The notes under the pieces: generated by a model | What the model was told of the DNA's origin: nothing | What the model saw: only the letters and a program-made list of their open reading frames with translations | Databases searched by the model: none | Shown here: piece by piece, positions 1-31,383 of the stretch | Layout: each line of letters opens with the position of its first letter | Position numbering within the stretch: the first letter of the stretch is position 1 | Origin: a virus | Strand: one strand, 5' to 3' | Virus record (IMG/VR): IMGVR_UViG_3300025769_000506 | Span: 1 to 31,383 of that record | Length of the DNA stretch: 31,383 bases | Translations under genes and position numbers: made by a program

Positions 1-2
1 GT

Positions 3-953
3 GAACAAGATAAGATGGTTGTTAGAACTGGTGGATACAACGAGTTTCCATATCTTGTACCTAGATGGTCAAAAGCTACAGGTGAAGTATATGGTCGTTC
101 CCCGTCTTACAATGCTTTACCAGATATCAAAACATTAAACAAAGCTGTAGAGCTAGGACTTAAAGCATGGTCAAAAGCTATTGATCCTCCATTGTTAGTA
201 CAAGATGATGGTGTTATAGGTAGAGTAAGAATGACACCTGGTGGTATTACAGTTATTAGAAGTGATGCTGCAGTAAAACCATTTCAGTCTGGTGCAAATA
301 TGCAACTAAATGCTTTCAAAGAAAACGAACTTAAAACTGCAATAAGACAAGCATATTACTCAGATCAGTTACAGTTACAACAAGGACCACAAATGACAGC
401 TACAGAAGTACAAGTAAGATACGAACTTATGCAAAGACTTTTAGGTCCTACACTCGGTAGATTCCAATCAGAGTTTTTGAACCCACTTATAGAAAGAGTG
501 TTTGGTATTATGTTTAGAGCAGATGCTTTTCTACCAGCACCAGAGTTGTTAGAAGGGCAATCTATAGATATTGAATATGTAGGTCCACTTGCAAGATCAC
601 AGCGTATGGAAGAAGCAGTTGCAGTAGAAAGATTGTACCAGTTAGCTATGCAACTAGGACAAGCTGATCCATCAGTCATGGATATCTTGAATAATGATGA
701 GGCAGTTAGAATGAGAGCTGAACTACTTGGTGTACCTAAATCTGTACTTAGAGGTAGAGAAGAAGTAGATGAACTTAGACAAGCTAGAATGGAGGCACAG
801 ATGATGCAACAGCAAATGGAAATGCAACAGCAACAAGCAGAAATTGCAGCCAAACAATCATCAGCCCTCAAAAATGCGTCTGATCCAAATACGCAACAAG
901 TATTAGAGCAAGTAGTAGGAGGCTTAGAGGAAGAGGTAGCAGTTGAAGAATAA
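3..953 (+). CDS. Portal (head-to-tail connector) protein, 5'-truncated by the window edge
   Basis: Carboxy-terminal part of a podovirus portal protein, which forms the dodecameric ring through which DNA is packaged and ejected. The reading frame is open from base 3; an internal ATG at 15 is not the start, because the conserved stretch ending in LVPRWSKATGEVYGRSP lies well inside the family. Typical signs are that P-R-W motif, a Tyr/Gln-rich region (DQLQLQQGPQMTATEV), the NPLIERVFGI segment and a Met/Gln-rich helical tail ending in acidic residues. About 316 residues are present; T7-type portals are around 500-550, so roughly the first third or more is missing. It overlaps the next gene by 11 bp and precedes scaffold and capsid genes, the standard order. 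The portal identity is firm; the exact subfamily is not. Confidence 0.9.
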   Translation, partial: EQDKMVVRTGGYNEFPYLVPRWSKATGEVYGRSPSYNALPDIKTLNKAVELGLKAWSKAIDPPLLVQDDGVIGRVRMTPGGITVIRSDAAVKPFQSGANMQLNAFKENELKTAIRQAYYSDQLQLQQGPQMTATEVQVRYELMQRLLGPTLGRFQSEFLNPLIERVFGIMFRADAFLPAPELLEGQSIDIEYVGPLARSQRMEEAVAVERLYQLAMQLGQADPSVMDILNNDEAVRMRAELLGVPKSVLRGREEVDELRQARMEAQMMQQQMEMQQQQAEIAAKQSSALKNASDPNTQQVLEQVVGGLEEEVAVEE

Positions 954-1167
954 AGATTCAGACCAAGAATTAAAACAACAGAAGATAGACTATAGAGGAA
1001 CATTTAACACCCAAGAAGGTGAAAGAGTTTTAGCTGATCTTACATCAGCTTATTACCATAGGAGTTCTTTTAGTAAAGATCCCTATGAAACTGCTTTTAA
1101 GGAAGGGCAAAGAGCAGTAATAGTCAGAATACTAAATCTTTTAAAGGAGGATAATAATAATGGCTGA
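943..1167 (+). CDS. Bbp19-like small phage protein
   Basis: A 74-residue soluble protein resembling the Bbp19 family of podoviruses (first seen in Bordetella phage BPP-1), found between portal and scaffold genes; its exact function is not known. The matching core is D-Y-R-x-x-F-N-T-x-E-G-x-R-V-L-A-D-L followed by a Ser/Asp-rich turn and A-F-x-E-G-x-R-A-V-x-x-R-I-L. The start is a TTG lying inside the portal end, preceded by AGAGG about 6 bases upstream; no later Met is available that keeps the conserved core. The gene overlaps the scaffold start by 8 bp, so it is probably translationally coupled on both sides. Confidence 0.75.
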   Translation: MKNKDSDQELKQQKIDYRGTFNTQEGERVLADLTSAYYHRSSFSKDPYETAFKEGQRAVIVRILNLLKEDNNNG

Positions 1168-2005
1168 CGAACAAACGACCACAGAAGTGGCAGACAACCC
1201 TACTCCAGAAACAGAACAAAATTCTGAATCTGTATTAGGATCTGGCATAAGTGATAATCAAACAGAAACTGATTGGAAATCATCTTTGCCAGAAGAACTA
1301 AGGAATGAACCAACTTTGCAAAATCTAAATGATGTAGAATCATTAGCAAAGACAGTAGTTCATCAACAAAAAATGATAGGTAGTAGAATACCATTACCTA
1401 AAAATGATGAGGAGAAAGCAGAACTGTATAACAAGTTAGGCAGACCTACAGATCCTACAAAGTATGATTTATCTATTCCAGATACTCATAAACAACATTT
1501 TAATGAAACTGCAGTAGGTGAATTTAAAAATGTTGCACATAAGATAGGACTTAACAACGATCAGGTAAATGCCTTATTAGAGTATCAAGTAAATCAAATT
1601 GATAATAGTGGACAGTTGCAAGAGGCACAAATGAATGTGCAACGAGAAGAAGCAGAGCAAACCCTTAAACAAGAATGGGGTTTTGAATATGATAAGAATC
1701 TGCGTTCTGCTATGAGAGCTATTGATGTATATGGTGATGAAGGACTTAAAGAAGTTCTCAATGGACCAGCAGGTAACGATCCAGCTATGATTAAATTTTT
1801 TGCTAGACTAGGTCAAGAAGTTACAGAAGAAATGGCAAAGAACACACAAAACAATACTATTGCTGCTTCTACTCTTGATGCAAAACAGGAAATAGAACAG
1901 ATTATGGCTGATCCTAAGAATCCATATTTTGATTCTTCACATAGAGATCATAAGTCAATGGTAGAGCGTATGCGACAATTGCACGAAAAAGTTTATGGAA
2001 ATTAA
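1160..2005 (+). CDS. Capsid scaffolding protein
   Basis: A 281-residue acidic, Gln/Glu-rich, mostly helical protein immediately upstream of the capsid gene: the position and composition of podovirus scaffolding proteins, which nucleate procapsid assembly and then leave the head. The N-terminus is disordered and rich in T, E and N. A family-like segment follows near residues 55-110: a helix with SLAKTVVHQQKMIG, then a P-L-P/K-N-D-E-E linker and L-G-R-P-x-D-P-x-K-Y-D. The C-terminal 20 residues are a charged amphipathic helix, the usual coat-binding element. ATG at 1160 follows AAAGGAGG ideally spaced. Identification is from order, composition and the L-G-R-P motif, not from a catalytic residue. 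Confidence 0.8.
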   Translation: MADEQTTTEVADNPTPETEQNSESVLGSGISDNQTETDWKSSLPEELRNEPTLQNLNDVESLAKTVVHQQKMIGSRIPLPKNDEEKAELYNKLGRPTDPTKYDLSIPDTHKQHFNETAVGEFKNVAHKIGLNNDQVNALLEYQVNQIDNSGQLQEAQMNVQREEAEQTLKQEWGFEYDKNLRSAMRAIDVYGDEGLKEVLNGPAGNDPAMIKFFARLGQEVTEEMAKNTQNNTIAASTLDAKQEIEQIMADPKNPYFDSSHRDHKSMVERMRQLHEKVYGN

Positions 2006-2010
2006 CTTTC

Positions 2011-2022
2011 TTGTGCTATAAT
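2011..2022 (+). promoter_or_regulatory. Candidate extended -10 promoter for capsid gene
   Basis: TGC-TATAAT at 2014-2022 is a perfect extended -10 element in the gap after the scaffold gene. No good -35 lies 16-18 bp upstream, which extended -10 promoters tolerate. Transcription would begin near 2029 and give the capsid mRNA a leader of about 135 nt. A dedicated capsid promoter parallels the strong promoter before gene 10 in T7. It is inferred from sequence only, and AT-rich DNA produces such matches by chance. Confidence 0.5.
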
Positions 2023-2028
2023 TAAGAT

Positions 2029-2164
2029 ACCAAAGTTCTGCCCGTAAGGATAACAGATGGGGTGGCCATGATAGGCGTTAAACATCCGTTTGATAAAAAC
2101 GTATTTTATAAGGTATCCCATTTGGATAAATACCGATAATATATTTTTATAGGAGGACTGAAAT
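2029..2164 (+). promoter_or_regulatory. Structured 5' leader of the capsid mRNA
   Basis: This 136-bp stretch has no ORF and is the longest gap in the virion-gene region. It is locally more GC-rich than its surroundings (GCCCGTAAGG..GGGGTGGCC around 2040-2066). It holds two related elements: ATCCGTTTGATAAA at 2084-2097 and ATCCCATTTGGATAAA at 2115-2130. The second can fold, with GGTAT (2112-2116) pairing ATACC (2130-2134) and CC/GG inside. A strong AGGAGG follows at 2151-2156. The arrangement suggests an mRNA leader that stabilises or regulates capsid translation, or an RNase processing site; no known riboswitch class is recognised. Confidence 0.4.
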
Positions 2165-3028
2165 ATGTCAGTACAAATAACTACAGCTTTTATAGAACAG
2201 TATAAAAGCAATGTATTTCACTTGGCACAGCAAAAAGGTTCAAGACTTAGAGATGCAGTCCGTACAGAAACAGTTGTCGGTAAATCTCATTTCTTTGAAA
2301 GAATTGGCTCAACTGCTGCGCTAAAAAGAACATCCAGACATAGCGACACTCCAAGAGTTGACACACCTCACTCTCGTAGAAAAGTAAGTATGGATGATTA
2401 CGATTGGGCAGACTTAATTGATCAAGAAGATAAAGTAAGGATGCTTATCAGCCCACAGTCTGAATATGCACAAGCAGGTGCATGGGCTATGGGAAGAGCA
2501 ATGGATGATGCAATTATTGATGCAGCTTCTGGAAACGCCTTTGGTGGCGTAGCTGGTGGCACAACAGTAGCATTACCATCTGGGCAAAAAATTGCTCATG
2601 GCTCTGCTGGTTTATCAGTTACAAAACTGATCGAAGCAAAAGAAATCTTAGATGCTGCTGATATTGATCCTGAAGAGGAAAGATATTTAGTATGCACATC
2701 TAAACAACTATCAGATTTGTTAGCAATAACACAAATTACATCTGCAGACTTTAACTCTGTTAAAGCACTTGTTCAAGGTGAAATTGATACATTTATGGGA
2801 TTCAATTTTATTAGAACAGAAAGACTAGATACTAACTCATCTAGCAACAGATTAGTTTTAGCATTTGCTAAATCTGGTATCGGCCTTGCTGTAGGCTCAG
2901 ATATTCAAACTAGAATTTCTGAAAGAGCAGACAAAAATTATGCAACACAGGTATTCTTGTCAATGACTATCGGTGCAACTCGTATCGAAGATGAAAAAGT
3001 TGTTGAGATAGAATGTACTGAAAGTTAA
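2165..3028 (+). CDS. Major capsid protein
   Basis: A 287-residue head protein with the look of the podovirus HK97-fold coat family (the P22/BPP-1-like 'phage capsid' group). N-terminal region: F-I-E-Q-Y-K..V-x-H-L-A-Q-Q-K-G-S-R-L-R-D-A-V, followed by a conserved R-H-S-D-T-P segment, D-W-A-D-L-I-D-x-x-D, a helix GAWAMGRAMDDAIIDA (about residues 105-120) and a C-terminal E-R-x-D-K-N-Y-A-T-Q-V-F half. The ATG follows AGGAGG by 8 bases after a long leader, in line with high expression. Scaffold upstream and a second virion protein downstream support the call. The length is slightly short for the family but complete. Confidence 0.88.
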   Translation: MSVQITTAFIEQYKSNVFHLAQQKGSRLRDAVRTETVVGKSHFFERIGSTAALKRTSRHSDTPRVDTPHSRRKVSMDDYDWADLIDQEDKVRMLISPQSEYAQAGAWAMGRAMDDAIIDAASGNAFGGVAGGTTVALPSGQKIAHGSAGLSVTKLIEAKEILDAADIDPEEERYLVCTSKQLSDLLAITQITSADFNSVKALVQGEIDTFMGFNFIRTERLDTNSSSNRLVLAFAKSGIGLAVGSDIQTRISERADKNYATQVFLSMTIGATRIEDEKVVEIECTES

Positions 3029-3043
3029 TAGGAGGAATCAAAA

Positions 3044-3553
3044 ATGGCAACAGCTAAATCAGTCGAAATTACAGCACTAGACGCATCGCCTAGAGAGGTC
3101 CTAGAAACTGGAAGTTTAGAGGGCAGGATGCGTGTAGCAAGTGGAACGATTGCAGCAGGAACAGGCGACATTGATAATGATGATGTATTAATGATGGTAC
3201 AAATTCCATCTAATGCAAAAGTATTATCAATCAAACTATTCAATGATGATCTAGATTCTAATGGTTCACCAACATTGGCAGCCAACGTAGGTCTATATTA
3301 TGAAGATGGTACTGTTCTTGATGAAGATTGTTATGCAACAGCTATAACAACTTTACAAGCTGCAAACACAGCAGGTGTTGAAGTTGCTTTCGAAGCTAGA
3401 AATGTTAATGCAGTTTCTAACTTTGCTTGGGAAGATGGTGGTTTATCATCAGATCCAGGTGGGGTTTTAAGAATAGCTTTAACTATGTCTAACGTAGCAG
3501 CAACAGCAGCAGCTGGTGATGTATCAGTTATCGTTACATATGTTGTAGACTAA
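3044..3553 (+). CDS. Putative head/virion structural protein next to capsid gene
   Basis: A 169-residue protein with no recognised motif, predicted mostly beta: alternating hydrophobic strands, many Gly/Asp turns, Ala-rich C-terminus (AATAAAGDVSVIVTYVVD). It has GGAGG 10 bases before its ATG and lies 15 bp after the capsid stop, inside the likely high-expression capsid transcript and before a hairpin. Phages of this layout often carry a capsid-decoration, head-fibre or neck protein here; the strand-rich segment VLMMVQIPSNAKVLSIKLF resembles such proteins. The structural role rests on context; the precise function is unknown. Confidence 0.55.
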   Translation: MATAKSVEITALDASPREVLETGSLEGRMRVASGTIAAGTGDIDNDDVLMMVQIPSNAKVLSIKLFNDDLDSNGSPTLAANVGLYYEDGTVLDEDCYATAITTLQAANTAGVEVAFEARNVNAVSNFAWEDGGLSSDPGGVLRIALTMSNVAATAAAGDVSVIVTYVVD

Positions 3554-3564
3554 AAAACAACAAT

Positions 3565-3588
3565 AGGGGGTAGTTTCGGCTACCCTCT
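3565..3588 (+). terminator. Hairpin between head and tail genes (possible leaky terminator)
   Basis: AGGGGGTAG (3565-3573) pairs with CTACCCTCT (3580-3588), a 9-bp stem with one G-U and a TTTCGG loop. No clean U-tract follows (TTACAAGG), so complete termination is unlikely. Its place, directly after the capsid genes and before the tail genes, is that of the leaky Tphi terminator after T7 gene 10; it may instead be an RNA-processing or 3'-stabilising hairpin. Confidence 0.5.
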
Positions 3589-3601
3589 TACAAGGTGAAT
3601 T

Positions 3602-4180
3602 ATGGCAACAGAAGTTTCAATATGTTCAAACGCACTTAGAAGATTAGGAGATGATCCTATAACTTCCTTAACAGATGATTCAGAAAGAGCTAGATTATGT
3701 AATGCTTTTTACGAAGATGCAAGAGATGCTTGTCTAAGAAGTCATCCTTGGAACTTTGCAATAACAAGAGCAAGTTTGACACAGCTTTCTGACTCACCTG
3801 TATATGGCTATGACTACCAATTTGCCTTACCTACAGATCCATATTGTCTAAGAGTATTAGCTATGGAGTATGAAGATTATATATTCAAAGTAGAAAATTT
3901 TTCAACACAAGGCAGGGTGTTGTTAACAGATGAAGAAACTGCCAAGATAATTTATATTGCAAGGATTACAGACACAACATTGTTTGATTCTTTATTTGTA
4001 GACACATTAATTACTAAACTTGCATCTGACTTAGCATATCCAGTAACTAATAGTCTAAAAGTACAAGAACAAATGTATAAGCTTTACCAGCTTAAACTTT
4101 CTGAAGCTCGTAGTATTGATGGACAAGAAGGGTTTATTGATGATCTTGTTTCAGATACATTTACGGATTTTAGAAGATAA
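3602..4180 (+). CDS. Tail tubular protein A-like (T7 gp11-like adaptor)
   Basis: A 192-residue homologue of the T7 gp11 gatekeeper/adaptor that joins the portal ring to the tail nozzle. The family pattern is clear: an N-terminal helix with I-C-S-N-A-L-R-R-L-G-D-x-P-I-x-S-L-x-D, then A-R-L-C-N-x-F-Y-x-x-A-R-D-A-C-L-R-S-H-P-W-N-F-A, then a strand region ending Y-x-Y-x-F-A-L-P-T-D-P-Y-C-L-R-V. The length matches T7 gp11 (196). The stop TAA overlaps the next ATG (TAATG), so the two tail genes are coupled. Confidence 0.92.
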   Translation: MATEVSICSNALRRLGDDPITSLTDDSERARLCNAFYEDARDACLRSHPWNFAITRASLTQLSDSPVYGYDYQFALPTDPYCLRVLAMEYEDYIFKVENFSTQGRVLLTDEETAKIIYIARITDTTLFDSLFVDTLITKLASDLAYPVTNSLKVQEQMYKLYQLKLSEARSIDGQEGFIDDLVSDTFTDFRR

Positions 4181-6681
4181 TGGCTAGAACACATCCAATA
4201 CAAACAAATTTTACTGCAGGTGAACTTAGTCCTAAACTATTTGGACAGACTAATCTTGATAAGTACAGCAATGGTGTAGAAACACTAGAGAACATGACTG
4301 TGTTTCCACAAGGTGGTGCAACTAGAAGAAGTGGCAGTAGATTTATATGTGAAGTCAAAAACTCTGCAAATACTACAAGACTTATACCTTTTGAATTTAA
4401 TGATGAACAAGCATATGTGTTAGAGTTTGGCGACCAGTACATAAGATTTTTTAAAGACCAAGGACAAATAACAGAGGCAGACAAATCTATATCTGCTATT
4501 ACAAAAGCAAATCCAGCAGTTGTTACAGCTACATCACATGGCTACAGTAATGGAGATGATGTTTGGATCAACAGTGTAGGTGGTATGACAGAAGTAAATG
4601 GCAGAAGATACACGATAGCAAATGTAACAACACATACATTTGAATTATCAGGTGTAAACTCTACTAACTATACTACATACACATCAGGTGGTACTGCAGC
4701 AAAGGTTTACGAAATTGCAACACCATATACATCAGCACAAGTATTTGATTTACAATTTGCACAATCAGCAGATGTCATGTATATCGTACATCCTTTACAT
4801 GAGCCAGAAAAACTATCAAGAACAGGACATACATCTTGGACACTTGCAGATGTAGATTTTGGTGCAACTGGTCCATATTTAGATCCTAATACTACAACTA
4901 CAACTCTTACACCAGCATCAGCAAGTACAGGAACAGGCGTTGATATAACAGCATCTGCAACCACTGGTATTAATGGTGGTGATGGTTTTCAAACTACAGA
5001 TGTGGGTAGACTTATAAAATTTAATAGTGGTGAAGCAGTTATTACTGGTAGAACAAGTACAACAGTTGTTGTTTGTACTATAACAAAAGCATTTGCAAAT
5101 ACAGATGCAACAGTAGCTTTTCAATTAGGCACATTTTCAGATACAACAGGGTTTCCAAAAGCTGTTACTTTTTTTGAACAACGATTAATTTATGGTGGAA
5201 CAACATCATTTCCACAAACTATATTTGCATCACAGTCTGGATTGTTTGATAATTTTGATGTAGATGATGCAAGTGCATCTGACGCATTTATATATACTAT
5301 TGCATCTAATAAAGTAAATGTTATTAGAGCATTAGCACCAGCTAGAGATCTTATTATCTTAACAGCAGGTGGTGAATTTAAAGTAGCTAGACCTACTGGC
5401 GAACCACTAAAACCAGACAATGTAAATATTACACAACAAACTACATATGGCACACACAGTACATTACCAGTACAAATTGATGATGCTGTATTATTCGTAC
5501 AAAGACAAAGACAAAAGGTAAGAGCATTTGAGTTTAGATTTGCAGATGATGCTTATATAGCTCCAGATCTTAACTTGTTAGCAGATCATGTAACAGGCAC
5601 TGGTCTTGTTGATTTAGCATATGCACAAGAACCAGACAGAATATTATATGCAGTAAGAGATGATGGTGAGCTAGTTGGACTTACATATTTAAAAGACGAA
5701 AAAATACTTGCATGGCATAGACACATTATAGGTGGTAAATCACAATCATGTACTGTTACAGTTTCTGATTATGCAAATATAGTATCAGGTTCTACACTTA
5801 CTTTTACAAAATCAGATGGCACAACTGTTACATTTACATCTACAACAGGCACTGCAGGAACAAATGAATTTAAAACAGAAACAAATAACAATACGACAGC
5901 AAGTAATTTACAGACAACTATAAATGGTCATGCAGATTTTACAGCTACAGTATCTAGTGCAGTTGTTACTATTACAGAAACTACACCAGAGAGTACAGGA
6001 TTTCTTACAGTAGATAGCAGTAGCCCTGTAAGACTTGCAATACAAAACGAAACTCATGCAGATGTTAAAAGTATTACAACAATATCAGAGGCATCAGAAG
6101 ATACAGTTTATATTATTGTGCAAAGATTAATTAACGGATCAACAGTTCAATATGTAGAATATTTAGACAGTACATTAAATCAAGATTCTGGACTTGCAGG
6201 AACAGTTACAGGATCAAGCACAACAGTAACAAGTTTAGATCATTTAGAAGGTGAAACAGTACAAATACTTATAGATGATGCAGTGTATCCAAAACAAAAA
6301 GTCACTAACGGAGCAGTAACAGTTAGCCTTCCAAGTACATTTGAAAGTAAAACAATAGAGATAGGTCTTGGTTATGTTTCTACTATAAAAACACTAAGAC
6401 CAGAAGGTACTGCACAAGCAGGTACTGCACAAGGCAGGAAAAAAAGGTATAATGAAATTATCGTAAGATTATTAGATAGTGTTGGCGTAACCATTAATAA
6501 CGACCAACTTCCATTTAGAAGTTCGGCAAATGCAATGGGTGAGCCAATACCAGCGTTTACAGGAGATAAAAGAGTTACTAACTTAGGTTGGGATAGAGAT
6601 GGTCAGATAACCATAAAACAGACACAACCCCTACCTATGACAGTTCTAGCAGTTACTGGAACATTAGTAACAACAGATTAA
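4180..6681 (+). CDS. Tail tubular protein B-like (T7 gp12-like nozzle) with an inserted beta domain
   Basis: An 833-residue tail nozzle protein. The N-terminus (TNFTAGELSPKLFGQTNLDKYSNG, then N-M-x-V-F-P-Q-G-G-A-T-R-R-S-G-S-R-F) is the family signature, as is F-P-K-A-V-T-F-F-E-Q-R-L-I-Y-G-G-T near residue 325. Residues about 105-180 look like the small beta module often labelled 'ubiquitin-activating E1 FCCH' in phages (H-G-Y-S-N-G-D..N-G-R-R-Y-T-I). Residues about 520-625 are an extra Thr-rich Ig/adhesin-like module (S-G-S-T-L-T-F-T-K-S-D-G-T-T-V-T-F-T) inserted between the conserved W-H-R-H-I-I-G-G and I-I-V-Q-R-L-I-N-G-S segments, which are normally close together. It is translated from a TAATG overlap with the adaptor gene. 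Confidence 0.9.
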   Translation: MARTHPIQTNFTAGELSPKLFGQTNLDKYSNGVETLENMTVFPQGGATRRSGSRFICEVKNSANTTRLIPFEFNDEQAYVLEFGDQYIRFFKDQGQITEADKSISAITKANPAVVTATSHGYSNGDDVWINSVGGMTEVNGRRYTIANVTTHTFELSGVNSTNYTTYTSGGTAAKVYEIATPYTSAQVFDLQFAQSADVMYIVHPLHEPEKLSRTGHTSWTLADVDFGATGPYLDPNTTTTTLTPASASTGTGVDITASATTGINGGDGFQTTDVGRLIKFNSGEAVITGRTSTTVVVCTITKAFANTDATVAFQLGTFSDTTGFPKAVTFFEQRLIYGGTTSFPQTIFASQSGLFDNFDVDDASASDAFIYTIASNKVNVIRALAPARDLIILTAGGEFKVARPTGEPLKPDNVNITQQTTYGTHSTLPVQIDDAVLFVQRQRQKVRAFEFRFADDAYIAPDLNLLADHVTGTGLVDLAYAQEPDRILYAVRDDGELVGLTYLKDEKILAWHRHIIGGKSQSCTVTVSDYANIVSGSTLTFTKSDGTTVTFTSTTGTAGTNEFKTETNNNTTASNLQTTINGHADFTATVSSAVVTITETTPESTGFLTVDSSSPVRLAIQNETHADVKSITTISEASEDTVYIIVQRLINGSTVQYVEYLDSTLNQDSGLAGTVTGSSTTVTSLDHLEGETVQILIDDAVYPKQKVTNGAVTVSLPSTFESKTIEIGLGYVSTIKTLRPEGTAQAGTAQGRKKRYNEIIVRLLDSVGVTINNDQLPFRSSANAMGEPIPAFTGDKRVTNLGWDRDGQITIKQTQPLPMTVLAVTGTLVTTD

Positions 6682-6682
6682 T

Positions 6683-7195
6683 ATGTGGTTACAAATAGCA
6701 GTAGGAGTAGCGACTGGGTTAAGTTTAATCGGTCAATACCAAGAACGTAGATTTATAAAACAAGCTGATAAAGCAGGTAGAAGAGCTAAAAAAATAAGAG
6801 ATATAAAAGAAAGAATAGATTTAAATTCACAAACACAATCTTTAATATCTGAAAAAATAGCAACACAAGCTCTTAGAGGTATTGTTATGAATGAATTTAC
6901 AACAAAGCATGAATTAGATACTGTTATAGATCAATATGATGAAGCTGTGTATTTTGCTGATTTAGAAATATTATATGATTTAAATGCTAGAGATTTTAGA
7001 TTAGCTGGAGCATTAGCAGCAAATACAGCTAAAATGGGCCAAACATTATTAAGTGGTATTGCAACAGGATATATGGCAGGTCAATCTGCTACACCACCAG
7101 CAACAACATCAACTGGAACAACCTTAGGAGGCCTTAGTGCTGGAGCAAATTCTTCAGGAAGAAGTATAGGTAGTTCAGCAGGACAGGGTTTTTAA
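6683..7195 (+). CDS. Internal virion protein, gp14-like
   Basis: A 170-residue protein at the position of T7 gp14 (196 residues), the first of three internal core proteins ejected with the DNA to build a channel across the cell envelope. It starts with a short hydrophobic segment (WLQIAVGVATGLSLIG), continues with a long charged helix rich in K, R and Q (about 20-110), and has Ala/Gly-rich, weakly hydrophobic stretches near 110-130 and a low-complexity Gly/Ser tail. There is no Shine-Dalgarno; the ATG lies 1 base after the nozzle stop, so it probably depends on coupling. Assignment is by order and architecture rather than a shared motif. Confidence 0.65.
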   Translation: MWLQIAVGVATGLSLIGQYQERRFIKQADKAGRRAKKIRDIKERIDLNSQTQSLISEKIATQALRGIVMNEFTTKHELDTVIDQYDEAVYFADLEILYDLNARDFRLAGALAANTAKMGQTLLSGIATGYMAGQSATPPATTSTGTTLGGLSAGANSSGRSIGSSAGQGF

Positions 7196-7198
7196 ATT

Positions 7199-9232
7199 AT
7201 GGGACAAATTAGAATAGTTAGAGGACAAATAAAATCACAAGCAGGTAGTGATATTAAATTTAATCCAGGATCAGTTGCAAACATTTCACCTCTTTCAGGA
7301 TTAGCTGAAATTGTAAATAAATTTGCTATAGCAAAAAAACAAAGAGATGATCAAGTAGAAAAAGAAAGAGTTACTATGAAAGTGGGAGATGAAACTGCTA
7401 AAGCTAATAGGCGAATGTATGAAGCTTTTTATGAAATAGCATCTAATCCAGCTAATGCTGAATTATCACCTGACGAAATAAAAAGAATGAAAAATAAAAT
7501 TGTGCAACAAGAAGATGCTTATGCTAAATCACTTTTGAAAAATGATCCAGCTGTTGGACAACGTTATCAATCTAATTACCAAACAGTTATGGTTAACAAT
7601 TTGCAAAAATTTGATTCTATGAAATCTAAATTTCATAAAGTTAGAGTAGGTAATTATATTGATTCTAGAAGCAAAACCATTAAAGATGATTTCGCAACTA
7701 AAAACACATTAGTAGGTTTGCTTTCAGATCTGCAAGGTAGTCAAAAAGTTGCTTCTGATTTAGAACTTTTAGCGATAAACAATGGATATCCTTATAATAA
7801 ACAAGACTTTTTAGAAGAAATTGGTGCTGCATATTTAAATAATTACATCAAATTTGCAGCTGATAAAAATGGCGACGCTATACCATTAAGAGATGATCAA
7901 TCTTTAAATTATCAAGCTATTTATAACAGAATAAGTAAAATATCATATGGTAGCGAAGAATATAAAAAGCTTATAGATCCTAAATTAGATATTACTAGAA
8001 AAACATGGAATGAATTTGTTGAAGATATTAATGAATTAAATATTACACAAAGACAAAATGATCAAAGAAATGCAAACGACATAAATCTTAAAGGTCAAAT
8101 AAAATTTGACAAACTTTTTTCACCAGAAAATCAAACTGAGTTAAACAGTCTTCAAATAAAAAAGATATTAGAATATCCTTGGCAAAATGCAGAAGGTATT
8201 GCAATACGAGATAATATTATAAAAAAAGTGCGTGAATATAGAAAAGGTATTTTGAAATTAGATTTTACTGATATTGATTTACTTAATGAATTAGATAAAA
8301 TAATTTTTGCTAAAGATTCTGAGGTAGATAGTTATGATGCACCAACAATAACAATAAGAGATAAAAATGGCGAAATTAGAACAATCCCAGGTGTTAATGA
8401 TGATCAGCCTTTAGAAAATGTTTCATTAAGAGATCTATTAGGCAAAGGTCTTGATAAAACATCTTTTGATGAATATGGCGAATATTTTTCATCAGATGCA
8501 AATCTTAAAAGTATAACTGCTTTACATAGAACAGAACTTTCTAATATTATTAATGAAATAGAATTTAATATATATCCAGAAGTAGGTAGGGTATTAAATC
8601 CTCAAGGTAATTTAGACTGGATAAGAACACAACAAGAGTTGCGTCAAAGATATAAAGAATTAAGAAAGAAAGGTATTTCACATGATGAAGCTATAAAATT
8701 AGATTTTAGAAATGCGGACTCTATATTTCATAATATAGATCAAAGATTTGTAGATCCTCTAGGTAATATTAGCAAAAATTCAGCAACTACAGCAAAACCT
8801 TCAACTGAAGTACAAAAGTTATACAATAATCCTTCTTTGAAAAATCAAAAAGATTTTTATGATACTTATGGTGAAGATGCTTTTAACAGAGCTATTAATG
8901 AAAACAGAAATGTTTTTGACGAAGTTTATAATCCAAGACTACAGGGGTTTACACAAATAGTAGGAACAAGTAGTTTAGATCCTGATAGACCTGTATTTAG
9001 ACAAGGAGATGACAATGTATCTGAATTGTCTATAACTTTTGAGTATCCCCAAGGATCTGGCAAGATTATTAATATACCTTCAATTCATAATGATAAGCAA
9101 TATAGTCAAGATGAATTAATTAAAATGCTGGATGCTGGAACTATTAAACCAACAAGCACTCACAATAGTTATGAAGAAGCAGAACAAGCAGCTAAAAAAA
9201 GAAGTAAATCTATAAAAATTAAAAAGGATTAA
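7199..9232 (+). CDS. Internal virion protein, gp15-like
   Basis: A 677-residue, largely helical, Lys/Asn/Asp-rich protein at the position of T7 gp15 (747). No enzymatic motif is visible in most of it. The last 65 residues form a separable domain (I-x-F-E-Y-P-Q-G-S-G-K-I-I-N-I-P-S-I, then D-E-L-I-K-M-L-D-A-G and S-Y-E-E-A-E-Q-A-A) of a kind seen at the ends of many phage internal or peptidoglycan-acting proteins. It starts 3 bp after the previous gene. The role as internal core/ejection protein is inferred from order and size. Confidence 0.6.
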   Translation: MGQIRIVRGQIKSQAGSDIKFNPGSVANISPLSGLAEIVNKFAIAKKQRDDQVEKERVTMKVGDETAKANRRMYEAFYEIASNPANAELSPDEIKRMKNKIVQQEDAYAKSLLKNDPAVGQRYQSNYQTVMVNNLQKFDSMKSKFHKVRVGNYIDSRSKTIKDDFATKNTLVGLLSDLQGSQKVASDLELLAINNGYPYNKQDFLEEIGAAYLNNYIKFAADKNGDAIPLRDDQSLNYQAIYNRISKISYGSEEYKKLIDPKLDITRKTWNEFVEDINELNITQRQNDQRNANDINLKGQIKFDKLFSPENQTELNSLQIKKILEYPWQNAEGIAIRDNIIKKVREYRKGILKLDFTDIDLLNELDKIIFAKDSEVDSYDAPTITIRDKNGEIRTIPGVNDDQPLENVSLRDLLGKGLDKTSFDEYGEYFSSDANLKSITALHRTELSNIINEIEFNIYPEVGRVLNPQGNLDWIRTQQELRQRYKELRKKGISHDEAIKLDFRNADSIFHNIDQRFVDPLGNISKNSATTAKPSTEVQKLYNNPSLKNQKDFYDTYGEDAFNRAINENRNVFDEVYNPRLQGFTQIVGTSSLDPDRPVFRQGDDNVSELSITFEYPQGSGKIINIPSIHNDKQYSQDELIKMLDAGTIKPTSTHNSYEEAEQAAKKRSKSIKIKKD

Positions 9233-9234
9233 TA

Positions 9235-12200
9235 ATGGCAGATATATATATTCAAGAAGAACAGCCTAACTATGGAAATACTGATAATATATTTACACCT
9301 AATGTTGATCCTTTTACAAAACAAGAATCTATTTTTACACCTGATGTTGATCCTTTTTCTCCAGGCATTAATAAAGAAATTTATTCTTCTGCATTAGAAG
9401 ATCCTGATGCTAGAGGAAGAATTGCACAAGATAGTAGAGAATATTGGAATAATGTTATAACAGATATGAAAAAGTTTGCTTTGGGTGAAGACGAAAAATT
9501 AGATTTTTACGAATATTTAAAAAGAGGATATGGGTTAAGCACACTCAATCTTGCTGTGCAATTTCATTCTGATCAAAAACTTGGTGTTGATTATACTAAA
9601 AGTTTTAAAAGCACATATGAAGATCCAGGTTTTTTAGAAATAATAGCAGAACAAGGTGGTACTATTTTAGGAGATCTTGTTACTTTGGGTATAGGAGCTA
9701 CGCCTGGTTATCTATTAAAATCGCCTACAATAGGAGCTTATGGTGCTGGTTTTGTTACAGAATCTATAAGAACTACTTATTTAAAAGCATTTGAAAGAGG
9801 TGATGTAGATACTTTTGCAGAATGGTGGGAAATATGGGCAGAAGAAGGTAGAAAAGCAGGACACGAAGCAGGAATGACTTTAGGTGCAACTTTTGGTGTA
9901 CCAAAAATTTTAGGTGCAAAAGGATTTTTACAAAACTATTTAGGTCAAATGGCAACATTTCATGCTATGGGATATTACTACAATGATCATATTCCTAGTA
10001 AAAAACAAGCAACAGCAGATGCTTTTATGTTTGGACTATTTAATGTAAAAAGAATTAATTTACAAAAAGCTATCAAAGAAAAAGGTATATTAGAAGGCAA
10101 AACAGTAACACAAGTATTAGAAGATATAAAATTTAATAAACAAGATTTACAAACAACTATTAGCGAAAATGGTGTTACTTTTAAAAGAAAAAAAGATGGA
10201 ACATATGACAGAAAAAAACCACAACCAGAAATAATCGAAGTTACTTTTATTGATGAAACAGGCAAAGTGTCTGGTAAAAAAGATACTAGATTAAGTCTTG
10301 AAATAGAAGAAGCACAAGCTGTTTATGATAATAAAATAAAACGAGATTTAGTAGAAATAACAGAAGAAGGAACAATTAAAGGATTTGGTGGCGACAAACC
10401 ACAACGTATTACAGTTACAGAAGGCAAAGTTGAAGGTAAAAAAACAAAAACTCAAAAAGAAAAAATATTTGATGAGGCTATGGACAAATTGCAAGATACT
10501 ATTGTAAACGAACAACTGCCAAAAAATAATTCATGGTTTCAAGGTTTCATAAAAAGAATAAAAGAAAAAGGTGATGAAGCTAAATTTGGTTGGGAAAAAT
10601 TTTCTATTCTTTGGAGAGATAAATTGCAAACAGTAAAATCTATTAGAGATAGATTTGGTTTAGATTCTAAAGATATAGATGTATATTCTAGATTAAGATT
10701 AAATGAAGCAGCAGGTGATTATGCTGGTAGTTTTTTAACTTTTGGTGTTAGGGATATAAATGGTAAAATTGTTGCACCTGGGTTATATACTATATTACAA
10801 AAATATGCAAACACTAAAAAAAATGCAGAATCTTTAAATCAACTTCTTAAATCTGAAGGATTGCTTTACAGGTATAAACAAGGAAAACATAAGCTTACAG
10901 AAGAACAGCTTAAATTACATCAAGATATTGTAAATAATGCGTCTACTAATTTAAAACAAGCATCTAAAATATTGCAAGATTGGCAGCGAAAAGTTTTAGA
11001 ATATGAAAGAGATGCTGGACTTTTGTCTAAAGCAGAATTTGAAATTATGACAGAAGTTAATAGATACTATGTTCCTTTGCACAAAGTTATAAGTAAACCA
11101 GAATCTTTTGCTGGTAAAAAATATTCAGATATTGTTACACATCCGTTCGATAAATATGTAGGAGGTGATCAAACTGTAATAAATCCAATAGAAACAATAA
11201 TACAAAATACTTTATATAAAGTAAGATTAGCAAGAATAAATCAAGGTAATAGAGAATTTTTTGACAAAACATATGAAACTGATAAAAGTAAAGTTCCAGA
11301 AGTTTTAGGTAAAAGAAAATATACTGTTAAAGATATTAAAGTTGAACTTGAAGATATATCTAAAGCATTTGATGTATCGCCAGATCTTTTAAGATCAGCA
11401 GGTGTAGAAGGGTTTACAATATTTAAAGATAAAAAAGGTTTTACACTAGCTGAAAATGAAATAGCTGTAAAACGTGATGGGTTTGTAGATATATATACAG
11501 TTTCAGATGAACTTGCATCAGCTTTAAAAATCGAAAATCCTTATGTAACAAATAGTTTATTAAATTTTGAAATAATGAGAAAACAAACACAAGTTTTAAA
11601 AGCTGGTGTTACTGTTGATCCTGAAATGCAACTGAGAAATTTATTTAGAGATACTGTAGTCAATGCTATCTATAGTAAAAATTTAGATAATTTACCATTT
11701 TATACATCTTTACGAGGTGCTTTTTTATATTTTGGTAAAGAACCTCTTAGTTTCAAAATGCCATCATTAAAAAAACCTTTTGATATTTTTAAAGATGATC
11801 CTAATAAATTTTTACTAAATGCTAAGACTTATGGTCTTACAAGGCAAACTTTTTTAAAATTTGATAATGAATATTTTTCTCCAGAAGCTAGACAATATTT
11901 TGAAAATAGAAGATTTTTAAACCAAATAGAAGGTAAAGATAAAAAACTTGCTTTAAAACAACTCTATAATTCTATAGGTGATTTTTCTGAATCTATATCT
12001 AAATTAGGTGATATGGAACTTACTTTTAATAGACTAAGAAAAGATAATGTTAGTTTCGAAAAAGCTATGGAAATAGGAGCATTTGAAGCAAAAGATTTAA
12101 TAGATTTTTCTAAACAAGGTTTAAAAACACAAGCTATTAATCAAACGTCAGCTTTTTACTCACCAAGAATTTTAGGAACTGATAAAATGTTTGAGGCATT

Positions 12201-13233
12201 TAGTACACGATTTACACCAACAGCAATAAAAGCTTATCTATACATAACTTTACCAGCAACTATAAATTGGCTAATTCATCATGATGATCCTGATTATCAA
12301 CAATTATCAGAATATCAAAAATACATGGGTTTCAATTGGAAATTGCCAGGAACTAATAGTTTTTTACATCAACCAGGACCATTTGAAACTTATCAATTAT
12401 TTGGTGCTTTACCACAAATTTATTTAGAATCTTTTAAAAGTGAAAATTCTGAACAATTTGAACGATATAAAAATGCTTTTTTTATAAGATGGGCAGGTGA
12501 TTTCTTTTCAACTACAACACCAGATACTTATAGATTAGCTTTAGAACTTACTACTAATTACAGTTTATTTTACAAAAGAGATATTGTATCAGAAAGTCAA
12601 AAAAGAAAATATGGTATTTTCGAAGCAACAGGTTCTACATCAGAAACAGCAAAACAAATTAGCAGAATTTTATTTAAATATGAAAAAGATTTATCTGCAC
12701 AAAAAATTGACTATACTATAAAAGCAACGACAGGTGGTTTAGGCAGATTAGCATTAAACATATCTGATTTTGTATTAAAAGAAACAGGTGTATCACCAAA
12801 ACTTGATACATATTCTGATGATTGGATTGATAATTTATCGTCTACATATGTTATTAAATCTTTTGTAAAAAACAATCCTGGTCTAAGTTCTGAACCTGTT
12901 ACACGTCTTTGGTCTTTATATAACAAAGTAAGAGAATTTCAAAATAGTTTAAGCTTTTTAGAAAGTCAAGGTAGAGTTGATGATATAAAATTGTTACAAG
13001 AAGAAAGACTTGAAGATTATGTAGATTATCTTTCTATAAAAGATAGTGTAGATGATATTAACGAACTTAGAACTTTAATACCATTAATTCAACAAAGTGA
13101 TAAATTAACGCCTAATGAAAGATATGAAAAACTAGAACGAGTTTATCAACTAATCATAGGAACATCTTTAGATGCACTAAAATATAGAGAAATACAAAGA
13201 AAAAATTATGGTTTGGAAATAGGAAAAGAATAA
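9235..13233 (+). CDS. Internal virion protein, gp16-like ejection protein
   Basis: At 1332 residues this is the largest gene and almost the length of T7 gp16 (1318), the last of the gp14-15-16 trio. T7 gp16 forms the trans-envelope channel and starts with a transglycosylase domain; that domain is not visible here. Instead the N-terminus has a duplicated I-F-T-P-x-V-D-P-F motif (about residues 19-43), followed by a Gly/Ala-rich weakly hydrophobic region (about 130-175) that could insert in membranes. The remainder is Lys-rich helix with coiled-coil-like stretches and a second Pro/Trp-rich hydrophobic patch near 995-1015 (A-Y-L-Y-I-T-L-P-A-T-I-N-W-L). AGGA at 7 bases serves the ATG. It is probably ejected into the host; wall-cutting activity may come from another gene. 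Confidence 0.65.
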   Translation: MADIYIQEEQPNYGNTDNIFTPNVDPFTKQESIFTPDVDPFSPGINKEIYSSALEDPDARGRIAQDSREYWNNVITDMKKFALGEDEKLDFYEYLKRGYGLSTLNLAVQFHSDQKLGVDYTKSFKSTYEDPGFLEIIAEQGGTILGDLVTLGIGATPGYLLKSPTIGAYGAGFVTESIRTTYLKAFERGDVDTFAEWWEIWAEEGRKAGHEAGMTLGATFGVPKILGAKGFLQNYLGQMATFHAMGYYYNDHIPSKKQATADAFMFGLFNVKRINLQKAIKEKGILEGKTVTQVLEDIKFNKQDLQTTISENGVTFKRKKDGTYDRKKPQPEIIEVTFIDETGKVSGKKDTRLSLEIEEAQAVYDNKIKRDLVEITEEGTIKGFGGDKPQRITVTEGKVEGKKTKTQKEKIFDEAMDKLQDTIVNEQLPKNNSWFQGFIKRIKEKGDEAKFGWEKFSILWRDKLQTVKSIRDRFGLDSKDIDVYSRLRLNEAAGDYAGSFLTFGVRDINGKIVAPGLYTILQKYANTKKNAESLNQLLKSEGLLYRYKQGKHKLTEEQLKLHQDIVNNASTNLKQASKILQDWQRKVLEYERDAGLLSKAEFEIMTEVNRYYVPLHKVISKPESFAGKKYSDIVTHPFDKYVGGDQTVINPIETIIQNTLYKVRLARINQGNREFFDKTYETDKSKVPEVLGKRKYTVKDIKVELEDISKAFDVSPDLLRSAGVEGFTIFKDKKGFTLAENEIAVKRDGFVDIYTVSDELASALKIENPYVTNSLLNFEIMRKQTQVLKAGVTVDPEMQLRNLFRDTVVNAIYSKNLDNLPFYTSLRGAFLYFGKEPLSFKMPSLKKPFDIFKDDPNKFLLNAKTYGLTRQTFLKFDNEYFSPEARQYFENRRFLNQIEGKDKKLALKQLYNSIGDFSESISKLGDMELTFNRLRKDNVSFEKAMEIGAFEAKDLIDFSKQGLKTQAINQTSAFYSPRILGTDKMFEAFSTRFTPTAIKAYLYITLPATINWLIHHDDPDYQQLSEYQKYMGFNWKLPGTNSFLHQPGPFETYQLFGALPQIYLESFKSENSEQFERYKNAFFIRWAGDFFSTTTPDTYRLALELTTNYSLFYKRDIVSESQKRKYGIFEATGSTSETAKQISRILFKYEKDLSAQKIDYTIKATTGGLGRLALNISDFVLKETGVSPKLDTYSDDWIDNLSSTYVIKSFVKNNPGLSSEPVTRLWSLYNKVREFQNSLSFLESQGRVDDIKLLQEERLEDYVDYLSIKDSVDDINELRTLIPLIQQSDKLTPNERYEKLERVYQLIIGTSLDALKYREIQRKNYGLEIGKE

Positions 13234-13239
13234 ATATTA

Positions 13240-13248
13240 TGATAAAAT
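13240..13248 (+). promoter_or_regulatory. Possible extended -10 promoter for tail fibre gene
   Basis: TGA-TAAAAT lies in the 32-bp gap before the fibre gene, one of the few gaps in the late region. There is no matching -35. It resembles the TGN-TATAAT elements at 2014 and 31004, but in AT-rich DNA this is weak evidence. Confidence 0.25.
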
Positions 13249-13265
13249 AGTAGAGGAATAAGTAT

Positions 13266-15701
13266 ATGGCAATATCAACAACGATTATAAAAAACAGTTA
13301 TTCTGGTGATGGTTCTAACGATACCTTTGCGTATCAGTTTAAAATCACTGCAGAAGCAGACTTACAGGTTATTATAAGATCTGCAGCAGGTACAGAAACT
13401 GTTAAGACACTTACAACACATTACACAGTTACTGGTGTAGGAACTGCATCAGGGGGTAATGTAGTATTTACAGGGGGGAATATCCCTACAGCTACTGAAA
13501 CAGTAGTTATAAGAAGATCCACAACTCAGACACAAACACTTGATCTTGTTGAGAATGATCCATTTACAGCAGATTCTGTAGAAGGTGCATTTGATAAGAA
13601 CCTAGCAATAGCACAAGAACTACAAGAACAAATAGATAGAAGCATAAAAATTTCAAGAACAAATACTATGACCTCTACCGACTTTACCACATCTGCTAGT
13701 GATAGAGCAAGTAAAATTCTTGCCTTTGATACAAGTGGTGAAATCTCAGTAACACAAGAATTAGGCACATACAAAGGAACAGATGCTACTGTTACAACAG
13801 AGGCATATGTGCAAAGAGATATAATTAAATCTACAACAGCAGGACAACTTAACAATGTATATATTTGTGTAGCAGATGCAGTTGTAGGAGATTCTTTAAC
13901 AGATACAGATCATTTTGAATTGTTAGTAGATGCTGTAAGTGCAGCAACAAGTGCTACAAACGCAGCTAGTTCTGCTACAGCTGCAGCATCATCAGCTACA
14001 ACAGCAACAACTAAAGCATCTGAAGCAGCTACAAGTGCAACCAATGCAGCCACATCAGCTAGTACAGCAAGTACACAAGCAAGTAATGCTTCTACTAGTG
14101 CAACTGCAGCAGCATCAAGTGCAACCTCTGCTGCCAGTAGTGCAACAACAGCTACAACTAAGGCATCAGAGGCATCAACATCAGCAACTAATGCAGCTAC
14201 AAGTGCTACTAATGCAGGTAACTCAGAAACAGCAGCAGGTACAAGCGAAACCAATGCTGCATCCTCAGCTACAGCAGCAGCTTCTAGTGCTACAAGTGCT
14301 AGTGGTAGTGCTACAACTGCAACAACAAAAGCTAGTGAGGCAGCAACCAGTGCTACTAACGCAGCATCTTCTGCGACTGCTGCAGCTACTTCTGCTACTA
14401 ATGCAAGTAGCTCGGCAACAGCAGCTGCATCAAGTGCAACAAGTGCAGCATCTAGCTTTGATAACTTTGATGATAGATATTTAGGAGCTAAGAGTTCTGA
14501 TCCAACACAAGACAATGATGGTGATGCTCTGGTTACAGGTGCATTGTATTTTAATACTTCATCAAACGAGATGAAAGTATATAGTGGTAGTGCATGGGGT
14601 GCTGTAGCACCTACTGCAACAAGTGCTTCTGATTTAACAACAGGCACATTGCCAATAGCTAGAATAGCAGCAGATTCTATCACAAATGACAAACTAGATA
14701 ATCCTAATAGAAGAAATATAATTATAAATGGAAATATGGAAATAGCCGCAAGAGCAACATCAGCCACAGGTAAAACTGGTTCTGGTTATCATACTGTAGA
14801 TAGATGGCTGATGGATATTGGTACAGCAGGTACATGGACAATATCTCAATCAACTGATGTTCCAAGTGGACAAGGATTTGTTTATTCCACAAAATGGGAT
14901 TGCACAACAGCAAATGCAAGTTTGTCAGCAGGTTCATTTATGACACATCAACAACGATTTGAAGGACACGACTTACAAAAACTAAAAAAGGGTACATCTA
15001 ATGCTGAAACGACAACAATATCTTTTTGGGTTAAATCAAATAAAACAGGAACATATATTGTTGAAATAGAAGATAGAGATAATACAAGACATATTTCTCA
15101 ATCCTATACAATAAGTAGTGCAAGTACATGGGAAAAGAAAACATTAACATTCGCTGGAGATACAACAGGAGCATTTGATAATGATACTTCTGCAAGTGTT
15201 CATTTATTCTTTTGGCTTGTAGCAGGTACAACTTATTCTTCTGGCACATTAGCAACATCTTGGGCAGCAAAAAGTAATGCTAATAGAGCTGTTGGACAAG
15301 TAAATTTAGCAGATAGCACAAGTAATGAATTTTACATTACAGGAGTACAATGGGAACTAGGAACTGTAGCATCTGATTATGAGTTTTTATCTTACTTTGA
15401 ACAAGAAATAAAATGTGCAAGATATTGTCAAATAAATGATTTAAGAGCAACAGGATGGGCTACAAGTGCTACAGTATCTGAAACTGGCTATACATACTCA
15501 TTACCAATGAGAACCTCACCTACTATTACATCCCTTGGTGGTTTTACTAGATATGGACCAGGTGGGCAACAAACACCTAGTAACGTAGCACACACAATTA
15601 CACGTTGGAGTACACAAGTTACACAAACTATTGGTGGTGGAATGGGAACGAACAATCCAGTGCTTAACGCATTTTACTTTAGAGCAGAGGCAGAGTTATA
15701 A
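13266..15701 (+). CDS. Tail fibre protein
   Basis: An 811-residue receptor-binding fibre. Residues 1-145 are the T7 gp17-type N-terminal domain that anchors the fibre to the adaptor/nozzle (Y-x-G-D-G-S-x-x-x-F-x-Y-x-F, D-L-Q-V-I-I-R, L-T-T-H-Y-T-V-T-G-V-G, V-V-I-R-R). Residues 229-396 are 24 uninterrupted Ala/Ser/Thr heptads, likely a trimeric coiled-coil shaft. After a linker with A-L-Y-F-N-T-S-S-N-E-M-K-V-Y-S-G-S-A-W come a jelly-roll-like module (starts R-N-I-I-I-N-G-N-M, includes V-D-R-W) and a C-terminal tip ending A-E-A-E-L, both common in marine phage fibres and probably glycan-binding. The stop overlaps the next ATG. Confidence 0.9.
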   Translation: MAISTTIIKNSYSGDGSNDTFAYQFKITAEADLQVIIRSAAGTETVKTLTTHYTVTGVGTASGGNVVFTGGNIPTATETVVIRRSTTQTQTLDLVENDPFTADSVEGAFDKNLAIAQELQEQIDRSIKISRTNTMTSTDFTTSASDRASKILAFDTSGEISVTQELGTYKGTDATVTTEAYVQRDIIKSTTAGQLNNVYICVADAVVGDSLTDTDHFELLVDAVSAATSATNAASSATAAASSATTATTKASEAATSATNAATSASTASTQASNASTSATAAASSATSAASSATTATTKASEASTSATNAATSATNAGNSETAAGTSETNAASSATAAASSATSASGSATTATTKASEAATSATNAASSATAAATSATNASSSATAAASSATSAASSFDNFDDRYLGAKSSDPTQDNDGDALVTGALYFNTSSNEMKVYSGSAWGAVAPTATSASDLTTGTLPIARIAADSITNDKLDNPNRRNIIINGNMEIAARATSATGKTGSGYHTVDRWLMDIGTAGTWTISQSTDVPSGQGFVYSTKWDCTTANASLSAGSFMTHQQRFEGHDLQKLKKGTSNAETTTISFWVKSNKTGTYIVEIEDRDNTRHISQSYTISSASTWEKKTLTFAGDTTGAFDNDTSASVHLFFWLVAGTTYSSGTLATSWAAKSNANRAVGQVNLADSTSNEFYITGVQWELGTVASDYEFLSYFEQEIKCARYCQINDLRATGWATSATVSETGYTYSLPMRTSPTITSLGGFTRYGPGGQQTPSNVAHTITRWSTQVTQTIGGGMGTNNPVLNAFYFRAEAEL
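13950..14453 (+). repeat. 24 x 21-bp in-frame heptad repeat in the fibre shaft
   Basis: 504 bp encode 24 consecutive 7-residue units of the form S-A-T-x-A-x-S without a single phase break. A higher-order block SATTATT-KASEAxT-SATNAAx recurs at heptads 3-5, 10-12 and 18-20, which points to growth by duplication of 7-8-heptad segments. Such DNA can gain or lose units by recombination, changing fibre length. Confidence 0.92.
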
Positions 15702-15883
15702 TGATAAAAGAAAACATAAACACAGTAGAATTTATATATGCTTGGGGAGAGAAAGACTGTTACAAAGTTACACAAGCTGATGGAACAGTATCTTCAGTGC
15801 CTTTTGACACAGCAAATTCAGACTATCAAGCAGTACAAGAATGGATTGCTGATGGTAATACAGTTACAGATAATGGAGGTTAA
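15701..15883 (+). CDS. Small tail-fibre-associated hypothetical protein
   Basis: A 60-residue acidic protein coupled to the fibre gene by a TAATG overlap. The pattern, Y-K-V-T-Q-A-D-G-T-V-S-S-V-P-F-D-T-A-N-x-D-Y-Q-A-V-Q-E-W-I-A-D-G-N-T, is a recurrent small beta-plus-helix module encoded just after fibre genes in many phages; it may be a fibre chaperone or tip protein. The function is not established. Confidence 0.6.
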   Translation: MIKENINTVEFIYAWGEKDCYKVTQADGTVSSVPFDTANSDYQAVQEWIADGNTVTDNGG

Positions 15884-15886
15884 TCT

Positions 15887-16069
15887 ATGACAGGATTTGA
15901 TAAAATACTAGAAAGATTAAATCAATTAGAAGATAGGATGCAAGATCTAGAAGATGCTATACAAATAGATGATCCTGAAGATGATGATCTATACAGTACA
16001 GAGATCATAGCAGAAGATGCCTATCCTGAATGTGAGTGCGAAGAAGTTTGCGAGGAATGTGATGCCTAG
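15887..16069 (+). CDS. Small very acidic protein with C-terminal Cys cluster
   Basis: A 60-residue protein: an N-terminal amphipathic coiled coil (about residues 4-27), an Asp/Glu stretch, and a tail with four cysteines spaced C-x-C-x3-C-x2-C among glutamates. I count 23 Asp/Glu against 3 Lys/Arg. GGAGG ends 6 bases before the ATG, so it is a real gene. No family is recognised. The Cys/Glu tail could bind a metal; the coiled coil suggests it oligomerises or pairs with the coiled coil of the next membrane protein. Its last 8 bases overlap that next gene. Confidence 0.7.
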   Translation: MTGFDKILERLNQLEDRMQDLEDAIQIDDPEDDDLYSTEIIAEDAYPECECEEVCEECDA

Positions 16070-16283
16070 CATGATGACTAATAACGAGCTTACTGTAGAG
16101 ATAGAACGAATCAAAGGCGACATTCGTTTAATACATAAGTCTATAGAAACTATAGAGAAGAATCATCTACGACATATAGAAGATGATGTATCAGCTATTA
16201 AAAAAGTTCTATGGACTGTAGCCGTTATTGCAGGTACACAAATGATAATAGTTATTAGAGAATTAATGTTAAGAGGTTTATAA
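16062..16283 (+). CDS. XhlA-like membrane protein (holin-associated?)
   Basis: A 73-residue protein with an N-terminal coiled coil (about 10-45, heptad I/L pattern) and one C-terminal membrane segment (VLWTVAVIAGTQMIIVI). This layout is that of the haemolysin XhlA family, which works with a holin in lysis. I chose ATG 16062 because GAGGA sits 5 bases upstream; the frame also opens at 16017 deep inside the previous gene, which is unlikely, and ATGs at 16071 and 16074 are alternatives. The stop overlaps the next ATG (TAATG), which is another membrane protein. Confidence 0.6.
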   Translation: MPSMMTNNELTVEIERIKGDIRLIHKSIETIEKNHLRHIEDDVSAIKKVLWTVAVIAGTQMIIVIRELMLRGL

Positions 16284-16660
16284 TGTTTGGAATATTTGGA
16301 TCAGTAATATCTACAGCAGTAAACGTATTTCAACAAAGACAAGAAACAAAACGCTATGAGGCTATGGCAGAAAGAAACCATATGTATCGCATGGCACAAG
16401 GGGAGATAGAATATCAAGCACAAGTAAGAGCAGATAACAACAATGGTTGGAAAGATGAATTTGTTCTTGTTATTGTGTCATTACCAATCTTGGTACTAGC
16501 ATATGCAGTATTCTTTGGTGATGATATGATGAAAGAAAAACTTGATCTGTTCTTTGCATATTTTAATGGGTTGCCACAATGGTATCAGTGGTTACTTATA
16601 GGTATTTTTGGAGCAATATATGGACTTAAACCAGCAGCAGGTATGTTTGGCAAGAAATGA
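16283..16660 (+). CDS. Holin-like membrane protein (GTA-type 3TM holin resemblance)
   Basis: A 125-residue protein with a helical N-terminus, the phrase G-W-K-D-E-F, then two strong membrane helices (FVLVIVSLPILVLAYAVFF and WYQWLLIGIFGAIYGL) and a short basic tail. The K-D-E-F entry into a Pro-containing helix and the W-Y-Q-W second helix resemble the 3TM holin family of gene-transfer agents and alphaproteobacterial phages. If so, it forms the inner-membrane lesion that starts lysis. It lies in a run of membrane and exported proteins downstream of the fibre. Small membrane proteins are hard to classify by eye. Confidence 0.6.
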   Translation: MFGIFGSVISTAVNVFQQRQETKRYEAMAERNHMYRMAQGEIEYQAQVRADNNNGWKDEFVLVIVSLPILVLAYAVFFGDDMMKEKLDLFFAYFNGLPQWYQWLLIGIFGAIYGLKPAAGMFGKK

Positions 16661-17304
16661 GAATACTGTCAATAATTTTAATTATACTAGGTACATGTGC
16701 CTGGTTGTACGGGTGGGTGGTTTTTGCGACAGATAATAGTGTATCTAATCAGACCAATACTTCAGGCTCTAACACTAGTATATCAGGTGGTTACACGTCA
16801 ACGACCACGAATTCATACTCAGGTGGTCAGACTAACACCACGACCAATAGCACGAGTAACACGACAGAAAGTCAAGCAATACCAGTAAGCTCTGCAATAG
16901 CACCTAGCATGAGTTCTTATTCACAGGATCTATGTGTAGTAGGAGTTAGTGGTGGTGTGCAAGTAACAGGATTTGGGGTAGCTGGTGGTACATTTATTAC
17001 TGATGAGAATTGTGAGAGGATGAAACTATCAAAGCTCTTATACGATTTTAATATGCGAGTTGCATCAATCGCAATTCTCTGTCAGGACGATAGAGTATTT
17101 AGTGCTATGGAACATGCTGGAACTCCTTGCCCGTTTGAAGGCCAGATAGCAGAGGCAGCTCAAGCACAATGGAAGAAGTATGATATAGAAAGACCAGACT
17201 ATGATAAGTATGTAGAAAAATTAAAAAGGAGAGCAGCTATAGATAACAAAAAAGAATTTGTTCCTATAGATACACAATACGATTTGTATGGAGATGATGA
17301 TTAG
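16657..17304 (+). CDS. Exported protein of unknown function (signal anchor, Ser/Thr/Asn-rich, four Cys)
   Basis: A 215-residue protein that starts with a hydrophobic signal or anchor (residues 2-24). Next is a Ser/Thr/Asn/Gly-rich low-complexity linker (about 27-75), then a folded domain with cysteines 93, 119, 142 and 158, probably two disulfides, and a charged C-terminal helix. The lipobox is not convincing (L-G-T-C has Thr at -1). ATG overlaps the holin-like gene by 4 bp. It has no enzymatic motif I recognise. Position and topology fit a periplasmic lysis partner, a superinfection-exclusion factor or an envelope-remodelling protein. Its end overlaps the next exported protein by 17 bp, which suggests they work together. 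Confidence 0.6.
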   Translation: MRILSIILIILGTCAWLYGWVVFATDNSVSNQTNTSGSNTSISGGYTSTTTNSYSGGQTNTTTNSTSNTTESQAIPVSSAIAPSMSSYSQDLCVVGVSGGVQVTGFGVAGGTFITDENCERMKLSKLLYDFNMRVASIAILCQDDRVFSAMEHAGTPCPFEGQIAEAAQAQWKKYDIERPDYDKYVEKLKRRAAIDNKKEFVPIDTQYDLYGDDD

Positions 17305-18661
17305 ATGTTTATACTTGTCATTAATACTATTCTTGATAGTGTGGGCAGTAAGAGCAGAAAACATAACGACAGGAAACCTATTACCGAATGGTACAAACAA
17401 CTCAAGCAGCTATCAAAGCGTAGACAGCACAATACCTAGTGTATCTACAAATGGATTTAATGTAGTTGGAACTGTAAGAGATTGGGGTGGAGAGCTGGAA
17501 ACTACTGGTACAGGTAGTATTAACTATACTGGCAATCTAACTGATCAGGCTACACAGCAACAACTAGACAACGGCATAACACTTAACTCTACAACGATAG
17601 TACAGAACTGTGAGTTTGTTGGTTCTACTTGGCAATGTGGTCAAGCTACACAAGGACAAGATACATACACAACTACAGTCAAGATACTAGACAATGAGGG
17701 AAATACTCTTGCAATAGTAAATCAAACTAGAAACACAGATGCTGGGTATGGTAGCAATGCTTACAAGTATGAGGATTCTGTTAGCTATACAGGCACAGGT
17801 AGTAACCAGTTCTACTGGGAGTGGGAAGGTGTAGATGTTGGTTATGATACATATGGCACAAGTCTTGGTGGGCCTAACCTTCTAGGTGCTAAACTTACAA
17901 TGACTTATGATCCTACTGTAATACCAGAAGAAACTATAGAAGAAATAGAAGAAGTTATAGAAGAATTTACAGAATGGGAAACAACATTTGAACCAGAGTT
18001 TATAGAAGAATTTATTCCATTGCCTGTCTTGATAGAAGAGTTTCCTATGTTAGTATTAGAGGAAGAAGAACTTGTTGAAGTATTACAAACTACACAAGAG
18101 CTTGAAGAAGAATTTGAAGAAGTGGAGATACTACAAGTGTTTGGAGGACCAGAGATTGTTGAAGAAGAAACAGAAGTTACAGAAGAAGCACCTACTGAAA
18201 CTATTGCAGCAACAGAGGAGATCATGGAAGAACAACCTGAACAATCTGAAAGTGCCACTGTGGCAACAGTTCAGGAAGAACCTGAGAGTAAACCATCTAG
18301 TAACGAGCAAGTGGCAGTAGATTTACAAGATGTGCAGACACAGGTAGCAGTTAAAATAAAAGGTATAGATAAACAACTTGCAGCTACAAATATTATAGGT
18401 GCGCAACTCATGGAAGCACAACAAGTTGATCTATCTAGCTACAATAAAAGCTACACAGACAATAGAAAGATATATGAAGGTAATACTTACGAGGATCTTA
18501 GGACACTTGATGAGTACAGTAAAAAGATTTATAATGATAATACAAAATTTGTAGCTATATCTATGAATGATCCTGTAAGAAACTATCAGGAAAAACTTAG
18601 AGATGCTACAATAAAAAGACAAATGGCTGAAAGAGAATTAAGACAGCTAAGAGGTTATTGA
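17288..18661 (+). CDS. Large secreted protein with beta domain, Glu-rich region and C-terminal coiled coil
   Basis: A 457-residue protein with a clear cleavable signal peptide (hydrophobic to about residue 20, likely cut after V-R-A before E-N). Residues about 25-205 are beta-rich with Asn/Gly/Thr repeats and one Cys pair (N-C-E-F..W-Q-C-G). Residues about 215-330 are extraordinarily Glu-rich, with E-E-I/E-E-F repeats punctuated by hydrophobic patches (I-P-L-P-V-L-I). The last 120 residues are helical and charged, ending R-E-L-R-Q-L-R-G-Y. No known family is recognised; similar unnamed proteins occur in marine phages. An exported 457-residue protein is unusual for a phage and probably acts in the periplasm or at the outer membrane. 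Start options are ATG 17288, 17294 or 17297. Confidence 0.65.
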   Translation: MEMMIRCLYLSLILFLIVWAVRAENITTGNLLPNGTNNSSSYQSVDSTIPSVSTNGFNVVGTVRDWGGELETTGTGSINYTGNLTDQATQQQLDNGITLNSTTIVQNCEFVGSTWQCGQATQGQDTYTTTVKILDNEGNTLAIVNQTRNTDAGYGSNAYKYEDSVSYTGTGSNQFYWEWEGVDVGYDTYGTSLGGPNLLGAKLTMTYDPTVIPEETIEEIEEVIEEFTEWETTFEPEFIEEFIPLPVLIEEFPMLVLEEEELVEVLQTTQELEEEFEEVEILQVFGGPEIVEEETEVTEEAPTETIAATEEIMEEQPEQSESATVATVQEEPESKPSSNEQVAVDLQDVQTQVAVKIKGIDKQLAATNIIGAQLMEAQQVDLSSYNKSYTDNRKIYEGNTYEDLRTLDEYSKKIYNDNTKFVAISMNDPVRNYQEKLRDATIKRQMAERELRQLRGY

Positions 18662-18662
18662 T

Positions 18663-19109
18663 ATGGCAGAGACTATGTTAGGTGAAATGATGCCTGGTGA
18701 AGAATTAGGTAAGAAAGGAGGAAATCCAATAGATACAAGTATTAGTAAATATAACAATCCTGGAAATATAGAAGCAGGTATTGGATTTGATGGAGAATTA
18801 AAAGGTCAAGGCTATGGTCCTAACAAAAGGTTTGCAGTTTTTAGAACACCACAACTAGGTATAAGAGCATTGAAGCTGGACCTATCAACTAAACTAAAAA
18901 GATTTAATGGTGATCTAGCAGCTATGATAAATCAATATGCACCACCTAGTGAGAATGATACAGGTCAATACTTAAAAGTTGTGCAACAATATGCAGGTGT
19001 AAAAGATAAATATACAGAAGCTGATCTTGACAATATTGTAAAAGGTTTTATACGAATGGAGAATACAAAAGAGTTAGCTGAAAAGTATATAGCTTTAATG
19101 GAGGGGTAA
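18663..19109 (+). CDS. Lysozyme-like protein (probable endolysin or muralytic enzyme)
   Basis: A 148-residue soluble protein. The core reads N-N-P-G-N-I (residues 31-36), G-F-D-G-E, F-A-V-F-x-T-P-Q-L-G-I-R-A-L, I-N-Q-Y-A-P-P-S-E-N-D-T and Y-L-K-V-V: the pattern of a lysozyme-fold phage family often annotated as structural or endolysin. The Glu in G-E (about residue 45) is the natural catalytic candidate, which is inference. It has no signal peptide, so release through the neighbouring holin-like proteins is expected. It lies between exported and membrane proteins and overlaps the next ATG by 1 base. The gp16-like protein lacks a visible transglycosylase, so this may be the only wall-cutting enzyme in the window. 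Confidence 0.6.
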   Translation: MAETMLGEMMPGEELGKKGGNPIDTSISKYNNPGNIEAGIGFDGELKGQGYGPNKRFAVFRTPQLGIRALKLDLSTKLKRFNGDLAAMINQYAPPSENDTGQYLKVVQQYAGVKDKYTEADLDNIVKGFIRMENTKELAEKYIALMEG

Positions 19110-19351
19110 TGGATTTAATAGAAACACTTAAAAAATATATAGTCTTAATAGGTATTATATCTACAATCGGAGGAGGCTTTTATACATGGGGTGTATTTAA
19201 CAATAGACTTGATGAGTTAGAGCAATCTACTAATACTAAAACTGTGAAAGGTATGCAGAAAGAAATAGCTGTATTAGAAAAAAGAGTAGCAGTATTAGAA
19301 TCTAGTCTTAACGAGTTTAAGATCACAATACAAAACCCATTAAAAAATTAA
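19109..19351 (+). CDS. Single-TM plus coiled-coil protein (spanin- or holin-like)
   Basis: An 80-residue protein with one N-terminal membrane helix (about 9-27, YIVLIGIISTIGGGFYTWGV) and a coiled coil (about 32-70, E-x-x-V-L-E-K-R-V-A-V-L-E-S-S-L). An N-in topology would place the coil in the periplasm, as in Rz-type inner-membrane spanins, but no overlapping lipoprotein partner (Rz1) is visible. It starts on a TAATG overlap with the lysozyme-like gene, supporting a role in lysis. Confidence 0.55.
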   Translation: MDLIETLKKYIVLIGIISTIGGGFYTWGVFNNRLDELEQSTNTKTVKGMQKEIAVLEKRVAVLESSLNEFKITIQNPLKN

Positions 19352-19360
19352 GGAGGTATC

Positions 19361-19555
19361 ATGGCTTTAGATAAAGAGAAGATCAAAGAAGAACTAAAAG
19401 AATTTTCTGAAGATGCAGCTGAAGTTATTGGAGATGCACTTAAAAAACATTTCTGGAAATCTGTGAAAGCAGCATGGAAAGGTTTTTCTGTTATCCAAAA
19501 ACTATATGTAGTTGCAATTTTCGGAGCTTATTCTTATTTACTATATTGGATCTAA
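19361..19555 (+). CDS. Small C-terminal-anchored membrane protein (holin-like)
   Basis: A 64-residue protein with a charged amphipathic N-terminal helix (K-E-K-I-K-E-E-L-K-E-F) and one C-terminal membrane helix (LYVVAIFGAYSYLLYWI). AGGAGG lies 7 bases before the ATG. It is the last gene of the rightward late unit. Its stop TAA interlocks with the stop TAG of the converging phosphoesterase gene and no GC hairpin terminator separates them, so the two transcripts must overlap. Confidence 0.6.
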   Translation: MALDKEKIKEELKEFSEDAAEVIGDALKKHFWKSVKAAWKGFSVIQKLYVVAIFGAYSYLLYWI

Positions 19556-20250
19556 ACTATTTTTTTAATCCAGTTGCCATTGTCATCAAGGACCATTGGC
19601 AATAGTTTAGGAATACCATCTATAATTATTCCACAGCCTAGTATGAATCTAGTTTTAAAATTTTTAGCATAGGCAAATGCTAGGCTCTTTTGATTTATAA
19701 GACATCCTACATTCATACCCCAGAATAAATTGTCAGGGTTTGCCCACCATGATATTAGAAACTTAGTATGGTAGTGGCCTTGTACTGTATTCATGCCCAT
19801 AGACTGTGATACTTTAAGTACATCTGCAGCCTTGCCATGTGTAAATAAACAGCGCCTACCATTAGATAAGGTAAGAACAAGATCATCTACCCATGTCCAT
19901 TTCTTTGTACCTAGAAACTCACCATAAGTTCTAAGAAACTGTCTGCTCATGCCAGACTTCAATGCCCTACGAAATACCATAGAGCTATGATTAGATTCTA
20001 CCTCTACAACTTTAGGAAACATCCACTCTAATTCTTTGACATACTCTCTAGCTATTGTCATCTCATCACCTGGAGATGCTAAGTCAGGATCATGATCGTG
20101 CATACTCATAGCATGAAAGTCTAGTAAGTCGCCAATGTTGACAACAAAGTCTGGTTTAAATTCTTTTTTAACTTCTGCAAGAAATGCAAAAGCATCTTTG
20201 TGTTGATACGGAATATGTAAGTCGCTGATAACAAGCACTCTTTTATTCAC
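19552..20250 (-). CDS. Calcineurin-like metallophosphoesterase
   Basis: A 232-residue two-metal phosphoesterase. All motifs are in order: D-L-H (D10, H12), G-D (D41), N-H (N87, H88, in S-N-H rather than G-N-H-E), H138 in F-T-H-G and G-H-Y-H (H159, H161). The substrate cannot be read from the sequence; phage members cleave phosphodiesters such as nucleic-acid ends or cyclic nucleotides. The start is GTG at 20250 with a poor Shine-Dalgarno. It is last in the leftward unit after the zinc ribbon, from which it is separated by 28 bp that contain a perfect DnaA-box sequence. Confidence 0.88.
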   Translation of the reverse strand: MNKRVLVISDLHIPYQHKDAFAFLAEVKKEFKPDFVVNIGDLLDFHAMSMHDHDPDLASPGDEMTIAREYVKELEWMFPKVVEVESNHSSMVFRRALKSGMSRQFLRTYGEFLGTKKWTWVDDLVLTLSNGRRCLFTHGKAADVLKVSQSMGMNTVQGHYHTKFLISWWANPDNLFWGMNVGCLINQKSLAFAYAKNFKTRFILGCGIIIDGIPKLLPMVLDDNGNWIKKIV

Positions 20251-20269
20251 ATTTACACTTTAACATAAG

Positions 20270-20278
20270 TTATCCACA
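20270..20278 (+). promoter_or_regulatory. Perfect DnaA-box sequence
   Basis: TTATCCACA, the consensus DnaA box, fills part of the 28-bp gap between the phosphoesterase and zinc-ribbon genes. For this base composition I would expect roughly 0.4 copies in a window of this length by chance, so one copy is suggestive only. A one-mismatch TTTTCCACA occurs at 31209-31217. Confidence 0.35.
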
Positions 20279-20482
20279 TTAATCAACAGGTTTATCATAA
20301 TCATCTTCAAAACATTTGTTGGTGCAATAAACATATTCTTGGTTGTTATGTAAAATAACTTTTAGTGATCCTTTGCAAGTTGGACAATAATAATATTCAT
20401 ATCCATCTATCTCTACAACAGAACCAACTGGTGCTTCTTGAACATAATTTTTAATTTTATATTTTGGATTATATGCTCTCAT
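20279..20482 (-). CDS. Small zinc-ribbon protein
   Basis: A 67-residue protein with two Cys pairs, C-P-T-C and C-T-N-K-C, about 18 residues apart in a Tyr-rich beta context: a single zinc ribbon. I place the start at ATG 20482, which overlaps the upstream stop as ATGA; the frame also has an ATG at 20491. Tight coupling to the PP-loop protein suggests a partner or nucleic-acid-binding subunit, but no target can be named. Confidence 0.7.
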   Translation of the reverse strand: MRAYNPKYKIKNYVQEAPVGSVVEIDGYEYYYCPTCKGSLKVILHNNQEYVYCTNKCFEDDYDKPVD

Positions 20483-21303
20483 ACTCCACACATTCCTTCA
20501 CACTCACCTGTAAACAAATCTAATTGTTCGTGTTTTTCTTTTTTTACTGTAACATTTTTTAGATCATTGTATTGATGTATGCTAACATCATAAATATCAT
20601 CTTGGAACTCGTCTGTTTCTTTGTATGCTTTTTTTACTTTTTGTTCATATTCTAATGCTTGATTAAATTCATCAGGACTATTTTCTTTTAGATCTTTCCA
20701 AAAAGAAAGACTGTGGTACGGACAAAATATACAAGCTGATCGTGGAGGTAGATTTAAATTGTTATTTGTAAACCACTGCAAACAATCTGCTCTACTTATA
20801 TTATTATCTATTAAAGGAAAAGTATGTTCGATCCATTCTACTTGTGATGGTTTCATTCTTGTTGCTTCATCAGTAGATATTCCAAGCATTAAATGTATTT
20901 GAACATTAGTTTCTTTGTTTTTTATTTTACAGTGTCGTCTTAAAAAAGTTCTAATAGGTTTAATTTTAAAATCATTAGTACATCCTCTTGGTAGAAAACC
21001 TTTTCTAATACCATTCTTAAATAAGAAAACTGGTATCGTTGATCCACCTATATATTTTTTTCCTGTAACTTTAGAAGTCCTAACTCTTATGGCTTCTTCT
21101 GCTAAATTACCTTTGGATATTCTATAAACAGGATAGGGCAGTTGTGTTTCCAGCCAATCTAGCCATTGATAAACAGCTTTAGGTTCTCCTTGTGTATCTG
21201 CAAAAACAGCAAAGTCTGGCATAGGTTTTAGCTCACCCTTAGCAAACATCATTGCTAATGTAGAACTTTGTACTCCAGCACCTAAAGATAAAACATTGAT
21301 CAT
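20479..21303 (-). CDS. PP-loop (PAPS-reductase-like) adenine nucleotide alpha-hydrolase family protein
   Basis: A 274-residue member of the phosphoadenosine phosphosulfate reductase/PP-loop superfamily. The N-terminal P-loop is the variant S-L-G-A-G-V-Q-S-S (residues 6-14), which binds and adenylates in this group. Cys 108 (R-G-C-T-N-D-F-K), the pair C191-x2-C194 in S-A-C-I-F-C-P-Y and the C-terminal C-E-G-M-C-G-V (C268, C272) are family-conserved and may hold an Fe-S cluster or zinc. True sulfate reduction is unlikely in a phage; base or tRNA thiolation or nucleotide modification is more plausible but unproven. It is coupled by ATGA overlaps to the MazG-like gene before and the zinc ribbon after it. 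Confidence 0.85.
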   Translation of the reverse strand: MINVLSLGAGVQSSTLAMMFAKGELKPMPDFAVFADTQGEPKAVYQWLDWLETQLPYPVYRISKGNLAEEAIRVRTSKVTGKKYIGGSTIPVFLFKNGIRKGFLPRGCTNDFKIKPIRTFLRRHCKIKNKETNVQIHLMLGISTDEATRMKPSQVEWIEHTFPLIDNNISRADCLQWFTNNNLNLPPRSACIFCPYHSLSFWKDLKENSPDEFNQALEYEQKVKKAYKETDEFQDDIYDVSIHQYNDLKNVTVKKEKHEQLDLFTGECEGMCGV

Positions 21304-21533
21304 ATTATATTTGCTTTCTTCAAAACTCTTCTAACCTTTTCTAAATAGACTATCATATCCCATGCTTCTTCTTGCACATCATCTATCCATTTGCTAAAAG
21401 GTTTGTTTGCCATTTCCATATCTACTTTGTATTTTGTAAGACCTTCATCTGATCTGTTAGACATTCGTTGTAGTATATCTCTTACCATAGGATCTTTAGT
21501 TGCGACAAAAGGTCTTATAATTTTCTTTCCCAT
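21300..21533 (-). CDS. MazG-like small nucleotide pyrophosphohydrolase-type protein
   Basis: A 77-residue all-helical protein. The segment R-S-D-E-G-L-T-K-Y-K-V (27-37) followed by W-I-D-D-V-Q-E-E-A-W-D-M-I-V-Y-L (49-64) matches the small phage version of the all-alpha NTP pyrophosphatase fold; E55, E56 and D59 would bind Mg. It might hydrolyse dNTPs or ppGpp-like nucleotides, or be only a remnant. The ATG has no Shine-Dalgarno, unlike almost all its neighbours; an in-frame stop just upstream excludes a longer start, and a hairpin-forming spacer precedes it. Confidence 0.6.
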   Translation of the reverse strand: MGKKIIRPFVATKDPMVRDILQRMSNRSDEGLTKYKVDMEMANKPFSKWIDDVQEEAWDMIVYLEKVRRVLKKANII

Positions 21534-21549
21534 ATGTTACAATATACCT

Positions 21550-21601
21550 ATAGATTGACAACGAAGAAAGCAAACGAGAGTGGCACTACTGCTCAATCTA
21601 T
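21550..21601 (-). repeat. 9-bp inverted repeat enclosing 34 bp in the only sizeable gap of the leftward operon
   Basis: ATAGATTGA (21550-21558) and TCAATCTAT (21593-21601) are perfect reverse complements and enclose a 34-base loop without coding potential. In the leftward mRNA this folds between the nuclease stop and the Shine-Dalgarno-less MazG-like gene. It could be an mRNA control or processing element. No U-run follows, so it is not an obvious terminator. Confidence 0.5.
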
Positions 21602-21603
21602 TC

Positions 21604-22503
21604 TTAAAATGCTGTGTTTTGATAATAACTGCAAAATTTGTTAACCCTACAATAGTTTTCACATTTGACATCTTGGCCCTTCCTCTCTATGACAGTAGCA
21701 TTTACACCATATTTTAAATGATTGTCCTCTATCCATTTCATAGCCTCCTTTCTGCTAGGTAAAACTCTAGCTGCTGTCTTTCTATTTTTTTTCATAACAG
21801 CAAATGTAGTTTCTTTTCTCCATCTTTCCTCTGGAGTGCATAACATAAGATCTTCACCTTGTATCTCTGCTAGTTGATGTAATCTAATTCTTTGTTTTAC
21901 ATACTTGTCTTGTTCTTCAGGTGTCCATTTATTTATAGGTATCATAACAACTTGTTTTCTAGGATAGTTATCAGATGTCATAACTTTCATCTTAGACCAA
22001 TCACGTAAGATAGCCATTATATACATTTTTTTTACAGCTAATTCTTTTCCATTTTTATTTCTAAGTTCTGTGTCATTCCATCTAATTAACCAATCTAATA
22101 CATTTAGTTGTCTTTCCCAATCAGACTTACCTTTCTCTAATGCTTCAAGAGCAGACCATGCTGATGTAACCTTGAAGTCAATAAGATCCCCTGATGCTGT
22201 GAGTAAATCAAATTGACCACTAAGTTTCCAACCATCTATATCTACAAACAATCTGCGCTCTGATATGTCATCATCAGTTACAGCTCGTTCTATGATATGA
22301 TGAACAGATGATCCGATAAGAGTAAATATCTTATCAGATACATCTTCTTCTAATTCATCCCAGTGTCTTTGCTCTAGTACTCGTACCCTAGGTGGTGCTA
22401 TAAGTCTAGTTACAGAGATATCTGAACCCTGTGAATCATACGGATCATTCTCTACTGCTCGTACAATAGTTTCTGGGAGCTTTGCATGATTAGTTAGTTT
22501 CAT
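21604..22503 (-). CDS. PD-(D/E)XK nuclease (RecB/Cas4-like exonuclease) with Cys cluster
   Basis: A 299-residue nuclease. The core motifs are H68-H69/E72 (G-S-S-V-H-H-I-I-E), D99 in S-G-Q-F-D-L-L, D109-x-K111 in I-D-F-K-V-T and Q132 in R-Q-L-N-V-L-D-W. Four cysteines, C222 (L-C-T-P-E-E-R-W) and C281-x3-C285-x5-C291 at the end, are placed as in phage relatives of Cas4/AddB-type nucleases and may hold an Fe-S cluster. With the SSB-like protein just upstream (TAATG overlap), it probably resects double-strand ends for recombination or replication restart. Confidence 0.85.
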   Translation of the reverse strand: MKLTNHAKLPETIVRAVENDPYDSQGSDISVTRLIAPPRVRVLEQRHWDELEEDVSDKIFTLIGSSVHHIIERAVTDDDISERRLFVDIDGWKLSGQFDLLTASGDLIDFKVTSAWSALEALEKGKSDWERQLNVLDWLIRWNDTELRNKNGKELAVKKMYIMAILRDWSKMKVMTSDNYPRKQVVMIPINKWTPEEQDKYVKQRIRLHQLAEIQGEDLMLCTPEERWRKETTFAVMKKNRKTAARVLPSRKEAMKWIEDNHLKYGVNATVIERKGQDVKCENYCRVNKFCSYYQNTAF

Positions 22504-23099
22504 TAGAAGGGTACATCTCCTATATCAGCACCATTATTTTCATCACCTAAGTCTGTATTCATGTTCTCCAGCTCTTTAGATCTTAGGATGATATTTCTAA
22601 TACCCTCTGAGAGAGCCATAAAGGCCTCATTTGAGCCGTTTTCAAAGTCATCTATACTAAACTGTAGGTTTTCATGAAACTGTGGCTCTAGGGTATCGTT
22701 TTTGGGAAGTGGCATTACAGAGCCAACCTTCGTATTGCCATTCCTACCTTCCACAATATTCAGCATACAAGGTACTCCAAGCAATGCAGTAATATCAAAC
22801 TGCTGCTTTTCTAGCTCTGTAAATGCTCTACCTCTCCATGCTGTAAGATCTTTACCAAGATTAGATTTCTCATGCAAAGATAAAGTATAAAATTTACTGA
22901 TTAACAATGGCTCACCACTGTTACTTAATTCACTAGGTACTTCCCATGATACAAGGATTTGTCTTTTCCAAGATACTTCCCCTTGATATTCACTTCGTTG
23001 TGTACCAAGATCAATCATTCTGACACATCTTGCTTTGTGTACCCCTGTGGATACTCCTACAAATTTATCAGAACTACTTGTTGTTGCTATAATAGACAT
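22503..23099 (-). CDS. Phage ssDNA-binding protein
   Basis: A 198-residue protein of the phage SSB-like family that sits beside recombination nucleases. Recognisable blocks are M-S-I-I-A-T-T-S-S-S, G-V-H-K-A-R-C-V-R-M-I-D-L-G-T-Q, S-W-E-V-P-S-E, Y-T-L-S-L-H-E-K-S-N-L and W-R-G-R-A-F-T. The C-terminus is acidic and ends D-I-G-D-V-P-F, the tip by which SSBs recruit partner proteins. AGGAGG lies 8 bases before the ATG. It is the first gene of the leftward unit, behind an extended -10 promoter overlapped by a candidate operator. Confidence 0.85.
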   Translation of the reverse strand: MSIIATTSSSDKFVGVSTGVHKARCVRMIDLGTQRSEYQGEVSWKRQILVSWEVPSELSNSGEPLLISKFYTLSLHEKSNLGKDLTAWRGRAFTELEKQQFDITALLGVPCMLNIVEGRNGNTKVGSVMPLPKNDTLEPQFHENLQFSIDDFENGSNEAFMALSEGIRNIILRSKELENMNTDLGDENNGADIGDVPF

Positions 23100-23113
23100 A
23101 TGGTCTACCTCCT

Positions 23114-23127
23114 TTTTGTTAACTAAA
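23114..23127. promoter_or_regulatory. Candidate operator (TTTTGTTAACTAAA palindrome)
   Basis: A 14-bp palindrome around GTTAAC with one mismatched pair, placed on the expected start of the leftward SSB transcript. Its left part, TTTTGTTAA, recurs exactly at 23166-23174 inside the rightward promoter. Repressor sites shared by two divergent promoters fit the Cro-like gene next door. Confidence 0.45.
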
Positions 23128-23135
23128 GTATATCA
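23127..23135 (-). promoter_or_regulatory. Extended -10 promoter for the SSB operon
   Basis: On the minus strand TGA-TATACT (5 of 6 to TATAAT plus the TGN extension), with a weak TTGCAT 15 bp upstream. Transcription would start near 23120 and give a 20-base leader with the AGGAGG of the SSB gene. Confidence 0.5.
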
Positions 23136-23160
23136 TAAAAATATAATATGCAAAATTATA

Positions 23161-23188
23161 TTTACTTTTGTTAAATCGAATATATAAT
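23161..23188 (+). promoter_or_regulatory. Promoter of the Cro-like gene, implying a leaderless mRNA
   Basis: TTTACT (23161-23166), 16 bp, TATAAT (23183-23188). The start point 7 bases on is 23195, directly before the ATG at 23196, and no Shine-Dalgarno precedes that ATG. A leaderless transcript is therefore expected. The TTTTGTTAA site at 23166-23174 sits in the spacer, so its occupancy would block the promoter. Confidence 0.55.
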
Positions 23189-23195
23189 CATATAC

Positions 23196-23408
23196 ATGGA
23201 TCTATACGAACTAGCTAAAAAAAGAAAACAAGAGATTATAGCTACTTATGGTGGCAGAAAATTATCTAAAATACTTAAAATATCGCATCCAGCAGTGTCA
23301 AAATGGGAAGTAATACCCCCTTTTCGTGCATTTCAGATAGCACAGCTAGGTGACTTTAAGCTAGAGTATATAAGACCTGATCTTAATTTTACCCTTGAAA
23401 ACACTTAG
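23196..23408 (+). CDS. Cro/YdaS-like HTH transcription regulator
   Basis: A 70-residue DNA-binding protein. The helix-turn-helix is near residues 19-40 (G-R-K-L-S-K-I-L-K-I-S-H-P-A-V-S-K-W), followed by I-P-P-F-R-A-F-Q-I-A-Q-L and a C-terminal Y-I-R-P-D-L: the pattern of the YdaS/Cro family. It is divergent from the SSB operon and its promoter overlaps candidate operators, so it probably regulates both directions and itself. No CI-like partner or integrase is in the window, so lysogeny is not supported by what is visible. Confidence 0.8.
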   Translation: MDLYELAKKRKQEIIATYGGRKLSKILKISHPAVSKWEVIPPFRAFQIAQLGDFKLEYIRPDLNFTLENT

Positions 23409-23452
23409 TGTGAGGTGGCATCTCCTTGTCTATCTTCCTCGCTACCTCACAC
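23408..23452 (+). repeat. Long imperfect hairpin after the regulator gene
   Basis: GTGTGAGGTGGC (23408-23419) pairs with GCTACCTCACAC (23441-23452): a 12-bp stem with one G-U and a 21-base pyrimidine-rich loop. It begins at the last base of the regulator stop. No U-tract follows on either strand, so intrinsic termination is doubtful; as DNA it could extrude as a cruciform or be an origin element. Confidence 0.6.
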
Positions 23453-23461
23453 GCTTATAGC

Positions 23462-23507
23462 AGTGCCATGCGACTGCCATCAGTCTGCCATCGTTCTGCC
23501 AATGGCA
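23462..23507 (+). repeat. Four TGCCA(T/A) iterons at exact 11-bp spacing, ending in a palindrome
   Basis: TGCCAT starts at 23464, 23475 and 23486 and TGCCAA at 23497, each 11 bp apart, so all sites face one side of the helix. The last one is the left arm of the perfect palindrome TGCCA-A-TGGCA (23497-23507). The 11-bp period rules out coding. Directly repeated, helically phased sites beside a replication gene pair are typical iterons for an initiator; a regulator-binding array is the alternative. Confidence 0.7.
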
Positions 23508-23508
23508 A

Positions 23509-23569
23509 AAGATAGCTCTTCACCTTCACCTTCAACTTCACCTACATCTTCAACTTCAAACAAGATAGC
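23509..23569 (+). repeat. Seven CTTCAM hexamers flanked by AAGATAGC direct repeats
   Basis: 23518-23559 are seven contiguous 6-bp units: CTTCAC, CTTCAC, CTTCAA, CTTCAC, CTACAT, CTTCAA, CTTCAA. The array is bounded by two exact AAGATAGC copies (23509-23516 and 23562-23569). One strand is all pyrimidine-plus-A, so the region is strongly strand-asymmetric. It may be part of the origin (unwinding or primer site) or an enhancer for the promoter that follows. Confidence 0.6.
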
Positions 23570-23571
23570 CC

Positions 23572-23600
23572 TTGACAGCATACTAGGCATTAGCTAGAAT
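23572..23600 (+). promoter_or_regulatory. Near-consensus sigma70 promoter for DUF1376/primase genes
   Basis: TTGACA (23572-23577), exactly 17 bp, TAGAAT (23595-23600): 11 of 12 consensus bases at ideal spacing, the best sigma70 promoter in the window. Transcription would start about 23607, 15 bases before the ATG at 23622. It follows the repeat arrays directly, so an initiator bound there could control its own synthesis. Confidence 0.8.
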
Positions 23601-23621
23601 GTTAATTGAGGTTAAGGTAGC

Positions 23622-23984
23622 ATGAGAAAATCATCTAAGATAGAACAAAGTCCAGCTTTTCAATTTTATGCAAGTGATTGGGTAAGTAGTCCAGGTAGAT
23701 TAAAGATGTCATTAGAAGAACAAGGTGCATACATTCTTTTATATTGTCATTGTTGGGTAGGTTTTCAAATACCTTTTGATTATGAAGTCCTAGCTAGAAT
23801 GTGTAACTGTACTACTGACAAGATCCGTAAGATGTGGCCTAACATTCAACATATGTTTGAAGTAAAGGATGATCACATACATTGTATACAAGCAGAGGAA
23901 GAAAGATACGAGCAAGAGCTGAACAGAAAAAGAAAATCAAAAGCAGGAAAGAAAGGTGCAAAGGCTAGGTGGAACAGTGAGTAA
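23622..23984 (+). CDS. DUF1376 protein (putative replication initiator / DNA-binding)
   Basis: A 120-residue protein of the DUF1376 family, common at replication loci of phages and prophages. Its core is S-P-A-F-Q-F-Y-A-S-D-W (residues 10-20), M-S-L-E-E-Q-G-A-Y-I-L-L-Y-C-H-C-W and I-P-F-D-Y-E-V-L-A-R-M, a winged-helix-like fold. The C-terminus is very basic (R-K-R-K-S-K-A-G-K-K-G-A-K-A-R) and should bind DNA. Placed just after the iterons and overlapping the primase gene, it is the best candidate for the iteron-binding initiator; that role is inferred. Confidence 0.8.
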   Translation: MRKSSKIEQSPAFQFYASDWVSSPGRLKMSLEEQGAYILLYCHCWVGFQIPFDYEVLARMCNCTTDKIRKMWPNIQHMFEVKDDHIHCIQAEEERYEQELNRKRKSKAGKKGAKARWNSE

Positions 23985-24807
23985 TAGTTTTGGTGGAGTA
24001 CCCTATTACACAAACTGTTCTACCTATTTTGAATTCTTATCTATGTTTGGAGAAGAACATACCTTCCAAACATTTTGTGATAAGGGCAAAGACAAATCGC
24101 TTATCAAGCAACTACATGGAACAGTAAAGCAACACTTTCATGAGTTAGCAGATCTCAATAAGCGAGGTGCTGGTGTGTTCTTTACAGTTAACGAAACCGA
24201 TCTCCTTGGCAGGACAACAAAGCACATACAAAAAGTGAGAGCTGTATTTATTGACTTAGACGGAATCCCCTTGCCATCTGAGTTTGAATTGCAGCCTCAC
24301 TTAATTGTCAATACAAGTCCAGGTAAGTATCATTGTTACTGGCTAGTATCTGATATGCCACTAGAAAGTTTTACATTATATCAAGAGGCACTTGCTAATA
24401 AGTATAACTCAGATCCTAAAGTAAAAGATTTACCTAGAGTGATGAGAGTTGCTGGATTTTTTCACAACAAAAATGCCAGATACCCCATAAAGATACAAAA
24501 GCAATTACGATTACCAGCATACACAAGAGAAGAATTGAAACAAAAACTCTCTCTGCAAAGGCCAACGAAGCAAAAGATATCCTATGAAAAAACATATGTA
24601 GTAGATTATAACGGAAAATTTAATTATGGTGCAAGTAAAGGCGACAGACATGAGCAACTTGTAAGAATGTTAGTAGCCATAAAGAAACGAGGCGAGAGCT
24701 ACGACTATGCTAGAGAAGAAGCACTAAAGTTCGCAAGGGCTTGTGATCCCCCTGAGAACAATAGAGAAGTTATGTTTCAATTAAATGATATATGGAGAAG
24801 ATATTAG
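23956..24807 (+). CDS. RepB-like archaeo-eukaryotic primase (AEP) for replication
   Basis: A 283-residue primase-type protein. The AEP signs are G-V-F-F-T-V-N-E-T-D (73-82), the metal-binding F-I-D-L-D-G with D100 and D102, S-P-G-K-Y-H-C-Y-W with H126, and D-L-P-R-V-M-R-V-A-G-F-F-H-N-K (158-172). The C-terminal 70 residues (G-D-R-H-E-Q-L..R-E-E-A..F-A-R) are helical, as in phage primases with a PriCT-like tail. It presumably makes primers at the adjacent origin. The start is GTG 23956 (AGGA upstream) or, equally plausible, GTG 23977 (AGGTGG upstream, 8-bp overlap with the DUF1376 stop). No DNA polymerase gene is visible, so host polymerase is expected. Confidence 0.82.
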   Translation: MQRLGGTVSNSFGGVPYYTNCSTYFEFLSMFGEEHTFQTFCDKGKDKSLIKQLHGTVKQHFHELADLNKRGAGVFFTVNETDLLGRTTKHIQKVRAVFIDLDGIPLPSEFELQPHLIVNTSPGKYHCYWLVSDMPLESFTLYQEALANKYNSDPKVKDLPRVMRVAGFFHNKNARYPIKIQKQLRLPAYTREELKQKLSLQRPTKQKISYEKTYVVDYNGKFNYGASKGDRHEQLVRMLVAIKKRGESYDYAREEALKFARACDPPENNREVMFQLNDIWRRY

Positions 24808-24818
24808 ATTAAATCTAA
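24804..24818. terminator. Perfect 7-1-7 palindrome at converging stops
   Basis: TTAGATT-A-AATCTAA contains the stop codons of both converging genes (primase and ATP-cone protein) and is followed rightward by the T-rich TTTATCTTTTT. It is AT-only apart from one G-C pair per arm, so only a weak bidirectional terminator is likely. Confidence 0.35.
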
Positions 24819-25034
24819 TTTATCTTTTTCGTGTAGGATAAGATACTTTTCTACCATGTCTTTTAGGTTTTCATGGTTAGGATAAAACTCAAAGTATCTT
24901 TGTCTTATTTCGTCTTTGACTTTATTTACTATCTTCCATGTTACTTCCTGATCATTAACACATCTGTTAATAGATTTAAATAATTTTTCTGTATCAAGTT
25001 CTTGTATTACACCTGATCTTTTTACTATATCCAT
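24804..25034 (-). CDS. Stand-alone ATP-cone domain protein
   Basis: A 76-residue protein consisting of little more than an ATP-cone: I-V-K-R-S-G-V-I-Q-E-L-D-T-E-K-L-F-K-S-I-N-R-C, then W-K-I-V-N-K-V-K-D-E-I-R and a final helix. ATP-cones are allosteric nucleotide sensors on ribonucleotide reductases and NrdR. Here no reductase or NrdR zinc ribbon is attached. I start at ATG 25034, with GGAGG 8 bases upstream; the longer open frame to 25097 lies inside the nuclease gene. It is last in the leftward early operon. It could bind the host reductase or sense dATP/ATP on its own. Confidence 0.72.
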   Translation of the reverse strand: MDIVKRSGVIQELDTEKLFKSINRCVNDQEVTWKIVNKVKDEIRQRYFEFYPNHENLKDMVEKYLILHEKDKLDLI

Positions 25035-25333
25035 AGTTCGTCCTCCGTTTCTAATAACTGTAAAGTTTCTTTTAGTAATTGTCTTTGTGATCCCCACTTA
25101 GCTGAAAACCCTTTTGATGAATAATGAAATGCTTCTTTGCCTATTCTATGGTGCATAACACATAAAGGAATAACTTCAAAATGACTAGACCTTTGCCCCA
25201 TGCCAGTCATCTCTCTTATGTGATGTAACTCAGCAGGAACAAGAGGGTTACCTTCCTTTCTGCATATAATGCAGCCAAGTCTAGCTACCTTGTCCATGTG
25301 ATCTTTTTCCTTTTTAGTTTTTGTACGAGCCAT
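25025..25333 (-). CDS. HNH nuclease, Ref-like (RecA-dependent nuclease family)
   Basis: A 102-residue HNH nuclease. C21-x2-C24 (G-C-I-I-C), H37-H38 (E-L-H-H-I) and H61-H62 (C-V-M-H-H-R) are the zinc and catalytic residues. The layout with F-E-V-I-P-L-C and the G-F-S-A-K-W-G-S-Q-R-Q-L tail is that of the phage Ref-like family, which cuts DNA at RecA filaments in P1. I start at ATG 25333 (overlap of 20 bp with the previous gene); an ATG at 25354 is less likely. It may act with the SSB/nuclease pair in recombination. Confidence 0.78.
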   Translation of the reverse strand: MARTKTKKEKDHMDKVARLGCIICRKEGNPLVPAELHHIREMTGMGQRSSHFEVIPLCVMHHRIGKEAFHYSSKGFSAKWGSQRQLLKETLQLLETEDELWI

Positions 25334-25604
25334 AGTCGAAATCTCTTGTATCAAATGTTTTTGTACCTATTTTTCTAATTAACTTTATGTTTCTTGTAGG
25401 TATTACAATTTCATCACCAACATCATCACTTGTAAATGACATTACGAAGATATGTCTATCATCATCTTTGTGAATTAGATAACCTTCTGTAAAGCATATA
25501 CTAAGTTGATCTTCTACAGCTTCCTCTCGTGGTTTCCAATCTGCATAACTTGCAGCATCTTCCCACCAACATTCGTATTTAGATACAGTAAATTTATGTG
25601 CCAT
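25314..25604 (-). CDS. Conserved hypothetical phage protein
   Basis: A 96-residue acidic protein. The central beta part, Q-L-S-I-C-F-T-E-G-Y-L-I-H-K-D-D-D-R-H-I-F-V-M-S-F, resembles a small phage domain of unknown function (pattern C-x-T-x-G-Y-L-I) seen near replication genes. No catalytic residues are evident. It overlaps genes on both sides. Confidence 0.6.
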   Translation of the reverse strand: MAHKFTVSKYECWWEDAASYADWKPREEAVEDQLSICFTEGYLIHKDDDRHIFVMSFTSDDVGDEIVIPTRNIKLIRKIGTKTFDTRDFDYGSYKN

Positions 25605-25944
25605 ATGATTTCATCTCTACTGTTTGTCCAATACTTTTTGTTTTCCACATTTCAAAATCTGTTTTAAAGACAGTCCATTGTGATTGCCAAAAGATCTTTA
25701 ACCTTTCTGCTTCTCTTAACTGCTTTAAATATTCTGTATATTCAGGATCAGTAAGTGCCTCTCTCTCTTGAGCATTAACACTTTGTACCTTACCATTAGA
25801 TTGTACCATATACTTTTTCATCAATCTAGCTAACACTACCTTACGATTATGCTCTAAAAATGTATGTTCTGCTAGTGCTTCAGCATACTTATCAATCGCT
25901 TCCCTCATTTTGTGGATCTTGAATTCCTGTAGTTGCTCTGACAT
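25594..25944 (-). CDS. Conserved helical phage protein
   Basis: A 116-residue nearly all-helical protein with the phrase R-K-V-V-L-A-R-L-M-K-K-Y, then Q-E-R-E-A-L-T-D-P-E-Y-T-E-Y-L-K-Q-L-R-E-A-E and a final W-x-x-F-K-T-D-F-E-M-W-K-T-K-S. This pattern recurs in phage replication regions; its function is unknown. The ATG at 25944 has GGAGAG 6 bases upstream, although it overlaps the helicase end by 53 bp. Confidence 0.6.
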   Translation of the reverse strand: MSEQLQEFKIHKMREAIDKYAEALAEHTFLEHNRKVVLARLMKKYMVQSNGKVQSVNAQEREALTDPEYTEYLKQLREAERLKIFWQSQWTVFKTDFEMWKTKSIGQTVEMKSYGT

Positions 25945-27424
25945 ATTTTTCTCTCCTTTTTGCTTTCTTAATTAGCAAATGTTTTATAAAATTTTTTACC
26001 TCTTCCGTAGGTGGTTTTAGTCCTATCTTCTTTGTATGTGGGAAATGACCATACTTTTCTTTAAAAGTCCAGTCAGCCCAGCCAGGTTTAAAACCTTTTG
26101 ACTTACCATAATGTTTAAGCTGAGAGTAGAAGATCTGTTTCTCTATAGCTGTTGGCTCAGTCTTTTCTTTCTTTAGTTCAACAAGTCTACCTTCTTTGAT
26201 CAACAACTCAGTTTCTTTTTTTGTTGGTACAAATGCACAGTTAGGACACTCAGGGTTATCCTTTGTTGGTTTGTAAACTGTATCACATTTGATACAAGTA
26301 AATGGTTGTTTATCTATTGGTTGCTCCTCTTTTGGTACAAGATCAATCTTATCTTCTGTAAGTATCCATGCTGGTGTATCTTCTGGAAACCCATGCTGAT
26401 ATACAGAGCCACTATGGTCTATGATTAGTGTATCTTTTTTATTTGGTGCTGGTCGCAGCGACCTTCCTACCATTTGTAGATACATAACATAAGATCTTGT
26501 TGGTCTTGCTATAATGACACATGATACCTTTGGTTGATCCCATCCTTCTGTTAATACTTGACAGTTGCATAAGACCTTTATTTTGCCTGTATCAAGATCG
26601 TTTAGTTGTTGTTCCCTTTCAAGTTCAGGCATAACTCCGTCTATGTGTCCAGCAGCTATACCAAAATTATTAAACATCCTTGCGATCTGTTGACTATGAT
26701 TTATAGATGAAGCAAAGACAACAGTAGGCCTATCTTCCCCATGCAGTTGCCAATGTGTAATAATATCACCAACAAGTTTAGGTGTATTCATTTTCTTATC
26801 TAAGGATCTTTTTTCGTAATCACCAGCAACTATTTTTATGCCTTTAAGATCTGGTACTGTTGGTGCTAGTATTCTATTTGGTACAAGATAACCTTGATCA
26901 ATTAGTTCTTGTATAGAAGCAGCCTCAACAAGTTCATCATAGATGTTGCCAAGTCCACGACCATCTGATCTGCATGGTGTAGCTGTAAGGCCAACGACAT
27001 AAGCATTAGGATACTCATTGATAAGTTCTTGAAAAGAATTAGATACTGATCTATGTGCCTCATCAAGTATGACAAGGTCTGCTTGTGGTTTAACAAAATC
27101 ATCTCTATCTTTCCGTGCCGTAAAAGTCTGGACACTGGCAACTTGTGCCTTTGCTTCTTCCGTTTCACTCTTATTTGCCATCAATACACCATGATTAACT
27201 CTAAAGTCAGCTAATTTTCTGGAGCATTGCATAACAAGTTCTCTTCTATGAGCTACAAATAGGCATGACTTGCCCTTACTAAGTGCTTGATCAATCATAG
27301 AAGAGGCAATAACAGTCTTACCCGATCCAGTTGGAGCGACTAACAAGACATTCTTTTTACCTTTTGCAAAGTAATTACGAATCTTATCAATAGCTGATCT
27401 TTGATAATCTCTAAGTTCTGGCAT
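25892..27424 (-). CDS. DEAH-box superfamily 2 helicase with zinc ribbon
   Basis: A 510-residue SF2 helicase. Motifs: A-P-T-G-S-G-K-T (Walker A, 30-37), D-E-A-H (121-124), T-A-T-P (147-150), V-L-T-E-G-W-D-Q-P and Q-M-V-G-R-S-L-R-P (317-325, arginine fingers). A zinc ribbon follows with C377, C380, C393 and C396, then a Lys-rich tail. This is the phage replication/recombination helicase type rather than a DnaB. The start is ATG 27424, which overlaps the upstream stop as TAATG; an in-frame TTG at 27436 is less likely. Together with the primase it forms the visible replication machinery. Confidence 0.9.
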   Translation of the reverse strand: MPELRDYQRSAIDKIRNYFAKGKKNVLLVAPTGSGKTVIASSMIDQALSKGKSCLFVAHRRELVMQCSRKLADFRVNHGVLMANKSETEEAKAQVASVQTFTARKDRDDFVKPQADLVILDEAHRSVSNSFQELINEYPNAYVVGLTATPCRSDGRGLGNIYDELVEAASIQELIDQGYLVPNRILAPTVPDLKGIKIVAGDYEKRSLDKKMNTPKLVGDIITHWQLHGEDRPTVVFASSINHSQQIARMFNNFGIAAGHIDGVMPELEREQQLNDLDTGKIKVLCNCQVLTEGWDQPKVSCVIIARPTRSYVMYLQMVGRSLRPAPNKKDTLIIDHSGSVYQHGFPEDTPAWILTEDKIDLVPKEEQPIDKQPFTCIKCDTVYKPTKDNPECPNCAFVPTKKETELLIKEGRLVELKKEKTEPTAIEKQIFYSQLKHYGKSKGFKPGWADWTFKEKYGHFPHTKKIGLKPPTEEVKNFIKHLLIKKAKRREKYVRATTGIQDPQNEGSD

Positions 27425-27765
27425 TACAATTGACAACTATTAATTAGATTATAATCTTCGAACATCAGATATGATAATTGTGATATAAGATTAGGTGCTG
27501 GATCTTCAAGATTCATAGTAACTCCAACACACTCAGTTTTTCTTTCATACTTAAAACCTGTTGCTATTGCTACTTGTCCACTTATGTTAATAGGTGTAAT
27601 CCTAGTTTCACCCTCACTAAAATTATCATCATTGATCTGTAAGTAATAGAAAGCAATGTGTTTATATTGCCCACTATTAGATATTCTTTTGATCACATAA
27701 AAAATAGTATCTTTTGGTTTAACTATCTCCTGGATCATGTTAGTTAAATGTTTTTCTTCTATCAT
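27424..27765 (-). CDS. Conserved phage hypothetical protein (S-x-SG-type family)
   Basis: A 113-residue alpha/beta protein. I-F-Y-V-I-K-R-I-S-N-S-G-Q-Y-K-H-I-A-F-Y and I-S-G-Q-V-A-I-A-T-G-F-K-Y, ending in N-L-I-S-Q-L-S-Y-L-M-F, look like a divergent member of a widespread unnamed phage family whose usual form carries a V-S-x-S-G-M-x-R motif. The function is unknown. It is coupled to the helicase by TAATG and to the preceding gene by a 4-bp overlap. Confidence 0.6.
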   Translation of the reverse strand: MIEEKHLTNMIQEIVKPKDTIFYVIKRISNSGQYKHIAFYYLQINDDNFSEGETRITPINISGQVAIATGFKYERKTECVGVTMNLEDPAPNLISQLSYLMFEDYNLINSCQL

Positions 27766-28148
27766 AATTCCACCTCAAATTCACACTTGCCTTTCATCTC
27801 GATACATTCTTTTATCTTTAATCCTAATGTTAGCTTTTTATAGTCATTGATAACTACATCTGCATAATGCTCAGATATGCCAAGATAAGTGGCTAGTTCT
27901 TTTTTTGTAAAGTTTGGCCTAGCTTGTATAAATTTATTTAAAAGTCTTTTATAGATCCTTAAACGATTATTAAGCATGTCAATCCCATCTTCAACCTTTC
28001 GAAGATCTTCTAATCGATATTCATACTTTATTAATCTAGGCCTTATTCCAGATACTCCAAAATAATCTGGCTCGTTACTAAGGTAACTAGTCGTTCCCTC
28101 AATATCCCCGTAATATTCTTTTTCAAATACTGATCTTTGTTTAATCAT
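27762..28148 (-). CDS. HTH-containing hypothetical protein
   Basis: A 128-residue basic-acidic mixed protein. Residues about 84-108 form a plausible helix-turn-helix (F-T-K-K-E-L-A-T-Y-L-G-I-S-E-H-Y-A-D-V-V-I-N-D-Y), preceded by a long amphipathic helix with Arg. It may be a DNA-binding regulator or a replication accessory protein. I use ATG 28148, overlapping the upstream stop as ATGA with GGGAG 5 bases before; ATG 28160 would place the start inside that Shine-Dalgarno. Confidence 0.6.
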   Translation of the reverse strand: MIKQRSVFEKEYYGDIEGTTSYLSNEPDYFGVSGIRPRLIKYEYRLEDLRKVEDGIDMLNNRLRIYKRLLNKFIQARPNFTKKELATYLGISEHYADVVINDYKKLTLGLKIKECIEMKGKCEFEVEL

Positions 28149-28387
28149 AATAACTCCCATCCATAATCAATTTTTAATCTTACTTTCTGCTCGTCCGTTC
28201 CGTACTCTAATAAATGCTCACACATCCATTCGTCAGTTGTTTCCTTAATCATCAATCTTTCAAGTTCAGCTAAGATCTCGTTGATATCCATTTCTTTAAT
28301 TTGTCTATCAACTTCTTGTCTTATTAACTTACGAGTTTTTAAATACTCATCATATTTTTTTCTATTCTCTTCATCACTTACATTCAT
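28145..28387 (-). CDS. Small hypothetical helical protein
   Basis: An 80-residue Glu/Lys-rich helical protein, unrecognised. The ATG at 28387 is chosen because GGAGG lies 8 bases upstream; the longer open frame to 28447 runs through another gene. It is ATGA-coupled to the HTH protein. Confidence 0.6.
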   Translation of the reverse strand: MNVSDEENRKKYDEYLKTRKLIRQEVDRQIKEMDINEILAELERLMIKETTDEWMCEHLLEYGTDEQKVRLKIDYGWELL

Positions 28388-28535
28388 ATTTATCACCTCC
28401 CTTGATCCCATAGGCATAAACTCCCATGTCATTAATTGCATATTCATTTAACATATCAACCCAATCATATATTGTGTCATACCATTGAATTTCTATGCCT
28501 TCCGTTGTTTCTACTTGTATATAATATTTACTCAT
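28374..28535 (-). CDS. Small hypothetical protein (53 aa)
   Basis: A 53-residue Tyr/Asp-rich protein (starts M-S-K-Y-Y-I-Q-V-E-T-T-E-G, includes Y-D-W-V-D-M-L-N-E-Y), unrecognised. The frame is open further upstream to 28694, but that part is the shadow of the next gene. The ATG at 28535 lies 5 bases inside the preceding stop, with GGGAG upstream. Confidence 0.55.
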   Translation of the reverse strand: MSKYYIQVETTEGIEIQWYDTIYDWVDMLNEYAINDMGVYAYGIKGGDKYECK

Positions 28536-28704
28536 CATCAAGATCTCCCTCGATATCGTATTCATGCCAATCTGGCTCATGACTGTATTGCTCATGCTCC
28601 AGATCTTCACAGGCCATAATCCATGAATCTTTAAAATCATAGCCTTCTTCCATGTACTGCTCAGCCCTTGATTCAATAAATGAATCGTTTTCATGTTTAC
28701 TCAT
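28528..28704 (-). CDS. Very acidic 58-residue protein (possible DNA mimic)
   Basis: A gene under 60 codons with an ideal GGAGG 8 bases before ATG 28704. I count 21 Asp/Glu against 3 Lys/Arg in 58 residues. Early, tiny, strongly acidic phage proteins include DNA mimics such as Ocr and other anti-defence factors, but no homology is visible; the function is a guess. Confidence 0.6.
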   Translation of the reverse strand: MSKHENDSFIESRAEQYMEEGYDFKDSWIMACEDLEHEQYSHEPDWHEYDIEGDLDDE

Positions 28705-28706
28705 TA

Positions 28707-28892
28707 TTATTTTCCTCCATTTTTTTTGTCTAGTTCTTTTTGAATAGCTTCATTAATCGCTATTATAATTTGATTCTTAACTAGATCGTCTAAGATCTCA
28801 TCATGATATAGAAAAAAATCTTTTTCTATTCCGTTGACACTTGATCTAGCTACAAAATCAAATTTATAACTAATTTGTATATCGTCATTCAT
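28707..28892 (-). CDS. Small hypothetical protein (61 aa)
   Basis: A 61-residue acidic protein with beta then helix, unrecognised. It has the leader GGAGGATAGACAATG, identical over 15 bases to that of the next gene upstream in the operon (28907-29179). Confidence 0.6.
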   Translation of the reverse strand: MNDDIQISYKFDFVARSSVNGIEKDFFLYHDEILDDLVKNQIIIAINEAIQKELDKKNGGK

Positions 28893-28906
28893 TGTCTATC
28901 CTCCTC

Positions 28907-29179
28907 TTAATAATTTCTATAAGTTCTAATTATTGATTGATTGTCTGTAACATCTTCCCATATAACATAATCTAAACCATGTTTTTTTAAGGTGGTTAAA
29001 TATGTCCCCATATCAACATCCTCTTCTAAATATATATCTTTTCCATTGGGATCTCTATACGACCAGCTTGTGATCTTATCTTCAATTTTTAATTGTTTTA
29101 AATCCCATAAAGACACCTTCAACCAAGCATGGCCTGGATCAGCATAAAGTGTTAAGTGTTGTGTTTTATTATCTTGCAT
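28907..29179 (-). CDS. Conserved small phage protein (Y-x-DPGHxWLKV family)
   Basis: A 90-residue protein with a distinctive pattern, Y-A-D-P-G-H-A-W-L-K-V..I-T-S-W-S-Y-R..I-Y-L-E-E-D-V-D-M and a C-terminal I-I-R-T-Y-R, that recurs in phage and plasmid early regions. No function is established. It has GGAGG 7 bases before the ATG. Confidence 0.7.
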   Translation of the reverse strand: MQDNKTQHLTLYADPGHAWLKVSLWDLKQLKIEDKITSWSYRDPNGKDIYLEEDVDMGTYLTTLKKHGLDYVIWEDVTDNQSIIRTYRNY

Positions 29180-29193
29180 TGTCTATCCTCCAT

Positions 29194-29481
29194 TTAAAAA
29201 TTTTGTATTATAAAACCTTCGTCGAATTCGATAACAGTTGTATTATCCCTTAAATCATCAAGGGTATTTATGTTATCGTATTGGTTCAAGATCTCATCAA
29301 GTGTCTTATATTCTGAATAATCACACCTAATGGCAACATGGTCAAATTCAATCTGGCCTATATCTTCCTCTAACTCCGTTAGATATTCATATAAAGCACT
29401 AGCTCCGTTATATGTAAAACTAGCATATTCATCCCTTGTTAATGTATCTATAAATTCACTTTCATATACTTGTTGTATCAT
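29194..29481 (-). CDS. Conserved small phage protein (F-T/S-Y-x-G-x-x-A-L-Y-E-Y-L family)
   Basis: A 95-residue very acidic protein. F-T-Y-N-G-A-S-A-L-Y-E-Y-L-T-E-L-E-E-D-I-G-Q-I-E-F-D-x-V-A-I-R-C-D-Y-S-E-Y matches a frequent small early phage family of unknown function. Acidic composition and early position make an anti-defence role possible. It is ATGA-coupled to the preceding gene. Confidence 0.7.
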   Translation of the reverse strand: MIQQVYESEFIDTLTRDEYASFTYNGASALYEYLTELEEDIGQIEFDHVAIRCDYSEYKTLDEILNQYDNINTLDDLRDNTTVIEFDEGFIIQNF

Positions 29482-29699
29482 TGTTTAATTACCTCCATAA
29501 CATAATTGCAATTTCTATATTCATGGTTTATTAAATCATCCTCCATACATGATCCAGCCATACCATAAACATTATAAGGGATTTTACCCCCTACGATCTC
29601 TTCAGCTTCCCAATTGTCATCAGTAAATGACACTTCATAAAATGGTTTTTTTGTTTTAATTCCATTTTTAACTATTCTATAAAATTTAACTGTTAACAT
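29478..29699 (-). CDS. Small hypothetical protein (73 aa)
   Basis: A 73-residue protein starting with a beta hairpin rich in Lys/Tyr and ending with an acidic Cys-containing segment (G-S-C-M-E-D-D..R-N-C-N-Y). It is unrecognised. AGGAGG lies 7 bases before the ATG. A TTAAC-TAA-GTTAA inverted repeat lies just upstream. Confidence 0.55.
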   Translation of the reverse strand: MLTVKFYRIVKNGIKTKKPFYEVSFTDDNWEAEEIVGGKIPYNVYGMAGSCMEDDLINHEYRNCNYVMEVIKQ

Positions 29700-29721
29700 T
29701 TATCTTCCTCCTATAGTATAT

Positions 29722-29736
29722 ATTAACTAAGTTAAT
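29722..29736. promoter_or_regulatory. Inverted repeat ATTAAC-TAA-GTTAAT (candidate operator)
   Basis: A perfect 6-3-6 palindrome in the 56-bp gap upstream of the 73-residue gene. Similar TTAAC/GTTAA pairs occur at 31317-31330, and GTTAACTAA occurs at the SSB promoter. They may be binding sites of one regulator; AT-rich background weakens this. Confidence 0.35.
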
Positions 29737-29755
29737 TATAAAATCAACTCTTAAA

Positions 29756-29935
29756 TTAATTTTCGTGATAATCTGCAGGATCATATAATTTTTCTCCGTC
29801 CCAACTATCGATAATATCGTTTATTTCATCAAGGTCTTTACTTCTCACATAATCCAAAAAAACATCTATTTGATATTCTAAATATTTTATTTTAGCTTTC
29901 GCCTCTTCTAATTCCTTTTTTATATTATCGTTCAT
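29756..29935 (-). CDS. Short hypothetical protein (59 aa)
   Basis: A 59-residue acidic helical protein (starts M-N-D-N-I-K-K-E-L-E-E-A-K, ends D-P-A-D-Y-H-E-N), a coiled coil in its first half. GGAGG lies 9 bases before ATG 29935. Unrecognised. Confidence 0.6.
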   Translation of the reverse strand: MNDNIKKELEEAKAKIKYLEYQIDVFLDYVRSKDLDEINDIIDSWDGEKLYDPADYHEN

Positions 29936-30089
29936 TTAATACAACCTCCTTAATATAATCGTCTAACTTTACAATTTCTTCTAAATTATAATAATATTTT
30001 ATAATGCCAATTCTAAAAACTGACTGATCATTTAGATCGATTTTATAAAGTTTTAAAATTTTGTTTCTTAACTCTTCGTATTTAGTCAA
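29925..30089 (-). CDS. Short hypothetical protein (54 aa, TTG start)
   Basis: A 54-residue Lys/Tyr/Leu-rich protein (I-L-K-L-Y-K-I-D-L-N-D..I-I-K-Y-Y-Y-N-L-E-E). TTG at 30089 follows AGGAGG by 9 bases and overlaps the previous stop; its own end overlaps the next start by 11 bp. The tight packing with no other frame explaining this stretch supports it. Unrecognised. Confidence 0.5.
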   Translation of the reverse strand: MTKYEELRNKILKLYKIDLNDQSVFRIGIIKYYYNLEEIVKLDDYIKEVVLNER

Positions 30090-30405
30090 CGGGTTTAACC
30101 TCCTTATAAAGTTTATATTTAAATTTATCTCTTAATATTATATTTATTTTACCTTCTAATAATTTCATAAAATGGCTTAAAGTTTCCGTACTTATTTCTC
30201 CGTCTTTCGTCCAATACTCTAACAATCTTTCTTTAGTTTCAAAATTGCCGTTTTTAAAATCTTCATTAATACAAGTTTCAAAATCATCTATGATCCCTTC
30301 TACATCTATATAATTTAAAAACCATTCCATATTCGCAAATGCTGGACAATCATCTTCCAGCAAATATTTACGAAGTTCGTGGCATTTGTCTTCATCTCTA
30401 ATCAT
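30082..30405 (-). CDS. Hypothetical acidic protein
   Basis: A 107-residue helical acidic protein with two Cys near the N-terminal half (D-D-C-P-A-F, F-E-T-C-I-N), unrecognised. ATG overlaps the upstream stop by 8 bp and has GGAGG 6 bases before it. Confidence 0.6.
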   Translation of the reverse strand: MIRDEDKCHELRKYLLEDDCPAFANMEWFLNYIDVEGIIDDFETCINEDFKNGNFETKERLLEYWTKDGEISTETLSHFMKLLEGKINIILRDKFKYKLYKEVKPVD

Positions 30406-30694
30406 TTCTTACCTCCATATATTCCCTTAATAAACTATTGTCCGTATCTTGTAATATTTCATTCAAGATTACAGAATCACTACTATCTAAAATATGTCGT
30501 GACATTATAACAATATTTTTTAAAATACATGAGTCGCCGTCTCCCCATAAAATATCATCGTCTTCTAAATCAATAGCAAAAACATTCATATAATCATTTG
30601 TTGCTTCGTCAAATGGTATAAAATCATCTTCTGAATCAAGCATATATTGTAAGCTTGATATTGTAGTTTCAATTAATTTTTTATCTTTTATCAT
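30398..30694 (-). CDS. Hypothetical strongly acidic protein
   Basis: A 98-residue protein with 24 Asp/Glu and about 7 Lys/Arg by my count, including D-L-E-D-D-D-I-L-W-G-D-G-D. Unrecognised. ATGA coupling to the first gene of the operon and GGAGG upstream support it. It is a candidate early takeover or anti-defence factor by composition only. Confidence 0.6.
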   Translation of the reverse strand: MIKDKKLIETTISSLQYMLDSEDDFIPFDEATNDYMNVFAIDLEDDDILWGDGDSCILKNIVIMSRHILDSSDSVILNEILQDTDNSLLREYMEVRND

Positions 30695-30894
30695 TCTAAA
30701 CCTCCGTTTACTTTTATTTCTGCTTTTAACGAATACAATAGTTTATAAAATTCTTTTAATCTATCGTCATTAAATCCCGTTTCTTGATCCTCTAATTCTT
30801 TAGGACCAACAGCAACGGACCACTCTTCCAACAAATCAAATAAATTATCTATATTATCAATGTTGTTAAAATATTCTTTTAATCTATCTTCCAT
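30691..30894 (-). CDS. First gene of the leftward early operon, hypothetical acidic protein
   Basis: A 67-residue acidic helical protein (M-E-D-R-L-K-E-Y-F-N-N-I-D-N-I-D-N-L-F-D-L-L-E-E-W), unrecognised. ATG 30894 is preferred, with GGAGG 8 bases upstream; the TTG at 30909 lies before that site. It is the first gene after the right-end non-coding region and therefore likely among the earliest expressed. Confidence 0.6.
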   Translation of the reverse strand: MEDRLKEYFNNIDNIDNLFDLLEEWSVAVGPKELEDQETGFNDDRLKEFYKLLYSLKAEIKVNGGLE

Positions 30895-30922
30895 AATAAT
30901 AACCTCCAAGCTATTTTATTTA

Positions 30923-30951
30923 ATATTACATGAATTCTAAAATAAATGCAA
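30923..30951 (-). promoter_or_regulatory. Possible promoter of the leftward early operon
   Basis: Minus strand TTGCAT (30946-30951), 17 bp, TAATAT (30923-30928), about 10 bases before the Shine-Dalgarno of the first gene. Both boxes are imperfect and the region is so AT-rich that several other pairs could be drawn, so this is only the best of several. Confidence 0.3.
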
Positions 30952-31003
30952 TAGTTAATTTTATAATTTATTTATTTTTTTTTCCATTGATAAAACTTTA
31001 GTA

Positions 31004-31012
31004 TGATATAAT
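31004..31012 (+). promoter_or_regulatory. Rightward extended -10 promoter (possible late promoter)
   Basis: TGA-TATAAT, a perfect extended -10, with TTGATA 14 bp upstream (too close for a normal -35). It points right, toward the terminase/portal side, and has the same form as the capsid-leader element at 2014. Confidence 0.4.
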
Positions 31013-31150
31013 TATATAAGATAGATTCTTATTATATTTATTACTAAACAAGATAAATAAAAACTTTAGATGAACGGCCGTAATAATCTTGTAAAAATTT
31101 AAGACAATAATGAAGTTTTACTACAGTTCAATATAAAACATTTAGTTGTT

Positions 31151-31190
31151 GATCCAGAAATTTATTTTCTGATCCAAAAATTTATTTTCT
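31151..31190 (+). repeat. Two 20-bp tandem repeats
   Basis: GATCCAGAAATTTATTTTCT and GATCCAAAAATTTATTTTCT are adjacent and differ at one base; a partial third unit (GATTCA) follows at 31191. Twenty base pairs is about two helical turns, as for phased protein sites. Likely a terminase, replication or regulator binding element. Confidence 0.8.
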
Positions 31191-31239
31191 GATTCACAAA
31201 AAATATGGTTTTCCACACTCACACCTTCGCAAATCTGCA

Positions 31240-31247
31240 GGGGGGGG
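31240..31247 (+). other. G8 homopolymer tract
   Basis: Eight consecutive G in DNA of roughly one-third GC, in CTGCAGGGGGGGGACACC. Chance occurrence is well under one per window at this composition. It may mark a cos cleavage region or a structural barrier; sequencing or assembly effects at homopolymers cannot be excluded. Confidence 0.5.
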
Positions 31248-31316
31248 ACACCAAAACGGCTTGGTCGACTATATATATATGGATTAGTTCCCACAGTGGT
31301 AGGGTATTTTGATGTA

Positions 31317-31330
31317 TTAACATAAGTTAA
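31317..31330. promoter_or_regulatory. Inverted repeat TTAAC-ATAA-GTTAA
   Basis: Perfect 5-4-5 palindrome near the window end, matching in arm sequence the repeat at 29722-29736. Possible operator for the rightward unit that begins beyond the window. Confidence 0.35.
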
Positions 31331-31383
31331 GGTGTTCATTGTTGTTGCATATACAAGATAAATGAGTTAGAATGGTTAATATG

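Follow-up and report, generated by a model that had tools for sequence, protein, structure and literature searches.

A conserved iteron and hexamer-array element as a candidate replication origin of Baldr-like pelagiphages

An element of ~105 bp at positions 23464-23567 of the DNA analysed here is probably a theta-type, iteron-based replication origin of a Baldr-like pelagiphage. The DNA, referred to below as the window, is an IMG/VR virus record of 31,383 bases, and the element consists of regularly spaced half-sites followed by a hexamer array, upstream of genes for a DUF1376 protein and a primase. That this core is real, conserved and functional DNA we state with high confidence; what binds it, that it is unwound and primed, and that it serves as an origin are what we infer from its build and its neighbours. 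The features of the region are as follows.

22503-23099, minus strand: divergent gene (phrog_862), the first of a leftward block and syntenic in relatives
23196-23408, plus strand: Cro-like regulator gene (Pfam P22_Cro, E 2e-10)
23408-23452, plus strand: hairpin, a terminator-like 3' end of the Cro-like gene, outside the origin core
23464-23567: candidate origin core
23464-23502, plus strand: iterons, TGCCA half-sites on an 11-bp grid (starts 23464, 23475, 23486 and 23497)
23497-23507: palindrome TGCCAATGGCA at the iteron/array boundary, holding the last TGCCA
23513-23517, plus strand: TAGCT, the junction of palindrome and array; a CCC/CCCC cluster in most relatives
23518-23559, plus strand: hexamer array of seven CTnCAn units, with no G on the top strand
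23560-23567, plus strand: conserved end motif ACAAGATA
23572-23600, plus strand: sigma-70 promoter TTGACA-17-TAGAAT, the best match in 20000-31383 (11/12)
23602-23615: candidate operator TTAATTGAGGTTAA of the TTAAC-N4-GTTAA type, distinct from the iterons
23622-23984, plus strand: DUF1376 protein, candidate initiator with a winged helix (Pfam DUF1376; PHROG 'primosomal protein')
23956-24807, plus strand: archaeo-eukaryotic-type primase (RepB_primase; PF16793, E 7e-12)
25892-27436, minus strand: SF2 helicase, found after the primase in most relatives but moved and inverted here

The virion genes of the window (connector, capsid, tail and tail-fibre proteins, compared with PHROG families) are podovirus-like, and a first-pass annotation of the sequence had rightly called the virion T7-like as far as the capsid, connector and tail genes are concerned. 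The sole cultured relative found was Pelagibacter phage EXVC032P Baldr (OQ414636.1; host HTCC1062), a complete relative with a 39.5-kb circle, the DUF1376 protein and primase of which are 64% and 58% identical to those of the window. The family was gathered from viral contigs by three protein searches and three DNA-pattern searches; conservation statistics were taken from 29 non-redundant lineages, and 79 relatives were checked via their DUF1376 gene, the core being scored upstream of it. Absence of the repeats from relatives that keep the genes had been named as evidence against the element, and the core proved to be present upstream of DUF1376 in all 79 of the IMG/VR relatives checked (74 by automatic test, L351 and L359 by eye, and L391, L397 and L405 on closer inspection; a recount again gave 79), as well as in cultured Baldr. 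Viewed from the core, 67 of the 69 distinct detected cores with sufficient downstream sequence precede DUF1376, the other two being plain microsatellites. No such core was seen upstream of the genes in the distant DUF1376/primase relatives L069, L070, L071, L081, L131, L132 and L182.

The order in relatives is Cro-like gene, 11-bp TGCYA/TRGCA half-sites, boundary half-site, CCC cluster, hexamer array, ACAAGATA, TTGACA promoter, DUF1376, primase and helicase. In every tested relative whose sequence extends far enough, the core is preceded by a Cro-like gene. Insertions of other genes, whether on the DUF1376 side of the core or on the side of the Cro-like gene, leave it unbroken. The helicase is inverted with respect to the usual DUF1376-primase-helicase order in the window and in L003-L006, and L042 and L091 are arranged otherwise. 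In L043, the interval that separates the Cro-like gene from the iterons contains what by eye seems a tRNA-like sequence, ~180 to 100 bases ahead of the array.

Four TGCCA(T/A) sites at exact 11-bp steps, the last of them inside a palindrome, had been reported for the window and are borne out by the sequence. Four in-register 5-mers at a period of 11 were reached by 0 of 1000 dinucleotide-preserving shuffles of the 213 bp, with periods of 8-20 allowed, and the 11-bp TGCYA grid is unique within the window, save for one isolated pair. The earlier suggestion that alignment might reveal conserved spacing also held, in that the grid is retained across the 29 non-redundant lineages, in which TGCYA starts cluster at -20, -31, -42 and -52/-53 relative to CCTTC/array. 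Several direct repeats at helical-turn spacing, one mark of an iteron origin, are found both in the window and in these lineages. The boundary half-site reads TTTTGCYAATGGCAAA or ...ATGCGATTT across relatives, and the right half of the palindrome is TGCGATTT in some lineages.

The hexamer array had been described as seven CTTCAM hexamers; seven units are indeed present but the fifth is CTACAT, so that only six fit the formula and the description was a small overstatement. Seven in-register 5-mers at a period of 6 were likewise reached by 0 of 1000 dinucleotide-preserving shuffles of the 213 bp (periods 4-8 allowed). Among 205 hexamers from the 29 lineages, C is found at the first position in 203, T at the second in 205, C at the fourth in 205 and A at the fifth in 200; these four positions are thus nearly invariant, positions 3 and 6 vary freely, and 1.5% of array bases are G. 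The array varies in length across relatives mostly in steps of 6, the distance from a fixed point to CAAGAT being mostly 43, 49 or 55, with 44 or 50 in some lineages and 54 in one, and CAAGAT itself closes the array in every relative for which enough sequence is available. Exact AAGATAGC repeats had been proposed to bound the array. Both copies exist in the window, at 23509-23516 and 23562-23569, but the left one is not conserved, most relatives having TATCCCC or ATAGCCC in its place, and we have therefore rejected the repeats as array borders and regard their pairing as a local coincidence. The array is neither a weak duplex nor AT-rich (-1.28 kcal/mol per step compared with a regional mean of -1.24), and in some relatives (L138 and L062) a stretch just past the array, on the promoter side, ranks among the least stable. 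Elsewhere, L397 at about 665-820 (IMGVR_UViG_3300023192_000365) and L405 upstream of DUF1376 (3300006900_000004) have the hexamers replaced by (GTAA)n of similar length; the iterons of both are of a GCGAT type with 11-bp spacing, and extra genes, DNA methyltransferase-like by eye, are inserted before DUF1376.

Two explanations of the array dispense with a function in replication. A neutral microsatellite would account for copy number that shifts by whole units, and comparable microsatellites do occur in unrelated plasmids and phages: the three matches inspected elsewhere (two plasmids and one Vibrio phage) were hexamer microsatellites or within-gene repeats without iterons, and 54 of 71 arrays of unrelated viral contigs lie inside long ORFs. 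Slippage, however, would homogenise all six positions, rather than leave 1, 2, 4 and 5 fixed and 3 and 6 free over 29 lineages, and the flanks, namely palindrome/CCC and ACAAGATA, are fixed as well, making this account highly improbable. The array might instead belong to a small coding sequence, rich in Ser, Pro and Thr or in Leu and His, given that an ATG lies in the boundary half-site, that a frame is open through the array in most lineages and that a Baldr CDS, WDQ27616.1, is annotated there. Yet lineages do not agree on which frame is open, some having the ATG at -16 (frame 2) and others at -15 (frame 0), and throughout them the same four positions of the hexamer are invariant; in the frame nCA.nCT it is the third codon positions that are fixed, the opposite of a coding sequence. 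Because the frame switches between lineages and the hexamer positions do not, we rejected the coding explanation, which we consider extremely improbable. As hexamer invariance holds whichever reading frame is open, what is conserved is, judged from the aligned sequences, DNA and not protein. The annotated start of WDQ27616.1 (L138 7633-8004), which spans the hexamer array, is probably wrong.

A hairpin with a 12-bp stem had also been counted as part of the origin. It is present, with arms at 23408-23419 and 23441-23452 (12 nt, 92% Watson-Crick complementary with one G-T pair) and a 21-nt loop, and its folding energy of -20.7 kcal/mol as RNA (z -4.9) or -9.9 as DNA (z -4.0) is equalled by no shuffle. 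The sequence of the stem varies among relatives with pairing retained. In the relatives with an extra gene between the Cro-like gene and the iterons (L024, L033, L037, L041, L043 and L066), a GC-rich hairpin is found directly behind the Cro-like gene, and in L023, L030-L039, L117 and L123, in which the iterons follow the Cro-like gene, no comparable hairpin was seen. Since the hairpin keeps to the Cro-like gene and not to the iterons, we take it for the terminator-like 3' end of that gene rather than a component of the origin, and in the window it would be a weak intrinsic terminator, as no U-run follows it. An ssi-like or origin hairpin was rejected for the same reason, the hairpin being tied to the Cro-like gene and missing in several lineages.

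The TTGACA-17-TAGAAT promoter was found where it had been reported, and the promoter is conserved across relatives, with a TTGACA-type match in 26 of the 29 lineages at 2-41 nt past the array end. The DUF1376 promoter is enriched for a TTAAC-N4-GTTAA motif (mean 8.6 of 10 compared with 6.6 for shuffled sequences), which scores weakly upstream of the Cro-like gene (7.8 compared with 7.0) and is not enriched in the iterons (6.2 compared with 6.5). Near the DUF1376 promoter it is probably a separate candidate operator of the Cro-like protein; the spacing of its TTAA elements also recalls CtrA sites.

These elements raise the alternative that the region is concerned with transcriptional control only, with the half-sites serving as operators of the Cro-like or another regulator, the array as an activation or spacer sequence for the promoter of the replication operon, and the origin located elsewhere. 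In every case the unit closes with a TTGACA-type promoter and stands behind a Cro-like gene, and an 11-bp spacing would also suit cooperative repressors. However, the motif enriched at the promoter, and weakly so upstream of the Cro-like gene, is not the iteron motif, so that iterons acting as operators of the Cro-like protein are disfavoured; the variable distance from array end to -35 is unlike that of a phased activator site; and a strand-asymmetric CTnCAn array would be an atypical operator. We therefore consider control of transcription alone to be unlikely. Repeated binding sites could also build a packaging (pac) or partition site, and parallels exist, in that phage P1 pac has hexamer elements and plasmid parC has 11-bp repeats. 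Against packaging, the Baldr terminase gene is ~10 kb away (3.2-4.6 kb compared with 32.3 kb on the 39.5-kb circle); against partition, no ParA/ParM-like gene is annotated; and the linkage of the core to DUF1376 in all relatives speaks against both, leaving such a site very improbable.

The proteins encoded next to the core are compatible with replication initiation. The DUF1376 protein (120 amino acids, AlphaFold pLDDT 87) is predicted to form a winged helix with a long C-terminal helix, and the nearest PDB folds are N-domains of RepA/Rep initiators (4pql, 5kbj, 4pt7 and 4pta; Z 6.9-7.7, rmsd 2.7-3.2 over ~80 residues). With ~15% identity and Z below 8 this is a middling match, and a sequence search of the PDB with DUF1376 gave nothing significant and no match to solved initiators, so that the model is suggestive only of kinship in fold to plasmid RepA initiators. 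The resemblance lies in the predicted winged helix, which aligns best with these RepA-type structures, whereas the phage protein is distinguished by its small size and the lack of a sequence-level match. The primase profile matches the RSF1010 RepB' structures 3h20 and 3h25 with E about 5e-6, and motif residues D100, D102 and H126 are invariant and D158 nearly so; by this profile evidence the primase is homologous to RSF1010 RepB'. RSF1010 oriV has iterons, and the phage primase belongs to the same family as RepB' (PF16793), but the phage core has a hexamer array instead of a conserved ssi hairpin, and no match to the RepA helicase or RepC was found among the window proteins scanned.

Initiators are loaded from duplex sites onto neighbouring repeats in several known systems. 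RctB acts at V. cholerae ori2 on six iterons and then on single-stranded ATCA repeats (PMC11711613), TrfA at RK2 oriV on iterons and then on 13-mers (PMC4980987), and the bacterial basal unwinding system consists of DnaA boxes and DnaA-trios (PMC8287927). By analogy with RctB, TrfA and DnaA at their origins, we infer that the duplex sites of the core load an initiator onto the adjacent array as a single strand. Like ori2 and RK2 oriV, the core sets regular duplex sites beside short one-strand direct repeats, with a candidate initiator gene adjoining. It differs in its 11-bp grid of near-palindromic half-sites, its CTnCAn array that is not AT-rich, its lack of DnaA boxes and its location in a phage genome, and in that DUF1376 has no sequence-level match to solved initiators. 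With the DnaA-trio system it shares duplex sites, a short GC spacer and repeats in triplet register, CTn being the complement of the trio 3'-GAn-5', but alternate triplets of the array are CAn, without the conserved middle adenine. A run of at least 3 consecutive 3'-NAN-5' triplets is therefore not found, CTn and CAn alternating, nor is a DnaA box within 16 bp of the array: boxes (TTATCCACA, at most 2 mismatches) are not enriched in the 260 bp of the 29 lineages (23 observed compared with 31 in shuffled sequences).

In the mechanism that we propose, the half-sites would be bound by an initiator of the phage, most likely the winged-helix DUF1376 protein expressed from the promoter next to the core; with a spacing of 11 bp, the sites would share one face of the helix. 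The initiator complex would spread from the palindrome into the CTnCAn array, where it would hold on to one of the parted strands with a register of 6 nt (2 x 3 nt) and so keep the duplex open. The RepB'-like primase could then synthesise a primer on the strand thus exposed; NTG triplets, GTG included, abound in the bottom strand of the array, and RepB' has been proposed to start at GTG (PMC4434180). The primer would be extended by the host replicase, which we invoke because the complete relative, Baldr, has no gene annotated as a DNA polymerase. Transcription from TTGACA-TAGAAT would yield initiator and primase and may aid opening, and would be governed by the Cro-like regulator through its own operator near the start site.

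The reading of the core as an origin draws on its linkage to DUF1376, the 11-bp grid, the invariance of CTnCAn, array lengths in sixes, the RepB'-like primase, the RepA-like predicted fold, the PHROG label 'primosomal protein' and the lack of an annotated polymerase in Baldr. It is weakened by a silent skew, an array that is not AT-rich, the lack of DnaA-box enrichment, the (GTAA)n of L397/L405 and the middling RepA fold match, and slippage could give lengths in sixes. A GC-skew analysis, proposed earlier as a check, lent no support, as skew in the window follows gene direction, and at four-fold sites of Baldr no consistent switch was seen. Of the earlier formula of iterons plus initiator plus primase, a unit conserved in 79/79 relatives thus stands, with an RSF1010-homologous primase and a RepA-like predicted fold, while the hairpin and the paired AAGATAGC repeats are dropped.

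More tentatively, the CTnCAn array may be a single-strand loading element with a 6-nt (paired triplet) register for a non-DnaA phage initiator, an independently evolved counterpart of the DnaA-trio that would be open to replacement by a different repeat, such as the (GTAA)n of one lineage; we regard this as possible but doubtful. No published account of such an element was found, and no described replication origin for SAR11 phages, in the literature searched, which left subscription journals mostly outside. In the ocean, phages that infect SAR11 rank with the most abundant. With a conserved element this short, and with Baldr in culture on HTCC1062, experiments can directly address where such phages begin replication. 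An array of hexamers that lacks both AT-richness and the DnaA-trio pattern would widen the current view of origin opening. Apart from the replication region, the window carries at 20479-21303 (minus strand) a phosphoadenosine phosphosulfate reductase-like gene (phrog_424) that may be an auxiliary metabolic gene.

Follow-up and report, generated by a model that had tools for sequence, protein, structure and literature searches.

The window analysed here, a pelagiphage-like virus record of 31,383 bases (IMGVR_UViG_3300025769_000506), carries upstream of its DUF1376 gene a block of repeats that probably serves as the replication origin of this virus, with iterons read by the DUF1376 protein. This reading, drawn from sequence, stems from the wider anatomy of the block and not from the iteron array alone. 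A role of DUF1376 as the reader is suggested by three further observations. The terminal dyad and the hexamers of the block lie in the DUF1376 linker of L108, L111 and L213, as in lambda O and pSK41 Rep; several unrelated DUF1376 linkers carry repeats, often 11 bp apart and some beside helicase-loader or helicase genes; and the DUF1376 protein is modeled as a winged helix, for which initiators are the closest PDB structures.

Among named phages, Pelagibacter phage EXVC032P Baldr is the nearest over the block stretch (68% identity). Its complete circular record shares the block, with TATAGCA/TGCCA iterons, the dyad TTTTGCTTATGGCAAA, CTTCAT hexamers and ACAAGATA, and differs from the window by an extra ORF between the block and the DUF1376 gene. 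GC skew of the window tracks gene direction and gave no origin signal, a point against the origin reading. The window also contains a PAPS reductase-like gene at 20479-21303 (phrog_424, E 5.7e-43).

An 11-bp iteron array upstream of the DUF1376 gene

Direct reading of the window places TGCCA at 23464, 23475, 23486 and 23497, in steps of exactly 11, and the last copy forms the dyad TGCCA-A-TGGCA (23497-23507), precisely as the original prediction described. A further half-site, TAGCA at 23458, precedes these copies and opens the register; the array ends 114 bp upstream of the DUF1376 gene (Table 1). The arrangement had been called too regular for chance, and the counts bear this out: two sets of three copies in 11-bp register with at most two mismatches were found, against 0.03 expected for the window composition, and none of 100 shuffles of the window contained two such triplets. 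TRF recovered the 11-bp tandem together with an adjoining 6-bp tandem, CTTCAC, at 23518-23558, which the original prediction had not mentioned.

Table 1. Features of the repeat block and its neighbouring genes in the window.
Feature	Position	Strand	Details
Candidate Cro operator	23119..23129	+	TTAACTAAAGT; putative; overlaps the -35 of the promoter upstream of the Cro-like gene
Cro/YdaS-like repressor gene	23196..23408	+	PF14549, E 2.1e-10
Hairpin	23408..23452	+	12-bp arms GTGTGAGGTGGC / GCTACCTCACAC; 21-base pyrimidine-rich loop
Iteron array	23458..23507	+	TAGCA-G-TGCCA, then TGCCA at 23475, 23486 and 23497; 11-bp register; end dyad TGCCA-A-TGGCA
Hexamer array CTTCAN	23518..23558	+	41 bases, 17 C, no G; strong strand bias
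CAAGATA motif	23562..23568	+	closes the hexamer array; CAAGAT in 65/67 DUF1376-found loci (L001-L067)
Promoter of the DUF1376 gene	23572..23600	+	TTGACA-17-TAGAAT; 11/12 consensus matches
DUF1376 protein, 120 aa	23622..23984	+	PF07120, E 2.7e-8; PHROG 'primosomal protein'
RepB-type primase gene	23956..24807 (exact start uncertain)	+	PF16793, E 6.2e-12; phrog_10514 DNA primase

Conservation of the block among relatives

Relatives were assembled from 80 contigs found through DUF1376 and from loci returned by DNA-pattern searches. Of 192 collected stretches, 14 were dropped because they had too little upstream sequence or fewer than two half-sites, which left 178 usable elements overlapping heavily between searches. 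Clustering at below 80% identity reduced these to 46, and 44 remained after L108 and L111 had been set aside as coding.

Across the 44 non-redundant, non-embedded elements, half-sites of the form TGC[TCG]A/T[AGC]GCA occur 262 times, where dinucleotide shuffles give 56. Pairs on the same strand with a spacing of exactly 11 bp number 85, compared with 0.38 (maximum 4) in the shuffles. At least one such pair is present in 40 of the 44; the spacing, whose lack of conservation in related genomes had been named as a refutation, is thus kept. Spacings of 7-10 and 12-15 bp are rare, with 0 to 5 pairs each, while those of 22, 33 and 44 bp are likewise raised. Same-strand runs in the 11-bp register reach four copies in five elements, including the window, and seven copies in one. 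The strict dyad TGCYA-N-TRGCA lies beside the hexamers in 19/44 elements, and under a looser definition in 30/44; the right half-site is swapped for TGCGA in some lineages. The terminal palindrome of the original prediction is therefore common among relatives, but not universal.

The period of the array also bears on a possible reading as the target of a lambda CII/YdaT-like activator that binds direct repeats on one face. The lambda CII site, TTGC-N6-TTGC, is close in geometry to TGCCA-N6-TGCCA, and in both the Rac and the PfDIW6 module the DUF1376 gene is directly preceded by a YdaT or CII-like gene. CII sites, however, have a 10-bp period, whereas the elements contain 85 pairs at 11 bp and 5 at 10 bp. 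Activator sites abut the -35, whereas here the conserved hexamer array separates the iterons from it, and no CII-like gene was recognised beside the array by eye (as opposed to profile search). We regard such an activator as a very improbable reader.

The order of the block is conserved: hairpin, iterons, terminal dyad, CTTCAN hexamers, CAAGATA, promoter, DUF1376 gene and RepB-type primase gene. The hexamer array, proposed here as the opening or loading region, is 41% C and not AT-rich, unlike the opening region expected of an iteron-type origin. Its length was counted in those 44 of the 46 elements whose stretch contains CAAGAT. Measured from the first CTTC to this motif, it equals 1 modulo 6 in 31 of the 44, mostly 43 bases, which indicates that hexamers are gained and lost mostly as whole units. 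Modulo 3, the block length is 1 in 31 and 2 in 10 of these relatives, from which we conclude that the block behaves as non-coding in the window; since the length is no multiple of 3 in 41/44, the array as a coding repeat was ruled out. The original prediction had held the array incompatible with coding. That description suits the non-coding-like block of the window but not the family as a whole, as the dyad and hexamers are translated in L108, L111 and L213.

The hairpin of the window, situated between the Cro-like gene and the iterons, has a folding energy of -20.7 kcal/mol as RNA. A strong hairpin occupies the same place in 28 of 43 elements, compared with 5.7 in shuffles, with differing arm sequences; one of the 44 elements had too little upstream sequence for this count. 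The structure may be a terminator of cro transcription, or a priming hairpin for the RepB-type primase. Its conservation upstream of the iterons would also fit a packaging, recombination or conserved untranslated RNA element, to which we assign only a slight chance: the dyad-hexamer part lies within coding sequence elsewhere, a search of Rfam gave no match for the block, so the conserved-RNA reading through Rfam was dropped, and we know of no element of these kinds that combines 11-bp and 6-bp periodicities. A tRNA reading was likewise dropped, as none was found.

DUF1376 as the candidate reader of the iterons

A search with the DNA pattern alone returned 119 loci with iterons and hexamers. 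A DUF1376 gene lies downstream of the element in 115 of them, and in two the element is inside the DUF1376 gene, after the domain; the array is thus next to or within the proposed initiator gene in 117/119 loci, and the other two are cut by a contig end within 100 bases of the element. Among the pattern matches without iterons, DUF1376 is absent in 10 of 11. The embedded forms, with the dyad and hexamers in the DUF1376 linker, are found in the viral contigs L108 and L111 and in a Gemmatimonadales MAG (L213/L222). There, its in-frame translation gives IVLPMAKN, IGLPMAKN or IVLPMAND and then poly-Ser, soon after the DUF1376 domain. L213 is the only one of 13 GTDB contigs with the dyad-hexamer pattern to have it in a DUF1376 gene; the other 12 were judged, from their sequence, to be chance matches.

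The protein of the window scores 34.5 bits against the DUF1376 profile (PF07120), with a curated cut-off of 30.1, and is proposed as a candidate iteron-binding initiator consisting of the N-terminal domain only. Two neighbouring proteins, Cro-like and DUF1376, had originally been named as possible ligands of the array. Were the former the ligand, the array would be a multi-site operator through which the Cro-like repressor controls the DUF1376-primase operon. Its gene adjoins the array, and repressors typically bind cooperatively to arrays on one face of the helix. P22_Cro was detected in 18 of 20 whole records chosen for the search, so the two proteins are not told apart by co-occurrence alone. 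The two records without a P22_Cro match, however, are those of L108 and L111, where the element is retained within the DUF1376 gene, and in the window the array stops 64 bp short of the -35 of the DUF1376 promoter.

A second motif, with the sequence TTAAC[CT]NAA[GC]T in either orientation, also argues against the array as a Cro operator. It was found in 11 of 21 tested relatives, and in 9 of these 11 a site lies 20-58 bases before the DUF1376 start; the remaining sites are mostly 230-850 bases upstream, and two are far downstream. In the window the motif occurs once, over the -35 of the promoter upstream of the Cro-like gene. The Cro-like protein therefore probably acts on TTAAC-type sites and not on the iterons, and we consider its control of the operon through the array unlikely. 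Of the two candidate ligands, DUF1376 is thus the favoured one: we infer that it reads the iterons, and that the Cro-like protein reads the TTAAC motif.

Repeats in DUF1376 linkers beyond pelagiphages

To extend the comparison, 22 DUF1376 genes were examined, from 17 named phages, E. coli Rac, phage zth2-2, L108, L111 and the MAG. Several of their linkers contain repeats that differ in sequence from the pelagiphage iterons. In the linker of Moraxella phage Mcat20, CCGTTCAAC is found at 384, 395, 417 and 428, and AACGACCGTTCAAC recurs at 11-bp steps. Cores related to the Mcat20 repeat are present in the linkers of Pseudomonas UFJF_PfDIW6 and Sinorhizobium phiLM21, and the Rac ydaU linker has GTTCAAACA at 394 and 427 and inverted at 449.

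Periodicity was assessed in 21 of the 22 genes, Vibrio 1.183.O being dropped because it nearly duplicates BA3; AQ1, whose frame is broken, had already been excluded. Linker 6-mers recur at lag 11 in 12/21 genes, compared with a mean of 3.0 and a maximum of 7 in synonymous shuffles, none of 200 reaching 12. Recurrence at other lags was seen in 9 genes (22), 9 genes (33) and 11 genes (7). As neither 11 nor 7 is divisible by 3, repetition at the protein level alone does not account for these lags. Lag 11 is raised inside the DUF1376 domain as well (9 of the 21 genes, shuffle mean 2.5), where some runs are iteron-like, so that the domain is an imperfect control. Lag runs of at least 8 bases are more frequent in linkers (10) than in domains (3), and C-terminal parts have none. 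Counting 7-mers repeated in different frames was a noisy test; with 9-mers the total was 346, while shuffles averaged 51 and reached at most 156, and the score was zero in 6 of 15 genes (PfAn1, Vibrio 1.183.O, VpaPGA, HTVC112P, RHph_TM3_3_3 and L111). AAGATC at the end of linker repeats is mildly enriched, in 8/22 genes (shuffle mean 3.5, maximum 7).

Two individual linkers are worth recording. That of the DUF1376 gene of a cyanobacterial (Leptolyngbya) phage (L249, 780-1505) contains CACCTT hexamers ending in AAAGATC, similar to the pelagiphage hexamers. In a Vibrio phage (L240), the depositor annotated positions 1861-1890 of the linker region as a CRISPR spacer; the segment probably consists of origin-like DNA rich in repeats.

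Of 21 named-record loci, 7 (L234, L235, L247, L249, L251, L253 and L254) have next to the DUF1376 gene a gene that is annotated as a helicase loader, replication protein P or a (replicative) helicase. The other 14 have no such annotated neighbour, their neighbours being mostly unannotated 'hypothetical' proteins. Rac ydaV is annotated as a putative ATP-binding protein only. Residues 173-285 of YdaU match proteins annotated as 'DNA replication protein O', the rest of those proteins being without a match.

Predicted fold of the DUF1376 domain

The model of the window DUF1376 protein, built from a 33-row alignment (pLDDT 87.7, pTM 0.74), has the appearance of a winged helix that is followed by a long helix at the C-terminus. 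Its best PDB matches are 4pta, 4pql, 5kbj and 4pt7, titled MDR initiator, DNA binding protein, Rep-DNA complex and initiator, respectively (Foldseek E 0.006 to 0.02; VIA Z 7.8 to 7.3). The top four VIA matches are plasmid-type initiators, and we take these entries to be staphylococcal RepA_N proteins; the DnaD N-terminal domain follows at VIA Z 6.1. Even the best match is modest (Foldseek E 0.006, VIA Z 7.8), in the range of common arrangements. Such scores would be insufficient alone for homology, but they agree with the other lines of evidence. A PDB sequence-profile search with the DUF1376 alignment gave no relative, with three insignificant matches, and Pfam at E up to 0.01 gave DUF1376 only, without a RepA_N domain in the window protein.

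A proposed origin and its wider meaning

The computed features of the block are its repeats, their conserved 11-bp spacing, a conserved order of parts, a constant link to DUF1376 and the in-gene occurrence in relatives. The original prediction saw the array as a docking array, with the palindrome as a dimer site that nucleates its filling. Iterons on one helical face, read by a neighbouring protein and ending in a dyad, are supported here, and the palindrome may nucleate the filling; the wider anatomy points to a replication origin. We propose that the winged-helix DUF1376 protein would bind TGCYA/TRGCA half-sites that follow one another every 11 bp along one face of the DNA, the terminal dyad being closest to the opening region. 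Filling of the array would strain the adjoining strand-biased CTTCAN array, which may then open or act as a loading strand. The RepB-type primase of the next gene would start synthesis together with a helicase, as the gene order suggests.

A broader hypothesis, which we lean towards with less confidence, is that DUF1376 is a widespread family of iteron-reading initiator domains, that its low-complexity linkers (poly-Ser, TDTD, NQEP etc.) are translated origin DNA, and that in pelagiphages the origin left the gene, the initiator was reduced to the N-terminal domain alone and its place was taken over in part by a primase of plasmid type. If so, a domain of unknown function found in phages of many hosts would gain a function, a pelagiphage group would gain a testable replication origin, and the persistence of repeat-rich linkers in phage initiators would be explained. 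Pelagiphages would then hold a naturally non-coding copy in which DNA-level constraints are directly readable; such copies part DNA from protein constraint, which the in-gene origins of lambda and pSK41 do not. Among the matches listed in a literature search on DUF1376, YdaU, Rac oriJ and the replication origins and iterons of pelagiphages, which took in few subscription journals, no description of this origin was seen.

Comparison with known systems

The helicase loader P is encoded beside the initiator gene of phage lambda; in the window a primase gene takes that place. Lambda carries its iterons and an AT-rich tract in the middle of gene O, as described in PMC7466680. The window is lambda-like in having several iterons adjoining the opening region and a phage initiator as the proposed reader, and the C-terminal part of YdaU is common to O-annotated proteins. 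The element lies inside the proposed initiator gene, as in lambda, in L108, L111 and L213; in the window the origin is outside and upstream of the gene. The window gene further differs in encoding the N-terminal domain only, the half-sites are of 5 bp at 11-bp spacing, and a pyrimidine hexamer array replaces the AT-rich tract.

In the Rac prophage of E. coli (racR-ydaS-ydaT-ydaU-ydaV), a YdaS-type regulator is likewise found upstream of the DUF1376 gene, and the linker contains repeats. In contrast to the window, the Rac initiator is full-length with an O-like C-terminal part, and its iteron is GTTCAAACA. Rac carries an active origin, oriJ (PMC3945230), whose map position on Rac was not found in our literature search.

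According to the account in PMC5703833, pSK41 Rep uses its N-terminal 120 residues to bind four boxes that lie within rep; ori DNA encodes its linker, and its C-terminal domain makes contact with primase. The window resembles this RepA_N system in its repeats and may share a winged-helix N-terminal domain of about 120 residues, and differs in having no RepA_N Pfam match, no C-terminal domain and an origin outside the gene. RepA of the PLE satellite, likewise the initiator of a mobile element, is described as having its iterons in non-coding DNA (PMC7145576); it belongs to the RepA_N family, however, and the iteron sequence and layout differ from those of the window. Together, these comparisons suggest that the window resembles the lambda, pSK41 and PLE systems while being a strict member of none.
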